Assembly (NCBI RefSeq): GCF_000337555.1
Contig: NZ_AOIO01000017.1
Location: 1-64,000 of the forward strand
DNA from: Natrialba asiatica DSM 12278
GTDB lineage: Archaea; Halobacteriota; Halobacteria; Halobacteriales; Natrialbaceae
Length of the DNA: 64,000 nt
Direction of reading: 5' to 3'
Shown: in pieces, positions 1 through 64,000 of the stretch
How the letters are laid out: the number at the start of each line of letters is the position of its first letter
How positions within the stretch are numbered: position 1 is the stretch's first letter
The notes under the pieces: model-generated
Database searches by the model: none
What the model saw: the letters and a program-made list of their open reading frames with translations, nothing else
Told to the model about the DNA's origin: nothing
Position numbers and translations under genes: made by a program

Positions 1-225
1 TACGTCGTCGTAACAGACGACGCGGTCGACGCTGTCGCCGTAGTCCGGACACGGAGGGAACTCGCCGTCCATCTTTCCGTTTCCGTTTCCGTTTCCATCT
101 CCCCCGTCCGTTCTGTTCGGTCCGTCTGCGGAGGCTGTCCCTGGCGTTTCGTCCAGACAACCGGCGACGACCCCGAGACTCGCCGCGCCGAGTCCGAGCA
201 CGCGGCGGCGGGTAACTCGTTGCAT
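1..225 (-). CDS. Tat-exported lipoprotein, N-terminal part (runs off the left edge)
   Basis: Only the first 75 codons are inside the window. The N-terminus reads MQRVTRRRVLGLG, with a twin-arginine motif, then a short hydrophobic stretch ending in a VVAGC lipobox, so the mature protein should be a lipid-anchored extracellular protein. After the Cys comes a Gly-Asn low-complexity linker made by a six-base repeat on the DNA (about 73-97), then two cysteines in the last visible 15 residues. The catalytic or binding part lies outside, so no function is assigned. The start is the ATG at 225, which gives a complete Tat leader. Confidence 0.75.
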   Translation of the reverse strand, partial: MQRVTRRRVLGLGAASLGVVAGCLDETPGTASADGPNRTDGGDGNGNGNGKMDGEFPPCPDYGDSVDRVVCYDDV

Positions 226-392
226 AGTGTCGCGAATGCAACCCGTCTTGAAGAGGACACGGATAACTGAAAGAACGATTTAACTGTCGCGGTTTCGCGC
301 CCGGTTCCGGCCAGCGCCAGGATCGAAAATCTCCCGTCGGTTCCGGTGCTGTACTCGAAGCGAAGCGAGGCCAGCGAGTTCGTCGTCGCCGA

Positions 393-3056
393 TTAGTCGA
401 CGATGACGACCGCCGACTCGGTCTCGATCATGTCGCCCTCACCGGAGTAGGTGCGCTCGAGTTCAACGTCGAACAGGTCGCTCTCGAGTTCTTCGCCGGC
501 GACGCGGAGCACGTCGGCGTCGCGGTCGATCTCGTACTCGCCGCTCTCGATGCCGGCGTCGATGTCGCCGACCTTCGAGCCGAACTTCGGGCCGAGCGTC
601 GAGTAGTCGAGGTCGATCGAGGCGACTTCCGTGGTGACCTCGGGCTCCTCCTCGAGCACCGTGAGATCGCGGACGTGCATCACGTTCTGGATGGCGTCCG
701 CGAAGCCGTCGATTGGGCCGTAGACGGCGACGGATTCGAGGTCGGCGTTGAGCGGCAACTGGTGCTCGCTCTTGTAGCGCCGGAGCGCACCGATGACCTC
801 TATCGCGGTTTCGCCGGCCGTGAGGTCGGCCTCGTAGCCTTGCGGGGCGGGCCACTCGCGGGTGTGGATGCTGTCGAGGTCCGTTGCGGACCCGTCCGCA
901 TAGACTGCTTGCCAGATCTCCTCCGTCACGTGCGGCAGGAACGGTGCCCAGAGTTCGAGGAACGTCCGGTGGGCTGTCCGCAGCGCGTACTGCGTCGAGG
1001 GGTTGTCCTCGCGGCCCTTCGCGATCTCGAGGTAGTCATCGCAGAAGGTGTTCCAGAAGAACGTGCGCAGGCGGTCGCGCGCCTTGGCGAACTCGTAGTC
1101 CTCGAACTGCGCGGTGAGTTCGTCGACCGCGTCGTCGAGTTCGGCGAGCAGCCAGCGGTCGATCGGCTCGAGTTCAGCTGGCTCCTCCAGGTCGGTGGGC
1201 GCGAGCGTGTCGACGAGTTTCGAGGCGTTCCAGAGCTTGCGAAGGAGTTTTTCGCCCGCGACGATGTCCTGTGTTTGGTAGGGAAAGTCGTCCCCGACGG
1301 CGGCGCTCGCCGCCCAGAAGCGCACGGCATCCACCGGGTACTCCGCGAGGACCTCGTCGGGCGCGACGATGTTCCCTTTGGATTTGGACATCTTTTCGCG
1401 GTTTTCGTCCAAGATGTGGCCGTTGATCATCGTCGCGTCGAAGGGCACCTCGCCGGTGTGCTCGTAGCACTTAACGACCGTGTGGAACAGCCAGAACGAG
1501 ATGATGTCGTGACCTTGCGGGCGTAGATCGAACGGGTAGAGTTCCGGCTTGTCCATCGTGAGCGCCTCCGCGTCGGCGTCCCAGTCCCAGCCGGCATTGA
1601 TGAGCGGCGTCAGCGAGGAGGTCGCCCACGTGTCGAAGACGTCGTCCTCGGGGACGAACTCGTCGTGGCCGCATTCGGGACAGGCGTCGACCGGCGGCTC
1701 GTCGGAAAGCGGGTCGACCGGGAGATCTTCCTTCGCGGCCATGATCTCGTGGTCGCACTCGGCGCAGTACCAGACCGGGAACGGAATCCCCGAGTCGCGC
1801 TGGCGCGAGATGAGCCAGTCCCACTCCAAGCCCTCGATCCAGTGCTTGTAGCGGGTGAACATCTTCTCGGGGTACCAGTCCATCTCCCGGCCGGCCTCCA
1901 GGTACTCCTCCTTGTGATCCAGAATCTCGACGTACCACTGCTTGGAGACGCGGAACTCGACGGGCGTGTCACAGCGCTCGTGGACGCCGACGGCGTGGGT
2001 GATCTCCCAGCGGTCGCGCAGGTACCCGTCGTCGTCTAAATCCTCGACGATGGCCTCGCGCGCTTCTTCCGTCGAGAGGCCCTCGTAGTCGCCCGCCAGG
2101 TCGGTCATCGTCGCCGACTCGTCGATGGCGACGCGAAGCGGCAGGTCGTGGGCCTGGTACCACTCGATGTCGTTCTGGTCGCCGAAGGTACAGCACATGA
2201 CGACGCCGCTTCCCTTCTCCATGTCGACGCGGTCGTCCTCGATGATCGGCACCTCGTGGCCGAAGATCGGCACGCGAGCCGTCTCGCCGACGAGTTCCTG
2301 ATTGTCCTCGTCGTCCGGGTGGACGAAGACGGCGACGCAGGCCGGAATGAGTTCGGGTCGCGTCGTGGAGATGATGAACTCGTCGCGGTCCGCACCGTCA
2401 CCGACGACGTCGAACGCGATGTCGTTGAAGTGCGAGTGGCGCTCGTCGTCTTCCATCTCGACCTGGGAAATCGCCGTCTCACACTCCGGGCACCAGATCG
2501 CGGGGGCTTTCTTGCGGTACTCCCGCTCCTTCTCGTAGAGGTCGAGGAAGGACAACTGGGAGATGCGCTGGACGCGCGGTTCGATCGTCTTGTACGTGTT
2601 CGACCAGTCGATCGAGCAACCGAGTCCCTGCATCTTCTCGGTGAACTCGGCCTCGTACTCCGTACAGACCTCGCGGCAGAGTTCTTGGAACTCGCGGCGC
2701 TCGTAGTCTTGGTGGCGGATGTCGAGTTCTTTCTCGGTCAGGCGCTCGCTCGCGATCCCGTTGTCGTCGTAGCCGAAGGGAAACAGCACGTCGCCGTCCG
2801 CCATCCGCTGGAATCGGGCGGCGAAGTCCTGCAGCGTCGAGCCGTAGAGGTGGCCCATGTGTAGACTGCCGGAGACCGTCGGCGGCGGCGTGTCGATCGC
2901 GTAGACGGTGTTCGGATCGCGTTTCGGGTCGCTCTCGTAGGCGTAGATCTTCTCGTCGACCCAGCGGTCTTGCCAGCGTGATTCGACCGTTTCGGGGTCG
3001 TAGCCGCCCTCGAGCGACGGCTCGTCGTCTTCGTCCGTCCGTGCGTCCATACTCAT
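393..3056 (-). CDS. valS: Valyl-tRNA synthetase
   Basis: Class I aminoacyl-tRNA synthetase that charges tRNA-Val in the cytoplasm. Counting from the chosen start it is 887 residues, normal for archaeal ValRS. The HIGH-type motif PPPTVSGSLHMGH sits near residues 57-69, the KMSKS loop (REKMSKSKGN) near 555, and the long segment between them is the CP1 editing domain with zinc-type cysteines (CPEC, CAEC, CPEC). The C-terminal anticodon-binding helices follow. The frame stays open upstream to 3164, but that extension is low in conservation-like features, so the ATG at 3056 (MSMDARTDEDDE) is preferred; the ATG at 3050 is also possible. Single-gene unit. Confidence 0.95.
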   Translation of the reverse strand: MSMDARTDEDDEPSLEGGYDPETVESRWQDRWVDEKIYAYESDPKRDPNTVYAIDTPPPTVSGSLHMGHLYGSTLQDFAARFQRMADGDVLFPFGYDDNGIASERLTEKELDIRHQDYERREFQELCREVCTEYEAEFTEKMQGLGCSIDWSNTYKTIEPRVQRISQLSFLDLYEKEREYRKKAPAIWCPECETAISQVEMEDDERHSHFNDIAFDVVGDGADRDEFIISTTRPELIPACVAVFVHPDDEDNQELVGETARVPIFGHEVPIIEDDRVDMEKGSGVVMCCTFGDQNDIEWYQAHDLPLRVAIDESATMTDLAGDYEGLSTEEAREAIVEDLDDDGYLRDRWEITHAVGVHERCDTPVEFRVSKQWYVEILDHKEEYLEAGREMDWYPEKMFTRYKHWIEGLEWDWLISRQRDSGIPFPVWYCAECDHEIMAAKEDLPVDPLSDEPPVDACPECGHDEFVPEDDVFDTWATSSLTPLINAGWDWDADAEALTMDKPELYPFDLRPQGHDIISFWLFHTVVKCYEHTGEVPFDATMINGHILDENREKMSKSKGNIVAPDEVLAEYPVDAVRFWAASAAVGDDFPYQTQDIVAGEKLLRKLWNASKLVDTLAPTDLEEPAELEPIDRWLLAELDDAVDELTAQFEDYEFAKARDRLRTFFWNTFCDDYLEIAKGREDNPSTQYALRTAHRTFLELWAPFLPHVTEEIWQAVYADGSATDLDSIHTREWPAPQGYEADLTAGETAIEVIGALRRYKSEHQLPLNADLESVAVYGPIDGFADAIQNVMHVRDLTVLEEEPEVTTEVASIDLDYSTLGPKFGSKVGDIDAGIESGEYEIDRDADVLRVAGEELESDLFDVELERTYSGEGDMIETESAVVIVD

Positions 3057-3317
3057 GCTCTCACCGCCCGAACCGGGCGTCGGCCGTGCGTCGTCGTGGT
3101 GTCGAAGGTGTGCGTACTCATTGCTGAAACCGGTCGTTGCTCGGTGAATACTGGTCGCCGACAATACATCCGTCGAAACGGGGCAGGGATGCGGGGCTAC
3201 GGGGCCCCTACGAAAATCGCCTCTCGCGGGCCGGCGACCGCGTCGGCCGCGGCCGCGACGATAACGGACATACGTGGCTGTATTCGGGGGAACGGTGTTA
3301 GGTGTTTCGTCACTCGA

Positions 3318-4055
3318 TCACTCCTCGGGGGGTGTCGCCTCGGTGTCGCCGGCCACGTGCTCGTCTCCGTTTCGTCCGTCCGCGCTCCCCTCCCCGGCCG
3401 CCCGATCCGCGCTCTCGTCGGCCGTCTCGAGGTCGACGACCGCCCGCGAGTCGGTCACGTACCGCAGATCGCCCTCCAGGTAGCCGGCTAACCGCTCGAG
3501 CAGTCCGCCGGACCCGTCCCGACCGTCCGCGTCGGCGACCACGATCCGGTCGTGGCTCGTCGGATCGTGGTCGCCCTGCATGACGACGGTGAATAGCTCC
3601 CGTGGGGTGACCGGCTCGCCGGCCTCGAGCCGCGAGACGACGCCTGCCAGCGAACTCTCGACTGTCGTTTCGATGTCGAAGCTGACGTCGACCGAGACCC
3701 GTTCGCCGCTCTCGGCGGCGAGGTACTCCTCGCTGCTTCTGACCGCCGGCTCGAGGACGGTCTCGAAGGTGGCTCCTGACTCCTCGAGGCCGAGGTAGGC
3801 GAACGCGAGCATCGCCCGGAGGCCGTCTCGGAGCGCCCCGTCGGTCGCCACCCCCTCGAACACCTGCCGCCGATCCTTCTCGGCCAGTGTGTGCAAGAAT
3901 AGGTCGAAGTCGAGCACCGCGGCGCGAATCCGGCGTCGGATCCGGGCCTCGGCGTTTCGCTTCGACTGGTCGTGGCTCATCTCCCGTTCGCCAAGCAGGT
4001 AGGCGCGGTCCGCGGGGCTCAAGACGCCGCGGTCGCGGTCGATGTCGGTGTTCAT
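3318..4055 (-). CDS. Conserved haloarchaeal protein of unknown function
   Basis: A 245-residue soluble acidic protein. The N-terminal part, SPADRAYLLGE followed by a Gln/Arg-rich segment and a hydrophobic-acidic DFDLF motif, resembles a conserved unknown of haloarchaea, but I recognise no enzymatic motif. The last 40 residues are Asp/Glu/Gly-rich and look disordered. The start at 4055 (MNTDIDRDRG) is preferred over an upstream in-frame codon at 4079 because the latter overlaps the AT-rich promoter gap. It is transcribed divergently from the RND exporter, with about 90 bases between the starts, so the two may share regulation. No function proposed. Confidence 0.75.
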   Translation of the reverse strand: MNTDIDRDRGVLSPADRAYLLGEREMSHDQSKRNAEARIRRRIRAAVLDFDLFLHTLAEKDRRQVFEGVATDGALRDGLRAMLAFAYLGLEESGATFETVLEPAVRSSEEYLAAESGERVSVDVSFDIETTVESSLAGVVSRLEAGEPVTPRELFTVVMQGDHDPTSHDRIVVADADGRDGSGGLLERLAGYLEGDLRYVTDSRAVVDLETADESADRAAGEGSADGRNGDEHVAGDTEATPPEE

Positions 4056-4147
4056 AATTGGAAATGGATTATACAACATCGATTTTCATCCGAATCATTA
4101 TCAGCGGTCCGGTCCGAGCCGCTGACACCGATGAGCGTGATCGACGA

Positions 4148-6799
4148 ATGAGCGGCGATATCGCCGACAGATATGCGGACTGGATCGTCTCGAACGGTCG
4201 ACTCGTCGTCGTGCTCGTGTTCCTCCTGACCGCCGTCGTCGCCGCCGGCGCGGCGATCGGTGACCCCGGAGACGGCGGGATCGGCCAGTTCGAGACCGAC
4301 TCCGAGGAAAACGGGGCACTCAAGGAGATCGAGTCGACCTACGGCACCGACGACGCCGTCGTCGCCCAACTCGTGGTCCGCGACGAGGGCGGCGACGCCC
4401 TCACCCGCGACTCGCTGCTCGAGGGACTGCGACTCCAGCAGGACGTTCGCGAGGACGAGGAGCTGAACGCGACGCTCGAGGAGCAGGGGTTCGTCGGTCT
4501 CGAGAACGTCATTGGGACGGCCGCGGTCTTCGAGGACCGGGCCGCCGAGGCGGACGGCCCGCCCGATACGAGCGAGCCAACGCTCGAGGAGCAACTCACG
4601 GCCCTCGAGTCGCGCTCGGACGAGGAAGTCGAGGCGCTGCTCGCGGACGCGCTCGATCCCGAGCGCGACGCGGGCCGGCAGGGGCAGTCGGCGGGCTCGG
4701 AGGAAGCGGACCCCTACGAGTTCCTTCCGACCGACTACGAACCGGGCGCGACCGACGCGGATGCTCGCATCACGCTCCTCTTCCAGGTCGACGACGGCGG
4801 CCCGGATGAGGAGCCACGGGCGGCTTACGACGCGCAGGTCGAGATCGCCGAGCAGGTCGACGAGCGCTTCGAGGACGCCTTCCTCTTCGGTGAGGGCGTC
4901 ACCGACGACGCGTCGTCGAACGCCGTCGGGGACAGCTTCGTGATCATCACGCCCGTTGCGCTCGTCCTCGTGCTGGGCGTCCTCGCGTTCACCTACCGGG
5001 ACGTCGTCGACATCCTGCTTGCTCTCGTCGGGATCGGCGTCGTCATGGCGTGGCTCGCCGGCGTACAGGGCTGGCTCGAGATTCCCTTCAGCCAGCTGCT
5101 GATCGCCGTCCCGTTCCTGCTGATCGGGCTGAGCATCGACTACGCGCTCCACGTCGTCATGCGGTATCGGGAGGCCAGAGCCGGTGTCATCGAAGGGGGC
5201 GAGACGTCGGAACGGCCGGCAAGTGGGACCGCAGCGGGTGGCGCGGTCGGATCGCGAGCCGGCATGACGGTCGGCCTCGCCGGCGTCTCGCTCGCGCTCG
5301 GGGCCGCCACGGTTTCGACGGGCGTCGGCTTCCTCTCGAACGTCGTCAGCCCGCTTGGAGCGGTCCGGGACTTCGCGGTACTCAGCGCGAGCGGCATTCT
5401 CGCGACGTTCGTCGCCTTTGCCGTCCTCGTTCCGGCGTTGAAGGTCGAGGTCGACGAACTGCTCGAGTCCCGGTTCGGCCGAAATCGAGCGAAGCGGCCG
5501 TTCGGATCGAAGACGGGCCTCTCCAATCGGGTCCTCTCGCGGGTAGCCGCGGTTCCGCGTCGGGCGTCGCTCGCGGTCGTCCTCGTCGCCCTCCTGCTGG
5601 CCGGCGCCGGCGCCTACGGCGCGACGGGGATCGACACCGAATTCAACCAGGCGGATTTCCTCCCCGAGGACGCGCCCGACTGGGCCAAGTCCCTGCCGGA
5701 GCCGCTGGCGCCCGATACGTACACGATCAGCGACGACGCCGCGTACCTCGGCGAGAACTTCGCCGAGCGCGGCGAGGGGAGTCAGAGTCAGATTCTGATA
5801 CGCGGAGACGTCACCGATCCCGACGCGCTCGCCGCGATGGCCGAAGCCGGTAGCGGCGTCTCCGAGGACGACGCGATCGTTCTCCGGCCGGACGGCGAGG
5901 CCGCCATCGAGGGACCGTCGACGGTGATCCGCGAGGTTTCCGACGACAACGAGACCGTCGCGGCCGCCCTCGAGGAGCGCGATACGGACGGCGACGACCT
6001 TCCCGACGAGGACGTCGCTGGCTTCTACGACGTCCTGTTCGACGTCGCGCCAGACCGCGCGGGCGAGGTGCTCTATCGGGCCGACGGCGTCGAAAACGCG
6101 ACCGGGACCGCAGACGGCGGGGCCGACTCGTACTCGTCGGCCCGCCTGCTCGTGAGCGTCCAGGGCGACGCTCCCGCGCAGTCGATCGCCGACGACAGCC
6201 GCGATATCGCCGCGATGGTCGACGACGCGCCGTCAGTGTCGGCCGTCGCAACTGGCGGGCCGGTGATCACGGCGGTCGTTCAGGATGCGCTGCTCGAGAC
6301 GCTCGTCGAGGCCTTCGTCATCACGCTGGCGGTCATTCTGGTCTTCCTGACGGCGTTCTACTGGATCCGCCACCGGTCGCTCTCGCTGGGCGCAGTGACG
6401 CTGGCACCCGTCGTCGCCGCGCTCGCGTGGCTGCTCGGGACGATGGCGCTGCTCGACCTCCCGTTCAACAGCGAGACGGCGGTCATCACGACCCTCGCGA
6501 TTGGGCTCGGCGTCGACTACAGCATCCACGTCGGTGAGCGGTTCGTCGCGGAGCGAAATGAACGGAAGTCGCTCGAGGACGCCCTGACAGCGACGATCAC
6601 CGGCACCGGCGGGGCGCTGCTGGGGAGCGCGGCGACGACGGCGGCGGGCTTTGGCGTCCTCGCGCTGGCGCTTGCCCCCTCGCTGCAACGGTTCGGACTG
6701 GTGACGGGGCTGAGCATCGTCTTCGCGTTCGTCGCCTGTCTCACCGTGCTTCCGTGTCTGCTCGCGCTCCGGGAACGACTGCTCGGTCGAGCGCCGTGA
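4148..6799 (+). CDS. RND-superfamily (MMPL-type) membrane exporter
   Basis: An 883-residue polytopic membrane protein with the internal duplication typical of the RND/MMPL superfamily. Each half has one membrane helix, a large extracytoplasmic acidic domain, then a five-helix bundle. The paired signature in helix 4 is visible twice, as GLSIDYALHV in the first half and GLGVDYSIHV in the second. The Asp in these motifs is the usual proton- or ion-coupling residue. Substrate is not predictable; lipids or hydrophobic compounds are typical. The ATG at 4148 (MSGDIADRYADW) directly precedes the first helix; the frame extends upstream to 4058 but that part is not protein-like. Confidence 0.88.
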   Translation: MSGDIADRYADWIVSNGRLVVVLVFLLTAVVAAGAAIGDPGDGGIGQFETDSEENGALKEIESTYGTDDAVVAQLVVRDEGGDALTRDSLLEGLRLQQDVREDEELNATLEEQGFVGLENVIGTAAVFEDRAAEADGPPDTSEPTLEEQLTALESRSDEEVEALLADALDPERDAGRQGQSAGSEEADPYEFLPTDYEPGATDADARITLLFQVDDGGPDEEPRAAYDAQVEIAEQVDERFEDAFLFGEGVTDDASSNAVGDSFVIITPVALVLVLGVLAFTYRDVVDILLALVGIGVVMAWLAGVQGWLEIPFSQLLIAVPFLLIGLSIDYALHVVMRYREARAGVIEGGETSERPASGTAAGGAVGSRAGMTVGLAGVSLALGAATVSTGVGFLSNVVSPLGAVRDFAVLSASGILATFVAFAVLVPALKVEVDELLESRFGRNRAKRPFGSKTGLSNRVLSRVAAVPRRASLAVVLVALLLAGAGAYGATGIDTEFNQADFLPEDAPDWAKSLPEPLAPDTYTISDDAAYLGENFAERGEGSQSQILIRGDVTDPDALAAMAEAGSGVSEDDAIVLRPDGEAAIEGPSTVIREVSDDNETVAAALEERDTDGDDLPDEDVAGFYDVLFDVAPDRAGEVLYRADGVENATGTADGGADSYSSARLLVSVQGDAPAQSIADDSRDIAAMVDDAPSVSAVATGGPVITAVVQDALLETLVEAFVITLAVILVFLTAFYWIRHRSLSLGAVTLAPVVAALAWLLGTMALLDLPFNSETAVITTLAIGLGVDYSIHVGERFVAERNERKSLEDALTATITGTGGALLGSAATTAAGFGVLALALAPSLQRFGLVTGLSIVFAFVACLTVLPCLLALRERLLGRAP

Positions 6800-6824
6800 C
6801 TGCGAGCGGAAATCGACCCGACCG

Positions 6825-7733
6825 CTACCGGGAGCCGTCGTCGGAGTGGGCCCGCACCCACAGTTCGCCGATCCGGGAGAGGCGCGTCCGATAGGACTTG
6901 CCGTGTTCCTCGCGCTCGATGTACCCCTTGCCGCCCGGCCCGAGTCGGTCGACGTTGTAGATGACCTTCGAGCGGAAGCTATCGGTGTACTCCTCGTTTA
7001 ACTCGCGGGCCAGCGACTCCGCGAGTTCGGAGACGGAGTCGAACTCGCCGTCTTCGCCGAGTTTGTAGAGGATCAGTTCCTCGAACGGTTTGACGTTCGA
7101 AAAGGAGGTGACGGGAAGTTCGACGATGTGGCTGCCATCGATCTCCTTCGCGCCGATCGTCGTGCCGCGCTCGTCGAACTCCGAGAGGAGCGCACGGGCG
7201 CTTTCGAGACGGGTTGTAAGCCGGTCTGCACCGAGGTCGGTGGCGTCGCCCTCGGCATCGATCGTTTCGAGGAGGTCGATCTGCTCGCGCAGTTCCTCGG
7301 CGAGTTCGGTTTCGAGGTACTTCTCGGGGGCGGTGTAGTAGGTGTGGATCTGCTCGCGGTCGTCCTCCCGTTCGACCATCAGCGAGTTCGCGGCGGTCGC
7401 GAAGGCGAAGCTCACGGTCCGGGGCATCGCGGCGACGTTGACCCAGACCTCGTTGCCGCGGTCGAGTTCGGCGGTGATGCGGTTGTAGGCCTGTTCGAAG
7501 GCTTCGTCGTAGTCGTAGACGTCTTCGAGCACGAATCGCTCGGTTTCGGCCCCCAGAAGGCTCCGAAAGTCGGTTTCGAGTTTCTCCGAGAGGTGCCGGG
7601 AGTACTCGACGTTGGCCTCGCTGCCGACGGCTCCCTCGAGAAGGATGACGCTGTCGACGTCGATCTGATCGCGGACGAGCGGGGCGATCAGCCGGTCGTA
7701 GTCGAAGCCGACCGGGACGATGTGGGTTTGCAT
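6825..7733 (-). CDS. CARF-like / winged-helix regulator of the HFX_2341 (DUF6293) type
   Basis: A 302-residue protein. The N-terminus, MQTHIVPVGFDYDRL followed by a hydrophobic strand and VWVNVAAMPRTVSFAF near residues 105-120, fits the Rossmann-like ligand-binding domain of the HFX_2341/DUF6293 family, which is related to CARF domains. The C-terminal 100 residues include a likely winged helix-turn-helix (VSELAESLARELN) and a basic end with GGKGYIEREEHGKSYRT. It probably senses a nucleotide-type ligand and binds DNA, though its target is unknown. No cas genes are present nearby. The ATG at 7733 matches the expected family start; the in-frame codon at 7787 would add an unconserved tail. Confidence 0.8.
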   Translation of the reverse strand: MQTHIVPVGFDYDRLIAPLVRDQIDVDSVILLEGAVGSEANVEYSRHLSEKLETDFRSLLGAETERFVLEDVYDYDEAFEQAYNRITAELDRGNEVWVNVAAMPRTVSFAFATAANSLMVEREDDREQIHTYYTAPEKYLETELAEELREQIDLLETIDAEGDATDLGADRLTTRLESARALLSEFDERGTTIGAKEIDGSHIVELPVTSFSNVKPFEELILYKLGEDGEFDSVSELAESLARELNEEYTDSFRSKVIYNVDRLGPGGKGYIEREEHGKSYRTRLSRIGELWVRAHSDDGSR

Positions 7734-7835
7734 GGCCTCGACTTGGGCGGGTTCGCCCCTAACAGTATTGGTGTCCGGCGGAGCCACACTGGTGCGACGG
7801 AATCACGCTAGTGCGACAGGGCTATCCACATCGGA

Positions 7836-8537
7836 CTAGTCGTCGGTGTGTTCTTCGGTGCCTTCGCCCCGGCTGAACTCGACGGTCCGAACGAGTTCGG
7901 AAATCGTCTCGCGGTCGCGTTCGGGAGCGGTCTCGACGGTCCCGCTTGCGACGGTGATCGATTCGAGCGGGAGGATGCCGCCGGCGACGCCGTAGCTCGT
8001 TTCGGTCGGCCAGACGGCGACGTTGGCTTCGGCGTCGAGGTGTGTGAGTCTGGTTCCGTCCGTCGCGTTGTCCGCGCTCTCGGACTCGATTTCGGTTTCG
8101 CCCCCGTCACCGCGTTCCCGGTCGCCCTGATCGCTCGCCGAGGCGGGGATCGGATAGGCCACGTCGAGGACGTACCAGCGGCCCGCCTTCCCGTTCGGGC
8201 CCTCGAACTCGAGCGTATCCCGGGTGCCGTCGACCGTGAGTCCCTCGTCCGTGAGGGTCTCGACGAACTGCGCTTTCGCCTTCGGCGCGGCTTTCGAGAG
8301 CGCGGCGTCGGGTGCGATGCCGACGGTCGACAGCGACGGGGAGATCGACAGATCGACGGCGAACAGCGATCGGAGCGGGATGTCGCTCGGACCGAGCGAG
8401 GCGGCGGGCGTCGTTTCAGCCGGCTCGTACAGCGTCGTCTCGGCGGTGATCGACGCCACCAGGACGGTGGTCTGTCCGGTTCGGGTGCCGAGCGGTCGCC
8501 AGCTTTCGGCAAGGGCTGCAGGGAGATCGGTTGGCAT
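7836..8537 (-). CDS. Hypothetical acidic protein
   Basis: A 233-residue soluble protein starting MPTDLPAALAESWRPLG. It has two alpha/beta-looking halves separated by a Glu/Ser/Asp-rich linker of about 25 residues. Strands such as TTVLVASITAETTLYE and LRSLFAVDLSISP suggest a beta-rich fold. I do not recognise a family. A longer open frame to 8711 is rejected because it overlaps the symporter gene and is Arg-rich. It lies downstream of the symporter on the same strand with a 44-base gap, so it may be the last gene of the DUF3311-symporter transcript. Confidence 0.7.
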   Translation of the reverse strand: MPTDLPAALAESWRPLGTRTGQTTVLVASITAETTLYEPAETTPAASLGPSDIPLRSLFAVDLSISPSLSTVGIAPDAALSKAAPKAKAQFVETLTDEGLTVDGTRDTLEFEGPNGKAGRWYVLDVAYPIPASASDQGDRERGDGGETEIESESADNATDGTRLTHLDAEANVAVWPTETSYGVAGGILPLESITVASGTVETAPERDRETISELVRTVEFSRGEGTEEHTDD

Positions 8538-8581
8538 CGCCCGTGGATACGGGGGTGGGTCCTTTCGGTGTGTCGCTCTCG

Positions 8582-10066
8582 TCACTCCGCGCCGGTCTCG
8601 TTCCCGTCGAAGTACAGCGCGCGCCGTTCGGCCGCCGCCGGCGTCGTCACTAGCGACACCCCGACGGTCGCGCCCAGGCCGAGTGCCATACCGACGACGC
8701 CGGCCGTCCACCCCGCGTACGTGCCGGGAACGACCGTCGTAAAGTGACTCAGCAGGTAGAACGTCTGGCTGAGAAGGATTCCGGCGCCGATCCCCGCTCG
8801 CGTCGTCCGCCGCCAGTAGAGCGCGGCCAGCACCGGCAGTGCGAGCTGGGCGAAGCCGCTAAAGGCCGCGTCGCCGAGTTCGAACAGCGTCGCCGGGTTC
8901 ACGAGGCTGACGAGGAACGCCGCCGTCGCGAAGACGACGACGCCGACGCGGGCGAGCAGATCCTCGCGGCGCTCGGACACGTCGCGCGAGCTGAACTCGG
9001 CGAGCGGGCGGTAGAGGTCCCGCGTGAAGTACGACGAGCCGGACAGCAACATCGAGTCCGAGGACGACATCATCGCGGCCATCGCGCCGGCGATGACCAG
9101 CGCGGCGAACCAGCCTGGGGTGAACTCGGTGAGAACGATAGGGAGGACGTTCCCGTCGGCCGGAACCGTCACGTCGAGGCCGTGCGCCCATGCGCCGATC
9201 ATGAACGAGGGAACGAACAGGAGCACGCAGAGAATCGGCCAGAGCGCGAACGATCGTTTCAGAACGGTCCGCGACCCGGCGGCGAAAAAGCGCTGGTTGA
9301 CCTGCGGGAACATGGCGACGCCGAAGCCGATCACGAGCGCCCTCGAAAGCATCCATTGGGGCGTGTAGTGATCGCTTCCGAGCGCGACGTGGGCGGCCGC
9401 CTCCGTTTCGAGTGCCGCTGTGGCGCTGGTCGGTCCGCCGATGGCGGTCAAGAGCCAGAGCATCGCGACCCAGGTGACGACGAGCATGAACGCACCCTGC
9501 AAGGTGTCGGTCCAGGCGATCCCGCGCATACCGGCGAGGACGACGTAGAGGATCATAAACGCCGTAATCAGCCCTGCGCCAGCCCAGTACGGTATCGCGC
9601 CGTCTGTCAGCGTTTCCAGGGCCGTGCCGGCACCGACTTGTTGCAGCATGACGTACGGAAAGAGCCAGAGCAGACTGACGGCCGCGATAAGGCCTCGAAG
9701 CAGTCCGGAGCCGAATCGGTCGCCGAGCATCTCGCCCAGCGTAACGTAGTCGTACTGCTGGCCGAGGAGCCACTGTTTGTAGCCGATGACGTACCAGAGA
9801 ATGGCAAAGATGATGCCGTCCATCAGCCCCATGACCAGTATCCACTCCGGTCCTTCGTGGTAGGCGATGTTCGGGCCGGCGAAGAACGTAAACGCCGAGA
9901 GTAGCGTGGCGAAGGTCGTAGAGAGGAGAACGACCGTTCCGAGCGTTCGGCTCGCGAGGTAGAAGTCTGCTGCGGTTCGATCCGTCAGTCGGTACGCGCT
10001 GAGTCCGATCAGCAGCGCCAGCACGAGATAGCCGACGATGATCCCGAGTTGTGCCGACAGCGTCAC
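8582..10066 (-). CDS. Sodium:solute symporter (SSS family)
   Basis: A 494-residue polytopic membrane protein with roughly 13 predicted helices. The N-terminal region (YLVLALLIGLSAYRLTDRTAADFYLASRTLG) and the later GMRGIAWTDTLQG and MSSSDSMLLSGSSYF motifs are characteristic of the SSS family, which imports solutes with sodium. The substrate (organic acid, pantothenate-like or amino acid) cannot be read from sequence. The start is GTG at 10066, which overlaps the TGA of the preceding small DUF3311 gene (GTGA), so translation of the pair is probably coupled. Confidence 0.9.
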   Translation of the reverse strand: MTLSAQLGIIVGYLVLALLIGLSAYRLTDRTAADFYLASRTLGTVVLLSTTFATLLSAFTFFAGPNIAYHEGPEWILVMGLMDGIIFAILWYVIGYKQWLLGQQYDYVTLGEMLGDRFGSGLLRGLIAAVSLLWLFPYVMLQQVGAGTALETLTDGAIPYWAGAGLITAFMILYVVLAGMRGIAWTDTLQGAFMLVVTWVAMLWLLTAIGGPTSATAALETEAAAHVALGSDHYTPQWMLSRALVIGFGVAMFPQVNQRFFAAGSRTVLKRSFALWPILCVLLFVPSFMIGAWAHGLDVTVPADGNVLPIVLTEFTPGWFAALVIAGAMAAMMSSSDSMLLSGSSYFTRDLYRPLAEFSSRDVSERREDLLARVGVVVFATAAFLVSLVNPATLFELGDAAFSGFAQLALPVLAALYWRRTTRAGIGAGILLSQTFYLLSHFTTVVPGTYAGWTAGVVGMALGLGATVGVSLVTTPAAAERRALYFDGNETGAE

Positions 10067-10362
10067 GGTGACTCCCCCCGCCGTTCAGATTCGAGTTCAG
10101 CGCCGGTCGGTTTTGGTTTCGATTTCTGTTTTGAGTCCGGACCCGGATACGGTCCGGGTTCGATGCCGATACCGAGTCCCCACGCACGGCGGGCGAACTG
10201 CCGGAAGACGACCGACGCGAGTCCCATCCAGCCGACGTGCCACCAGAGCCACACGGGTAAGCCGGCGACGACGGTGCTGTTCCCCCACAGGAACCACGGA
10301 ATTGCGAGCGCACAGAGGACGATGCCGACCGTGATCCAGCCGACGAGTTCGAGAGATCCCAT
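10063..10362 (-). CDS. DUF3311-type small membrane protein, symporter partner
   Basis: A 99-residue protein with two clear membrane helices (LVGWITVGIVLCALAIPWFL and VWLWWHVGWMGLASVVF) and a basic-acidic cytoplasmic tail. Small DUF3311 proteins are regularly encoded directly before SSS symporters and are thought to be an accessory subunit, comparable to the YhdT-PanF pair. Here the stop codon overlaps the symporter start by four bases. The upstream part of the open frame (to 10488) has no hydrophobic or conserved features, so the ATG at 10362 is used. Confidence 0.8.
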   Translation of the reverse strand: MGSLELVGWITVGIVLCALAIPWFLWGNSTVVAGLPVWLWWHVGWMGLASVVFRQFARRAWGLGIGIEPGPYPGPDSKQKSKPKPTGAELESERRGESP

Positions 10363-10500
10363 ACCCGCTGGTCGCAGCCTCACCGAGTAATAACTTTCCT
10401 TCGACAGCCGGTATTGAAGACAGATGGTCTTCGATACGGTAGGCCGGTTCCCTCTTGCGTTTTCTCGTAGGTAAAATCCCTCTTTCACGTAGGAAAAGGG

Positions 10501-10537
10501 GTATATGTGTCGGCGAGAGAATGAGAATACAACCGAT
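10501..10537 (+). promoter_or_regulatory. Promoter of the membrane-anchored wHTH gene
   Basis: A TATA-like GTATATGT lies 31-37 bases before the ATG at 10538. Just upstream (about 10468-10500) the element CGTAGG-T/A-AAA occurs twice and an imperfect inverted pair CCCTCTTTC / GGAAAAGGG surrounds ACGTA, a plausible operator between this gene and the divergent symporter pair. Binding is inferred only. Confidence 0.4.
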
Positions 10538-11551
10538 ATGGCCCGTCTGTTTCCACGCCGGAGCGAGACACCCGCCCAGGACGGGCAACCCCGAATCGTC
10601 GACCTCGAGGGCGAAGACGCTGACGCGGTGTTCAGCGCGCTGTCTTCGACGACGGCCCGCCAAATCTATTCCTGTCTCGATGGAGAGCCTGGAACGCCGA
10701 GTGATATCGCCGAAGCGATCGATTCGTCGATCCAGAACGTTCGCTACCACCTCGAGAACTTAGAGGATGCCGGTCTCGTCGAGGTAGTCGACACGTGGTA
10801 CTCCTCGCGCGGCAACGAGATGAGCGTCTACGCCACGACCGACGGGCCGTTGATCGTGACGAGCGACGAGTCGACCGGTTCGCGGCTCAAAACGGCTCTC
10901 TCGCGCCTTGTCGGCGGAGTCGGCGCGCTCGCCGGCGGAAGCCTACTCGTTCAGTACGGCGTGGCTCGATGGGCCGGAGCATCGTCACCCGGCGGCCAGT
11001 CGGCACCGTTTTGGAGTTCGGACGATTCGGGGCCCTCGAATCAGGGCGATTCGACGGGGTCGGATCGGGAGGCCGGCGAACAGGGAAGTGGTAGCGGGGA
11101 TGGATATCAGGCGGAGTCGACGAACGGTGATGCGGATACCGGCGTCGAAACTGATTCGAACAGTAGCGGCGCCGACGATGCGGACGTTGAGATCGCGGGG
11201 ACCGACGGCGATCATTCAAACGGAACTACCGGTTCGAACGAAACGACCGACGCGGGCGACGGCGGTACCGGTACCGACGTCACTCCGAACGACTCGCACA
11301 ACGCCACCGGCGCCGACGCGTCCGATCCGGGCGCGTCCCACGGCGACACCGGAGGCGGCGACGGGGTCATCGCTCACGTTCAAGACTTCGCGACCGATAT
11401 CGTCGATCACGTGCAGGGGTTCGCAACCGACGTTATGGACCCCCTTCTGACGAACATGCCGCCGGGACTGCTCTTTTTCCTCGGCGGACTCACCGTCTTG
11501 CTCGCCGTCACGGCCTACTGGTACTGGTTCTCCCCCCGCCCCGTCCGCTGA
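10538..11551 (+). CDS. Membrane-anchored winged-helix transcriptional regulator
   Basis: A 337-residue protein. Residues about 20-100 form an ArsR-type winged helix (VFSALSSTTARQIYSCL, then DIAEAIDSSIQNVRYHLENLEDAGL). A membrane helix follows near 125-145, then about 150 residues of Ser/Gly/Asp/Thr-rich low-complexity sequence, and a second membrane helix (LLFFLGGLTVLLAVTAYWYWF) close to the C-terminus. The layout implies cytoplasmic DNA-binding with an extracellular disordered loop. It is divergent from the DUF3311-symporter pair and could regulate it. The ATG at 10538 is preferred to the in-frame upstream codon at 10505, which overlaps the TATA box. Confidence 0.78.
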   Translation: MARLFPRRSETPAQDGQPRIVDLEGEDADAVFSALSSTTARQIYSCLDGEPGTPSDIAEAIDSSIQNVRYHLENLEDAGLVEVVDTWYSSRGNEMSVYATTDGPLIVTSDESTGSRLKTALSRLVGGVGALAGGSLLVQYGVARWAGASSPGGQSAPFWSSDDSGPSNQGDSTGSDREAGEQGSGSGDGYQAESTNGDADTGVETDSNSSGADDADVEIAGTDGDHSNGTTGSNETTDAGDGGTGTDVTPNDSHNATGADASDPGASHGDTGGGDGVIAHVQDFATDIVDHVQGFATDVMDPLLTNMPPGLLFFLGGLTVLLAVTAYWYWFSPRPVR

Positions 11552-11775
11552 CCGGACGGCTCGGAATGATCGCCCCTCTGCCGATTCCGCACACAACCCC
11601 TCAGTTTATTCATATTTATGTGTGTTGATCGCCGACACGTCGGTCGATCCCCAACCGATCGAACAGCAGTTTCGCATGTCAACAGCTATTTGCCGCTCAC
11701 GAACCAATTATTCAGTAAACCGGTCTCTGTACGCGTCTCTCGCGTCACCGCGCCCCACGCTGGGGCAGATCTCCC

Positions 11776-13254
11776 ATGGAAGACACCTCGAAATACCTCA
11801 TTCACGCGGACGTCACGGCTGACGGGGTCGTCGAGCGCAGCGACGTCGTCGGCGCTATCTTCGGGCAGACCGAAGGCCTGCTCGGCGACGAACTCGATCT
11901 GCGCGATCTCCGCCAATCGCAGAAAGTCGGCCGTATCGACGTTGAAATCACGAGCACGCAGGGCCAATCCCACGGCAACGTCACCATCGCGACGAGTCTG
12001 GACAAAGTCGAAACCGCGACGCTCGCCGCCTCGCTCGAAACGATCACTCGCGTCGGCCCCTGCCGGGCAACCCTCGACGTCAGCGAAATCGAAGACGTAC
12101 GGGCAGCCAAACGCAAGGAAGTCGTCAACCGCGCGAAGGAACTGCTCCGGACCGGCTTCGACGACTCCGTCATGTCCTCCGAAGAAATCCTAACCGAGGT
12201 GCGCCAACACGTCCGCGTCGAAGACATCACCGAATACGAAGGCTTCCCCGCCGGTCCACGTGTCACCGACAGCGACGCCATCATTATCGTCGAAGGCCGT
12301 TCTGACGTCCTTACCTTGCTCAAGTACGGCGTCAAAAACGCCATCGCCGTCGAAGGCACGAACGTCCCCGACCCCATCGCCGACCTCACAACTCACCGCA
12401 CCGTCACCGCGTTCCTCGACGGCGACCGCGGCGGCGACCTCATCCTCGAAGAACTCTCGCAGGTCGGCGACGTCGACTACGTCGCATTCGCCCCCTCGGG
12501 CACCTCCGTCGAAGAACTCGACCACCACCAACTGTTCGCCGCCCTCCGGAACAAGGTCCCGTATGATACCGTTTCAGGGCTCAACGAACCCCGAGAAGCC
12601 ATCGCCGCAACCGACGGCAGTACGAGTCCCGCTCCCGCCCCCGGATCCGATACTGGCCCCGGTCTCAACGGCGAGTCTCCCGTCGAATCCCCCCGCGGTA
12701 CTAATACTGCATCCACCGCCACCCCCGAAGACACTCCCCGCGCATCTGGAACTCCCTCGTCCGCAAAGGCGGACACCGGTGCCCAGAACACAACCGAGAA
12801 CGCACTCGCTGAACCCACAACGGCTACCGACTCCTCGACGGCCGAGGACGATGCCGAAACGCACGGCAACGCCGACACAGCGTCCCCGCCCACCCCGAAC
12901 GTACACACCCGCCAGCCCGACTCTGCGACGGCCGACGACCGGTCGCTCGAAACGGTATACGAACACGCAACGGCGATTATCCGCTCGGACACCGACCGCG
13001 TTCGGTTTCTCGATGCCGAGAACGAGACCATCGCGGAAACGGACGCGAGTTCAGTGGGAGACGAACTCGAGGAACTCGAGTCGGTCCCGACGACGGTCGT
13101 GTTAGATGGGATCCTCAGTCAGCAGGTACTCGATCTGGCGGCCGATCGAGGTGTCGATCGGATTATCGCGCGGTCGCTGGGGCAGTTTACGAAGCGACCG
13201 ACGAGCGTACGGATTCACGCGATCGAAGACGTCGCGTCCGAACCGCCGGAGTAG
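11776..13254 (+). CDS. dnaG: Archaeal DnaG primase-like protein
   Basis: A 492-residue archaeal DnaG, starting MEDTSKYLIHADVTADG. The N-terminal domain spans about residues 1-165. The Toprim domain follows with the glutamate motif IIIVEGRSDVLTLLKYG near 172 and the DGD motif (FLDGDRGGD) near 215. After about residue 275 there is a long Thr/Ser/Pro/Ala-rich linker, then a conserved C-terminal domain from about 390. Archaeal DnaG has limited primase activity and is associated with the RNA exosome as a poly(A)-binding subunit. The gene stands alone. Confidence 0.95.
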   Translation: MEDTSKYLIHADVTADGVVERSDVVGAIFGQTEGLLGDELDLRDLRQSQKVGRIDVEITSTQGQSHGNVTIATSLDKVETATLAASLETITRVGPCRATLDVSEIEDVRAAKRKEVVNRAKELLRTGFDDSVMSSEEILTEVRQHVRVEDITEYEGFPAGPRVTDSDAIIIVEGRSDVLTLLKYGVKNAIAVEGTNVPDPIADLTTHRTVTAFLDGDRGGDLILEELSQVGDVDYVAFAPSGTSVEELDHHQLFAALRNKVPYDTVSGLNEPREAIAATDGSTSPAPAPGSDTGPGLNGESPVESPRGTNTASTATPEDTPRASGTPSSAKADTGAQNTTENALAEPTTATDSSTAEDDAETHGNADTASPPTPNVHTRQPDSATADDRSLETVYEHATAIIRSDTDRVRFLDAENETIAETDASSVGDELEELESVPTTVVLDGILSQQVLDLAADRGVDRIIARSLGQFTKRPTSVRIHAIEDVASEPPE

Positions 13255-13415
13255 GATCTCGGTGGCGGCTCTTTGGGTTGCGTACGTTCCATTCTATCGG
13301 AGACGAACGATGGATGGAGAGATCACGAGCCGGGCATATACGGCTCAACCCGCCGTGAAAGATCCACTTCGCGTCTTCCACCCGTCACCATCCGGTGTCG
13401 CTGTCGCAATCGAGT

Positions 13416-14510
13416 TCAGCGCTCGATGCCGACGGTCGTGGCGTGCGCTTGCAGGGCCGTCTCGGTGTCGACGGTGGCGGTGGCGCGGAACAGGCGGCTG
13501 CCGCGCTCGCGTTCGACGCGGACGTTCCGGAGCGAAGCGGCGTCCTCGCGGTCCGTTTCGAGCGCCGCTGCGACGGTGTCGGTCGATAGCTGTGACGGAT
13601 CGGCGACGACGCCGTAGGTTGCCGTCGTTCGGTCGGCGGAGTGCACCGTCGCGGCGGTTCCGATGGCCTCGGCTGCATCGATAACGGCGAACAGTGCGTC
13701 CGTTTCGGACGCCCCGTTGAGTGCGTATTTGAGGAGGGCGCGAGTTCGGCTGTCGAGCGTGCCGGCACCGACGACATCTCCCGACAGCGTCCCTGCGAGT
13801 TCGTGGGCGGTTGTCCGGCGTGGGAGGGTCGTTGCCGTCGGTGTCGACGCGGTTGCCGACGCGGACGCCGTTGCTGTTGCCGACAGCGACGACTCGCCCG
13901 CACGACTCTCGAGGGCCGCGTCGACGTGCGTGAGGGCGGGCGACTGCGTTCTCGTTCCGGTCGCCGACCGCGCGTCGTAGCCGAGGACGACTGCACCGTC
14001 TGCGAGCGCGACGGCGAACTCGTCGTCGACGAACCGTTCGGCGGACCGAGAGGACGGCTGGCCGTCCCCGGACTCTGCAACGGCGGTGAACTCGCGGTCG
14101 GTCAGTTCCGCGCGGAGGGCGGATCGGGAGAGCGAGCCGGTGACGACGGCCGCGCCCGCAAGGGGGGTGGCACCTGCAACGGTCGCAGTACCGGTGGCGT
14201 GCTCGAGATCGGTGAGTGAGACGCCGTCAAGTCGCCGTTCGAGTTCGGCGATCAGCGGCCTGAGGTGGGTCGGAATGCGGGCGGCCTGGAGGGCGGTGCG
14301 GTTGGCACTGGCGGTAAGGGTCGTTCCGGCCGACGAACGGTCGGTTTGACCGGTCGCTTGTGAAGCGGTGCGCGTTGCGGGGCCGGTATTTGCGTTCGAA
14401 CTAGTCTTTGCGGACGACTGCGTTCGGTCGCTGCCGGCGGCCTGGCCGATCAATGAGAGGCTGCCGAGGGCCGCGGTCGCGCGCCGAACGAATGCACGTC
14501 TCGATCCCAT
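13416..14510 (-). CDS. Tat-exported protein of unknown function
   Basis: A 364-residue protein with an N-terminal RRAFVRRATAALGSLSLIG leader of Tat type but no clear lipobox Cys. The mature part begins with a Ser/Thr/Ala/Asn-rich disordered stretch, contains a second Ala/Thr/Ser tract near residue 215-235, and ends with an alpha/beta-looking region. No family is recognised. It converges on dnaG. A TATA box about 25 bases before the ATG suggests a leaderless transcript. Confidence 0.72.
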   Translation of the reverse strand: MGSRRAFVRRATAALGSLSLIGQAAGSDRTQSSAKTSSNANTGPATRTASQATGQTDRSSAGTTLTASANRTALQAARIPTHLRPLIAELERRLDGVSLTDLEHATGTATVAGATPLAGAAVVTGSLSRSALRAELTDREFTAVAESGDGQPSSRSAERFVDDEFAVALADGAVVLGYDARSATGTRTQSPALTHVDAALESRAGESSLSATATASASATASTPTATTLPRRTTAHELAGTLSGDVVGAGTLDSRTRALLKYALNGASETDALFAVIDAAEAIGTAATVHSADRTTATYGVVADPSQLSTDTVAAALETDREDAASLRNVRVERERGSRLFRATATVDTETALQAHATTVGIER

Positions 14511-14530
14511 ACCCGATGTCTCGACCGGAC

Positions 14531-14540
14531 GTATATATAC
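14531..14540 (-). promoter_or_regulatory. TATA box for the Tat-exported protein gene
   Basis: The self-complementary GTATATATAC lies 21-30 bases before the ATG at 14510 on the minus strand. That spacing puts transcription start at or near the first codon, the usual haloarchaeal leaderless arrangement. Confidence 0.5.
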
Positions 14541-14696
14541 CGGGTGGCGTAGCTTCCGAGCGAGAAAATCCTGCCCATCTCGATTACGGCTCGTCGATCA
14601 GTACTGTGGACGGCTATCTCGTCACCAGACACGAGAACGGTGTCAGAACGGTATATTTATCAATTCAGTTACAGAGGTTTTAACTAGGTCGTCGAA

Positions 14697-14981
14697 ATGG
14701 AAATCAAGCCAAAGGAGCTGTTTTCCGAGCCGAGCGGGTGGGAATCGGCTCGCATATCGCTTGGAACCGCACTCGCACTCGTTAGTATATACGCCTATTT
14801 CGAACTCCTGCATACTAGCGGATTAGTCGCTACGCTTGTGATCGCGTTCGCAGCGGGGCTGTCTGGGATCGCCGAACTGCTTCCGACGGACCAACGGTAC
14901 GTAGCGAGCGCCTTACGGGTAACTGCAATCGGCATACTCGCGATTCTGGTGATACTGTCGCTACAGAGAGTGGTCTCGTAA
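14697..14981 (+). CDS. Small membrane protein, three predicted helices
   Basis: A 94-residue hydrophobic protein starting MEIKPKELFSEPSGWESARI, with helices at about residues 20-38, 43-60 and 70-92. The short cytoplasmic N-terminus contains a conserved-looking WESARISLGTAL segment. Function unknown. A TATA-like GTATATTTATC lies about 40 bases upstream near 14651. Its 3' end faces the end of the DUF92 gene, with a strong hairpin in between. Confidence 0.7.
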   Translation: MEIKPKELFSEPSGWESARISLGTALALVSIYAYFELLHTSGLVATLVIAFAAGLSGIAELLPTDQRYVASALRVTAIGILAILVILSLQRVVS

Positions 14982-15039
14982 TAGCTGGGACGAGAGTCGG
15001 CAATACGCGGTTGAAGTTACCGGTGTCGTCGGCCCGAGG

Positions 15040-15062
15040 CCGGGCGGAACGATTCCGCCCGG
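15040..15062. terminator. Perfect 10-bp hairpin between convergent genes
   Basis: CCGGGCGGAA, a CGA loop, then TTCCGCCCGG form a perfect GC-rich stem between the ends of the small membrane-protein gene and the DUF92 gene. Its position between convergent genes suggests a bidirectional transcription barrier. There is no U-run, so termination is inferred from position. Confidence 0.4.
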
Positions 15063-15125
15063 AATATGGACGATCTTCTCGTCGCTGCCGTCTTCGGTGT
15101 GCTACGCGGCACCCGCCGATATCCC

Positions 15126-16511
15126 TCACCCGAGCACAGCGATCGGGATCACGAGCAGCGCACAGACGAGCGCACCGGTTAACGTCGCAAGGAAGTTAAC
15201 GCCCTGATTGCCGAGAACCGCCCCTTCGAGGGTCGCTCCAAGCAGGCTGTCCACCGTCATTCCGGCGACGCCTGCTGCAACAATGATCACCGCACCGATG
15301 GGATCGACGACGGGAAAGAGGACGTAGCTCAGGCCGGCGACGATGGTCGCACCGAGGAACCCGGCAACTTCGCCCTGCCAGGTGACGCCGCCGTCGGTGC
15401 CGGGGTCGACGGGCTCGAGCGTCGTGATCAATCGTGGCGTCTCGAAGACGCTCCCGACCTCGCTCGAGAGCGTGTCGCTCATCGCGGTCGCGACGGAGCC
15501 GGCGAAGGCGAAGAGAAAGAGTTCGGCGTTGATCGACAGGAGGGCGGTTGAACTCGCGGCGTAGCCGAGGACGGCGGCGATGGCGACGGCGGCGTTGCCG
15601 AGGACGTTACCGCTGCCGCGAGCGCCGTTGTTCTCCTCGGCGACGCCGAGTTCTTCTTTTCGGGTGTAGCGGAACTTGGTCGAGAGGCCGCCGATGCCGA
15701 AGAAGGCGATGAGGACGACAAACCAGTTGTAGTCGCCGAGAACGACCGTCAACAGACCGAGGAGGATGCCGGTTATCATGCCGGCGATAGAGGCGGTATC
15801 GAGGGCGTAGGAGACGTAGCCGAGCGCGACGGTCACCGCGAGCGCGCCGAGGATTTCGATCGCTCCGAGTTCGGGTTCGAGTTCGGCGAGCAGCCAGAGC
15901 AGGAGGCCGACCGAGAGCATGACGACCGGGTCGTCGTAGATCAGGAAGGCGTCGCGAAGAAGGGCGGCGAGGAGCGCGCCGCTTGCGGCGAGAAAGAGGA
16001 CGGTCGGGAGGCGGGACTCGACGGGGACGTTCGTCAGGGCGTAGACGGCGGCCTGGCCGGCGACGGCAGCGACGGTTGCGACCAGGCAGAATCCGGTGAC
16101 GGCGGCGATTTCGTTGTCAGTGTTGGTGTCGGTGTCGGTGTCGGTCTCGCTGTCTATCTCTGTGCCCGTCGCCGTCCGAGCGCGGACGAGCCGCTCGGCG
16201 AGGTTGCCGTAGCCGACGAGGACGACGGTCCCAACGAAGACGGAAAGCGGCATCGACGACCCGACCGCCAGAAGGCCGAGGACGACGGCCGAAAGGACGA
16301 ACGTGATGAGTCCGTAGAGGCGGCCGTCCTCGTAGTCGCCGGGGTAGGCAAGCGCCTCGAACGCCGGGCCGGTAACGTCGGTAACGAGAAAGGCACCGAG
16401 CAGAACGACGGCCGCGACGCCCGTTGCAATCGCCGGCCCGGCAAGCGGTACGGCAAGCGAGAGCGTACTGAGGGCCGCGAAGACGCCGGCTCGCCGAACG
16501 GGTGCTGTCAC
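15126..16511 (-). CDS. DUF92 / VTE6-type polytopic membrane protein, prenol kinase candidate
   Basis: A 461-residue membrane protein with about 12 helices. The C-terminal half (about 235-461) matches the DUF92 family (TMEM19, plant VTE6), including GDYNWFVVLIAFFGIGGLSTKF, ATAMSDTLSSEVG and LLGATLEGAVLGNQGVNFL. VTE6 phosphorylates phytyl phosphate. The N-terminal half is an additional helical domain carrying GYGNLAERL, and a six-base repeat encodes Asp-Thr in the loop between halves. Divergent from a cis-prenyltransferase-like gene (155 bases between starts), so a role in prenol or dolichol phosphate supply is plausible. Start is GTG at 16511. Confidence 0.85.
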   Translation of the reverse strand: MTAPVRRAGVFAALSTLSLAVPLAGPAIATGVAAVVLLGAFLVTDVTGPAFEALAYPGDYEDGRLYGLITFVLSAVVLGLLAVGSSMPLSVFVGTVVLVGYGNLAERLVRARTATGTEIDSETDTDTDTNTDNEIAAVTGFCLVATVAAVAGQAAVYALTNVPVESRLPTVLFLAASGALLAALLRDAFLIYDDPVVMLSVGLLLWLLAELEPELGAIEILGALAVTVALGYVSYALDTASIAGMITGILLGLLTVVLGDYNWFVVLIAFFGIGGLSTKFRYTRKEELGVAEENNGARGSGNVLGNAAVAIAAVLGYAASSTALLSINAELFLFAFAGSVATAMSDTLSSEVGSVFETPRLITTLEPVDPGTDGGVTWQGEVAGFLGATIVAGLSYVLFPVVDPIGAVIIVAAGVAGMTVDSLLGATLEGAVLGNQGVNFLATLTGALVCALLVIPIAVLG

Positions 16512-16666
16512 GATATCGGTGTCTTTCTGTGGCGGTTACTTGAAGGTTCCCGAACACGCTTCTTCCCGTATTTCACCGGCGACAGTTCCTGTTCCTGTGA
16601 TCTGGGACGAGTGACGCCGTCAACCGGACCCGTAACCTGTATGGCATCTCACAAAGAAGCCGACGT

Positions 16667-17272
16667 GTGGGACTGTACGAACGGTATCTCGCCCGTCGAA
16701 TTCGCCAGTACGATGCCGCTCCACCCGAGCACGTCGCGCTCGTCATCACCGAGCGGGACCTCCTCGAACGCGGTGCCTACGAAACGCTCGTCGACTTCTT
16801 CGAGTGGGCCTTCGAGTACGCCACTCGACTGACCGTCTACGTCAGCGTCCTCGACGCCGCGGCCGTCCCGGCGCTCCGTCGTGAACTCGAAACGATCGAC
16901 GCCCCGCGCGACGTTGCGGTCCGCGGCCCCGACGACCGGACACCGGCCGATGCACCCATCCAGATCGGAATCGGTCTCGGCGGCAAACACGAGTTCACGA
17001 GCGCGGTCCGGACGCTCGCGGAACGCGTCGACGACGCTTCGCTCGAGCCGGAGGCGATCGATGACGAACGCGTCGAGAACCATCTGGTGTTTCCGTCGGA
17101 GCCGGATCTCGTGATCAAGACGGGTGCAGAGCGCCTCTCGGACTTTATGATCTGGCAGTCGGTGTACTCGGAGCTGTACTTTACGGACATCAATTGGCGG
17201 GACTTCCGCAAGCGGGATTTCCTGCGAGCGGTTCGGGAGTACTGCAATCGGTCGCGACGGTTCGGCCGGTGA
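16667..17272 (+). CDS. Non-catalytic cis-prenyltransferase homologue (beta-type subunit candidate)
   Basis: A 201-residue undecaprenyl-diphosphate-synthase-family protein. The C-terminal half is well conserved: IKTGAERLSDFMIWQSVY, then SELYFTDINWRDF, and the extreme C-terminus RSRRFGR carries the family RxG motif at residues 198-200. The N-terminal catalytic HVAxxxDGN motif is replaced by HVALVITERD (residues 22-31), so the essential Asp is Thr. It should therefore not be active alone. By analogy with NgBR/Nus1 it may pair with the catalytic homologue at 17837-18817. Start is GTG at 16667, giving MGLYERYLARRI. Confidence 0.82.
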   Translation: MGLYERYLARRIRQYDAAPPEHVALVITERDLLERGAYETLVDFFEWAFEYATRLTVYVSVLDAAAVPALRRELETIDAPRDVAVRGPDDRTPADAPIQIGIGLGGKHEFTSAVRTLAERVDDASLEPEAIDDERVENHLVFPSEPDLVIKTGAERLSDFMIWQSVYSELYFTDINWRDFRKRDFLRAVREYCNRSRRFGR

Positions 17273-17320
17273 GTCGTCGGACTGCGTCTCCGTATCTACT
17301 GGGGGTTGCTCGCCGGGCGG

Positions 17321-17716
17321 TCAGTACGCGTAATCGGACCGCGTCGAAACGGTCGAGTCACGGGTATCGTCGACGGGAGCGAGCAGGCTCTCTGCGCGCG
17401 GGTGATCGAACGCGACGACGGGGTCATCCATTCGTACGATACCCGAGCGTGCATCGTACTCGAGAATGCCGAAATCCTCGAGCTTCGGCAGAACAGTGTG
17501 GACGAGTTCGATCTCGATCGACTCGGGGGAGTCGTCGTCCCATCGGGCGAGCGTCTCGCTCAACCAGTCGACCGAAACGGGCGTTTCACACGCCGAGAGG
17601 ACGTGGAGTGCGATACGAAGTCGGACGTTCGCGAGGAGCGTATAGGCCTCGTCGAGTGACACGTCCGTCAATCGTACGAACCGTTGGACGTCGACGGGAG
17701 CGCTGCGAGACGACAT
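17321..17716 (-). CDS. DUF7344-type winged-helix protein
   Basis: A 131-residue ArsR-like regulator of the haloarchaeal DUF7344 type. Residues about 20-60 (DEAYTLLANVRLRIALHVLS ending ACETPVSVDWLSETLA) begin the helix-turn-helix and VLPKLEDFGILEYDARSGIV forms the wing. It lies between the two cis-prenyltransferase homologues, on the same strand as the catalytic one (120 bases downstream of it), and might regulate the locus. An AT-rich element (ATTAATAAAATAC, near 17737-17750) sits about 25-30 bases before the ATG and probably holds the TATA box. Confidence 0.8.
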   Translation of the reverse strand: MSSRSAPVDVQRFVRLTDVSLDEAYTLLANVRLRIALHVLSACETPVSVDWLSETLARWDDDSPESIEIELVHTVLPKLEDFGILEYDARSGIVRMDDPVVAFDHPRAESLLAPVDDTRDSTVSTRSDYAY

Positions 17717-17836
17717 TCAGCTACTATTGTCATACTAATTAATAAAATACTTCTGGTTATATAGTTGACGTGTTATCGGTGGTCCATCGCTTCTCCGGCG
17801 ATAGCTCCGGGGCGGACGGGCGAAACGATATCCGGA

Positions 17837-18817
17837 TCAGTCAGCTGTCCGACTACTCGAATCGAGGCCGTCCCCATCCGTCCCGCTGGCGTCGTCCGAT
17901 TCGCGAACGGCCGTCGCATCGATGTCGTCCTCGTGTGGGCGCTCGCCCGTCGGCAGCGAGTCGCGAAACCGGTTGACGATCGATTGAGCCTCGGTTAGTT
18001 CCGTCTCGCTGACGGCTCCGAGGAGAGCGAGCGCCCGTCGGGCTCGCGTGCGACGCCAGGATTCCGCGCGGTGTTCGTACGTCCGAATTCCGCGCAGGAA
18101 GTCCGCCTTCGAGAACTCGGGCCAGTAGGGCGTACAGAAAAAGACGGCCGCCTCGTTGCCGTTTGCGTGCCAAGGCAGGAAATTCGACGTGCGCTCGGCG
18201 CCGCCGGTGCGGATGATCAGGTCGACATCCCGGACCGGCTGATCGTACAGCCGTCGTTCGATGGTTTCGACATCGATCTCGTCGGGATCGAGCGCACCCG
18301 ACTCGACATCGCGTGCGACACCTCGCGTCGCTTCTAGCAGTCGAGACCGACCGCCGTAGGCGAGGGCAATATTGAGGACGAACTGGTCGTAGCACTGTGT
18401 TTTGCCCTCGGCGTAGTCGACGGCGTCTCGTACCCGGTCGGGGAGCATCTCAGTTTCGCCGATGACGCGAATACAGACGTCGTTGTTGTGGACGCGGTCG
18501 GCATCGGCGAACTCGTACAGTTTGTCACAGAGGAGGTCGAACAGCGCCTCGTTTTCTTCGTCCGCCCGTTCGAAGTTCTCCGTCGAGAAGGTATACAGCG
18601 TCAGTTCTTCGACACCGATATCCTGGCACCACTCGAGCACTCGTTCGGTCGTCTCGGCACCGGCGCGGTGGCCGTCGTGGGCGTCTCCGCCGTTCTGTCG
18701 CGCATACCGTCGGTTGCCGTCCTGAATCACTGCGACGTGGGTCGGCGCACCGGCGATTTCACGCGAGAGCAATCGCTCGTAAACGGCATCGACGTGCTGA
18801 CGGAACCACCGCTTCAT
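17837..18817 (-). CDS. uppS: cis-prenyltransferase (polyprenyl diphosphate synthase), catalytic subunit
   Basis: A 326-residue enzyme that extends an allylic diphosphate with isopentenyl units to make the long-chain polyprenol precursor of dolichol phosphate, the glycan carrier of S-layer and archaellin glycosylation. It has the catalytic motif HVAVIQDGNRRYA with Asp33, LTLYTFSTENFERADEE, and the diphosphate-binding IIRTGGAERTSNFLPW. The region where homodimeric enzymes carry the C-terminal RxG reads YEHRAESWRRTRARR and lacks it. A disordered acidic tail of about 55 residues follows. The missing RxG is complemented by the protein encoded at 16667-17272. Confidence 0.92.
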   Translation of the reverse strand: MKRWFRQHVDAVYERLLSREIAGAPTHVAVIQDGNRRYARQNGGDAHDGHRAGAETTERVLEWCQDIGVEELTLYTFSTENFERADEENEALFDLLCDKLYEFADADRVHNNDVCIRVIGETEMLPDRVRDAVDYAEGKTQCYDQFVLNIALAYGGRSRLLEATRGVARDVESGALDPDEIDVETIERRLYDQPVRDVDLIIRTGGAERTSNFLPWHANGNEAAVFFCTPYWPEFSKADFLRGIRTYEHRAESWRRTRARRALALLGAVSETELTEAQSIVNRFRDSLPTGERPHEDDIDATAVRESDDASGTDGDGLDSSSRTAD

Positions 18818-18844
18818 CGGTTGACGAGACGGTATCGAGGATTA

Positions 18845-18894
18845 TGTGTCTTGTGTGGTATTCTCCGACAGTGAGAGCCTGTCGCTCTGACACA
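18845..18894 (-). promoter_or_regulatory. Inverted-repeat hairpin upstream of the cis-prenyltransferase gene
   Basis: CGACAG (18866-18871) and CTGTCG (18879-18884) form an inner stem with a seven-base loop, and TGTGTC (18845-18850) pairs with GACACA (18889-18894) outside it. The element begins 28 bases before the ATG at 18817, so it covers the promoter or 5' leader. Function is not known. Confidence 0.3.
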
Positions 18895-18983
18895 CGATCG
18901 ACCGCAGGGAGTGTGCGGTATCGACCGAGTGGGCTGCAACTGAACCGTGACGGCTATCAGTCCGCACGTTCTCGAGTCGGCCA

Positions 18984-19388
18984 ATGGCTAACGCGATCGA
19001 CGACGATCTGTACCAGCGAACCAAGGCGCTGCTCGAACCGGGTGACGTTCGACTCAACGGCGCGATCGTTCACACCGAGTACGACGGCAGCGAGGACGTA
19101 CAGATGATGCAGGCGACGATCGACGCGGGGGACATCATCGCCGAGCATTCCGGATACGATCCGCAGGACTGCTACGTCTACTCCGGCAACGACGACACGG
19201 ACTTCTCCTCGAACCAGCACCAGGGGCTCACGCTGGAGGACGAGGCGTTCGTCTGGGAGTGCCAACAACTGCTCCGCGAGGGGAGTTTCGACATCGTCAT
19301 CTACTACGAGGCGAGCGCCGACCACGAGGCGATTCTCGCGGATATCGAGGCGTTGGGCTTCGACGTGACCGGCGTCGAAGGCGAGTAG
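18984..19388 (+). CDS. DUF5778-family haloarchaeal protein
   Basis: A 134-residue acidic cytoplasmic protein starting MANAIDDDLYQRTKALLEPG. The conserved-looking parts are the N-terminal QRTKALLEPGDVRLNGAIVH and the C-terminal FDIVIYYEASADHEAIL, as in the haloarchaea-restricted DUF5778 family. No catalytic motif is evident. It is divergent from the cis-prenyltransferase gene with a 166-base intergenic region. Function unknown. Confidence 0.82.
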   Translation: MANAIDDDLYQRTKALLEPGDVRLNGAIVHTEYDGSEDVQMMQATIDAGDIIAEHSGYDPQDCYVYSGNDDTDFSSNQHQGLTLEDEAFVWECQQLLREGSFDIVIYYEASADHEAILADIEALGFDVTGVEGE

Positions 19389-19473
19389 ACGCGGATCGAT
19401 CTCCGTTTCCAGTTATCGTACGGTACAATCAACATCGCAGACACTTTAGTGTCGTTCCGTTCTACCGTTGCGT

Positions 19474-19974
19474 ATGGGTTCACACGTGAGCGGCGTCGGT
19501 TCCTGCATCATCGGTCTCGTCGTTTCGCTCCTCCACCTCTCACCGCCGTACGCAATCCAGCGGCTCGTCGACGGCACTTGATGGTTCCCGCAACTCGAAC
19601 CGGTCGGCCAAACGCTCATCCTGTACAATTCGGTCGTCGGTGCCGCTACCTTCGTCCTCGGCGTCGTCGGCATCTTCGCGCTCGGCTACCGGGCCGGCGC
19701 TGAACTCGAGTTCAGCGCGGAATCTCGCCGGTTGGCACTGGTCGTCGGTCTCGGCGGACTGATCGGGTATGCGCTGCCGATTATCGCCCTAGTCGTCTTG
19801 TCGGTGGTCGACGGTGGAACGGCGTTGGGTGGGGTGAGCATGTCCTTATCTCTGTTGCAGATTACCGGGCAAACGATCGGATTCGGAATCCAGTCGGCGC
19901 TGATCGGCTTCGCCGGCGCGGCGTTCGCTCACTGGTCCGCGCACCCGGATCGGCACACGGCCGTCGACGTCTGA
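19474..19974 (+). pseudogene. Membrane-protein gene interrupted by an in-frame TGA
   Basis: From the ATG at 19474 the frame reads MGSHVSGVGSCIIGLVV, then a TGA at 19579-19581, then continues in the same frame to 19974 with WFPQLEPVGQTLILYN and four hydrophobic segments. The N-terminal 35 codons and the downstream 130 together look like one small polytopic membrane protein. A one-base change of a Trp codon would explain the TGA. No good start codon lies directly after the stop; the next in-frame TTG/CTG candidates (about 19730) would lose two helices. Either a recent null allele or a sequence error. Confidence 0.6.
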
Positions 19975-20000
19975 ACTGGCTCCTTCCCGCCGCTCAGCGG

Positions 20001-20010
20001 TAGATATAAG
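20001..20010 (+). promoter_or_regulatory. TATA box of the candidate noncoding RNA
   Basis: TAGATATAAG is a good haloarchaeal TATA element and lies 21-30 bases before the first base of the closing stem region of the structured RNA at 20031. This spacing matches a transcription start at about 20030. Confidence 0.45.
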
Positions 20011-20030
20011 TCACTACCCGTCAACAATTA

Positions 20031-20153
20031 GGACGGAAGCCATAACAGGGTACGAAAGTGCCCCGGATGGTGAAGACATCCGAGACGTGGCTTCCAATCG
20101 CGGCTGAAGCCATGATTGCGTACATTCTCACGGGATATAAACATCCCGCACGC
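20031..20153 (+). ncRNA. Candidate structured noncoding RNA
   Basis: No protein-like frame covers this segment, but it folds clearly by eye. GGAAGCC (20035-20041) pairs with GGCTTCC (20089-20095) and encloses two hairpins: GGGTAC-GAAA-GTGCCC with a GNRA tetraloop, and CGGATG (20064-20069) with CATCCG (20077-20082). It is followed by AATCGCGG/CCATGATT around CTGAAG, and by CGGGAT-ATAAAC-ATCCCG (20131-20148). A TATA box precedes it at the right distance. It could be an independent RNA gene, or the omega-RNA-like right end of an IS200/IS605 element or related MITE that has lost its tnpB. No tnpB is nearby. Confidence 0.5.
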
Positions 20154-20227
20154 CTGATGCATCGTCACAAACAGCGAGCAGCGGCGCTATTCACCGAGAG
20201 AACGGGACCAACGGGGTGGCAGTCGGT

Positions 20228-20446
20228 ATGACCGACGAGTTCGCGTCGGATCGGTCGACCGCCGAAACGGACAGCGACCCGGGCAATAGTGTCGACCGAG
20301 ACGACAGCGCCGGTTCGGACGGCCCACGGCGCTGTCCCCGCTGTGACACGCCCATCCTGCGGACCACCGTGATCGGCCCGACCGAGGCGATCGCCGGTCC
20401 CTGCGGCTGTCGCGTCGCCCCGCCGGTCCCCGACCGATCCGACTAA
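20228..20446 (+). CDS. Small zinc-ribbon-like protein
   Basis: A 72-residue protein: an acidic Asp/Ser-rich N-terminus of about 35 residues, then RRCPRCDTPILRTTVIGP and a GPCGCRVAPP end. The CPxC plus CGC spacing suggests one zinc site. Such small acidic zinc proteins are common in haloarchaea. The ATG at 20228 (MTDEFASDRS) is chosen over one at 20216. A 12-bp inverted repeat begins 13 bases after the stop. Function unknown. Confidence 0.65.
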   Translation: MTDEFASDRSTAETDSDPGNSVDRDDSAGSDGPRRCPRCDTPILRTTVIGPTEAIAGPCGCRVAPPVPDRSD

Positions 20447-20771
20447 GCCACCGCGAGACGAGTTCACCGCGTCGCGGACTGCTCGCGGCGGTGAACTCGG
20501 GTCGCGGCGGCCAGCCGAGTTGTCGGCGGGTGTTCGAGACGACCACCACGATCGCCATCGAAACCACCGACACCACCGCCCAACTCGGCCCGCAATCGCG
20601 ACGCGCGAACACGTGCCGAACGCCGCATCTGAACTCGACTTGAACTCGAACGCGAACGCAGGCTGTGCCCTCACTGTCGACAACGTAATGGACGGTGATT
20701 CTACCACTCGACGGAGCATCGAACCGACGTGAGCCGAAGGTATATGCGCCCCTGCCACAAATGTCAATAGT
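20447..20771. other. Intergenic region, no gene seen, with a long inverted repeat
   Basis: About 325 bases without a convincing frame. It holds a perfect 12-bp inverted repeat, CGAGTTCACCGC at 20459-20470 and its complement at 20488-20499 with a 17-base GC-rich spacer, probably a terminator-like structure for the zinc-ribbon gene, and the promoter of the SHOCT gene at its right end. Confidence 0.5.
20741..20750 (+). promoter_or_regulatory. TATA box of the SHOCT-protein gene
   Basis: GGTATATGCG lies 22-31 bases before the ATG at 20772, giving a leaderless or nearly leaderless transcript. Confidence 0.45.
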
Positions 20772-21248
20772 ATGAATCTACCCGACCGGTTCCGCGACCT
20801 GCCGGCGTGGGCGGCGGTGCTCGCTTCCGTACTCGGGCTCGTGGTCGTCCTGACGGGGCTTTCGATGGTTCTCGGGATCGTGTTTGCGGGTATCGCCGTC
20901 GGGATGGAACTCGGGAGCCCCGCACTCGGCGTCCTCGCCGCACTGCTCGGTCTCGCCATCGTCGCCGTTCCGACCATCGCGGTCGTGCTGGCACTGAGAG
21001 GCGGTGAGGACGAACGCGAGGGCGGTCACGGTGCACGATATGATGACGCGTCCGACGATCGGGTTGCGACGCTCAGAGATCGATACACGGCCGGCGAAAT
21101 CGATGACGAGACGTTCGAACAACGGGTTGATGAACTCCTTTCCGGCACGGATGCAACCGCCGCTGGGACCGAACGAGAGTCGAGCAAGCGTCGCAATCAC
21201 GCCGCCGACCGTGCGGACGAGACGCGGACACCGGAACGAGAGCGGTAA
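20772..21248 (+). CDS. SHOCT-domain membrane protein
   Basis: A 158-residue protein with two membrane helices (about residues 14-42 and 50-75) and a cytoplasmic SHOCT domain, RVATLRDRYTAGEIDDETFE then QRVDELLSGT, near residues 97-125. SHOCT is a short C-terminal helical module thought to mediate oligomerisation or membrane-protein contacts. The tail is charged and disordered. It precedes the heme operon on the same strand but has its own promoter and an 81-base gap to the next gene. Confidence 0.8.
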   Translation: MNLPDRFRDLPAWAAVLASVLGLVVVLTGLSMVLGIVFAGIAVGMELGSPALGVLAALLGLAIVAVPTIAVVLALRGGEDEREGGHGARYDDASDDRVATLRDRYTAGEIDDETFEQRVDELLSGTDATAAGTERESSKRRNHAADRADETRTPERER

Positions 21249-21297
21249 CTGAACCGGTACGAACACGTTCGCCAGCGGTCGTTCGATCACCCCGATT

Positions 21298-21306
21298 GGC
21301 TTATGC
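21298..21306 (+). promoter_or_regulatory. TATA-like element before the heme operon
   Basis: GGCTTATGC lies 24-32 bases before the ATG of the siroheme decarboxylase gene at 21330 and probably drives the three-gene heme operon. Confidence 0.4.
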
Positions 21307-21329
21307 ACCGCCAGTCGTGAGTACTCCAT

Positions 21330-22418
21330 ATGACATCCGACGTCGACCTCACGGACCGCGAACGGGCCGTCGTCAACGCCTTTCAGGGCGGCTTTCCCGT
21401 CGTCGAGCGGCCATTCGAACCCGCCGCAGCGGCCATGCGCGACCGCGGGGTCGACATCGACGCGACCGAACTCCTCGAAACGATTCGCGACCTGGACGAC
21501 CGCGGCGTTCTCTCCCGGTTCGGCCCGCTGGTCAACGCCCAGGAGATCGGCGGCACGGCGACGCTCGTCGCGATGCACGCCCCCGAGGACCGGTTCGACG
21601 AGATCGTCGAGCGGGTCAACGACCACCGCGAGGTCGCGCACAACTACGAGCGCGAGCACCCGCACCTGAACGTCTGGTTCGTCGTCTCAGTCGCCGAGGA
21701 ATCGCGTGTCGAGGAAGTGCTCGCCGCGATCGAGAACGAAACCGGACAGGAGACGTACAACCTCCCCAAACAGCACGAGTTCCGCGTCGAGGCGAAGTTC
21801 TACGTCGACGGTCCGCTCTCGCCGCACAGCGTCGGCGACTCGAGCGACGCCGGCATCGACTGCTCCGCGCTCGGCCCCGACGTGTCGATGACCGAGACGG
21901 CCGCGCTCTCCCCCGCGGCGCGCGACCTCGTCCTCGAGATTCAGGACGGCCTCCCGCTCACCGACACGCCGTACGCGGACGTGGCCGCCGCCATCGAGCA
22001 GGATCTCGAGTGGGTCCTCGAGACGACGAAGCGGTTCGAACGAGAGGGGAAGATTCGCCGCATCGGCGTCGTCCCCAACCACTACGCGCTCGGCTACACC
22101 GAGAACGGCATGACCGTCTGGAACGTCCCGGACGAACTCGTCCCCGAAGTAGGTCCCGAGATCGCCGGACTCCCCTTCGTCACCCACTGCTACGAACGCC
22201 CGCGCCACGAGGGCGTCTGGCCGTACAACTTCTTCGCGATGACCCACGGCCGCAGTGAAGCCGAGAGTCAGCGCCGTATCGAGCAGGTTCGCGAGACGAT
22301 GGCCGAGTTCTGGGACGTGACCGACGAGGACTGGGACTCGCTGTTCTCGACGCAGATCCTGAAGAAGACCGGGATTCGGCTCGACGAACGCGCCGCGGCG
22401 AACACGCGCACGGAGTAA
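21330..22418 (+). CDS. ahbB: Siroheme decarboxylase, AhbA-AhbB type fusion
   Basis: A 362-residue protein built from two homologous Lrp/AsnC-like halves, about 1-170 and 185-350. Each half has a helix-turn-helix-like start (LTDRERAVVNAFQGGFPVVERP and LSPAARDLVLEIQDGLPLTDTP) and an RFG or RIG turn (LSRFGPLVNAQEIG, IRRIGVVPNHYALGY). AhbA and AhbB decarboxylate siroheme to didecarboxysiroheme in archaeal heme synthesis; here both are in one chain. The C-terminal half keeps the conserved THCYERPRHEGVWPYNFFAM segment. First gene of a tight operon with the SirC-type dehydrogenase and hemA. Confidence 0.88.
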   Translation: MTSDVDLTDRERAVVNAFQGGFPVVERPFEPAAAAMRDRGVDIDATELLETIRDLDDRGVLSRFGPLVNAQEIGGTATLVAMHAPEDRFDEIVERVNDHREVAHNYEREHPHLNVWFVVSVAEESRVEEVLAAIENETGQETYNLPKQHEFRVEAKFYVDGPLSPHSVGDSSDAGIDCSALGPDVSMTETAALSPAARDLVLEIQDGLPLTDTPYADVAAAIEQDLEWVLETTKRFEREGKIRRIGVVPNHYALGYTENGMTVWNVPDELVPEVGPEIAGLPFVTHCYERPRHEGVWPYNFFAMTHGRSEAESQRRIEQVRETMAEFWDVTDEDWDSLFSTQILKKTGIRLDERAAANTRTE

Positions 22419-22427
22419 CTGCACTCG

Positions 22428-23084
22428 ATGATTCCGCTGCTTCACGACTTTACGGACGCGACGGTGCTCGTCTTCGGCGGCGGCCCCGTCGGCGCGCGGA
22501 AGGCGCGCCGGTTCGCTCGGGAAGCCGACGTGATCGTCGTCAGCCCCGCGTTCGCCGACGCGGATTTCGGCGGGGCACAGCGGTGTCGGGCCGCCCCTGA
22601 CCCGGGCGACGTGGCGGACTGGATCGAGCGCGCGGCTCCCGCACTGACGGTCGCCGCGACCGACGACGAAACGGTCAACGACGCCGTCGTGGCGGCCGCG
22701 CGGGAGCGGGGCATTCTCGTCAACCGCGCGGACCGCGCCGGCGGCCGCGAGCCGGGCAGCGTCGTCGTCCCCGCGACCGTCCGCGAGGACCCCGTCGTCG
22801 TCTCCGTCGCGACCGGCGGAACCGCGCCCGCGCTCAGCAAGTACCTCCGCCAGGAACTCGAAGCGACGCTCGACGGCGCGGGCGCGATGGCGACGCTCTG
22901 CGGCGAGTTGCGGGCCGAACTCAAGGCTCGCGACGTGGCCCCGGCGCGGCGACGCGAACTCGTCACCGATGTCGTCAATTCTCCGGCCGTTTGGACAGCT
23001 TTACGTAACGCAGACCCAAAGACACGACAAGTGATCGAGGACGTGTTGGGCGAGAAGTTGCCATCTGCGGGTGATCGTTCGTGA
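22428..23084 (+). CDS. Precorrin-2 dehydrogenase (SirC / Met8 type)
   Basis: A 218-residue NAD-dependent enzyme that oxidises precorrin-2 to sirohydrochlorin. The Rossmann motif VLVFGGGPVGARKARRF is at residues 13-29; VVPATVREDPVVVSVATGGTAP then ALSKYLRQELE is the typical Met8/SirC core. There is no C-terminal uroporphyrinogen methyltransferase domain, so it is a stand-alone enzyme. It starts nine bases after the AhbA-AhbB gene and its TGA overlaps the ATG of hemA by one base. Confidence 0.9.
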   Translation: MIPLLHDFTDATVLVFGGGPVGARKARRFAREADVIVVSPAFADADFGGAQRCRAAPDPGDVADWIERAAPALTVAATDDETVNDAVVAAARERGILVNRADRAGGREPGSVVVPATVREDPVVVSVATGGTAPALSKYLRQELEATLDGAGAMATLCGELRAELKARDVAPARRRELVTDVVNSPAVWTALRNADPKTRQVIEDVLGEKLPSAGDRS

Positions 23085-24439
23085 TGTCGGCCGGCGTCAT
23101 CACCGCCGCCCGCGTCACCCACGGGAGCGGGAGCGTCGACGAACTTGCAGCGGCCAGTCCCGACAGTCAGCAGGACGCCGTCACCGACCTCGTCTCGGTC
23201 GACGGAATCGAGGAGGCCTACGTTCTCTCGACGTGCAACCGGGTCGAAGCCTACGTCGTCGGCACCGACGCCGCCGTCGGCCGTGCCGCACTCGCGGAAC
23301 TTTTCTCCGGTATCGACGACGAGGCGCTCGTTCGTACCGACCACGACGAGAGCCTGCGCCACCTGCTCCGGGTCGCGGCCGGCCTCGAATCGGTCGTCCT
23401 CGGCGAGGACCAGATCATCGGCCAGGTCCGAACCGCCTACGAGGACGCCCGCGTCGCCGGCGGCATCGGCTCGATGCTCGAATCCGCCGTGACGAAGGCC
23501 ATTCACGTCGGCGAACGCGCCCGGACCGAAACCGCGATCAACGAAGGCGTCGTCTCGCTCGGCTCCGCCGCGACGCGCCTCGCCGCCACCACGGTCTCGC
23601 TCGACGGCGCAACCGCACTCGTCGTCGGTGCCGGCGAGATGGGCCAACTCGCCGCCCGAAGCCTCGCAGATGCCGATATCGATGAACTCGTCATCGCAAA
23701 CCGGACCGTCTCTCACGCCGACCACCTCGTTACCGAACTCGGCGACCGGACCGGCGCCGAAACGCGCGCCGTTCCGCTCGAATCCCTCGGTACCATCGCG
23801 ACCCAGGCGGACGTGATCGTGACAGCGACCGGGAGCGACGAGCCGCTCCTCGAACGCCGGCACCTGGCTGGCGACCGGGACGCCATTACTCCGACCGACG
23901 CCGGGCGTGTCGTCGTCGACCTCGGCCAGCCCCGAGATGTCGCTCCCGCAACTGACACGCTCGAAACCATCACCGTCTACGATCTCGACGACCTCCAAAC
24001 CGTTACCGAGGAAACACACGTCAAGCGGGCCGACGCCGCACGCGAAGTCGAGACCATGATCGACCGCGAGTTCGATCTGCTCTGCGACCAGTACAAACGG
24101 GCCCGCGCCGACGAGGTCATCGGTGCGATGTACGAGTCCGCAGCGCGAATCAAGGAACGCGAACTCAAGACGGCGATTTCACAGCTCGGGGACGATTCGC
24201 TGACGCCGGCACAGCGCGAGGTTATCGAGTCGATGGCGGATGCGCTGGTCAACCAGTTGCTTGCGCCCCCGACCAGAAGTTTGCGCGAGGCGGCGGCCGA
24301 GGACGACTGGAGCACGATCAATACGGCACTCCAGTTGTTCGATCCCGACTTCGGCGACGAGGAGGTGCCGTCGCTGTTCGAGAACGCACGGTCCGAAGAG
24401 CGCTCGGCGGTGCAGTTCGAGGCGACCGACGACGATTGA
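23084..24439 (+). CDS. hemA: Glutamyl-tRNA reductase
   Basis: A 451-residue enzyme that reduces glutamyl-tRNA to glutamate-1-semialdehyde, the first committed step of tetrapyrrole synthesis. The catalytic Cys is in VLSTCNRVEAY near residue 51. The NADPH-binding domain has LVVGAGEMGQLAARSL near 180, and the C-terminal dimerisation helices follow ESMADALVNQLLAPPTRSLR. The ATG at 23084 overlaps the stop of the dehydrogenase; a GTG one codon upstream is an alternative. Last gene of the operon, so early and late heme steps are co-expressed. Confidence 0.95.
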   Translation: MSAGVITAARVTHGSGSVDELAAASPDSQQDAVTDLVSVDGIEEAYVLSTCNRVEAYVVGTDAAVGRAALAELFSGIDDEALVRTDHDESLRHLLRVAAGLESVVLGEDQIIGQVRTAYEDARVAGGIGSMLESAVTKAIHVGERARTETAINEGVVSLGSAATRLAATTVSLDGATALVVGAGEMGQLAARSLADADIDELVIANRTVSHADHLVTELGDRTGAETRAVPLESLGTIATQADVIVTATGSDEPLLERRHLAGDRDAITPTDAGRVVVDLGQPRDVAPATDTLETITVYDLDDLQTVTEETHVKRADAAREVETMIDREFDLLCDQYKRARADEVIGAMYESAARIKERELKTAISQLGDDSLTPAQREVIESMADALVNQLLAPPTRSLREAAAEDDWSTINTALQLFDPDFGDEEVPSLFENARSEERSAVQFEATDDD

Positions 24440-24570
24440 TGTGTGGCCGGGGCATCGCGGAATCACAACGTCCCCACTGGTTTTCGGAGATCGAGTTCAA
24501 TTGGGTGTCGGCATCTCGGTGTGCCCGGGATGGATCACGACGACGTGTCACGAAAACTCGCGTGGCACAA

Positions 24571-24580
24571 TCATTATTTG
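24571..24580 (+). promoter_or_regulatory. TATA-like element before the pterin dehydratase gene
   Basis: TCATTATTTG lies 23-32 bases before the ATG at 24603, within a locally AT-rich stretch. Confidence 0.35.
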
Positions 24581-24602
24581 ATTGGCCTTCGTTCGGGCGA
24601 CC

Positions 24603-24884
24603 ATGGCTGATATCCTTTCAGACGAGGAAATCGAGGCACAGCTTCCTGCCGAGTGGGCTCAGGACGACGACGAGATCGTCCGTACGTACGAGTTCGACGA
24701 CTACCTTCGGGGCGTCAATTTCGCGCAGATGGTCGGCGAAATCGCCGAATCGCAGTTCCACCATCCGGAGATCATCATCCGCTACTCCGAAGTTGAGATC
24801 CGGCTGACCTCCCACGAGGAAGGCGGCATTACGGACGACGACATCGAGATGGCGGAACTGATCGAGTCCGAGCGTAACGCCTGA
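24603..24884 (+). CDS. 4a-hydroxytetrahydrobiopterin dehydratase (PCD/DCoH family)
   Basis: A 93-residue protein, the usual PCD size. The fold signature is present as FAQMVGEIAESQFHHPEIII followed by RYSEVEIRLTSHEEGGIT; the HHP pair and the later His are the pterin-binding and catalytic residues of the family. The enzyme recycles pterin-4a-carbinolamine for aromatic amino acid hydroxylases; in many prokaryotes its partner is unclear, and none is seen here. The ATG at 24603 (MADILSDEEI) is preferred over a longer reading from 24582 that overlaps the promoter. Confidence 0.9.
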   Translation: MADILSDEEIEAQLPAEWAQDDDEIVRTYEFDDYLRGVNFAQMVGEIAESQFHHPEIIIRYSEVEIRLTSHEEGGITDDDIEMAELIESERNA

Positions 24885-25073
24885 ACTCCTGCCAACGCTG
24901 TTTGGTTTGTGTCGTACGCGTGCGGTCGCTGGATCTCCGTACCTACCCTCCGTACCCGTATCTGTGTCTGTCCCTGCACCGATACCGAGACTCGAGAGCC
25001 GGATCTGGACCTGGACCTGGACCTGGATGAGCCGCCTGAACAGTTGAGTGGCTCCATCGTCTATCTAAACGCG

Positions 25074-25454
25074 ATGCACGGCCAGTACGTCTTCACGGTT
25101 CGCGTTCGACTCGAACCCGCGCAGCCGGCTATCTCGCTCGAACCCGGCAGTGAAACGACGACGGTTACCGTCCGCCGTGCGGCACCCGAACCGGGAACCG
25201 ATGGCTGGCGTTTCTTCCGCGACACGCTCTGGCGCGGCGAAGTTGCCGACGAGGCCCACGTCCGACGGCTCGCCGAAGACTGGCTCGATCTATCCGTTGA
25301 ATCGGCCTCGTTCAGCGAACTGCGAGTCGATACGGCGTACTTCGACGCCATGAAATCGGCCATCGCGGCCGACCTCGACGCGTTCAACGCTGAGACGGTC
25401 TCCGAAGTGCTCTCGAAGTACCTCGGCTCGAGTATCAGAGTGCAGGACGCATAG
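25074..25454 (+). CDS. LWR-salt family protein
   Basis: A 126-residue protein with the diagnostic WRFFRDTLWRGEVADE motif of the haloarchaeal LWR-salt family around residues 45-60. The N-terminus QYVFTVRVRLEPAQPAISLEP is beta-rich. Function is unknown. The frame is open upstream to 24909, and that part carries a CTGGAC repeat encoding Asp-Leu, but the ATG at 25074 (MHGQYVFTVRV) fits the family start. Confidence 0.85.
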   Translation: MHGQYVFTVRVRLEPAQPAISLEPGSETTTVTVRRAAPEPGTDGWRFFRDTLWRGEVADEAHVRRLAEDWLDLSVESASFSELRVDTAYFDAMKSAIAADLDAFNAETVSEVLSKYLGSSIRVQDA

Positions 25455-25570
25455 CCGATCACGCTGTGGGATTCCGACCTGTCGACTGCCACCGTGTCGA
25501 ATCGACGAGTCAGCAGTCGTTCACGAAATCGGTACACATTTACTCGCCACCCTCGTACGTTTGTGTCCCG

Positions 25571-26314
25571 ATGGTCACCGAGAACGAGTTCGAAGTCGAC
25601 GCTGCCTCCAGTTCCGCTTCCGCTGCCGCCTCTGCGGCCACCTCTGCATCCGCATCCGCCTCCGCATCTACATCCGCCTTCAACGCCGATGACGACTACG
25701 ACTTCTGGCTTCTCGATCTCGACGGCACACTCGTCGACGTCGAGTGGTCGTACACCCGGGGCGTCTTCGACCGGGTCGGCGATCGTCTCGGCCGCGAGTT
25801 CAGCGATCAGGAAGCGGATATCCTCTGGAGCGGCCTGACCGGGTCTCGCGACCGACAGCTGCTCGAGTGGGGAGTCGATCCAGAGACGTTCTGGGAGGCC
25901 TTCCACGCGGAGGAGGACCCGTTGGTCCGCGCCGAACAGACCTATCTTCACGAAGACGCTGCGTTCGTCGCCGAACTCGACGCGCCGGTCGGGCTGGTCA
26001 CGCACTGTCAGGAGTTCCTCTGTGAACCCGTCCTCGACCACGTCGGCATTCGGGACTGGTTCGATGCGCGACTGTGCTGTACCGAACAGACGGGCTGGAA
26101 GCCGGATCCGCAGCCGGTTCAGCAGGTGATGGACGACCTCGGCGTCGGGGAGAACGGCCACCTGGGCGTGCTCGCGGGCGACGGCGCAAGCGACGTGGGC
26201 GCGGCCTGGAACGCCGGTCTCGACGCCATTCACGTCGAACGGGTCGGCCACGACCGCCGTGGTCGGTGCGTCCTCGGTGACTATCGCGTCGAGTCGTTCG
26301 ATGAACTCTTCTAG
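25571..26314 (+). CDS. HAD-superfamily hydrolase
   Basis: A 247-residue phosphatase-like HAD protein. Motif I is WLLDLDGTLVDVEW near residue 40, motif II is GLVTHCQEF, motif III Lys is in KPDPQPVQQVM, and motif IV is GVLAGDGASDVGAAWNAG. The cap insertion suggests subclass I (phosphoglycolate phosphatase-like). Between the start and motif I lies a Ser-Ala low-complexity stretch of about 25 residues made from a six-base repeat (TCCGCN). The ATG at 25571 is used; upstream sequence to 25466 is not protein-like. Confidence 0.85.
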   Translation: MVTENEFEVDAASSSASAAASAATSASASASASTSAFNADDDYDFWLLDLDGTLVDVEWSYTRGVFDRVGDRLGREFSDQEADILWSGLTGSRDRQLLEWGVDPETFWEAFHAEEDPLVRAEQTYLHEDAAFVAELDAPVGLVTHCQEFLCEPVLDHVGIRDWFDARLCCTEQTGWKPDPQPVQQVMDDLGVGENGHLGVLAGDGASDVGAAWNAGLDAIHVERVGHDRRGRCVLGDYRVESFDELF

Positions 26315-26389
26315 ACGCTCAGCGGGTGAGCGGTGCAGGGGTAGTGGCGTGACATTCGAGTCCGGCTATTGTCGGAAGACGGTGCCAGT

Positions 26390-26492
26390 ATCGGGTCCTG
26401 GGCCCGACTACGGTTGCAATTACGGCCACGACTACGATTGCGATTACGAATCCGGCTGCAATTACCACTCCAACGACGACTACGATTGTTCG
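26390..26492. repeat. Degenerate hexanucleotide repeat tract between convergent genes
   Basis: Units related to TACGAT / TACGGC / TGCAAT recur about ten times between the HAD gene and the convergent HTH gene (for example CGACTACGATTGCGATTACG). In every frame the translation is an odd Asp/Tyr/Cys/Asn string, so it is treated as noncoding microsatellite-like DNA. Its last bases overlap the end of the HTH gene. Confidence 0.5.
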
Positions 26493-27127
26493 ACATGCTG
26501 TAACTCCTCGTTGACCAGCGTTTCGTACGCACGGCGGAACCGCTCGGAGAGCGCCTGATGGGAGATGTCGAGTTCGTCTGCTAACTCCTCCATCGAGATC
26601 CGCCGCGGAATTTCGAAGTATCCGTACTCGAGTGCCGCCTCCAGCGCCTCGTGTTGTTCGGGTGTCAGCCGCGTCTCTCCGCTTTCCGAGTCGGCAACGT
26701 CGGTGATTCGCCGGAGGTCGACATTGATCCCCATTTCCTTGAGCCGATCATAGGCCTGCGTCAGCGTCTCTCGGTTGCGGAACCGAACTCTGGCTTGCCA
26801 CCAGCCGTCGGTCCCCCACATTTCGAGGAGTGACCCGCCGTCGATAAGCAATTCTTCACACAACTGGTCGGTTCCCGCTCCGTCGGTGAACTCGACGTCG
26901 AACAGTAGTCTGGAGTCCGATTCGACGAGCAGATCGTACTCGATTACGGCTGGATCCACGTCGAACGCACCCGCTGCTCGCTCTCGATCGACACCCGCAA
27001 CCCAAAGGCAGGGTCGGGTCTTCGAGACCGATGACTCGAGTTCGACAGTGATCTCAGGGGCGTGCTCGAACGCGGTCACGAGGGTCGTCTCAGTGGCTGG
27101 AAGCCGAAGCTCGGCTATCGTCGACAT
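26480..27127 (-). CDS. Bacterio-opsin-activator type HTH regulator
   Basis: A 215-residue regulator. The C-terminal 60 residues are a bat-type HTH_10 domain: LTPEQHEALEAALEYGYFEI, then ISMEELADELDISHQALSER. The N-terminal 150 residues are the usual alpha/beta sensor region of this haloarchaeal group and contain FRNRETLTQAYDRLKEMGI. Its target is unknown. The ATG at 27127 is chosen; the codon before it is GTG in frame. Confidence 0.85.
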   Translation of the reverse strand: MSTIAELRLPATETTLVTAFEHAPEITVELESSVSKTRPCLWVAGVDRERAAGAFDVDPAVIEYDLLVESDSRLLFDVEFTDGAGTDQLCEELLIDGGSLLEMWGTDGWWQARVRFRNRETLTQAYDRLKEMGINVDLRRITDVADSESGETRLTPEQHEALEAALEYGYFEIPRRISMEELADELDISHQALSERFRRAYETLVNEELQHVEQS

Positions 27128-27205
27128 CACGCTATGTACAGCACCATCCCCTAAAAATCGCTGTTCAGGCTACCCTGACTGTCTCGTTTGGGAACGTGCG
27201 GCCAG

Positions 27206-29140
27206 TTACGCGCCCTCGTTCGAGGTCTCCGCAAGCGCCGTCTCGAGTTCACGAACGCTCGCCTTCGCCGTCCGATCCGGGTTCGCAAACACTCGCACCG
27301 ACTGCTCACCGAGCGGGATGAACTCGAGCGAGAGGTGATCCGCCGTCTCGCGCAGTCCGAGGGCGGCGTCGGCCTCGCCTGCAATGACCGTTCGTGCGGG
27401 GCTCTCGTGGGCGCGGAGGCCGAGGTCGTATCCGGTGATCGATTCGGCGAGTTCGCGTTGCCCCGCGCCGCGGTCATCGGCGAGTCCGGCGAGTGCCCGT
27501 TCGAGACTAACCCGAAGGCCGGAATCGCTGGTGCGGTTGACGAACTGGAGGTCGCGGTCGACCAGATCCGAGAGGCCCTCGATTTCGTCGGGGTTGCCGG
27601 GTCGGACGACCAGCCCCCACTCGCGAGTCCAGCCGCCGAGTTCGGTTGCGTCGGTGTCGCGCTCGATCGGGCCGGCGGTGACGGCCACGTCCGGAACGCC
27701 GTCGCGGAGTCGGCGGAGACCGGGACGGGAGCCGACCGGGAGGTAGCGGGGGTTCTCCAGGTGATCGAGGAGACGGTTGAGCGTCGGGTCGTCCTCGCCG
27801 ACGCCGAGGAGCGTCGGCGGGCGAACATCGGGTGAGAACAACCGAACGCGGACCGATTCGCCCGCTTCGAGGTAGTCCGTTTCGGGGCCGACCTCGACGA
27901 CGCCGTCGGCCTGGGCGAGGCTGGTCGTTGCGCCGCTGCCTTTGTCGACGGGATAGACGAGGGGGGTGTTGTCGCTGTCGTCCACGCTCGAGGCTGCGTC
28001 GCCGTCGCCTTCCGCGTTGGGTCCGCGTTGGACGAGACCCACGGGCATCAGGCGAAGCCGTCCCTCCCCGTAGCGTTCCTCGCGACCCATTCGACCGGTG
28101 ACGGTCGCCGATTCCGGCTCGGGAACCCCCGCGGCCTCGCGGATCGCGGGTGCGACGAACGTTCGAAAGACCATCATCGCGGAGACGGGGTAGCCGGGGA
28201 GGCCGACGTACGCGGAGTCGGCTAGCCGCCCGACGAGCATCGGTTTGCCCGGTTTGACGCTGACCCCGTGAAGAAGGAGTTCGCCCTGCTCTTCGATGAC
28301 CCGGTAGATGACGTCGACCGCGCTCGCGCTGGTCGACCCCGAGGAGAGCACGAGATCGCACTCCGCGGCGGCGTCTCGAAGGACGCGCTCCATTTCGTCC
28401 TGCTCGTCGCCGGCGTGGGGATAGAGGACGGCCTCCCCGCCGGCATCCTCGACGCCGGCGGCGATCGTGTAACTGTTGACGTCGTAGATCTCGCCGCGGT
28501 CGCTGTCGAGTTCGTCGCCGGGCCGGACGAGTTCGTCGCCGGTGGAGACGATGCCGACCCGCGGTTTACTGCGGACGGGGACCTCGTCGATACCCAGCGC
28601 GGAGAGGAGTCCGATGTCCCGCGGCGTGATCCGTGTGCCGGGGCCGAGCGCGCGCTCGCCGGCGGCGACGTCCGCGCCGGCGAACATGACGTTGTCGCCG
28701 GGGGCGACGGCGGTGCGGACGAGGAGGGGTGTCCGCTCGCCGTCGTTGCTGCCGGTGTTGTCGACGGTGTCGGTTCGTTCGACGGGAACCATCGCGTCCG
28801 CTCCGTCGGGCATCACCGCGCCGGTCGAGATTTCGACCGCCTGGCCGGCCTCGAGTTCGACCGCGGGTTCCTCCCCGGCGTGGACCGAGCCGACGACCTC
28901 GAGTGCGGCGGGATCGGCCTCGTCGGCCCCGAACGTGTCCCGCGCGGTGAGCGCGTAGCCGTCCAGGCTCGCTCGGTCGAAGCCCGGCACGTCGAGTTCG
29001 GCGTCGAGCCGTGCGACGAGGGTGCGGCCGCGAGCGTCCGTCAGCGGGACGCGCTCGATGCCGCCCTCGAGCGATAGCGAGTCGATCGCCTCGCGCGCCT
29101 CGGCCGGCGAGGCGAGATCGCGAAACTCCTTGCGGTTCAT
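27206..29140 (-). CDS. moeA: Molybdopterin molybdenumtransferase MoeA fused to a PBP-like domain
   Basis: A 644-residue protein. Residues about 1-410 are MoeA, which inserts molybdate into adenylated molybdopterin: FDRASLDGYALTARDTFGAD, ISTGAVMPDGADAMVPVE, GIVSTGDELV and SSGSTSASAVDVIYRVIEEQ, then VKPGKPMLVGRL. From about 430 to the end is a periplasmic-binding-protein-like domain (LRDGVPDVAVTAGPIERD, FVNRTSDSGLRVSLERALAG) of the kind fused to MoeA in archaea and thought to sense molybdate or tungstate. A second MoeA is encoded just upstream, 67 bases apart on the same strand. Confidence 0.92.
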   Translation of the reverse strand: MNRKEFRDLASPAEAREAIDSLSLEGGIERVPLTDARGRTLVARLDAELDVPGFDRASLDGYALTARDTFGADEADPAALEVVGSVHAGEEPAVELEAGQAVEISTGAVMPDGADAMVPVERTDTVDNTGSNDGERTPLLVRTAVAPGDNVMFAGADVAAGERALGPGTRITPRDIGLLSALGIDEVPVRSKPRVGIVSTGDELVRPGDELDSDRGEIYDVNSYTIAAGVEDAGGEAVLYPHAGDEQDEMERVLRDAAAECDLVLSSGSTSASAVDVIYRVIEEQGELLLHGVSVKPGKPMLVGRLADSAYVGLPGYPVSAMMVFRTFVAPAIREAAGVPEPESATVTGRMGREERYGEGRLRLMPVGLVQRGPNAEGDGDAASSVDDSDNTPLVYPVDKGSGATTSLAQADGVVEVGPETDYLEAGESVRVRLFSPDVRPPTLLGVGEDDPTLNRLLDHLENPRYLPVGSRPGLRRLRDGVPDVAVTAGPIERDTDATELGGWTREWGLVVRPGNPDEIEGLSDLVDRDLQFVNRTSDSGLRVSLERALAGLADDRGAGQRELAESITGYDLGLRAHESPARTVIAGEADAALGLRETADHLSLEFIPLGEQSVRVFANPDRTAKASVRELETALAETSNEGA

Positions 29141-29207
29141 AGCGGTCCTTCGCGCGCGGACGGTAAAAACGTCGGTCCGTCGGTCGGTCTGTCGATCGCG
29201 GCGCTCC

Positions 29208-30524
29208 TTACGGATGAGATTCCCAGTTCTCCACCGCGACCGTCTCGCCCGCCGGAATCCCCTCGCGGTCGTCCGGAACGACGACCCAGCCGTCCGCGAG
29301 CGCGACGCTCGAGAGCACGCCCGACCCGCTGGCCCGCGTCGGCGTCGCGGCGACCGCGGGTTCGTCCGCGCCCGGTTCGTCGTCGCGTCGCGACAACTGA
29401 ACTCGGGCGAACGTTCGCGTTCCGGGTTCGCTCGGGATCTTGCGCTCGAGACGGGCCTGGGTCGTCGGATGCGGGTCGGGATCAGTTCCCTCGAACCAAC
29501 GCAGCGCCGGCCGGAGGAACTGCACGGCGTTGACGATACAGGCGACGGGATATCCCGGTAGCGCGAGGACGGGCGTGTCCTCGACGACGCCGAGACAGAC
29601 CGGGTGGCCGGGCTTGAGACCGACGCCGTGGACGAGGACCTCGCCGATGTCGTCGATCACCTCCGGGAGGAGGTCGCGTTCGCCGACGGAGGAGCCGCCG
29701 GTCGTCACTACGATATCCTTCGTCAGATCGCGCTCGATGGCGACCCGCAACGAGTCGGCATCGTCGGTGACGACGCTGCGGTAGGTCGCCCGCCCGCCCC
29801 ATCTGTCGACCAGCCGCGAGACGGTGAGGCCGTTCGTCTCGATAACCTCTCCCGGCCCCGGATCGCGCTCGACGAGTTCTTCGCCGGTCGGGATCACGCC
29901 GACGGTCGGCGGCCGGGAGACGGTGACCTCACGCCGGCCGACCGACCGCAGGAGGCCGAGGTCCGACGGGCGAAGCCGGTGACCCGCGTCGTAGAGGTGC
30001 TGGTTCGCGTCGACGTCCTCGCCGACCGGCGCGACGTTTTCTCCCTCGGCGACGGCGTCCGTCACCTCGAGTTCGGCCGCGGAGTCGAACTCGTCGACGT
30101 GTTCGATCATCACGACGGCGTCGGCGCCGTCGGGGAGGGCGCTGCCGGTGTGGACGCGAGCGGCGGTTCCGGGCGTAACGGTCGCAGTCGGTGCGGTTCC
30201 ATCGTCGCCCCCGCTACCATCAGCGTCGTCGGCGACGCGGAGCAGTTCGGGCGAGCGGTCGCTGGAACCGAAGGTGTCCGCGGCGCGGACGGCGTAGCCG
30301 TCCATCGCGGCGCGCTCGTAGTGGGGGACGTTCCGATCGGCCGTGATGGGGGTTGCAAGCACTCGGCCGTCGGCGGTTTCGAGGGGAACCTGTTCCGTCC
30401 CGGTGAGCGGCCCGTCACCGTCCTGGCGCGCCGCGACGGCTTCCCTGAGCGTCTCCGTGGCCTCGTCGACCGGGATCCGGACCTTGAACCCGGCCGTCGT
30501 GCGATCGTGATCGGCTCCGTTCAT
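29208..30524 (-). CDS. moeA: Molybdopterin molybdenumtransferase MoeA, single-domain paralogue
   Basis: A 438-residue MoeA without the PBP-like domain. Key motifs are YERAAMDGYAVRAADTFG, HTGSALPDGADAVVMIEHVD, GVIPTGEELVERDPGPGE and VTTGGSSVGERDLLPEV, then GLKPGHPVCLGV. Two MoeA paralogues are usual in archaea and may separate molybdenum from tungsten loading or handle different ligation steps. The ATG at 30524 (MNGADHDRTTAG) is preferred to an upstream in-frame codon at 30578. Probably cotranscribed with the PBP-fused paralogue. Confidence 0.92.
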   Translation of the reverse strand: MNGADHDRTTAGFKVRIPVDEATETLREAVAARQDGDGPLTGTEQVPLETADGRVLATPITADRNVPHYERAAMDGYAVRAADTFGSSDRSPELLRVADDADGSGGDDGTAPTATVTPGTAARVHTGSALPDGADAVVMIEHVDEFDSAAELEVTDAVAEGENVAPVGEDVDANQHLYDAGHRLRPSDLGLLRSVGRREVTVSRPPTVGVIPTGEELVERDPGPGEVIETNGLTVSRLVDRWGGRATYRSVVTDDADSLRVAIERDLTKDIVVTTGGSSVGERDLLPEVIDDIGEVLVHGVGLKPGHPVCLGVVEDTPVLALPGYPVACIVNAVQFLRPALRWFEGTDPDPHPTTQARLERKIPSEPGTRTFARVQLSRRDDEPGADEPAVAATPTRASGSGVLSSVALADGWVVVPDDREGIPAGETVAVENWESHP

Positions 30525-30694
30525 ACTCGAACGCGGGTTGCGGGACGGCAAAAGCGTAGGGGACGACGCGGTCGTCACGGCTCCGGCGCTACCGATTTCG
30601 ATCCTGGGTTCGGATCTGGACCGGCGCCCTGGACGCCGCTCGCGCGATGACCGCTACCGCGGGCTTTTTCGTATCGGCGTTCGAACCTGTATCT

Positions 30695-31207
30695 ATGCCA
30701 GCGCTCCGCGACGCCCTGCGGGATCTCACCGAGGACGTCTTCTTCGATCTGCTCGAGAGCGACGAGGCGTATCTGCTCGTTCTTGACGTGCCGGGAATCA
30801 CGGCTGATTCGCTCAGTTGGGCGGTCGAAGACGGTCGTCTCTCGATCACCGGGCAACGCGCGAAAGCCGTTCCGGACGACTATCACTATCTCGAGGAGAA
30901 CCGCTCGCTGTTCCTCGATGTCGACCTGCCGGTTCCCGACGAGGTCCGTGCGGCCGATGTCGAGGCGAACGCGGTCGTCGAGCGTGGCGTCCTGGAGTTG
31001 ACCCTTCCCAAAAGCGAACCGGGGAGCGAAGAGACCACGATCGACATTATCGAGACGAATACTGCGGAGGATGAGAACGGAGAGTCCGCCTCAGAGGCTG
31101 ACGCAGGGACACCGTCGAATAGCACCACCGATACTGATACCGATACCGACACAGACACCGACATCGACACCAATACCGACACGGATACCGGCACTAACCC
31201 GAGGTGA
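30695..31207 (+). CDS. Hsp20 / alpha-crystallin family small heat-shock protein
   Basis: A 170-residue chaperone. The alpha-crystallin core runs from about residue 25 to 110: LLVLDVPGITADSLSWAVED, the LSITGQRAK strand, FLDVDLPVPDEV and the RGVLELTLPKS end. It lacks a clear C-terminal I-x-I; instead the last 40 residues are an Asp-Thr repeat from a six-base tandem repeat (GATACC-like units), probably disordered. The ATG at 30695 (MPALRDALRDLTED) is used. The stop TGA at 31205-31207 is followed directly, in the same frame, by the ABC1 kinase coding sequence. Confidence 0.85.
   Translation: MPALRDALRDLTEDVFFDLLESDEAYLLVLDVPGITADSLSWAVEDGRLSITGQRAKAVPDDYHYLEENRSLFLDVDLPVPDEVRAADVEANAVVERGVLELTLPKSEPGSEETTIDIIETNTAEDENGESASEADAGTPSNSTTDTDTDTDTDTDIDTNTDTDTGTNPR
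31125..31200. repeat. Hexanucleotide tandem repeat inside the Hsp20 gene
   Basis: About twelve units of a degenerate GAYACC/GACACC hexamer encode the Asp-Thr C-terminal tail. Similar tracts occur near 73-97, 16110-16150, 24995-25030 and 25610-25690. Confidence 0.6.
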
Positions 31208-31213
31208 CCGAGA

Positions 31214-32908
31214 CTGGTCTCCCTCCGTGCGTACAAACGGTTCGTCCTCGTCGCCTGGCAGTTCCTGCCCCTGCTCCTCGCGTATGCACGAGACCGCCAC
31301 CGATTCCTCCTCTTTGGCCGCTCCCGGTCGGTCGCCCCCGAAACGCGCCGCCATCGGGCGTCCATCCTCCTCGAGTCGCTCCTGACGCTCGGGCCAACGT
31401 TCATCAAACTCGGCCAGTTGCTCTCGACCCGCCCCGACGTGCTCCCGCCCGAGTACATCGACGAACTCGCCGCACTGCAGGACGAAGTCCCGCCCGCAGA
31501 GTGGGAGAAAGCCCGTGCAGTTATCGAGGCCGAACTCGGACCGGTCGACGAACAGTTCGACTCCTTCGACACGGCGGCGATAAGCGGTGCGAGCCTCGGA
31601 CAGGTCTATCGGGCGCAACTTCATTCGGAAACGGTCGCCGCCCGCGACGACGACGTTCGCGAGGTCGCGGTCAAGGTCCGCCGCCCCGACATCGAAGAAC
31701 TGGTCGAAGCCGACCTGCGCGTGATCCGCTGGTCGCTGCCGCTCATCCTGTTCTTCGTCGACGAATCTCGGGCCTTCTCGCTCGAAAACCTCGCCGACGA
31801 GTTCTCGAAGACGATCCGCGAGGAGATGGATTACGAGCGCGAAGCCGAGATGCTCGCGGAGATCCGCGGCAACTTCGCCGGCGACGACCGCTACCGGATT
31901 CCCGCCGTCATCGAGAGTCACTCCGAGCCGCGAGTGCTGACGATGGAACGCATTCCAGGGACGAAGATCAACGACGTCGCTGAACTCGAGCGGAAGGGAA
32001 TCGACCGCAGCACGATCGCGGAAAATCTCCAGTGGGCGTACATGCAGATGATCATGGACGACGGCGTCTTTCACGCCGATCCGCATCCGGGCAACCTCGC
32101 GGTGACCGACGAGGGGCGGATCGTCTTCTACGACTTCGGCATGTCCGGCCGGGTCGACGACTTCGTCCGGGAGAAGATCATCGAGTTCTACATCGCCGTC
32201 GCCAACCAGGATATCGACGGCATTCTCGACGCGCTGATCGAGATCGGCACGCTCTCTCCCGATGCGGATCGCGGCGTGATGGCCGAAGTGATGGAGATCG
32301 CGATCCAGGACGCCCGCGGCGAAGACGTCGAACAGTATCGCGTCAACCAGATCGTCGGTCAGATCGAGGACTCGATCTACGTGTTTCCGTTCCGGTTGCC
32401 GAAGAACCTCGCGCTCGTCCTGCGAGTCGCGACCGTCGTGGAGGGCGTCTGCGTCACCCTCGATGAGGATTTCGACTTCATCGAGACCGCGACTGACTAC
32501 CTCACCGAACAAGGGTATCGCGAGGAAACCGCCCGGCAGTACGCCGCCGAAACCGCGGGTCAGATCCGTCGGAGCGGTGAGTCACTGACCCGGATCGCCC
32601 CGAAGGTCGAGCGGACGCTCGATCGACTCGACCGGGACGATCTGTACGTTCGCGTCGGTGTCGAGGATTCGGGTAACGTCTTCGATCAACTCGCAAAGCA
32701 GCTGATCTACGGCATGTTGTTGACGATGGCGCTGTTCTCGATGGGCGTCCTCTATGCTCTCGAAGCCCCGTGGGCTGCAGTCGTCGCTGCGATCTTCGCG
32801 TTCGTGCTTTCGATCCAACTCTATCGGACGTTCCGCGAGTCACGGTCCATTCAAGCAAAACCGCAGTTTACCAGGCAGAACCTCCGACAGCGCCAGCGTG
32901 AGAAGTGA
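31214..32908 (+). CDS. ABC1 / UbiB family atypical protein kinase
   Basis: A membrane-associated kinase-like protein of about 564 residues. Family motifs are LTLGPTFIKLGQLLSTRPDV (the KxGQ motif), VAVKVRRPDIEELVEADL, GVFHADPHPGNLAV and IVFYDFGMSGRV; two membrane helices near the C-terminus (LLTMALFSMGVLYALEAPW) complete the domain. Related proteins act in ubiquinone-type lipid metabolism. The conserved N-terminus (LVSLRAYKRFVLVAWQFLP) has no ATG, GTG or TTG in frame: it begins at a CTG at 31214, or at a GTG (31204) that would need a one-base frameshift. The first standard in-frame codon is TTG at 31418, which would cut off the KxGQ motif. Confidence 0.82.
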   Translation: MVSLRAYKRFVLVAWQFLPLLLAYARDRHRFLLFGRSRSVAPETRRHRASILLESLLTLGPTFIKLGQLLSTRPDVLPPEYIDELAALQDEVPPAEWEKARAVIEAELGPVDEQFDSFDTAAISGASLGQVYRAQLHSETVAARDDDVREVAVKVRRPDIEELVEADLRVIRWSLPLILFFVDESRAFSLENLADEFSKTIREEMDYEREAEMLAEIRGNFAGDDRYRIPAVIESHSEPRVLTMERIPGTKINDVAELERKGIDRSTIAENLQWAYMQMIMDDGVFHADPHPGNLAVTDEGRIVFYDFGMSGRVDDFVREKIIEFYIAVANQDIDGILDALIEIGTLSPDADRGVMAEVMEIAIQDARGEDVEQYRVNQIVGQIEDSIYVFPFRLPKNLALVLRVATVVEGVCVTLDEDFDFIETATDYLTEQGYREETARQYAAETAGQIRRSGESLTRIAPKVERTLDRLDRDDLYVRVGVEDSGNVFDQLAKQLIYGMLLTMALFSMGVLYALEAPWAAVVAAIFAFVLSIQLYRTFRESRSIQAKPQFTRQNLRQRQREK

Positions 32909-32966
32909 CGACGGGAACGAGAGGAACGGGCAAACGTACTTTCCGCTGGCCGGTGAGGCCCATCCC

Positions 32967-34049
32967 ATGGATCTGCAGACAGCGGCCGACAACCTCGCCG
33001 ATCTCCCGCTCTCGATCGACGACGCGACCACCGACAGACTATCGCGGGAGACCTCGAGCGAGTTCACCCGCGTCACGACGGAGTTCACGCTCACCGGTGC
33101 CGGCGAGTCCGGCGCTGGCGAGTCAGGCGTCGGCGAGGACGTGACCTACGAGGCCGACGACCACCACACGCTCGCCGAGCACGGGCTTCCCGATTTGACC
33201 GGCGAGTTCACGTTCGGAGAGTTCTCCCAGCGACTCGCCGATCTCGATCTGTTTCCGACCGCTCCGGACCGCGAGGTGTTCCGAAACTACCGCCGCTGGG
33301 GCCTCGAGAGCGCGGCCCTCGACCTCGCGCTGCGACAGGCCGAGACGACGCTCGCGAGCGAACTCGATCGGTCGCGCGACCCCGTCCGATTCGTCACCAG
33401 CACCCGGCTCGGCGAGCCGCCGACGACGGACCGACTCGAGCAACTGCGCGAACGGGTTCCCGGGATCGAGTTCAAACTCGACCCGACTACGACGTGGGAT
33501 CGAGAACTCGTCACCCGCCTGGGTGAGACGGTCGGCGCCGACGCAGTGCAGATCCTCGACCTCAAGGGCCAGTACGCGGGCACCGCCGTCGACGCCCCCG
33601 CTGACCCGGCGCTGTATGAACTCGTCCTCGAGTCGTTTCCCGACGCCGTCATCGAGGACCCCGCGCTGACCGACGAGACGGAATCGCTGTTCGAGGAGTC
33701 GGCCGTCCGCGAGCGCGTGTCCTGGGACGCACCGATTCACGGCGTGTCGGATATCGAAGCGCTTCCCTGGGAGCCCGAGTGGTTGAACGTCAAACCGTCC
33801 CGATTCGGCTCGGTCGAATCGCTGCTCGGGACGGTCGCCTACTGCGAGGAACGCGATATCAGCATGTACGGCGGCGGTCAGTTCGAACTCGGCGTCGGCC
33901 GCGGCCACGTCCAGTTGCTCGCCTCGCTTTGCTACCCGGCGACGCCAAACGATGTCGCACCGGGTGCGTACAACGATCCCACCGTCGGGGACGGCCTGCC
34001 ACCGAGTCCGCTCGAACCGCCCGCCGCTTCCGCCGGGTTTCGGTGGTGA
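32967..34049 (+). CDS. Enolase-superfamily-like protein
   Basis: A 360-residue acidic protein. The C-terminal two-thirds resembles an enolase-superfamily barrel: FKLDPTTTWDRELV (barrel Lys), QILDLKGQY, VIEDPALTDE (metal-binding acidic residues), WLNVKPSRFGSV (second Lys) and MYGGGQFELGVGRGHVQLLA at the barrel end. The N-terminal 100 residues form the capping region and include a Gly-Glu-Ser repeat. Substrate is unknown. The ATG at 32967 (MDLQTAADNLADLP) is used; the longer frame from 32754 overlaps the ABC1 gene. Confidence 0.75.
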   Translation: MDLQTAADNLADLPLSIDDATTDRLSRETSSEFTRVTTEFTLTGAGESGAGESGVGEDVTYEADDHHTLAEHGLPDLTGEFTFGEFSQRLADLDLFPTAPDREVFRNYRRWGLESAALDLALRQAETTLASELDRSRDPVRFVTSTRLGEPPTTDRLEQLRERVPGIEFKLDPTTTWDRELVTRLGETVGADAVQILDLKGQYAGTAVDAPADPALYELVLESFPDAVIEDPALTDETESLFEESAVRERVSWDAPIHGVSDIEALPWEPEWLNVKPSRFGSVESLLGTVAYCEERDISMYGGGQFELGVGRGHVQLLASLCYPATPNDVAPGAYNDPTVGDGLPPSPLEPPAASAGFRW

Positions 34050-34220
34050 GCCGACGTCGCTGGTGAACTCGGATTGGCCCGCCGCTCGAACTGAACGTTC
34101 TCCGCGCGTTCCGTCCGTTTTTCACCGATTTGACCCCCGCCAGTCAGATCCAGCGGTTCTCGATACTGGGGACGAAAGACACCGGTGACACGTATCGACA
34201 CTCGAGCCGGCATTCCAAAC

Positions 34221-34230
34221 GGTTTATGGC
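34221..34230 (+). promoter_or_regulatory. TATA-like element before the aIF5A gene
   Basis: CGGTTTATGG lies 23-32 bases before the ATG at 34253 and probably drives the aIF5A-agmatinase pair as a leaderless message. Confidence 0.45.
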
Positions 34231-34252
34231 CGTCGGTTGATTACCCCGGGAC

Positions 34253-34627
34253 ATGGCGAAACAGCAGCAAGAAGTTCGCGATCTCCAGGAAGGAAGCTAC
34301 GTAATCATCGACGACGCAGCCTGCAAGATCAACGCCTACTCGACGGCCAAGCCGGGCAAACACGGCAGCGCCAAGGCCCGAATCGAGGCCCAGGGCGTCT
34401 TCGACGGCAAGAAGCGCTCGCTCTCCCAGCCGGTCGACGCCAAAATCTGGGTCCCGATCATCGAGCGCAAACAGGGCCAGGTCGTCTCCGTCGACGGCGA
34501 CGACATGCAGGTTATGGACTTAGAAACGTACGAGACCATCACGATGCGCATGCCCGAGGATGTCGACGCCTCCCCCGACGAGAACATCGAATACCTCGAG
34601 ATGGAAGACCAGCGAAAGATCGTCTAA
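34253..34627 (+). CDS. Translation initiation factor aIF5A
   Basis: A 124-residue factor that helps the ribosome through difficult peptide bonds and in termination. The hypusination loop [13 protein letters not shown] puts the modified Lys at about residue 36. The N-terminal SH3-like and C-terminal OB-like domains are complete. The TAA stop overlaps the ATG of the agmatinase gene by one base, so the two are translationally linked. In Haloferax, agmatinase and deoxyhypusine synthase are needed for modification of this factor, so the pairing is meaningful. Confidence 0.95.
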
Positions 34628-35481
34628 TGTTTCCCGGGGCGACTGACGAACGCGAGGAAGCCGACGCGGCGGCCGGCCGTGCGGACGCGAACTTCGTGGT
34701 CGTCGGTGCGCCCCTGGACGTATCGACGACCTTTCAGCCGGGGACCCGATTCGGGCCCCAGCGCATTCGGACTTTTGCGGAGCCGTTCGACGACTACGAC
34801 CACCGGACGGACCAGTACTTTTCCGACCTCGGCGTCGTCGACCACGGCGACGTTCGCGCCTGGGACGACGTTCCGGAGTACCTCGAGTGGCTCGAGGGGG
34901 TTTTGCGCGATATCGTCTGGGACGACGCCGTCCCAGTCACACTCGGCGGCGAACACACGGTCTCGCTGGCCGGTGTCCGCGCCGTCGAACCGGATATCGT
35001 CGTCTCGCTCGACGCGCACTTGGACCTGCGCGACGACTACGACGGCAATCCGCTTTCGCACGCGAGCGTGATGCGACGAGTACTCGACGACGAACTCGAC
35101 TCGGTTGATGAACTGTTCGTCCTCGGGGCTCGCGCCGGGAGCGAGGCCGAGTGGGACCGGGCCGAGGCGGCCGACGTGACCGTCGTTCCGCCCGAGGACG
35201 TGGCCGACTGGGACCCCGCCGACCGCTTCGAGGGCCGGGACGTGTACCTGAGCGTCGACATCGACGCCGCCGATCCGGGCTACGCACCCGGAACGGGGAC
35301 GACGGAGCCGTTCGGACTCGAACCGCGCGAACTTCGCGACGTGGTGCGCTCGATTGCACCGCGGGCGACCGGCTTCGATGTCGTCGAAGTCAACGACCGC
35401 GACGACGGCCAGGCGGCCTCGCTTGCGGGAAAATTGGTCCGCGAGTTCATCTACGAGCACGCAGTCGCCCAGTCTTCCTAA
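34627..35481 (+). CDS. speB: Agmatinase-type ureohydrolase
   Basis: A 284-residue binuclear manganese ureohydrolase that splits agmatine or a related guanidino compound. Metal-binding motifs are VTLGGEHTVSLAG, VSLDAHLDLRDDYDGNPLSHA and SVDIDAADPGYAPGTGTTEP. The coupling to aIF5A suggests that its product or substrate feeds hypusine formation, as shown in other haloarchaea where agmatine-linked intermediates are used. It is distinct from the arginase at 54389. The start ATG overlaps the aIF5A stop. Confidence 0.92.
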   Translation: MFPGATDEREEADAAAGRADANFVVVGAPLDVSTTFQPGTRFGPQRIRTFAEPFDDYDHRTDQYFSDLGVVDHGDVRAWDDVPEYLEWLEGVLRDIVWDDAVPVTLGGEHTVSLAGVRAVEPDIVVSLDAHLDLRDDYDGNPLSHASVMRRVLDDELDSVDELFVLGARAGSEAEWDRAEAADVTVVPPEDVADWDPADRFEGRDVYLSVDIDAADPGYAPGTGTTEPFGLEPRELRDVVRSIAPRATGFDVVEVNDRDDGQAASLAGKLVREFIYEHAVAQSS

Positions 35482-35496
35482 CGACGGGCCGTCGAC

Positions 35497-36411
35497 TCAG
35501 AACGGCGCGGACAGATGCGCCTTCGGAACCGCGTTTCGAACCGTGACCAGCGGGTCCACGACCTGGCTGATCTCGAGGCCGCCGACCAGGCTCGCGAACA
35601 GGTAGGCGTCCGTCGTGTCGACTTCGTGTTCCGCGGCCAGTAGTTCGATCGCGTCCCGAGTCGCTAGTTCGCAGGCTGCTTCGAGCGCGTCCGCGCTCGC
35701 GACCGGTTTCCAGGCCTCGGGGGTTTCGATCAGCGGTCGCTCGAGTTCGATTTCGGGGTCCGAGAGCACCTCGACCGTCACGTCGATGGCCGTTCCGATC
35801 TCCGCCCCGGTGCCGCACATCTCGCCGTCGGCCATCGCGGCCTTGCAGTCGCCCATCGCGAGCATGGCACCCGCCTGAAAGACGGGGAAGTACACCGAGT
35901 TCCCGGCACACAGGTCGGTCGTGTCGAGGTTGCCGCCGTGATCGTGCGGAACGAGCGTCGTGTGCGATTCGGATTCGGTCGCGACGCCGATCGTACCGAC
36001 GAGCGGTTCGACCGGAACGTCGGCGTCGATTCCCTCGATGGAGAGCGTCGCGTCGCCCTCGACGGGCGTGATCCGCGACCGGGGTGCTTCGATTCCCTCG
36101 TGGCCGTCGAGCAGCCCGAAGCCTTCGATCGAGATTACGCGGCCGCGATCCTCCGTCAGTCGGATGTCGTCGATATCGACCCGCAGCACGTCGCCGGGTT
36201 CGGCCCCCTCGACTTCGATCGGTCCCGTCGCGGCGTTTACGTCCTTCGGAACCGACTCGATCACGTCCGACTCCGACTGGACCGCCCCGTCCAGACTATC
36301 TCTGGTTTCGACCGTCAGTTGCGCGCCCGACTCGACCGTCGCTATCGGCTCGAGTTCAGGTGTGAACTCGTAGATGGCACCCGTTTCGTGGCTGATCGTT
36401 CGTCGTGACAT
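35497..36411 (-). CDS. Acetamidase / formamidase family protein
   Basis: A 304-residue enzyme of the FmdA/AmdA family, which hydrolyses short amides. Family features are EGAEPGDVLRVDIDDIRLTE, the PHDHGGNLDTTDLCAGNSVY metal-binding segment, and MLAMGDCKAAMADGEMCGTG. The acyl substrate is unknown. The ATG at 36411 (MSRRTISHETG) is used because the longer frame to 36498 has no conserved features. It converges with the agmatinase gene, 15 bases apart. Confidence 0.9.
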   Translation of the reverse strand: MSRRTISHETGAIYEFTPELEPIATVESGAQLTVETRDSLDGAVQSESDVIESVPKDVNAATGPIEVEGAEPGDVLRVDIDDIRLTEDRGRVISIEGFGLLDGHEGIEAPRSRITPVEGDATLSIEGIDADVPVEPLVGTIGVATESESHTTLVPHDHGGNLDTTDLCAGNSVYFPVFQAGAMLAMGDCKAAMADGEMCGTGAEIGTAIDVTVEVLSDPEIELERPLIETPEAWKPVASADALEAACELATRDAIELLAAEHEVDTTDAYLFASLVGGLEISQVVDPLVTVRNAVPKAHLSAPF

Positions 36412-36630
36412 GGGGCGCAATACGAGACGCCGGTAGTAAATGGGGACCCTCGCAGTCGGTGCTCCCGCGGTCGCGGGTCCGACTCCGACTGTGACCACAG
36501 GTATATGACCCGTGGCGGCGGTAGGCTACTCGCGGGCGTCGTTCGAACGGATGAGCGGATGAGCCGACGTGTCGCAGTCACGGTGTGGCGGCGACTGCAG
36601 CGGAGCGTGCGGTACCGAGATGATGTGATC

Positions 36631-37302
36631 ATGAACGCAACCGATGTCCACGACCGCTGGGAATCACGCTCGGGTGCCTATTCACCCGAATACTACGCGT
36701 ACTACGGCCCGAACGCAACGAGCGAGGCGATTCGCCAAACGCTGGCTCGTTTCGTCGACCCCGATGCTAGCGTGCTCGAACTCGGCTGTAGTTCGGGCCG
36801 CCACCTCGCACACCTTCACGACCACGGCTACGAGAACCTGTTCGGCATCGATATCAACGAGACCGCCTTCGACGTGATGCAACGCCACTCGCCCGACCTG
36901 TTCGCCGCGGGAACGTTCTACTGCTGTCCGATCGAGCGCCTGGCTCGCTCCGTCTCGGCCGATCGATTCGACGTGATCTACTCGGTCGAAACGCTTCAGC
37001 ACGTCCACCCGGACAACGAGTGGGTGTTCGACGAACTCGCTCGAGTGGCCGGTACGACCCTCCTGACGGCGGAGAACGAAGGACAACGTCCCACGCGGGA
37101 TGACTCTTCGTCCACTCCGCCTGCCGACTCGTCCGCCCGCGAAATCCGCCACGTCGACGGCGTGCCGCTTTACGTCCGGGACTGGACCCAGGTCTTCACC
37201 GACCGCGGACTCCACCCGGCCGAGTGCGAGCAAACCGAACTCGAGCGCCACACGCTCCGCGCGTTTCGTGTCGATGCTGCATCGACGCCAGGCGAGCGCT
37301 GA
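36631..37302 (+). CDS. Class I SAM-dependent methyltransferase
   Basis: A 223-residue methyltransferase. The SAM-binding motif is VLELGCSSGRHLAHLHDHGY near residues 51-70, followed by LFGIDINETAFDVM and the DVIYSVETLQHVHPDNEW motif. The acceptor is unknown. The C-terminal part includes RDDSSSTPPADSSAREIRH, a low-complexity loop. The ATG at 36631 (MNATDVHDRWESR) is used rather than the earlier in-frame start at 36505, which overlaps the divergent promoter region. Confidence 0.82.
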   Translation: MNATDVHDRWESRSGAYSPEYYAYYGPNATSEAIRQTLARFVDPDASVLELGCSSGRHLAHLHDHGYENLFGIDINETAFDVMQRHSPDLFAAGTFYCCPIERLARSVSADRFDVIYSVETLQHVHPDNEWVFDELARVAGTTLLTAENEGQRPTRDDSSSTPPADSSAREIRHVDGVPLYVRDWTQVFTDRGLHPAECEQTELERHTLRAFRVDAASTPGER

Positions 37303-37337
37303 TGGTGCCGGCTACCCGCTCGTCCGAGTTCAGTCCG

Positions 37338-37386
37338 TCATCACCGACCGCCGATCACCGATCACTGAGCACCGATCGCCGATCGC
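37338..37386. repeat. Short degenerate ACCGATC repeats
   Basis: About six imperfect copies of a seven-base ACCGATC unit stand between the methyltransferase and Nif3-like genes. They are too short and irregular for a CRISPR array. Confidence 0.4.
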
Positions 37387-37436
37387 GTCGCGCTCGATCG
37401 CAAGGATACAAGCCGTCGGCGGCGTAACGCGGGAGT

Positions 37437-38216
37437 ATGAGCATGCAACTCTCGGCGTTCGTCGACCGCCTCGACGAGACGCTCGGAACCGCCGACTACG
37501 CCGACCTCGACGCCAGTGCGAACGGCCTGCAGGTCGGTCCCGACAAGGGCACCGTCGAACACGTCGCCTTCGCCGTCGACGGCGTCGAAGAGACCTTCGA
37601 GCGGGCGATTGCGGCCGACGCGGACGCGCTGGTCGTCCACCACGGCCTCTCCTGGGGCGGCTTCGACCGCGTCACCGGCCGCACCTACGATCGACTCGCC
37701 CCGCTGATCGAGCACGACCTCGCGCTGTACGTCTCGCACCTCCCGCTCGACGGCCACCAGGAACTCGGGAACGCCGCGGGCGTCGCAGGCGCGCTCGACC
37801 TCGAAAATCGAACCCCGTTCGGTGAACTCGGTCCCGAGTTTATCGGCCAGCGCGGCACCGCGTCGGAACCGTACACGCCCGCCGAGTTGCGCTCCCGACT
37901 CGAGAGCGCGCTCGAACCCGACGGCAACCCCGTTCAGCTGCTCGAGTTCGGTCCCGCCGAGATAGACGACGTTGCGATCGTCACCGGCAGCGGCACCGAC
38001 TGGCTGGACGAAGCCGTCGATGCGGGCGCGGACGCGCTCGTGACCGGCGAGGGCAAACAGCAGGTGTACCACGAAGCGCGGGAGGCAGGTATTCACGTCG
38101 CGCTGGCCGGCCACTACGCGACCGAGACGTTCGGCGTCCGGGCGATACGGGAGCGGGTCGAGGGGTGGGAGACTGAACTCGAGACGAGTTACTTCGACGT
38201 GCCGACGGGACTGTAG
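37437..38216 (+). CDS. Nif3-like dinuclear metal centre protein
   Basis: A 259-residue protein of the Nif3/YbgI (DUF34) family. Metal ligands are in DALVVHHGLSWGGFDRVTG and in the C-terminal AREAGIHVALAGHYATETFG. Proteins of this family form hexameric toroids with two metal ions per subunit; biochemical function is disputed (metal handling or GTP cyclohydrolase type 2-like). The start is the ATG at 37437 (MSMQLSAF), with another ATG at 37443. Confidence 0.9.
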   Translation: MSMQLSAFVDRLDETLGTADYADLDASANGLQVGPDKGTVEHVAFAVDGVEETFERAIAADADALVVHHGLSWGGFDRVTGRTYDRLAPLIEHDLALYVSHLPLDGHQELGNAAGVAGALDLENRTPFGELGPEFIGQRGTASEPYTPAELRSRLESALEPDGNPVQLLEFGPAEIDDVAIVTGSGTDWLDEAVDAGADALVTGEGKQQVYHEAREAGIHVALAGHYATETFGVRAIRERVEGWETELETSYFDVPTGL

Positions 38217-38529
38217 CCCGGTAAGGGCACCGCACGAGTGTTCCAGGCTGCGGAATCTCGGTGTAGGCCGTCCTTGATCCGCGATGTGACGGCATACGCC
38301 GTGAGGAGGCGCTGTAGCGATACCGTACTATTGCCGGTGGTCGGATAGATGCCGCTATCACTGTGCGAGACGCGTTCTCCGTATTGATCGGCTGCTGCGT
38401 GCGATGATCGACCGCCAGTATACTGTTTGCTCTCGTGAACGGTCTGCAGCCTGTCGATAACAATAGGTGATGCGTCGCAATTCACTCGCGTTCTCGGGGC
38501 AGCTCCCGGGGAAGAAATCACAGAAATCA
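38217..38529. other. Intergenic region, no gene seen
   Basis: About 313 bases between the Nif3-like gene and the Tat-secreted protein gene. Open frames here are short and Arg-rich in translation. An AT-rich GATAACAATAGG near 38457 could contribute to the promoter of the downstream gene. Confidence 0.4.
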
Positions 38530-39453
38530 ATGTCTCAACAGATACCTTCCAGACGAGAGTGGTTGCGAAGGGTCACCGTTACGTCCGCGGTGATCGGCGG
38601 CGTATCGGGAACTGCCGCAGGTATCGTTGCCGGCGACGATACCGCGGACGATGGCGGCGAGACCACCAGCGAAGCCGATACTGCAGACGCTATCTGTGCT
38701 CGTGCACCGCCGATTCGGCTGACCCCTGCGTGTAGCGATACCGACGAGAACGCAGACGGGCCGCTCTTCTGCATCACCAACGACAGCGAGCACGCAGTCT
38801 CACTCGAGTGGCGCGCCGTGTCGCCACCCGACGAACGAATCGAGTTCATCGACTGCCAGCGGATTCGCGTCTTCGGCGAGTTCACCGACGTGATCGTCAC
38901 CGCGACGTTCGTCGGTGCCAGCGACGAAGTCGGAAACGTCATCGAGCCGGTCGGCGCGGTCGACGGCGAGCGGACGATCGACGTGCGCGAACTCGAACAG
39001 TTTCCCGACGATGCGATCATCGGCTCCGTCGAGGCGTTCCGGGAGGGACCGGTCGTTCCCGGTATCGGTGCGCTTACGGCGTCGAATCCGCAGTTCGATG
39101 CGTGCCAGGAGGGGGTTTTCGGTGAGATAGCGGTCAGTGACGACTCGGATGAGCGGGCGGCCGAGAGCGAGAGCGGCGAGGAATCCGGCCCCGATCCGGC
39201 GACGCTCGAGACGGTGACGGTCCCGGCGGGTGCGACGACGTGTTTCACCGCCGATATCGATGCGGGTGACGGTCCGGTCGCAGTGCAGCTGTTTCGAGAG
39301 GGCGCGATGATCGCCGATCGATCGAGCGCCACCGCCAACTCGTGTCCGCTTCCAGTTCGTGTCGGACGCGCTGCTCCCGTGACGATGTCGACTCGCCTGT
39401 TACAGTCGACACTGGGTGCGTGTGATCCCAGCCGTGAGCGACGCGACGAGTAA
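38530..39453 (+). CDS. Tat-exported protein of unknown function
   Basis: A 307-residue protein with an N-terminal Tat leader, SRREWLRRVTVTSAVIGGVS, and no lipobox Cys. The mature part has six or more cysteines, two repeats of an Ig-like beta pattern (FCITNDSEHAVSLEWRAVSP and VPAGATTCFTADIDAGDGPV), and a Ser/Glu/Asp-rich linker between them. It is probably an extracellular beta-sandwich protein. The ATG at 38530 is preferred over the upstream ATG at 38467 because it places the Tat motif at the right distance. Confidence 0.78.
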   Translation: MSQQIPSRREWLRRVTVTSAVIGGVSGTAAGIVAGDDTADDGGETTSEADTADAICARAPPIRLTPACSDTDENADGPLFCITNDSEHAVSLEWRAVSPPDERIEFIDCQRIRVFGEFTDVIVTATFVGASDEVGNVIEPVGAVDGERTIDVRELEQFPDDAIIGSVEAFREGPVVPGIGALTASNPQFDACQEGVFGEIAVSDDSDERAAESESGEESGPDPATLETVTVPAGATTCFTADIDAGDGPVAVQLFREGAMIADRSSATANSCPLPVRVGRAAPVTMSTRLLQSTLGACDPSRERRDE

Positions 39454-39620
39454 CCGTCCCTCGATCGTCGTCCCTCGGGATGACTCTCGCGACGCGCCCT
39501 CATCGCACGATCGTCGCTTCACTGCTTCGTCGAGTGGATACCCGTCTTCTTCGGACTCCGACCGCCCGTCTCTGATTCCACACGAGCGATACGGTCTGGC
39601 CTGGCGTCATCCCGGCGCTA

Positions 39621-40007
39621 TCAGTAGGTCTCGTAGGTCGCCGAACCCACGTCGATCCGAACGAGTGTATTTTCGCCGTAGGCATCCGGTCTCGCGCCGT
39701 ATTTCTCGTTGATCCGCCGTCTCGCCGCTGTCGTTTCGGCGTCGTCCTCGACAATCGTTGCCGTCCCGAGTAGCATCACCATCCAGCGCGTTCGACCCTC
39801 GTCGTCCGCCTGCACCGACAGCGACACGCGCGGATTCTTTCGAATATTCTCCAGTTTTCGGCCCGTCGTCACGAGTTCAACGACGTCGTCTACGTACCGA
39901 TACCAGACGGGGGCGACGTGCGGGCGTCCCTCGACACAGGTCCCGAGATGGGCCATGAGCGGTTCGCTCTCGAGACGGTCCGCGACTTCTGGGGGGACAG
40001 TGGACAC
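39621..40007 (-). CDS. Pyridoxamine 5'-phosphate oxidase-like flavin-binding protein
   Basis: A 128-residue split-barrel protein of the PNPOx-like family. Motifs are MAHLGTCVEGRPHVAPVWYR, VVELVTTGRKLENIRKNPRV and RWMVMLLGTATIVEDD. It probably binds FMN or F420 and acts as an oxidoreductase or a flavin carrier. The proposed start is GTG at 40007 (VSTVPPEVADRL); the upstream extension to 40091 is not conserved-looking. Confidence 0.8.
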   Translation of the reverse strand: MSTVPPEVADRLESEPLMAHLGTCVEGRPHVAPVWYRYVDDVVELVTTGRKLENIRKNPRVSLSVQADDEGRTRWMVMLLGTATIVEDDAETTAARRRINEKYGARPDAYGENTLVRIDVGSATYETY

Positions 40008-40112
40008 GGTTCCGTGACCGACGAGGACGGCCAAAAGCGGTTCCCCGGCGGGTCCATGCCCGTACCCGAGATGTAGTCGCTGACGCGCCACCCGGGCGAA
40101 GACGAACCGCAG

Positions 40113-40826
40113 TTAGGACCGCAGCCGTTGGGCATCCAATCGCACGTAGTGCCAGAGCGTTCCCGTCAACCCCGTTTCGGCGATCCGCCGACCCGAACTC
40201 GCGACCAGCACGTCCGGGGCGTAGGCCGTCGGATACCGGCGCGCAAGCCGGCGACTGAACGCCGTATCCTCGTTTGGAACGGTCGGAAAGCCGCCGACAT
40301 CCTCGAACGCCCGCCGGTGAACGAAACAGTTGAACCCCGGCAATACGGGCCGCTCGAGGCGCGGAAACACGTGGTTGATCGTCGCTTCCATCACCTTCGC
40401 CCGCCACGGCCCCGTTATCCGACAGCGCGAACTCGCGGCTGCCAACCCGTTCGCCTCGACGAAGCCGCACATCTCCGTCAGATAGTCCGCCCGGACCCGC
40501 GTATCCGCATCGATAAACGCTAGCCACTCGCCGCTTGCGTATTTCGCTCCGATATTGCGCGCCGTCGCGATACTCCCACTATCCTCTTCGACGATCGTCG
40601 ATCCGTACTCCCGCGCGATCGCGCGCGTCCCGTCGTCCGAGTTCCCGTCGACGACGATAATCTCGAACTCGAGTGCCGTGTCGAGCGCGGCGAGACTCGA
40701 GAGCGTGCCGCGGATGAACTCGGCCTCGTTTCGCGCCGGAACGATGATGCTCACGGCAACGCCGGACGGCTCACCGGCAGTGCTATCGGTGTTGGCGGCA
40801 GCCAGTTCACTCGAGACGTCGATCAT
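40113..40826 (-). CDS. Family 2 glycosyltransferase
   Basis: A 237-residue GT-A fold glycosyltransferase. N-terminal VSIIVPARNEAEFIRGTLSS, the FEIIVVDGNSDDGTRAIAR motif, the metal-binding WLAFIDADTRV and the acceptor-side PNEDTAFSRRLARR segment are all present. No membrane helices. It likely transfers a sugar to a lipid or protein acceptor; the substrate is unknown and no other glycosylation genes are adjacent. The ATG at 40826 (MIDVSSELAAANT) is used over the GTG start 10 codons upstream. Confidence 0.9.
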   Translation of the reverse strand: MIDVSSELAAANTDSTAGEPSGVAVSIIVPARNEAEFIRGTLSSLAALDTALEFEIIVVDGNSDDGTRAIAREYGSTIVEEDSGSIATARNIGAKYASGEWLAFIDADTRVRADYLTEMCGFVEANGLAAASSRCRITGPWRAKVMEATINHVFPRLERPVLPGFNCFVHRRAFEDVGGFPTVPNEDTAFSRRLARRYPTAYAPDVLVASSGRRIAETGLTGTLWHYVRLDAQRLRS

Positions 40827-41101
40827 GTCTTGCTCTCGGTTCGCGTGCGCTCGCACCCGGTATTCGACTCGGTATCCTCGCTCTCGTCCACGTACTGCGC
40901 TCGATCATCCGCCGTGAGTTTAGTCGTGGCGGTTGTGGCTGGCACCCATACATCATTAACATTTATTATGATTGGGCGTAACGGTCTGCGTACAGATGCC
41001 ACGTGTACGTGTAGCCGGCCTTCACGCATCCCGTCCCGCCAGATTCGGCCGCCGAACGCTCTCGCCGAACCACATCACACACTCCACCCATCCCGACCGA
41101 T

Positions 41102-41356
41102 ATGAGCACACGACATCCACAGCCGACTGATTCGACACCGACCGCATCCAGCACTCGATCCGCTACTCGACCGCCCGCTCAAGCCGACTCGACCACACGC
41201 TCACAATCGACCACCGCAAGCGATCCGTCGACTACCGAGATCGAACCGCCGTCCGGCGCACCCGCAACCTTCTCCGCCACTCACACCGACCGCCTTCGAA
41301 ACCTCATCGACGAGTGGAACACCGCCTTCGCCGACGCCCACACCGACCGCGACTGA
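41102..41356 (+). CDS. Small Ser/Thr-rich protein, possible gene
   Basis: An 84-residue frame. The first 55 residues are Ser/Thr/Pro-rich and look disordered; the last 25 (THTDRLRNLIDEWNTAFADA) form an amphipathic helix. An AT-rich TTAACATTTATTATG stretch lies over 100 bases upstream. No family recognised. It could be a real haloarchaeal orphan or chance; support is weak. Confidence 0.4.
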   Translation: MSTRHPQPTDSTPTASSTRSATRPPAQADSTTRSQSTTASDPSTTEIEPPSGAPATFSATHTDRLRNLIDEWNTAFADAHTDRD

Positions 41357-41660
41357 ACTCGATCCAAACCGTCTTGGTCGTCTCCCTCTTACGATCGGCC
41401 GGCCGATGACGATACACCTGCTCCGAGCCGGACTCGGCACCCGGTAACGACGAGCCCTATGAGTGCCGAGGCCTTCGGTTTACGCGTAGTATCAGTCAGT
41501 TCTCGACCAACAGATCGATCGTGGGTTCTAGTAGCAACCGAGAATAGAGCCGTCAACGGAACCACCCGGAAATTCGTATCTCGACCGTTCAGTTCGGATC
41601 AGTAGCCCCTGTGCGACAGGTGTCGCCTTCCGCCCAAACCGTTCCGTCCGGCGGAAGTTT
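41357..41660. other. Intergenic region, no gene seen
   Basis: About 304 bases between the small Ser/Thr-rich frame and the end of the unknown gene at 41661. No protein-like frame, tRNA cloverleaf or strong repeat was found. Confidence 0.4.
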
Positions 41661-42812
41661 TCAAAGCCCGAATAGCTTCGCTATAACACTCGGCTCCGCC
41701 GCCGATTCCATTCGATACATCTCCGGTGGGAACGGTTCCACTGCCGTATTGACCGAAAGCGAGAGTAGCTCACGCTCGAGGGGAACATCGTCGGGCAGCG
41801 TTCCGATCGGCTGGCCGTCTTCGTCGATCAGCCGACGGATGAACAGCCCAGAATTGACCTCCCGGAGCTGACCGCGGTCGTCGCGATAGACGTGGAAGAC
41901 GTAGCAGTTATCGGACTCACCGATAGTCGTTGCCACGTCCCTGTAATCGATCTCGGTCGTCTCGATCGGGGCGTGACCCTTGCAGAGGACGATATCACTG
42001 CCGCGTTCCCCGGGGACGAATTCGCGAAACGGATCGACGATCGTGTTCCGCTTCCGTCGCCGCTCCGACCGCAGTTCAGCGATCGATCGGCGCTCGAACA
42101 GATATTCGTATGTCGAAATAGGGGGACCGGAATCGCACTCCGCGTACGTCGGTGCAGGGAAATCGCGTTCTCGAACGACCACGCTTCCGGTCGCCAGTTG
42201 CCGGACGTTCCACGCGGGAGCTCGTTTCGTCCGATCCGCACCACCGAAGAAGTCGAACCACTCCGATCCAAAGACTGTTGTCCACGGGAGTCGCTCGAGA
42301 CCGCTCTCCGGAGGGCGGTCAACGGGGAAAATCCGCTTCGGCCGGTCGTCGTAGACGTCGGCGAACGCGTACCAGGGATCGAACCGTTCTGATAACTCGA
42401 GGAACAGGGTCACGAGGAGTTCCGTCCGCTCTTCGACCGTCTCTCGAGTATATTCGTCGGTGTCGAATATCCGGGCAGGTGGTCCCCATATTCGGACGGG
42501 CGCTGAAACTCGCGTCTCGGTCTCGAAAAGCCGAACGGATAACTGGTACTCGTGATTTTCGGGGCTCCAGAACTTGATTCGTCCACGGCCGACGGAACGG
42601 ATTCGATCGACGAGAAACTGTAATTCGGCCGTTGTCTCCCAGCCACCGTATCCGACTTCGTCTTGTCTCCAGGTCCCGAAGACGAACTCCTGACTGCTGT
42701 CCGTCGATACGGTCGAAAATCCGCTATCCTGAATGCGCCGCACAGCCGACCGGACCGGCTCGCCGGGAAGCTCGTCCAGAAACAGGTGAAGATGGGGGCG
42801 TAAGGCGCTCAT
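41661..42812 (-). CDS. Protein of unknown function, 383 residues
   Basis: A long, evenly charged soluble protein. It starts MSALRPHLHLFLDELPGEP and has aromatic-rich segments (DPWYAFADVYDDRPKRIFP, WTTVFGSEWFDFFGGADR) and a YVFHVYRDDRGQLREVN strand, suggesting a two-domain alpha/beta fold. I do not recognise the family. An AT-rich promoter-like stretch (GAATATAATACC) lies about 25 bases before the ATG at 42812. Its neighbours do not suggest a pathway. Confidence 0.75.
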   Translation of the reverse strand: MSALRPHLHLFLDELPGEPVRSAVRRIQDSGFSTVSTDSSQEFVFGTWRQDEVGYGGWETTAELQFLVDRIRSVGRGRIKFWSPENHEYQLSVRLFETETRVSAPVRIWGPPARIFDTDEYTRETVEERTELLVTLFLELSERFDPWYAFADVYDDRPKRIFPVDRPPESGLERLPWTTVFGSEWFDFFGGADRTKRAPAWNVRQLATGSVVVRERDFPAPTYAECDSGPPISTYEYLFERRSIAELRSERRRKRNTIVDPFREFVPGERGSDIVLCKGHAPIETTEIDYRDVATTIGESDNCYVFHVYRDDRGQLREVNSGLFIRRLIDEDGQPIGTLPDDVPLERELLSLSVNTAVEPFPPEMYRMESAAEPSVIAKLFGL

Positions 42813-42973
42813 TCGTGTGGTTTCGTTAGATTGCGTGGTATTATATTCGCAGGTGGTCTCGATGCTGTGTGTGATACAAACAACGCATTCCCAACTAAAA
42901 ACCTACTGCGGCAGGATCGGTGTACCCGTAAGTCGTTTCTGTTCGAGTGCCGAGGCCGAACTATCCCCGTCCC

Positions 42974-43549
42974 TCATCCGTGTCGTTCTCTGTGATGTGC
43001 TTTCAGCCGCTGGTACCCCTCGTTGTCTCTCACTTTCTTTAGCCACGCCTGATAGATGAGCGCGGCCTCGCGTTTGTCCGGGTCCGCCCAGTACACCGGG
43101 TCGCGCTCTTCGCCGTCGACGTACTTTCGACCGCCGGAATACTTCGCGTATCGCATTGCTCGTGTGTACCCCATCTGGAGGTACTTTCGCGCCATGTCCA
43201 TGCCGACGAAGTCGACGTCGCGTTCGTACTGTCGAAATCGTTCGTAAATCTCCCGCCCACCTTCGTCGGCGGTTTCGCGGTCCGCGTACCCCCACAGCGG
43301 CAGGAGTTCGGACTTGTACGGCTGCACCTTGAACACTCCCTCTTCGCCGCGTCCGATCTCGTACCGCTCGGGGTGCGCGCGGTAGTCGACGTCGTCTGCG
43401 GCGTCGTCCCGCCGATGCGCCGGGTCACCGTCAGCCGCGTCGCGTTCGTCGTCGGTCACGAGTTCGAGTTCGGTCGGCGGCAACTTTGCGATGTCGGCCT
43501 CAGTTCGAGACTCGCGATGATCTCTGCTCTTACTGGTGCTTCGAGACAT
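42974..43549 (-). CDS. DUF4385-family protein
   Basis: A 191-residue protein. After a charged N-terminus of about 55 residues, the DUF4385 core is clear: RYEIGRGEEGVFKVQPYKSE, LLPLWGYADRETADEGGREI and DFVGMDMARKYLQMGYTRAM. It resembles the bacterial and phage members of this family, whose function is not known. The C-terminus (REAALIYQAWLKKVRDNEGY) is helical. Confidence 0.85.
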   Translation of the reverse strand: MSRSTSKSRDHRESRTEADIAKLPPTELELVTDDERDAADGDPAHRRDDAADDVDYRAHPERYEIGRGEEGVFKVQPYKSELLPLWGYADRETADEGGREIYERFRQYERDVDFVGMDMARKYLQMGYTRAMRYAKYSGGRKYVDGEERDPVYWADPDKREAALIYQAWLKKVRDNEGYQRLKAHHRERHG

Positions 43550-44051
43550 GGCCTTGAATCATCTAGCGCTTCTTCGAGCCTGTTGACCCCCGCTTCGCAT
43601 CCCAGCAACGAACTCCGTGCCAGTCGAGAAATTCAGCAATTCAACGCTGCCACTGACGCGAACGATAGTACCTTTCGAGACTTCCGAAGGTACCGAACTT
43701 GGGGCTGTACTCTCGGTGGAATTTCCCTCGATATTGTTGATCATGTCGTCTACGCCGTGAAACCACTCGCCCGCAAAGCTCTGTAACCGCCCTTCGAGTA
43801 ACGGGCAGTAGTAGTAGTGATGTAGTGCTCGAGATTCTTTTGTTCTAGAAGTCGACCCGGTACGGCCTTCGACCGTCCCGCTCACGGAACTGGAACCGAC
43901 GGTAGACGGCTGTACGAGCGATTTCAAACGCGTACTGAGAGATCGGTATTGCTTTGGGTGCGTGGATGAATCAATCGATAGAACGTCGACGCAAGCCGTC
44001 GGGATTCGTGAGTGCTTCGATCGGAGTACCCCACTTATCCGCTTCCAGACT
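43550..44051. other. Intergenic region, no convincing gene
   Basis: About 500 bases. A 122-codon minus-strand frame (43559-43927) exists but is Ser/Thr/Gly-rich without domain features and contains a run of Tyr from a GTA triplet repeat near 43809; it is treated as noncoding. No repeat family or tRNA recognised. Confidence 0.4.
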
Positions 44052-44495
44052 ATGAGGATCGATACGACGGAACTTCGAAAGGGACTGTCCGAAACGGGAC
44101 GGTTCGTACTTTCACACCACGTGCCTGCCGAGTTCTATCGCTGTTATTCGCCCGTCGTCTTCGGTCGCCGAGTTCACGTTTGTGCTCGATGTGCGGGCGT
44201 ATATCCGGGGATCGGGGCGGGGGTACTTGCCACGTTGTTTGGCCCGGAGGTGGCACCTGCCACCGTCGTGTTTCTGGTTGCGCTTTTGCCGGTCCCATCG
44301 CTGATTGATTGGAGCGTAACCACGTTCAGCAGTCGCCACGGGTACAATTCCGTTCGAACGGTGACTGGGTTCTTGCTCGGGTGTGGCTATGGACTGGGCA
44401 TCGCGCACCTGCTGTTCGAGGCGATGGTTGGTCTCCTCGGAATCGGGGTCGGATATGCGATTCTTGCGGGAATACTGCTGTACTACTCGTGGTGA
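44052..44495 (+). CDS. DUF2085-family membrane protein
   Basis: A 147-residue membrane protein. The N-terminal cysteine motif HHVPAEFYRCYSPVVFGRRV followed by HVCARCAGVYPGIGAG is the DUF2085 signature and may bind a metal. Four helices follow (to ILAGILLYYSW). Function unknown. The ATG at 44052 (MRIDTTELRKGL) is used; the frame is open upstream to 43962. Confidence 0.82.
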   Translation: MRIDTTELRKGLSETGRFVLSHHVPAEFYRCYSPVVFGRRVHVCARCAGVYPGIGAGVLATLFGPEVAPATVVFLVALLPVPSLIDWSVTTFSSRHGYNSVRTVTGFLLGCGYGLGIAHLLFEAMVGLLGIGVGYAILAGILLYYSW

Positions 44496-44554
44496 TAGCG
44501 GTATCCAACAAGCAGCTATTTAAGACGAGTGTGTGAAAAACGGGCGAGAGCGGA

Positions 44555-44989
44555 ATGAAGCACTGTAGCAACTGTGGGGAGCAACTCGACGACGGAGCGG
44601 ATGTGTGTCCCCGCTGTGGGGTCGATCAGACGACGCCTCTCGATGGCGGGCCCGATCGGCCTGGTGGCGAAAAGTACTGTGTCGAGTGCGGTGAGCGGAT
44701 ACATGCACAGGCGGAGATTTGTCCGGAGTGTGGCGTTCGACAGCCCTCCTATCGCGGATCCGGTGTCAGTTCGGATCGGCTCGCAGCAAGTATTTTGGCG
44801 CTGCTCCTTGGAACGCTTGGCGCACACAAGTTCTATCAGGGAAACGTCAAGCTTGGCGTCATCTACCTGTGTTTCTTCTGGACGGGAATTCCTGGGCTTC
44901 TTGGCATTGTCGAGGGCATTCTGATGTTGGTCGCCGACGATATCGAATACGAAGAGAAGTACGCCGACGGAAGCCTGCTCGGGATGTAA
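44555..44989 (+). CDS. Double zinc-ribbon / TM2-domain membrane protein
   Basis: A 144-residue protein. Two zinc ribbons (CSNCGEQL...CPRCG and CVECGER...CPECG) occupy residues 1-60, and a TM2 domain with two helices (ILALLLGTLGAHKFYQGNVK, GIPGLLGIVEGILMLVADDI) follows. The GAHKFYxG motif is diagnostic of TM2. Function is not known. Confidence 0.88.
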   Translation: MKHCSNCGEQLDDGADVCPRCGVDQTTPLDGGPDRPGGEKYCVECGERIHAQAEICPECGVRQPSYRGSGVSSDRLAASILALLLGTLGAHKFYQGNVKLGVIYLCFFWTGIPGLLGIVEGILMLVADDIEYEEKYADGSLLGM

Positions 44990-45240
44990 GCTTCGCCTCT
45001 TTCGACTATCCGCGTGGAATCTGGTGAGACAGTCCCAGTAGCAACGGTAGCTCACTACCGATTTCTTTGAAGTCTGTCTGTATCGCCCGAAGAGAATACC
45101 GCGCTACCGCGCTCTACGACTATTTTAACGCGCAGCGTTCCATTGCCGACACACGGTTCGACGATCGACGAAAATTCGATCGAAAAAACACGAGTTATTT
45201 GTCCGGAGGACAGTCGTTGAGATGACTTTCCCAATCAATT

Positions 45241-46581
45241 ATGTCTGGCAAGTACGACCTTATCATCGTCGGAGGCGGTATCAGCGGGGCATCGCTGCTG
45301 TATGCGACCGCGAAGTTCTCCGATATCGACTCTATCGCGCTCATCGAAAAGGAATCGGAGACCGCGGCGATTAACTCGAACCACACGAATAACTCGCAGA
45401 CGCTTCACTTCGGCGACATCGAGACAAATTATACGCTCGAGAAGGCCGAGGAGGTAAAGGAAGGGGCGGAACTCCTTGCGGGGTATCTGGAGAATCACGA
45501 CGCCGACCGCGAGATGCACGACAAGCGAAGCAAGATGGTTCTCGGCGTCGGCGACGAGGAAGTCGCACAGCTCGAGCGGCGTTACGAGGCCGAAGGCTTC
45601 GGCGATCTCTTCCCGAAACTCCAACCGATCGGCCGCGAGGAAATCGCCGAGTACGAGCCCAAAGTCGTCGAGGGCCGCGATCCCTCGAAGGATATGCGCG
45701 CACTGCAGACGCCGGACGGCTACGTCGTCGACTACGGTGCAACGACGAAGTCGTTCGTCGAACAGGCCCGCGAGGAACCCAACGTCGACATCTACAGCGG
45801 CACGAAGGTCACGGACATCACGCCGACGCTCGACGGCTACACTATCGCCACGACCAGCGGCCGCTTCGACTGTGATGCGGCCGCCGTCGCCGCCGGCTCG
45901 CACAGCCTCCAGATCGCGAAAGAACTCGGCTACGGCCAGGACAAGGTATTGCTCCCCGTGGCGGGCAGTTTCTTCCTTGCAGACGATCTGCTCAACGGGA
46001 AGGTGTACACGCTCCAGATGAAGAAACTCCCGTTCGCCGCCGTCCACGGCGACGCGGACGTTCACGATCCGAGCATCACCCGCTTCGGCCCCACTGCGAA
46101 ACTGGTTCCCGCCCTCGAACGCGGCCGTCTTTCGACGGTACGGGACTTCTTCGACGTGTTCGGGTTGAACGTCGCGGCGTTTCTCAGCTACGCCAATATC
46201 CTTTCGGACCGGATCCTTCTCCCCTACGTTCTCCGAAACCTCGTCTACGACCTCCCCGCAGTCGGGCCGCGCGAGTTCCTCCCGCACGTCCAGAAGGTCG
46301 TCCCGAGCGTCGAACTCGAGGACATCGAACGGGCGAAGGGCTACGGCGGTGTCCGACCTCAGATCGTCGATACCAAGCGCAAATCCCTCGATATGGGCGA
46401 AGCAAAAATCGTCGGCGACGACATTCTGTTCAATATCACGCCGTCGCCGGGCGCGTCCACCTGTCTGCAAAACGCACTGCAGGACACGCAGACACTCCTC
46501 GAGTTCCTCGACGACGAGTACGAGTTCGACGAGGAGGCGTTCCGCGCGGAAACGATCGACAACTTCCCCCGTCAAGCATAA
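45241..46581 (+). CDS. FAD-dependent oxidoreductase, Mqo-like
   Basis: A 446-residue flavoprotein. The FAD-binding motif is DLIIVGGGISGASLLYA at residues 6-22, followed by IALIEKESE. The segments NSNHTNNSQTLHFGDIE and GYGGVRPQIVD and the SPGASTCLQNALQ end are like malate:quinone oxidoreductase and related FAD dehydrogenases. If so it oxidises malate (or another 2-hydroxy acid) and passes electrons to the membrane quinone pool; the acid substrate is inferred. It is a single-gene unit with an AT-rich promoter area. Confidence 0.82.
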   Translation: MSGKYDLIIVGGGISGASLLYATAKFSDIDSIALIEKESETAAINSNHTNNSQTLHFGDIETNYTLEKAEEVKEGAELLAGYLENHDADREMHDKRSKMVLGVGDEEVAQLERRYEAEGFGDLFPKLQPIGREEIAEYEPKVVEGRDPSKDMRALQTPDGYVVDYGATTKSFVEQAREEPNVDIYSGTKVTDITPTLDGYTIATTSGRFDCDAAAVAAGSHSLQIAKELGYGQDKVLLPVAGSFFLADDLLNGKVYTLQMKKLPFAAVHGDADVHDPSITRFGPTAKLVPALERGRLSTVRDFFDVFGLNVAAFLSYANILSDRILLPYVLRNLVYDLPAVGPREFLPHVQKVVPSVELEDIERAKGYGGVRPQIVDTKRKSLDMGEAKIVGDDILFNITPSPGASTCLQNALQDTQTLLEFLDDEYEFDEEAFRAETIDNFPRQA

Positions 46582-46707
46582 GACGCCGAGCGGTCTGCAA
46601 ACTGCCACTCTTCTCTACCACCAAGGGCCCGAACCGCGCATTGTGTTTCGGTCGATCCGGTGTCTCTGTTACTTATAGCGTGGCCGTGGTGAACAACAGT
46701 AGCTGCC

Positions 46708-47415
46708 ATGAGTGGAGACACCGAAGACGATCACACTGACTCCAGTCACGACGAACTCGGGGACGAAATCGACACCGATATTTCGACGATGAGCGCTGTC
46801 CTCGGGGACACTTATCGAGGCGAATTGGATCGCGAGACGACCTGGCGGTCGAGACTCGACCAGACGACGACCTGGAGCGTCACCGTGATGGCTGCGATCC
46901 TCACCTGGGCGTTCTCGAGTGGCAACAATCCACACTACATTATTCTGATCGCCGTCCTGGTCGTAACGACGTTTCTGATGATCGAAGCCCGGCGCTACCG
47001 TGACTACGACGTCTACCGATCGCGTGTCCGCCTGATTCAGCAAAATCTCATCGCGGACGCGCTCGATCCCTCGGGTGAACTCGAACACGAAGACTGGCGA
47101 CGAAAACTGAGCAACGACTACCGAACGCCCACGGTGAAAATCACGCTCGTCGAAGCCCTCCGAAACCGACTTCGGCGAATCTACCTCGCGCTGTTACTCA
47201 TCTTGTTACTCGCCTGGGTTTTCCGGATTACCGCATTCGCAACTGGAGACGGCTTTCTGACTGTGGCCAATGTTGGGTCCCTGTCAGGTGTCATCGTGAC
47301 GGGGGTCGTTGGCGTCTTCTATAGTATCGTACTGATCGTTTCACTGTGGCCCCGTGAACGTGAGGCGATGGGCGAGTTCAGAGACGGCGATGTGGGTGAT
47401 TGGAAGGAGACGTAG
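46708..47415 (+). CDS. DUF2270-family membrane protein
   Basis: A 235-residue protein with an acidic N-terminus and four helices: about residues 50-65 (VTVMAAILTWAF), 72-90, 155-175 (IYLALLLILLLAWVF) and 190-215. The ARRYRDYDVYRSRVRLIQQN segment between helices is typical of DUF2270. Function unknown; homologues occur across haloarchaea and bacteria. A TTACTTATAG element lies about 30-40 bases upstream of the ATG. Confidence 0.85.
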   Translation: MSGDTEDDHTDSSHDELGDEIDTDISTMSAVLGDTYRGELDRETTWRSRLDQTTTWSVTVMAAILTWAFSSGNNPHYIILIAVLVVTTFLMIEARRYRDYDVYRSRVRLIQQNLIADALDPSGELEHEDWRRKLSNDYRTPTVKITLVEALRNRLRRIYLALLLILLLAWVFRITAFATGDGFLTVANVGSLSGVIVTGVVGVFYSIVLIVSLWPREREAMGEFRDGDVGDWKET

Positions 47416-47767
47416 TAATCATAGTTTCCGAAGAGCGTTCTTCACTGACAGGCGTCTCTCGCTTGGTGGCACGGGTAGTCTGCTCTTGTGCTCTCCTCAT
47501 GTAATAAACCACATACCACTATACAAAATGAGCGATGAAGTACACTCACAGCTTCGGGATGTCGATTGCTACAAACCAATAGTGTACGAACAAGTCACGA
47601 AGAAATGGTCCTCTCATAGATCCTTATCTTTTAGATGCCCTTCAGTGGAACTGCCGCTCACTACACGTGCGATTGATCGCTTTTATCTGAACAGCGCTGG
47701 ATCGCGAGTCTTATCTTGGAGTCAAAAAATTCTACATGCCTCCACAAAATATTCATATCTTAATTAA
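47416..47767. other. AT-rich intergenic stretch with a doubtful frame
   Basis: About 350 bases of lower GC than the flanks. An open frame from an ATG at 47528 (79 codons, ending at 47767) uses AT-ending codons unlike the neighbours and has no domain; it may be noncoding or foreign. Confidence 0.4.
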
Positions 47768-48988
47768 ATGAACTCATCCATGGAGCGACGAACGGTGCTC
47801 GGGGTGGCGGGCGTGGTCGGAAGTTCGATACTGGGTGGATGCCTCGGTGCGTTTACCGACGGCGGCTCCGGTACCGGGTACCAGTGGCGCTACGACACGG
47901 GTGGTGAACTCGACGCCGTATCGCAGGGCGTGGTATTCGCTCGGGAGCGTTCCGACGGGCAGATCGTCGCACTTGATGCCACGACCGGCGAACGCCAGTG
48001 GGCGTACGGGGAAGTAGGAGGGATGGACGCCTACTCGGAACTCGCCGTCACGGAAACGGGCATCTACTTCGGCTACTGCACCGACGACGACTGCATCGGC
48101 CTGTACGCGCTCGATAGAGATGGCAAAGAGCGGTGGCGTGACGACACGGTGGGTGCCGGGCGAAACAGCCCGTTCGTTGTCGAGGGAATTGTCTACGTCG
48201 CCAGTGACGTCGGCGTCGTTCGAGCATTCGACGCGGAGACTGGCGAGGCCCTGTGGACCGACGGGGTCGACGAATCGGACAATATCACCAGCGGTTCCGG
48301 AATCGTCGACATCGCCGACGCCGTCTACGTTGAGAAAAACGCTGTTCTCGTCGCGCTCGACCGGGACGAGGGGGGTACACGCTGGCGATACGACCCCGGT
48401 GACGGAAACGAGCAGATCATCGATGCGACGGTCTCGAACGGCGTCGCGTATGTCGTGACCGGAGGGTGGGTTGCCGCGGTCGTCGACGGCGACGAGTTGT
48501 GGCGTCAGACCTTCGAGGCGGACGATGTGCAGACGGAGATTACGGGAATCGCATCGGACCGTCTGTTCGTGCTCGCTAACACCGATCGATACGAGTCCTA
48601 TCTGTACGCGTTCGACATCACGACCGGTGAGCGAGACCTAGTGTCGGAATCACTCGAGCATCCGAATGAGGAGTCTGATCCGTTCGTGGACGTCCACGAC
48701 GGGGTGGTGTACGTCGGCACGGACCGACTCCGTGCCCTCGAGGCGGAGACCGGCAGCGAACGGTGGAGTGTGACGGTCGACGGCGGCCCGATCTGGTCGA
48801 TGACCTTCGTCGAAGAGAACGGGGCGGGAGATCACACTGCGTTCGTCCGCGCCGGAAAGAACCGACTCACCAGTGTCGACCTGGGCGGCGAGAGAACGTG
48901 GGAAGGGTCCGTCGACGGAACGATCCGGAACTATCTGGTTGGCGAATCCGTGTTCGTGGCGACGGACGAAGGAATCTACGCACTATAA
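47768..48988 (+). CDS. PQQ-propeller-like Tat lipoprotein
   Basis: A 406-residue exported protein. The N-terminus MERRTVLGVAGVVGSSILGGC is a Tat leader with a lipobox Cys. The mature part is a beta propeller of PQQ-repeat type, with repeats such as VVFARERSDGQIVALDATTG, GIVYVASDVGVVRAFDAETG and VVYVGTDRLRALEAETGSER, each followed by W. No catalytic residues of PQQ dehydrogenases are obvious, so it may be a binding or assembly protein at the cell surface. The ATG at 47780 is an alternative start. Confidence 0.85.
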   Translation: MNSSMERRTVLGVAGVVGSSILGGCLGAFTDGGSGTGYQWRYDTGGELDAVSQGVVFARERSDGQIVALDATTGERQWAYGEVGGMDAYSELAVTETGIYFGYCTDDDCIGLYALDRDGKERWRDDTVGAGRNSPFVVEGIVYVASDVGVVRAFDAETGEALWTDGVDESDNITSGSGIVDIADAVYVEKNAVLVALDRDEGGTRWRYDPGDGNEQIIDATVSNGVAYVVTGGWVAAVVDGDELWRQTFEADDVQTEITGIASDRLFVLANTDRYESYLYAFDITTGERDLVSESLEHPNEESDPFVDVHDGVVYVGTDRLRALEAETGSERWSVTVDGGPIWSMTFVEENGAGDHTAFVRAGKNRLTSVDLGGERTWEGSVDGTIRNYLVGESVFVATDEGIYAL

Positions 48989-49489
48989 CGGTAGGACTCC
49001 TGATCAATCGACGCTATCGATAACTGCGGTACTGCACGCCGGTGATCGGTCGGACCACCGCTGACCTGTTATCAAACTTCAGAGTGGCCTAGTAACACCT
49101 CGTACGCCTGGAGCCGATTCAGTACTCAGACGAAAACCACGCTTGAGGCCACAGCACTCGTACTCTCCGCGAAATCTTGCGTGGGGAGCCGTCGTTTACT
49201 GTCTATCACCGGTCATCGCTGAACTACACCGGCCGATCCGGATACAAATTCTCAAATCGGGCTAATTTCTCTCTAATCTCGTAGCGGTGATAGATCCCGA
49301 AACCGTGACACTTCGGATCTGGCATGGGCCCCACACAGCGTCGCCATCACCGGTTGGCATAATTTCGGCTACTGATGATAGACAGAAATGGCTCCTAATG
49401 CGCAGTCTCACACGGAATTTAAACTATCGAATACGGACCGCCACAACCAGCATAGTCGGCTATAGCTGCTCGCTACGGGGTGCGTTGGA
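48989..49489. other. Intergenic region, no gene seen
   Basis: About 500 bases with no protein-like frame, tRNA or IS end recognised. Base composition is mixed, with several AT-rich patches near 49250 and 49410. Confidence 0.4.
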
Positions 49490-50125
49490 TTATCGAGTCG
49501 CTTCAGCGACGAACTCTTTGACAATTCGCATTTCAGCCCGTTGAAGTAATTTGCTCATCGAGGATTTATTGATGTCAAACGTCTCTGCTAACTCAACGAG
49601 CGTACAGCGCCGAGAAGTCTCATAGTACCCCCGCTCGACTGCTTCGGTAAGGACCTGCCACTGGCGCTCCGTGAGCAACTCGCCCGGATCATGTGTGTGA
49701 GTAACCGATACGATTTCATACGGAATGCCAACTACTGATAATTCGTCTAAGTACTCTGAGAGCCCGTCCTGTGACCCTAGCAGTTCGGCCGAAAACCATC
49801 CGTCCTGAAGGATAACAGGGTACTGTGGAACAGTTCCGGACGTGAGAAGGACGTCGTATGACTCCGTCATCCGACTCGTGAATTGAAGTAACACTATCTG
49901 ATCGTCCTCATGGATGACTTCGTACGAGTTCACTTGCGACGCGTCTTCGAAATGGTGATCGAGTGGTTCTCGACCGGTATGCTGTACTTCGACGATCCCA
50001 AGGAGACCCTCGCCCGCCGGAATGGTCGTTAGTACTTTGAATAGTGCGTCTGGCAACTCGGTTGAGAGAGTTGCCAACCAATCCTCTGCTGCCGCCGCAT
50101 CGAGCTTCAACCGTAGGTGAGGCAT
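49490..50125 (-). CDS. Bacterio-opsin-activator type HTH regulator
   Basis: A 211-residue regulator with the C-terminal HTH_10 domain: LTERQWQVLTEAVERGYYET, then CTLVELAETFDINKSSMSKL. The N-terminal region has the typical sensor strands (YEVIHEDDQIVLLQFTSRM). It is divergent from the SDR dehydrogenase gene with a 91-base gap, so it may regulate that gene. Confidence 0.85.
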   Translation of the reverse strand: MPHLRLKLDAAAAEDWLATLSTELPDALFKVLTTIPAGEGLLGIVEVQHTGREPLDHHFEDASQVNSYEVIHEDDQIVLLQFTSRMTESYDVLLTSGTVPQYPVILQDGWFSAELLGSQDGLSEYLDELSVVGIPYEIVSVTHTHDPGELLTERQWQVLTEAVERGYYETSRRCTLVELAETFDINKSSMSKLLQRAEMRIVKEFVAEATR

Positions 50126-50216
50126 CTTGTACCGGGATTGGTTCCGATCGCACTTAAATACGGAAACCGGTTTCCGGATGAGACTACGATAGGCGCGCGA
50201 CTACTAGAATACACAC

Positions 50217-51017
50217 ATGAAATCGCGAGACGACAGTGAGCGAGAGATAACGAGTTCTCAATTCGATCTCGAAGGAACCACTGCAATCGTAACAGGTGCC
50301 TCGAGTGGAATTGGCGAAGTAGTCGCCGAGCGATTCGCCGCTGCGGGAGCCAACGTCGCGATCTGCTCGCGGGACCAGACGCATGTCGATCCCGTTGCCG
50401 AGCGAATCGAAGAGGTAGGCGGCAAGGCGCTTGCTGTCGAATGTGACGTGACCAACCGCGAAGCAGTGGAGGCCCTTGTCACCGCGACGGTCGACGAATT
50501 CGGCTCGGTGGATACCCTGATAAATAATGCCGGGACGAGGTTCATGACGGATTTCGATGCCATTTCGGCGGATGAGTGGAAGACGGTCGTCGATGTCAAT
50601 CTCCACGGAACGTACCACTGTACGCAGGCAGCCGGCGAGTATCTTAAAGAGGGCGGTGGAACAGTACTTAACATCGGTCTCTCTAGCGCTGCAAGTCAGC
50701 GGGGAACGCCGCATCTGAGCCACTACAGCGCCGCAAAAGCGGCCGTGATCAATCTCACGACGACGCTTGCTTACGAGTGGGCGGGTGACAATGTCCGGGT
50801 TAATTGCATCGCCCCGGGATTCGTCGCAACGCCAGCTGTCGAGTCGGGAATGGGCATCTCTGCGGCTGAAATCGACCGTCACGAGGTCGAACGCCGGATT
50901 GCTCTTCCAAAAGAGATTGCTGATATCGCACAGTTCCTCGCGAGTCCCGCCTCGTCGCACATCGTCGGCGAAACGATCACCGTAGATGGCGTTCCGCGAA
51001 TCGAAGAACCACCCTGA
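50217..51017 (+). CDS. Short-chain dehydrogenase/reductase
   Basis: A 266-residue classical SDR. The cofactor motif is IVTGASSGIGEVVAERFAAA (TGxxxGIG) near residue 23, NNAG is at about 102, the catalytic Ser is in LNIGLSSAASQRG and the YxxxK is SHYSAAKAAVINL. The C-terminal VNCIAPGFVATP and GETITVDGVPR are also standard. The substrate is unknown, and the divergent bat-type regulator may control it. Confidence 0.9.
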   Translation: MKSRDDSEREITSSQFDLEGTTAIVTGASSGIGEVVAERFAAAGANVAICSRDQTHVDPVAERIEEVGGKALAVECDVTNREAVEALVTATVDEFGSVDTLINNAGTRFMTDFDAISADEWKTVVDVNLHGTYHCTQAAGEYLKEGGGTVLNIGLSSAASQRGTPHLSHYSAAKAAVINLTTTLAYEWAGDNVRVNCIAPGFVATPAVESGMGISAAEIDRHEVERRIALPKEIADIAQFLASPASSHIVGETITVDGVPRIEEPP

Positions 51018-51698
51018 TTGGTCACGAGTGAAACCGACTGCTCAGATGCCGCAGTGATACTAGTTGATGGAAGAAACGGTGACGCGTCGTTCGATGATGA
51101 TCAACGGTGTCTCGAACGCGTGGATCGCTGCAAATCAGCGGCTCTTGGTGACTACTACGCGTCGTATCGCTCCCGAATTATCACTGATCGAGGAACAGAC
51201 CGACAAGATGCGAGCGTTGCGCGCGGGTAACTGAAACGATTGGTGACTGAAGACCGGCCAATAGCGGACCCGAGAATGGGCGTGACCGTATCAGGGGTTG
51301 TTAGACACCGTTCTCATGCTGACTGGCAGGTCGGTTGCTGCGGTGGCTGAACCGAGTAACGGATCTTTCTCCGTTGCTCGAAGCGACCCCGCCTCGCTCT
51401 CCTGCAAAGACGAACGCGAGGGGTAGTTCGTTCCACAGACACCACTGCAATCATATCATATATCAAACTATGTTCCAAATTACACAGATCGAGTTCAATA
51501 GCCGTCTACCAGTTACTAATTCAACACCCACGAGAGTACACGACAAGCAGTTCGTCGGCAAGTGAGTTCCAGACAACTGAGACGAGTTCAGATCTCCCTC
51601 GCTACGGGAACCGCTGAAAGTCAGTGCACCTAACCGCACGATGGCTGTGCGATCGGTTTATAGACGGTTTCGGTTGTTACGATAGCCCGAAACGGCGC
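51018..51698. other. Intergenic region, no gene seen
   Basis: About 680 bases between the SDR gene and rdfA. The few open frames are short and compositionally poor. No repeats, tRNA or recognizable IS fragments were found. Confidence 0.4.
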
Positions 51699-52325
51699 TC
51701 ACTCACAATCACAGCCGCCCTGATCGAGCAGGTCTCTGATGGTATACTGCTGTTTGCAGTCCTCGCAGGTTACCGTCACGTTGACGAGGACGTTGAACTC
51801 GCCGATGTCGAGTACGTCGCCTCGTTCGAGCTGTGCAACCGTGTCTTCTGTCACCGCGGCAGTCCGGTTTCGGAGGGCTCCGAGTTTATCCCGGCTCCGT
51901 TCGAGTCGCTCCTCGTCACTCGGTGATTCGAGTGTCGTTTCGAGACAATCCGTCAGGTGATTATAGACCGTCTGGTGGGAGACGAAATTACTCTCTACCT
52001 CCTCGACCGGGATGGAATCTCGCTCGAGTTCTTTTCTCGTCTGCACACGGGTCCCGCTACTGACGTCGTCACCGGTCAGGAGTCGATAAGTGTTTTCGAC
52101 CTCACCGTCCTTGTACTGGAGCCCCGCTTCGTCGAGGGCCGCTTCGAGCACGCGCTGATTGACGTGCGTTGCGAGATCGCGCGTGCTGTATCGTTCGTCC
52201 GTTCTATCGGTCCAGTAGCTGACGAGTTCATCGTCGAGTCCGTTCAGGTCGTACTGGGCCGTGATACGACCAACTTTGCAGCCACACGATGAACTCGCCG
52301 CTGTATCGAGAGTGCGCTCGGTCAC
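51699..52325 (-). CDS. rdfA: Rod-determining factor RdfA-like protein
   Basis: A 208-residue protein of the haloarchaeal RdfA family, named for a factor needed for rod shape in Haloferax volcanii. The N-terminal CGCKVGRITAQYDLNGLDDE motif, RYSTRDLATHVNQRVLEAAL near residues 45-65, and the C-terminal zinc-type CEDCKQQYTIRDLLDQGGCD are characteristic. No DNA-binding or catalytic site is evident. It is isolated between two long gaps, without other cell-shape genes. Confidence 0.82.
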   Translation of the reverse strand: MTERTLDTAASSSCGCKVGRITAQYDLNGLDDELVSYWTDRTDERYSTRDLATHVNQRVLEAALDEAGLQYKDGEVENTYRLLTGDDVSSGTRVQTRKELERDSIPVEEVESNFVSHQTVYNHLTDCLETTLESPSDEERLERSRDKLGALRNRTAAVTEDTVAQLERGDVLDIGEFNVLVNVTVTCEDCKQQYTIRDLLDQGGCDCE

Positions 52326-53391
52326 TACTAGTGCGTAGTCGAGTCGGTCTAAAAAGCGTTCCGACCGTAGTATTTACACCAATACGGGCGTAATCGTCCC
52401 TGTTCACGGGGTGTGGTCGCTGCGTAATTCTCCGGTGGTTTTGCACGAAAGACATCGGCAGCGAACATAGATACTAGCTGGTGGACAATTCTACCCATAC
52501 ATAAGAATAATTATGTGATGTTTGAGCCATGGCCAGCAGGCCGGGGTTTACATTCGTAGGATTGTAAATCTCGAACGGAACTCAAACGCAGTCGGCGGAT
52601 TATGAGCGTAGCGATTGTCGATCTCGAGCGGTAGCGGCGTTCAGTCGTGTTGCGACGTCGTGGTGATGAGTTGACTGGTAGGCAATGGCTCTTTCTCTTC
52701 TTCTTGCCTCTGTCATCTCTGTCCAGAGCCCGCGTCTCTTCGTGTCCCGACTCCAGTAACACCTGAAACGGTTTCCATACCGATCGGACACCCCTCGCGC
52801 GATCGGGTATGCAGTGACCTTCAGTGGCTACTGTCCCGTGCGACGAGTGCAACTGCAGCAAACACCAGACCCCAGTCGATTCGAGTGTCGTTTGCAGTCC
52901 TCAAAGAAATCGCTCTCATATCTGACTTCGTCGGCCGGTATTCTCGGTAGTGCGCGTACGCAGGTGTCTCTCAGCGCGGGGAGCGTTTATTCTAGCGACG
53001 AAACCACGTGACACCTCGCAACCGCGGACGAGTTCTATTTCATAGTCTCAAACCGACTATTCGTTTTCCGGACCGAGGTTCCGTGTATCACGTCTTGAAC
53101 GGCGAATTAGTGCCCACGTGTGTATCGGTGACGAAGTGCACTTGCCCGTCGGTGGGGCAAACGTCCGCAACGGTTACCCCTCGGCTTGCGAGGCCATCGG
53201 GGCCGTCACCGAGCGTATCGGCTGAACGATGGACAATTTCAAAGACACGTAGCTAGCTCAGAGCCTTTCGGCCGGCATCACCGCGCAGGACGACTGAACC
53301 GTCCGGTTGGGCGAAACTGCTGACCAGGATTTCCGTTCGCGGCCGTTTGATAATCGCAAATACTTAACCATCCCATTGCGTAGACGCGGGT
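52326..53391. other. Long intergenic region, no convincing gene
   Basis: About 1,070 bases between rdfA and the IclR gene. Frames such as the minus-strand one at 52511-52861 are Arg/Ser-rich without domains. A short AT-rich palindromic CATAAGAATAATTATG lies near 52499. Small decayed coding fragments are possible but cannot be shown. The promoter of the IclR gene (TACTTAACC near 53361) is at the right end. Confidence 0.4.
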
Positions 53392-54192
53392 ATGACAGCC
53401 GGTTCGACCGGGAACGACGGGCCGCGCCGGATCAAATCGGTGCAGACAGCGACCGACGTTATCGACGCCATTAAACAGCAACAGGGCGGCACGCTGGCCG
53501 AAATCACAGCAGATCTCGAACTGACGAAGGCGACCGTTCATACGTACCTCCAGACGCTCGTTGACTGTGGCTTCGTTACCAGAGACGGCGACCAGTATCG
53601 ACTCGGGTTTCAGTTCGTGACGATCGGCGAACACGTCCGGAACGAAACCGATCTCTACATGGCCGGTCACAACGAGGTCGACGAACTCGCGGAACGGACC
53701 GGGGAGTATACACATCTCATCGCCGAGGAACGTGGCCGCGAGGTCGTCCTTTACGAGAGCCGGGGCGAGTTCGCCGTTGCGATGGACTATCATTTGCGGA
53801 TGCGAGAGACGCCCCAGCATTTACACGATACTGCGGCTGGGAAGGCGATTCTCGCTCACCTCCCGGTAACGCGGCGGGACGAAATCATCGCGAATCTGGA
53901 GTTCGAACGCCAGACGGCGAATACGATTACGGACGCCGCCGAGCTACGGGAGACGCTTGCGGATATCCGGGACCGCGGATACGCGCTCAACGACGAGGAG
54001 GAGATTCGGGGGATGCGAGCGGTCGGCGCGCCGGTGCTCGGCCCGACCGAAACCGTCGTCGGATCGGTGAGCGTGACGGGACCAACGAGCCGACTCCAGG
54101 GAGACCGGTTCCATTCGGCGGTGCCAAAGCAGGTCATCGAAACCGCGAATCTGATCGAGGTCACCCTCGAAACGGCACAGTTCGACCGGTAA
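53392..54192 (+). CDS. IclR-family regulator upstream of the arginine-catabolism genes
   Basis: A 266-residue IclR regulator. The winged helix is residues about 15-75 (TDVIDAIKQQQGGTLAEITA, LELTKATVHTYLQTLVDCGF) and the ligand-binding domain runs from about 90 (RTGEYTHLIAEERGREVVL, HDTAAGKAILAHLP, RGYALNDEEEIRGMRAVGAP). It stands directly before the arginase gene on the same strand and is the likely controller of it, with a small organic ligand (arginine or a breakdown product) inferred. TATA-like TACTTAACC is 31 bases before the ATG. Confidence 0.9.
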   Translation: MTAGSTGNDGPRRIKSVQTATDVIDAIKQQQGGTLAEITADLELTKATVHTYLQTLVDCGFVTRDGDQYRLGFQFVTIGEHVRNETDLYMAGHNEVDELAERTGEYTHLIAEERGREVVLYESRGEFAVAMDYHLRMRETPQHLHDTAAGKAILAHLPVTRRDEIIANLEFERQTANTITDAAELRETLADIRDRGYALNDEEEIRGMRAVGAPVLGPTETVVGSVSVTGPTSRLQGDRFHSAVPKQVIETANLIEVTLETAQFDR

Positions 54193-54270
54193 GCGACGGA
54201 TCGGCGTGGTACGAGTTCATCGGGCCTCGTTCAGTTTTCCGGCGAGGGCGAACCTGTAGAGAGAAAAAAG

Positions 54271-54280
54271 ATATATGATT
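54271..54280 (+). promoter_or_regulatory. TATA box of the uORF-arginase transcript
   Basis: ATATATGATT lies 23-32 bases before the ATG of the short upstream frame at 54303, so transcription should start close to that ATG rather than at the arginase start. Confidence 0.5.
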
Positions 54281-54302
54281 GTGCCCCGGAGTCGTTCGTA
54301 CG

Positions 54303-54392
54303 ATGGATATGGTTGCGATCGAGCAGGCAAGCGTATTTCGGTGCGGTAACGTCGCGAATAGAGACGAGTTCAACGCAGGGCTGAACCGATGA
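54303..54392 (+). CDS. Short upstream ORF overlapping the arginase start
   Basis: A 29-codon frame, MDMVAIEQASVFRCGNVA and a NAGLNR end, whose TGA overlaps the arginase ATG by four bases (ATGA). The TATA box is placed for a leaderless message beginning at this frame. It may serve as a leader that couples or controls arginase translation. No homologues can be checked here, so coding is uncertain. Confidence 0.35.
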   Translation: MDMVAIEQASVFRCGNVANRDEFNAGLNR

Positions 54393-55336
54393 CGGGTGAC
54401 CACGACGGGACGACTGCCCGAACGGTCCGCGTGCTCGGTGCGCCCCTCGATCTCGGTGCGAACCGGCGCGGAGTCGATATGGGTCCCTCGGCGATTCGAT
54501 ACGCGGATATCGAGGCTGAACTCGCTGCTGCCGGCATTAACTGCACCGATGCCGGCGATCTGAGTGTCCCGCGACTCGAGACGAGCTCGGCAACCAGCGG
54601 GGAGACGACGCGGAACGCGAACTATCTGGACGAGATCGGGCAAGTAACCGAAACGCTCGCGACCGAGGTCGCCGGGACGATCGACGAGGGTGCGGTACCG
54701 CTCGTCCTGGGCGGGGACCATGCAGTCGCGATGGGATCGATGTTCGGAGCGGCACGCAACGCCGAGGACGGTATCGGGGTCATCTGGTTCGACGCCCACG
54801 GCGACTACAACACGCCCGAGACCTCCCCGAGCGGGAACGTCCACGGGATGCCGCTCGCTGCGGCCCACGGTCGCGGCGAGTTCGCCGATGTCGAGTGGGC
54901 CGACACCCCGGCTGTGAGCGAGGAAAACACCGTCCTCGTCGGGATTCGAAGCCTGGACGACGAGGAGCGGGTGGCGCTTCGCGAAAGCGAGGCGACCGTC
55001 TTCACCATGCGCGAAATCGACGAGTGCGGCATTACTGCCGTCGTCGAGGATGCACTCGAAATCGCAACTGACGGCGTCGACGGGATTCACGTCAGCCTGG
55101 ACCTCGACTGGCTCGACCCGACGGTCGTTCCGGGGGTCGGCACGCCGGTCCGTGGCGGCGTGAACTACCGCGAAGCCCACGCGGCGCTCGAACTCGTCGC
55201 CGAGCGCGATCGTGAGTCCGATTTGCTGCGGTCGATCGACGTCGTCGAAGTGAATCCGATCCTCGATCGGGACAACCGGACTGCCGAAGTCGCGGCTGAA
55301 CTCGCTGCGAGTGCTTTCGGGAAGCGAATTTTGTAG
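54389..55336 (+). CDS. rocF: Arginase
   Basis: A 315-residue manganese enzyme that splits arginine into ornithine and urea. Metal-binding motifs are VLGGDHAVAMGS, WFDAHGDYNTPETSPSGNVH with GMPLA, and SLDLDWLDPTVVPGVGTPV. The SGNVHGMPLA segment separates arginase from agmatinase. It is followed after 126 bases by a class-III aminotransferase, giving a route from arginine to glutamate semialdehyde. The ATG at 54389 is fixed by an in-frame TAG upstream. Confidence 0.93.
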   Translation: MTGDHDGTTARTVRVLGAPLDLGANRRGVDMGPSAIRYADIEAELAAAGINCTDAGDLSVPRLETSSATSGETTRNANYLDEIGQVTETLATEVAGTIDEGAVPLVLGGDHAVAMGSMFGAARNAEDGIGVIWFDAHGDYNTPETSPSGNVHGMPLAAAHGRGEFADVEWADTPAVSEENTVLVGIRSLDDEERVALRESEATVFTMREIDECGITAVVEDALEIATDGVDGIHVSLDLDWLDPTVVPGVGTPVRGGVNYREAHAALELVAERDRESDLLRSIDVVEVNPILDRDNRTAEVAAELAASAFGKRIL

Positions 55337-55462
55337 TGTCTCCTCCTTTCCGCCACTTTTTCCTGCTTTCCTTTTCTTTCCTGCTTTCTTCCCGCGACTG
55401 TTGTGTGCGTTTCGGGTACGGAATCCGCGTGTTTTAAGCACCCTGGTGAGTACACTCAAGGC

Positions 55463-56785
55463 ATGCAACGTGAGACAGCGGTGCCGAACGTCCAGCAACT
55501 GCCGGGACCGGTCGCCTCCGAGTGGGTCGAGTACCACCAGCAGTCGGCTGCGACGAGTACGTACGTCTACGACTTCGTCTGGGATAGTACCGCCGACGCC
55601 GAGGGACCCTTCTGTACGGATCCGGACGGCAACGTGCTCCTCGATTTCACGAGTCACGTCGCCGCCGCACCGCTCGGGTACAACAACCCGCTGATCGCGG
55701 ACAAACTTCGAGAGTTCGATCTCGTCGACCCCCTGAAAATCGCCGGGCAGGACTTCTACGTGAGCACCGGCGGGACGCCCGAGGAAGCCGAGCTGCCGGG
55801 GCCCGCCCATCTGATGGACAAACTGACCGAGATCACGGCTCACTACGACATGGATACCGTCTTCCTCTCGAACTCCGGCGCGGAGGCGGTCGAGAACGCG
55901 CTGAAGGTGTGTTACGATCACTGCGAGCAGCCGAAGTACGGGCTGACGTTCGAGGGCGCGTTCCACGGACGGACCCTCGGCGCGCTCTCGTTGAACCGCT
56001 CGAAGGCGGTCCACCGGCGGGACTTTCCCGAGCTCAGCGGCATCCACGACGTTCCCCACAGCCTCGAGGGGGTCGAGCGCCTGCGAGAGAAACTCGATCC
56101 CGACCACGGCCACATTCCACCCGAGCAGGTCGCCTTCCTGATCCTCGAACCGATCCAGGGCGAGGGCGGCTACCGCGTCCCCGACGGCGAGTTCATGCGC
56201 GCGGTCGACGACCTCTGTACCGAACACGACATTCCGATCATCGCCGACGAAATCCAGTCCGGCGTCGGTCGCACCGGCGAACTGTGGGCGTCGGATCACT
56301 ACGAGTTCGAACCGGACGTGATCACGGCCGCGAAGGCGCTTCGCGTCGGCGCGACGATCTCCCGATCCGAACTCTTCCCGGACGAGGAGTCGCGACTCTC
56401 TTCGACGTGGGGTGCCGGCGATATCATCGCCTCCATGCAGGGGACGCTCACCCTCGCCGCGATCGAGGAACACGATCTGCTCGCCCACGCCGAACGACAG
56501 GGCGAGGCGCTACTCGAGCGACTCGCCGATCTCGAGGCGGCACACGAGGCCGTCGTCGACGTTCGCGGCCTCGGACTTATGACGGCGGTCGAGTTCGATA
56601 CGGCGGACCGCCGCGACGAAGTCGTCGATGCAGCGCTGCAACGCGGTTTGCTCACGCTCGGTTGCGGGACGAAGACGCTTCGCTTGCTCCCGCCGCTCGA
56701 CGTTCGCGATCGTGAACTGGATATCGCAGTCGACCTGCTCGGTGAGGCCGTTGCTTCGGTCGAGCCTGTTTCGTCGGCGAACTGA
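55463..56785 (+). CDS. Class-III (ornithine-type) aminotransferase
   Basis: A 440-residue PLP enzyme. Motifs are FLSNSGAEAVENALKVCYDH, FEGAFHGRTLGALSLNRSKA, ILEPIQGEGGYRVPDGEF, IADEIQSGVGRTGELWASDH and the PLP-binding Lys in DVITAAKALRVGA. The position after arginase suggests ornithine as substrate; acetylornithine, 4-aminobutyrate or another omega-amino acid is also possible. The ATG at 55463 (MQRETAVPNVQQLPG) is used. Confidence 0.88.
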   Translation: MQRETAVPNVQQLPGPVASEWVEYHQQSAATSTYVYDFVWDSTADAEGPFCTDPDGNVLLDFTSHVAAAPLGYNNPLIADKLREFDLVDPLKIAGQDFYVSTGGTPEEAELPGPAHLMDKLTEITAHYDMDTVFLSNSGAEAVENALKVCYDHCEQPKYGLTFEGAFHGRTLGALSLNRSKAVHRRDFPELSGIHDVPHSLEGVERLREKLDPDHGHIPPEQVAFLILEPIQGEGGYRVPDGEFMRAVDDLCTEHDIPIIADEIQSGVGRTGELWASDHYEFEPDVITAAKALRVGATISRSELFPDEESRLSSTWGAGDIIASMQGTLTLAAIEEHDLLAHAERQGEALLERLADLEAAHEAVVDVRGLGLMTAVEFDTADRRDEVVDAALQRGLLTLGCGTKTLRLLPPLDVRDRELDIAVDLLGEAVASVEPVSSAN

Positions 56786-57412
56786 ACAGCCGGTATCGGT
56801 GATTGATTCGGTAGTTCCTCGTCGCTCACCGGTTTCACGTTCGATTAGGGATTGTGGTTGCTACAGGTGTCGGTGACCGCTACCTGTCGCTGACTGCTCG
56901 AGAGCGGTCGAAACGGGACCACGTCTCGATACGACGCCTCGGAACACCTACTGGAGATTTCTCTGTGACAAACACGGCTTTGGTCTGGAAACACCGTACT
57001 TGACACCCGAAAAAACATCCCCACGTATTCGATCTAGCAATTTGACCATCAGATAGCTAGAAGAAATCGAGATCCCGCTGCCGACCAGTAATTTCGTTCA
57101 CACTCTCCACGAACAGTACTCGGATCGATGATCTCCACGAACTCGTGGCACATTTGCTCCACTCGGCACGCGAACCGACACGCGGTAGTCGTCGAGGTCA
57201 TGTGTCTCGGCGTCAGCCATCCGTCGGGTGACGACCCGAAGTGTCTTTCATCGAGTGCAACGCGATCTGATTGCGCCCCGTCTGTCGGCCGCAACTCGTC
57301 TTTCCGTACCCTGTGGGTCGTCGATCTCGCTCGTTTAATACAAAATATAAGACGAAAACAGCATCTTATTTAGGCGAGGAATACCCTTAGAGTACTAAGG
57401 TGAATACTCGCT
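56786..57412. other. Intergenic region, no gene seen
   Basis: About 627 bases with falling GC toward the right. Frames near 57049-57294 and 57128-57373 have no domain. TACAAAATATAAGAC near 57337-57351 is AT-rich and could belong to the promoter of the downstream small Tat protein. Confidence 0.4.
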
Positions 57413-57625
57413 ATGGATACGGAGATCACTCGTCGACGGGCCGTCATTGCAACTGCTGCCGTCTCGGTCGGTGGAATTGCATTCGGCGGTATTGCAGCCA
57501 CTCGCGTGCTTGATGGCGGGGATTATGAAGCCGCATCGAAAACGTTCACCGCGACCTACGATGTCGACGAGGTTTCGATCGAGAATAGCCTTTTTCCTGA
57601 AGAACCACAGTATGGTCCACAGTAA
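57413..57625 (+). CDS. Very short Tat-leader protein, possibly truncated
   Basis: A 70-residue frame: the leader TRRRAVIATAAVSVGGIAFG, then an FTATYDVDEVSIENSLFPEE segment, ending QYGPQ. Only about 35 residues remain after the leader, which is short for an exported protein, so it may be a decayed gene cut off by a stop at 57623. No homologue could be assigned. Confidence 0.5.
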   Translation: MDTEITRRRAVIATAAVSVGGIAFGGIAATRVLDGGDYEAASKTFTATYDVDEVSIENSLFPEEPQYGPQ

Positions 57626-57932
57626 TCAGACTCGATCCACGCTGTAAGACGAGTGTGACCGAGACCAATGTCGTGTTTTGGGATGTCCCATCGTATGCAT
57701 CGAAAGTCCAATCTCATCTACACAATCTCGGAGGATGGTTTTGATGCGTGTCTTACTTGCAGATTGGGTGCATTAGAAATATCCGGCCGGTAAACTTGCT
57801 CGCGTAAGTGCCTACACAATCAATTAGCGGGGGCATTTGGTGAGGTCCAGACAGTCATATCAGGACCAGCCTCGACCATTCATAGAACGCCTACTTCTGG
57901 GATATAGACTCTGTGGAGAGAGTATCCATTTC
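57626..57932. other. Intergenic region, no gene seen
   Basis: About 307 bases between the short Tat protein and the end of the methyltransferase gene. No frame or structure of note, so possible remnants of the upstream gene cannot be shown. Confidence 0.4.
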
Positions 57933-58553
57933 CTAATCGCCACCGACCCGTTCGGCGACAAGAACACCCACTTGGTCATGCACACGCTCGACTGCAGTGA
58001 CCACGAATCCGACGTCAGTGAGTACGTCCACGAGCATCCCGACGGTAGCCGCATCGATCCCGTGGCCGAATAGCGGTTCCTCAGGGTCGGTTGAGCCGAA
58101 GAACATCGCGTCACCGAGAACGAACCGACGCGGGCCGAGGTCGGCGATGGCCTCGATAGCCTCGTGCTTTTTCTCGTCGGGAAGGTGGTGAAGGGCGAAA
58201 TTCGAAACGACAACGTCCACGTCGCCGTCGTATTGCGGGTCGCGAAACTCGCCATAGCCGAACTCGACGTTCTCGATGCCGCCGTCGGCGGCTTTCGACC
58301 GCGCCTGCTCTATCATTCCGTCACTGATGTCGCGACCGACGACGTGGCCGGCATCTCCGGCCAACGCGAGCGCGATTAAGCCCGTCCCCGTTCCGAGGTC
58401 GAGGACGACGTCGTCGGGGCGAGGGTCGGCGTGTTCGATAACGAGTGTGGCGCACGCATCGTAGATCGGCTTCTCTTTGCTGCCGTGTTTGTCGTCGTAC
58501 TGATCGGCGATTTGTGAGAAACGATCGGCGAGGTCATCAATGGGTTCGTCCAT
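57933..58553 (-). CDS. Class I SAM-dependent methyltransferase
   Basis: A 206-residue methyltransferase with VLDLGTGTGLIALALAGDAG (SAM motif I) near residue 50, GRDISDGMIEQARSKA and DVVVSNFALHHLPDEKKHEA. The acceptor is unknown. Its ATG overlaps the TAA of the upstream TrxR-like oxidoreductase gene by one base (TAATG), so the two are a translationally coupled operon controlled by the divergent HTH gene. Confidence 0.88.
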   Translation of the reverse strand: MDEPIDDLADRFSQIADQYDDKHGSKEKPIYDACATLVIEHADPRPDDVVLDLGTGTGLIALALAGDAGHVVGRDISDGMIEQARSKAADGGIENVEFGYGEFRDPQYDGDVDVVVSNFALHHLPDEKKHEAIEAIADLGPRRFVLGDAMFFGSTDPEEPLFGHGIDAATVGMLVDVLTDVGFVVTAVERVHDQVGVLVAERVGGD

Positions 58554-59500
58554 TATTGTCGCCCCCCTTCGAAGTCTTCCTTGGAAAGTTCCATATTCAC
58601 GGTCGTGCCGATTGCGTATCCATCGGAGACGGCGGACGGGATGGATGGAGGAGCCCCGCTAGAGGCGTCCCCAGCGATGAACAGCCCTTCGACCGACGTG
58701 AACCCCATTCCACGCTGAGACCGCGTTGCATCGACGAGTCCAGCCTGATTCACTTCGAGACCGAGCTGCTCTGGGAGCTCGCTGTGTTGTTCCATTGGTG
58801 GTGGGTAGAATAGAGCGTGGCGAGCTACGTCGCGGCCATCCGCGAGGGAGATGCTTTCGAGATTGCCATCGGAGCCGTTGAGTGCGGTAATCGGTTCGTC
58901 TTCGATTCCGATTCCTCGCTCGACGAACATCGACCGCGATTCTTCATCGAAGACGTCCTGCCCATCGGTGAACACGACGAGGTCCTCACTCAAGTTGTAG
59001 ATGAGCTTCGCGTAGTCGACCATGTGTTGGTTCGTGACCATCACGCCGAGCGGTTCACCACGGACTTCGTATCCGTGACAGTAAGGACAGTGATGCACGC
59101 CACTCCCCCAGAACTCCTCAAAGCCGTCGGTATCAGGAAGATCATCCCTGACACCAGTCGCTAGTACGACCTTCCGACTCGTGACGGTCTCGCCGGAATC
59201 AAGGGTGCTGATGAATCCGTTGGTATCCCTGCTGACATCCGTTACTTTTATGTCTCGAAGCTCACCTCCGTATTTCATAACTTCTTCACGACCAAGACCG
59301 CGAAGTTCCTCCGGCGGGATACCATCCCTCGTCAGGTAACCATGGGCTTCAGTTGCTGGCCCATTACGGGGTTCGCCGTTATCGCAGACCAAGACGCTGC
59401 GGAGCGAGCGCCCTAACTGGAGGGCTGCACTCAAGCCCGCAGGCCCGCCTCCGATAATGAGAACGTCGTATTCCAAATCACTGCCATCAGTTGTTTGCAT
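58553..59500 (-). CDS. Thioredoxin-reductase-like FAD oxidoreductase
   Basis: A 315-residue flavoprotein of the TrxR family. FAD-binding is YDVLIIGGGPAGLSAALQLG at about 11-30. The redox pair is CPYCHGYE (Cys138, Cys141). The C-terminal GLFIAGDASSGAPPSIPSAV is the second FAD motif. The GxGxxG of the NADPH domain is not obvious (LGVMVTNQHMVDYAKLI stands in that place), so it may use another electron donor, as in ferredoxin- or deeply branching TrxR-like proteins. The ATG at 59500 is used. Divergent from the HTH regulator at 59719. Confidence 0.88.
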   Translation of the reverse strand: MQTTDGSDLEYDVLIIGGGPAGLSAALQLGRSLRSVLVCDNGEPRNGPATEAHGYLTRDGIPPEELRGLGREEVMKYGGELRDIKVTDVSRDTNGFISTLDSGETVTSRKVVLATGVRDDLPDTDGFEEFWGSGVHHCPYCHGYEVRGEPLGVMVTNQHMVDYAKLIYNLSEDLVVFTDGQDVFDEESRSMFVERGIGIEDEPITALNGSDGNLESISLADGRDVARHALFYPPPMEQHSELPEQLGLEVNQAGLVDATRSQRGMGFTSVEGLFIAGDASSGAPPSIPSAVSDGYAIGTTVNMELSKEDFEGGRQ

Positions 59501-59535
59501 ATCTAATGCAATGAGGAACGTAGTGATAAGGCTGT
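59495..59535 (-). promoter_or_regulatory. Promoter and inverted repeat of the TrxR-like operon
   Basis: A CCTTATCA TATA-type element lies about 25 bases before the ATG on the minus strand. The inverted repeat TTGCAT-ATCTA-ATGCAA (59495-59511) overlaps the start codon and could be a regulator site. The divergent HTH gene has the matching CCTTATATG element. Confidence 0.4.
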
Positions 59536-59684
59536 CGCTGTCGGAGACGAGCGCCGTCAAATGAATTAAGGTGCAATATTAGGGCCTGAATCCACATATT
59601 TCTTCATAGAACGGGTTCGACCAAATCGATCAAATGCTCAGCAGGAATTCTGGGTCCGCAGAAAGATTGTATCAATAGTGCAAA

Positions 59685-59694
59685 CCTTATATGG
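59685..59694 (+). promoter_or_regulatory. TATA box of the HTH regulator gene
   Basis: CCTTATATGG lies 25-34 bases before the ATG at 59719, the usual distance for a leaderless haloarchaeal gene. Confidence 0.5.
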
Positions 59695-59718
59695 GGGCAG
59701 TACCAATTCTCGATACCA

Positions 59719-60117
59719 ATGCCAGACGCCGTACAAAAGCAACTCCAGAACGAACGGGAGTGGGAAGATCTTCTTGACTGTATATTCGGGTTGAATAAGC
59801 TCGACAGAGGTGTCTTTAGACTGTTAGCGGAATCTTCTGAGCCGCTTACCGTGGATCATATTGCAGAGTTCATCGAGAAAGAGCGGACGACTGCGTACCG
59901 TTCGGTCAAACGACTCGAAGAAGCGGGAGTTGCTGTGCAAGAACAAGAAAGCTGTCCGAAGGGAGGCTATCATCACGTGTATCGAGCCTCCGACCCGGAC
60001 GAGATAGCAGACGAACTCCAACGAATGCTCAACCAGTGGTACGCTGAAACTGGACAACTTATTCAAGAATTCCGTGACGCGTATGCCGAGGATCATTCCC
60101 CCGAAACAAGTCAATAG
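59719..60117 (+). CDS. TrmB-like winged-helix regulator of the redox cluster
   Basis: A 132-residue regulator. The wHTH is residues about 30-85: LDRGVFRLLAESSEPLTVDH, ERTTAYRSVKRLEEAGVAV and the PKGGYHHVYRA wing; the C-terminus is a helical dimerisation segment. It is divergent from the TrxR-like and methyltransferase genes and is their probable regulator. Cysteine-mediated redox sensing is possible (Cys22, Cys76) but unproven. Confidence 0.85.
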   Translation: MPDAVQKQLQNEREWEDLLDCIFGLNKLDRGVFRLLAESSEPLTVDHIAEFIEKERTTAYRSVKRLEEAGVAVQEQESCPKGGYHHVYRASDPDEIADELQRMLNQWYAETGQLIQEFRDAYAEDHSPETSQ

Positions 60118-60407
60118 CTTCTCACTCTTGGTATTTGATTGCAGGACAAACTAATGGGAGACCGTGATCGACGATCGACCGACGCATTCGTCGCTGCTCT
60201 CGAACTCCGCAAACACCTCCGTGAAGGCATGGAGTTCTGTACTCCACTTCCCATGTAGCCATTCGAGTCCCCACTATCGAACTCAAATTCAGAATAGCCC
60301 GCCTCTTGGGAGTTCCTGTATTACACGCTTCTAGTCATTAGTTGTCTGCTCAAATCATTCTGATATGAGTATTTCCTCTGTAGTGAACGCTTCGGTCGAT
60401 CGTCGGG

Positions 60408-61078
60408 ATGAACGTTCCTCTTGTATTGGCCGTTGAGCCCGTCCGCGAGAGTTCGGCGTGGGACGAGAACCCACCGAATCAGATTCATCGGGTTGTCCGG
60501 CGGCTCGTTCGACGCGCACAAGAGTTCGTCTCGATTGAGACGGTTCTCTACGACGCTGAATTCGACGCGAAGCCGGTCTACCAGACGCTGTCGAATCTAG
60601 GCGTGAACTACCTGGTCCAAAGCGGACGTTCAACGCATAGCGAGCAGCTATCAAGCGGGTGAGTGAGGACGGCCAAGACGCGGCCGTCGAATCGGCGACA
60701 GTTCACACTGACCAGGGATCGCACGCGATGCAGTTCTTGGACGTTCCTTCCACGAAAGGAGACGGAACAACAGTATTCGCAACGAATCTCAGGGTGAGGC
60801 CAGCTGAGGCCGAGGCGTTCTGCAAGCGATACAGCCGCCGATGGCAGATTGAGAACGAGTATAAGAGCATCAAATACGACTTCTAGCGAAAACTTCCTCG
60901 AAAGACTACCGTGTCAGGCTCTTCTACTTTGTGTTCGCGGTGCTACTGTACAATCTCTGGCGATTGACTGATTTCCTCCCTGAAAGCACGAGTTGACGGA
61001 GACGTTGACTACCCACCGGTTCTGACCGCCGGAGAATGTGTTGAGTTAGCGTCCGCTGCGCAGATCCCGGCTGATTAG
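60408..61078 (+). mobile_element. Decayed DDE transposase remnant
   Basis: The C-terminal part of a haloarchaeal IS4-type transposase, broken into at least four frames. The pieces are 60408-60662 (VLYDAEFDAKPVYQTLSNLG), 60659-60886 (CKRYSRRWQIENEYKSIKYD), 60883-60996 (KTSSKDYRVRLFYFVFAVLL) and 60992-61078 (VDYPPVLTAGECVELASAAQ). The YxxRWQIE segment is the DDE motif region. The 5' part is missing and no terminal inverted repeats were identified, so the element is inactive. Confidence 0.75.
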
Positions 61079-61744
61079 CTGGTTGAACCCATTCGGTTCG
61101 CTTTTCGTGGGTGAAAACGCTCTCTGAGCGCAGAAAGTTGTACTGATTCCTTCATCTACAGGGTTTGGTTCGGCAATCGACTCTTCCTATCGAATTGGAT
61201 GGATTGGCTCACCGTCGGCTCGAAAATAAGCAAGCACTGCGTGTCCTCCGAAACTGTGTGCATCTACTGCCGGGAGATTCTATATATTGCTATAGAATTC
61301 ATATCGGTTGATTAGCGACGGGATCGCGTATTTGACGGCTCACTCTTGCCGAACGATATGTGTGGATGAATAACACTCAGCGCTGCTGAATACATGAGTA
61401 CAACTGTAAATAACGTATGCCACCTTCGGTCAACGGGTCTCCGTACTGGCTGTACACCAGCACGTCACCGATACTGGAAGCCGTTTTCGGCACAGTCGGA
61501 TTGCCAAACGTACAGCAGTATCTCGATGATGGCCCGTACGATCCATTAAACGGGCTACATCCGCTGTACTGGAATCCGACTCTTTCGGAACCGTCTCTTA
61601 GCACTAATTCTTCCGGTATCGTTCATCGGTCACCCACGTACTGCAATGATGGCCGATCCGATGGAGACGATCGGACCGAAATACTCGAAATAGTTTCCGG
61701 CACAACCGAAACACTTCTGTGGATAGTTCGTGGTAGTCGTCATA
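61079..61744. other. Intergenic region after the transposase remnant, no gene seen
   Basis: About 666 bases of lower GC. It contains a perfect palindromic pair, ATTCTATA (61277-61284) and TATAGAAT (61291-61298), around TATTGC. A 114-codon frame at 61417-61761 overlaps the IclR start and has no domain. The segment may be an old IS flank. Confidence 0.45.
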
Positions 61745-62494
61745 ATGACAAACACCCCTAATCGGTCCGTCGAACGGGCCTTCAGGATCGTCGACGAACT
61801 CTCGGAGAACGGCGGCGGCCGAGCCTCCGAACTCGCGGCTCGACTCGAGATGCCGGTGAGTACCGTCCACGACTACCTGCAAGCACTCGTCGAAACGGGG
61901 TACGTGACCGCCGAGAACAAGGAGTATCGGACGTCGACGCGGTTTCTCGAGGTCGGCCACCGCCAGCGCCACCGGCTGGAGGTCGTCAAAGCCGTCCGCG
62001 ACGAACTCGCGACCGTCGCCGACGAGACCGGCGAACACGTGACGCTGCTGATCGAGGAGCACGACCAGGCGGTGATCCTCGCCGTCCAGGAGGGACCGGA
62101 TGCGATCAACCTGTTCGCCTATCCCGGCGCGCGGATGCCGCTTCACGCGACGGCACCCGGCAAGGCGATGCTGGCTCACATGACCGACGGGCGCGTCGCT
62201 GAACTCGTCGATCAGGGGCTCGTCGAAGTAACGTCCCGGACGGTAACCGACCCCGACGTACTACTCGAGCAACTCGAGACGGTCCGACAGCGGGGCTACG
62301 CGGTCGACGAGGGCGAGCGCATCGCCGGGATGGTCTGCATCGCAGCGCCGGTGCTCGACAAGCGCGAGCAGATCCAAGGGGCGATCTGCGTCTGCGGTCC
62401 CGAGAGTCGCCTCGGCGAGACGCGCCGTGAGGAAATCGCGGACGTCGTCCAGCGCGCGGCGAACGTGACGCAGGTGAACCTGGATTACGTTTGA
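61745..62494 (+). CDS. IclR-family regulator
   Basis: A 249-residue IclR regulator. The winged helix runs over residues about 5-65 (SVERAFRIVDELSENGGGRA, EMPVSTVHDYLQALVETGYV) and the ligand domain contains ETGEHVTLLIEEHDQAVILA, PLHATAPGKAMLAHM and RGYAVDEGERIAGMVCIAAP. It is next to acyl-CoA metabolism genes (enoyl-CoA hydratase, acyl-CoA dehydrogenase), which it may regulate. The ATG at 61745 (MTNTPNRSVERAF) is preferred to the codon at 61730. Confidence 0.9.
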   Translation: MTNTPNRSVERAFRIVDELSENGGGRASELAARLEMPVSTVHDYLQALVETGYVTAENKEYRTSTRFLEVGHRQRHRLEVVKAVRDELATVADETGEHVTLLIEEHDQAVILAVQEGPDAINLFAYPGARMPLHATAPGKAMLAHMTDGRVAELVDQGLVEVTSRTVTDPDVLLEQLETVRQRGYAVDEGERIAGMVCIAAPVLDKREQIQGAICVCGPESRLGETRREEIADVVQRAANVTQVNLDYV

Positions 62495-62503
62495 GCAACC
62501 TCG

Positions 62504-63292
62504 TTAGCGGCCGACGAACTCGGGGTCGTCATCGCCGAAGAAGGCGCCGAGTCCGCGCCGGTAGTCCTCCGTTCGGGCCGCCGCGGCGATCGCGTCGGTT
62601 TCGGCCGCGAGCTGGGCCTCGAGTTCACGACCGTAGCTCTCGGTCAGGAGTCGGCTCGCGGCTCCGAGCGCCTGGGTCGGCCCTGCCGCCAACTCGTTCG
62701 CGAGTTCAGCAACGTGCGCATCGAACTCGTCGGTGGGGACGACCTCGGTTGCAAGACCGAGGTCGACGGCTTCCTCGGGGCCGATCGGCCGGTCTCGAAG
62801 GACGATTTCCTTCGCGTTCCGGAGGCCGACGAGTCGCGGCAGGAAGAAGGTTGAGCCGCCGTCGCCGGTCAGTCCGATGCCGGGGTAGGCAAAGCGCAGG
62901 GTCGCGTCTTCGCCGAGGACGAGCAGGTCGGGCATCAGCGCGAGGCTGAAGCCGATTCCGGCGGCGATACCGTTGACGGCACCGACGACGGGCGTTTCGG
63001 CTTGGTGGAACTGGACGATCGCCTCGTGGGCGCGGCCGGCGAGTTCGCGGAGGCGCGCGGCGTCGGCCTCGTCGCCCTCGAGTTGGGCGAGGTCGGCACC
63101 GGAGCCGAAGAACTGGCCGGCGTGGGTCAGCACGATACAGCGCGTCTCCCGGTCCTCGCCGAGGGTCGTCGCGACCGAAACGAGTTCGTCGGCCATCTCG
63201 AGGGTGAGCGAGTTCCGTCCGGCCGCGCTGTCGAGCGTCACCGTCGCCACGCCGTCGTCGTGATTGACGGCGAGGTTTTCGTAGTCGGTCAT
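62504..63292 (-). CDS. Enoyl-CoA hydratase/isomerase family protein
   Basis: A 262-residue crotonase-fold enzyme. The oxyanion-hole segments are HAGQFFGSGADLAQLEG and TPVVGAVNGIAAGIGFSLAL. In place of the two catalytic Glu of typical hydratases, the second region reads FAYPGIGLTGDGGSTFFLPR; the Asp/Gly arrangement is like isomerase or 1,2-epoxyphenylacetyl-CoA isomerase (PaaG) members. The substrate is therefore open. The ATG at 63292 is used. Convergent with the IclR gene, only ten bases apart. Confidence 0.88.
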   Translation of the reverse strand: MTDYENLAVNHDDGVATVTLDSAAGRNSLTLEMADELVSVATTLGEDRETRCIVLTHAGQFFGSGADLAQLEGDEADAARLRELAGRAHEAIVQFHQAETPVVGAVNGIAAGIGFSLALMPDLLVLGEDATLRFAYPGIGLTGDGGSTFFLPRLVGLRNAKEIVLRDRPIGPEEAVDLGLATEVVPTDEFDAHVAELANELAAGPTQALGAASRLLTESYGRELEAQLAAETDAIAAAARTEDYRRGLGAFFGDDDPEFVGR

Positions 63293-63493
63293 GTCAGTCA
63301 GCGATTCGTGACGGTGGTGGTTAACTGTTATCGTCCATCCGAGCACGGCACCCAGCCGCTGCCGCGTGGTTTACACAGTGATCCGAGCCGGATCTATTTC
63401 CGACTCTGCCGGAACGAGAGCGTATAGGCCGGCCCAACCGGTTCGTTTCCTGAAAATCGGACACTTTAGTATCCCGCTCACGAATATTCGACC

Positions 63494-64000
63494 ATGGAAC
63501 TGACGAGCGAACAGGAACTCGTTCGGGATACCGTTCGGGAGTTCGTCGAAAACGAGGTCGGGAGCGACGTTCGCGAAGCCGACGAGACCCAGACGTTCCC
63601 CGAAGACGTGTGGGACGGGCTGGCCGAACTCGATCTGACGGGGCTTACGGTCCCCGAGGAGTACGGCGGCATGGACGTCGACGAAGTGACCTACAGTATC
63701 GTCAACGAAGAACTCGCCTACGGCCACCTCGCGGTGGCGACGGCGCTGTCGGTCCACTGTCTCGCAACGTCGTGCATCCGCGAGTTCGGTTCCGAGAGTC
63801 GCCGGGAGGAGTGGCTCCCCGAGATGGTCTCGGGTCGTCCCGTCGGCGCGTTCGCCCTGTCGGAACCCGACGCCGGCTCGAACCCGGCGGAGATGACGAC
63901 GGAGGCCGTCCGCGAGGGCGACGAGTACGTCATCAACGGCAAGAAACAGTGGATCACGAACGGCGAACGGGCGGGCGTGGTCGTCCTCTTCGCGAAGACG
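63494..64000 (+). CDS. Acyl-CoA dehydrogenase, N-terminal part (runs off the right edge)
   Basis: The first 169 codons of an acyl-CoA dehydrogenase: MELTSEQELVRDTVREFVEN, LTGLTVPEEYGGMDVDEVTY and the FAD/substrate segment GAFALSEPDAGSNPAEMTTE, followed by YVINGKKQWITNGE. The enzyme oxidises acyl-CoA to enoyl-CoA using FAD, with electrons passed to ETF. Catalytic Glu and the C-terminal half are outside the window. It is divergent from the enoyl-CoA hydratase gene, so both may take part in one degradation route. Confidence 0.93.
   Translation, partial: MELTSEQELVRDTVREFVENEVGSDVREADETQTFPEDVWDGLAELDLTGLTVPEEYGGMDVDEVTYSIVNEELAYGHLAVATALSVHCLATSCIREFGSESRREEWLPEMVSGRPVGAFALSEPDAGSNPAEMTTEAVREGDEYVINGKKQWITNGERAGVVVLFAKT

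Follow-up and report, generated by a model that had tools for sequence, protein, structure and literature searches.

Two complementary cis-prenyltransferase homologues of haloarchaea as candidate subunits of a heteromeric enzyme

The locus and its gene order

The stretch of DNA analyzed here (the window) comprises 64,000 nucleotides from the haloarchaeon Natrialba asiatica, and the features that concern us are collected in Table 1. As had been predicted, two homologues of cis-prenyltransferase (cPT) lie at one locus. Both open reading frames match Pfam family PF01255, and they are the only PF01255 genes in the 4.4 Mb genome. The longer product, referred to here as the long chain, aligns with positions 1-216 of the 219-position profile (E 1.4e-66) and its match ends ahead of the RxG end. 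The short chain aligns through its C-terminal half alone, from profile position 116 to the last position, 219 (E 5.1e-26). The NCBIfam models agree with this picture and place the short chain under the uppS equivalog cut-off. The motifs also read as originally described: the long chain possesses HVAVIQDGNRR and RTGGAERTSNF and is missing the RxG, while the short chain has HVALVITERD, with Thr for the catalytic Asp, and terminates in RRFGR. The combination of Asp and RxG on one chain, which is the criterion for a homodimeric undecaprenyl diphosphate synthase (UppS), is found in neither protein of the window. In the long chain, residues 237-287 occupy the place where homodimers end in RxG, and they resemble the helix-turn-helix of human DHDDS. 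Inspection of the 201-residue short chain revealed no membrane-spanning stretch; its first helix (residues 2-14) is short and polar.

Table 1. Positions, in the Natrialba asiatica window, of the two cPT homologues, their principal motifs and the neighboring genes.
Feature	Position	Strand	Remarks
DUF92 integral membrane protein	15126..16511	-	Pfam PF01940; divergent from short chain; predicted to be lipid-kinase-like
Short chain	16667..17272	+	ORF of 201 aa, GTG start; proposed NgBR-like, non-catalytic cPT subunit
Thr28 codon	16748..16750	+	Short-chain counterpart of the catalytic Asp, from alignment with long chains and UppS
R198-F199-G200, C-terminal RxG	17258..17266	+	Followed in the short chain by the single residue R201
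DUF7344 small protein	17321..17716	-	Pfam PF24035; between the two chains
Long chain	17837..18817	-	ORF of 326 aa; proposed DHDDS-like, catalytic cPT subunit
Residues 237-287	17957..18109	-	Long chain; long last helix and second helix (AlphaFold2 helices 237-270 and 274-287)
R203-F213, RTGGxxRxSNF	18179..18211	-	Long chain; isopentenyl diphosphate site; R203, R209 and S211 invariant (n=124)
Asp33 codon, catalytic Asp of DGNRR	18719..18721	-	Long chain; invariant in 124/124 paired long chains

Gene order was read at 80 haloarchaeal loci. Both genes lay inside the fetched stretch at 52 of these, and at all 52 they are convergent, with a median intergenic gap of 380 bases and many gaps of less than 50. 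Adjacent pairs in about ten further families are likewise convergent, the sole exception being a tandem pair 15 kb apart. Since the long and short genes converge and do not form an operon, their co-expression is not guaranteed. At four loci (L087, L088, L090 and L093) the convergent reading frames have their last 45-48 bases, stop codons included, in common, which makes the 3' ends of the two genes mutually antisense. The DUF7344 gene that lies between the two chains in the window is probably incidental, because the long and short genes are directly adjacent in many relatives. On the other side, the DUF92 gene adjoins the short gene, in divergent orientation, at 50 of the 52 haloarchaeal loci. 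A link between DUF92 and uppS was noted earlier by Makarova and colleagues, who suggested that a kinase acts at some step of isoprenoid metabolism (PMC5898192). Based on this prediction of a kinase-like protein, the DUF92 product is perhaps a lipid-phosphate kinase acting beside the cPT.

Complementary motifs and the proposed division of labor

For a census of the motifs, 124 short and 154 long chains were extracted across the phylum Halobacteriota. Every short chain terminates in RxG followed by exactly one residue, with R198 and G200 invariant, and not one of the 124 contains DGNRR. The position of the catalytic Asp is occupied mostly by T, S or A; an Asp is present there in 10 chains, from which the rest of the motif is gone. 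Conversely, DGNRR is found in all 154 long chains and an in-register RxG in none of them; RxG-like matches in the tails of six were rejected because they are out of register. This complementary pattern is far beyond what chance would produce. It extends to two families in which the short-chain matches are very weak and which still fit, with a long chain devoid of RxG and a diverged short chain that matches through the RxG end. The length of the long-chain tail, on the other hand, differs widely across the phylum.

The two chains also occur together. Two or more PF01255 genes are present in 293 of 294 Halobacteria genomes, and their number is nearly always two. In the phylum as a whole PF01255 was found in 142 of 148 genomes, in nearly all of them as two or more genes, and a search with a short-chain profile was successful in almost every genome that carries PF01255. 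There are a few exceptions: the haloarchaeal genome G072 has a short chain alone, and G378 and G413 each have, with confidence, a long chain alone. Assembly gaps may be the cause in these three. In one family of Halobacteriota (f18, represented by G300, G309, G318, G327 and G334) no PF01255 gene was found, loose thresholds included.

These distributions bear on the idea that the short chain is simply a decaying or non-functional paralogue. Its catalytic half is gone and its N-terminal half evolves fast, as such an idea would have it. The short chain is nevertheless retained in nearly all genomes of the phylum, and an alignment of 72 members of the family contains 16 invariant residues, all of them in the C-terminal half and the RxG among them. 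We regard decay as scarcely credible.

Some insight into what the conserved half might do comes from the human enzyme, in which the tail of NgBR crosses the interface, with backbone atoms of L291 and G292 binding phosphate and the C-terminal K293 contacting R37 and R85 of DHDDS (PMC7573591). The DHDDS residues that touch this tail are R37, N82 and R85 (PMC7573591). Their counterparts in the long chain are R37, N81 and R84, and these are invariant in 124 long chains, as are R203, R209 and S211. The short chain, for its part, ends at the same point relative to RxG as NgBR. When each chain was modeled alone with AlphaFold2, a confident cPT-like fold was obtained for both (pLDDT 85.6 for the long and 87.9 for the short chain). 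The best PDB match to the long-chain model is human DHDDS, with 300 columns aligned, C-terminal helices included, and bacterial UppS is nearly tied with DHDDS on the core. The short-chain model compares with UppS and DHDDS chains at TM 0.6-0.7. Its confidence is lowest at the most conserved interface segment (approximately residues 151-170) and in the tail, which is expected if a partner is missing. When 124 sequence pairs (effective number 78) were subjected to mean-field direct coupling analysis, 28 of the top 50 couplings were inter-chain, versus 50% expected, and hence at the background rate; intra-chain couplings gave no signal either, so this analysis had no power.

As a whole, these results make it very probable that both proteins are subunits of one heteromeric cPT, in which the tail of the short chain completes the active site of the long chain. 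The long chain would bind both substrates and elongate the product using Asp33, having lost its C-terminal RxG. The short chain has lost the catalytic half of the ancestral protein but retains the half that belongs to the dimer interface, together with its RxG tail, and this tail would cross the interface to complete the phosphate-binding site of the long chain, much as NgBR does for DHDDS. The product would be a polyprenyl diphosphate from which haloarchaea make their glycan carrier, dolichol phosphate. The motifs, the complementary loss, the co-occurrence, the gene order and the clades are observed directly; for haloarchaea, the physical complex, the need for both chains and the identity of the product are what we infer. 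The division of labor put forward in the original prediction is thus backed by the motif census, by near-universal co-occurrence, by a single ancient duplication and by orthology, reached by elimination, with the chains of the heteromeric enzyme reported from Methanosarcina mazei (see below).

A different arrangement may be envisaged, in which the long chain dispenses with RxG and functions alone as a homodimer, the short chain being an independent regulator or substrate-binding protein. The haloarchaeal complex is after all a predicted one, the promoter side of the short gene is its own and adjoins DUF92 with no operon shared with the long gene, and R156 and S158, which belong to the substrate site, are kept by some short chains, although they vary across the phylum. 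However, a regulator would need neither the termination of all short chains at RxG plus one residue nor the lack of an in-register RxG in all long chains, and the M. mazei orthologues are reported to make up a heteromeric enzyme. A long-chain homodimer is therefore very unlikely, and we retain the heteromer of long and short chains as the preferred reading.

Ancestry of the pair and its relation to the Asgard and eukaryotic enzymes

Archaeal genomes were sampled from Halobacteriota and Asgard archaea. In a maximum-likelihood tree of 83 rows (LG+C20 PMSF), the long chains form one clade (support 99/97) and so do the short chains (100/100), which implies that both predate the radiation of the phylum. 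A topology in which long and short chains together make a single clade is not rejected (p-AU 0.336). Complementary loss is directly visible in a comparison with the Asgard homodimers: over the N-terminal half identity is 19% for the short and 41% for the long chains, and over the C-terminal half 49% and 47%, respectively. In the preferred reading, the pair goes back to a homodimeric enzyme that was duplicated, each copy then losing what the other kept, before Halobacteriota radiated.

The Asgard genomes were reached with a Lokiarchaeal 16S probe; ten were tested first and 119 were surveyed. PF01255 is present in 110 of the 119, almost always as one full-length gene that matches through the RxG end. 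In each of the first 40 enzymes read the C-terminus consists of RxG and one more residue, and the same holds for nearly every member of a further set; nearly all Asgard enzymes read are single chains bearing both Asp and RxG. The PF01255 model scores human NgBR at 1.8e-10 and yeast Nus1 at 0.0024, and the weakness of the latter score means that a strongly diverged Asgard NgBR could escape detection. One Asgard genome (G513) carries, in addition to a canonical copy (L329), a divergent second cPT (L325) that has DGMRR, ends in RRFSH and is without RxG; it is possible that this copy represents a separate step toward specialization.

In five Lokiarchaeal genomes (G419, G425, G421, G424 and G522, at loci L194, L195, L196, L197 and L322, respectively) a 30-base insert with in-frame stops lies inside the DGN-RR codons of the single-chain gene (LILDG...insert...NRRWA). 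Four inserts were tested; LPKHVGLILDGNRRWA is restored by excising exactly 30 bases and by none of the other lengths between 15 and 59. The insert is capable of hairpin formation, and a bulge-helix-bulge is the fold of one copy; on these grounds we may be dealing with an mRNA intron of the archaeal type, of which examples are known in cbf5 (PMC2738675). What had appeared to be a second, Asp-less Lokiarchaeal copy, and a candidate for an incipient helper chain, was rejected as such because its Asp codon lies upstream, behind the 30-base insert.

The original prediction had left it undecided whether the haloarchaeal division of labor arose independently of the eukaryotic one or was ancestral to it. 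The DHDDS and NUS1 sequences used for this comparison agree with PDB chains; sequences of yeast Rer2, M. luteus UppS and M. tuberculosis Rv2361c were included as well. The topology tests are compatible with both histories, and of the two the independent origin is favored, because 110 of 119 Asgard genomes have a cPT and, among the enzymes read, almost every one is a single chain with Asp and RxG. The DHDDS-NgBR split is thus probably independent of the split in Halobacteriota, although the trees fit either course of events.

In the other course of events, the haloarchaeal pair and DHDDS-NgBR would go back to one ancient heteromer and a single split, with DHDDS and NgBR descended from the long and the short chain, respectively, either through an ancestor or by gene transfer, and with the Asgard archaea having kept or regained a homodimer. 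Several observations lend themselves to this proposal. DHDDS and Rer2 branch with the long chains in the 83-row tree (support 94/92), and constraining NUS1 to the short chains yields a fit equal to that of the unconstrained tree (p-AU 0.553); the NUS1 branches are very long (1.5-3 changes per site), and their position in the tree is without support. A short-chain profile gives a full-length match to NUS1 (E 1.5e-4), and NgBR and the short chains both end one residue past RxG. Other observations weigh against it. The placement of DHDDS with the Asgard homodimers is not rejected either (p-AU 0.302), and the mean identity of DHDDS is 40% to the Asgard enzymes as against 35% to the long chains. 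An ending of RxG plus one residue is found in the Asgard homodimers as well. The VITE stretch that NgBR shares with haloarchaeal short chains might be taken to indicate common descent; we rejected this, since the stretch is missing from the aligned short chains of other classes. Finally, the Asgard single chains with both motifs would require transfer or reversal. A single split is accordingly unlikely in our estimation, and two separate splits remain the favored history.

Comparison with known cis-prenyltransferases

MM_0618 and MM_1083 of M. mazei are reported to constitute a heteromeric cPT with C45-50 products (PMC8131916, citing Emi et al. 2019). In a Methanosarcina-like genome of our sample there are three PF01255 genes; one is the orthologue of MM_0014 (462 bits) and the other two fall in the long-chain and short-chain clades. 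By elimination, orthology of the haloarchaeal chains with MM_0618 and MM_1083 is supported, and the haloarchaeal pair is thus of a known kind. The cPT of Archaeoglobus fulgidus, a member of the same phylum, is also reportedly a two-subunit archaeal enzyme. Distant archaeal paralogues of Z-prenyltransferases were described by Lombard in 2016, without a subunit interpretation in the passages concerned (PMC5088576). A heteromeric archaeal cPT is already known in one methanogen; the haloarchaea widen a known case, and the novelty is modest. As far as we have found, what appears to be new is that the pair is universal across the phylum, that its split can be dated, that the convergent arrangement is conserved and that the Asgard enzymes, in contrast, are homodimers.

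These results suggest that the two-chain enzyme is no oddity of a single methanogen and that, having been fixed by one basal duplication, it is the standard cPT in nearly an entire phylum of archaea. If the eukaryotic split was a separate event, the same enzyme has been divided twice in a similar manner, with the active site and the RxG tail ending on different chains, and this would be a clean case of parallel evolution from homodimer to heteromer. Haloferax volcanii would offer a genetically easy model for a division that is hit by disease mutations in human DHDDS and NUS1. There is also a practical consequence, in that many short chains may carry the annotation of undecaprenyl diphosphate synthase though incapable of catalysis.

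The likenesses and differences may be drawn as follows. With the M. mazei enzyme the haloarchaeal pair shares the presence of two PF01255 chains in one genome, which in haloarchaea would likewise act together for a glycosyl carrier lipid; in the genomes of the Methanosarcina family read here, unlike those of haloarchaea, the two genes lie apart and are not convergent neighbors, and a longer C-terminal extension is often present in haloarchaeal long chains. As in human DHDDS-NgBR, the chain with the catalytic motif is without RxG, and its partner is without the catalytic Asp and carries RxG one residue from the C-terminus. NgBR, however, possesses a transmembrane anchor, which the haloarchaeal short chain does not, and less of the conserved interface sequence survives in it than in the short chain. 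With homodimeric UppS, as in E. coli and the Asgard archaea, the fold is the same and the two haloarchaeal chains jointly hold its motifs; in the homodimer Asp and RxG reside on one chain, whereas in haloarchaea they are distributed over two.
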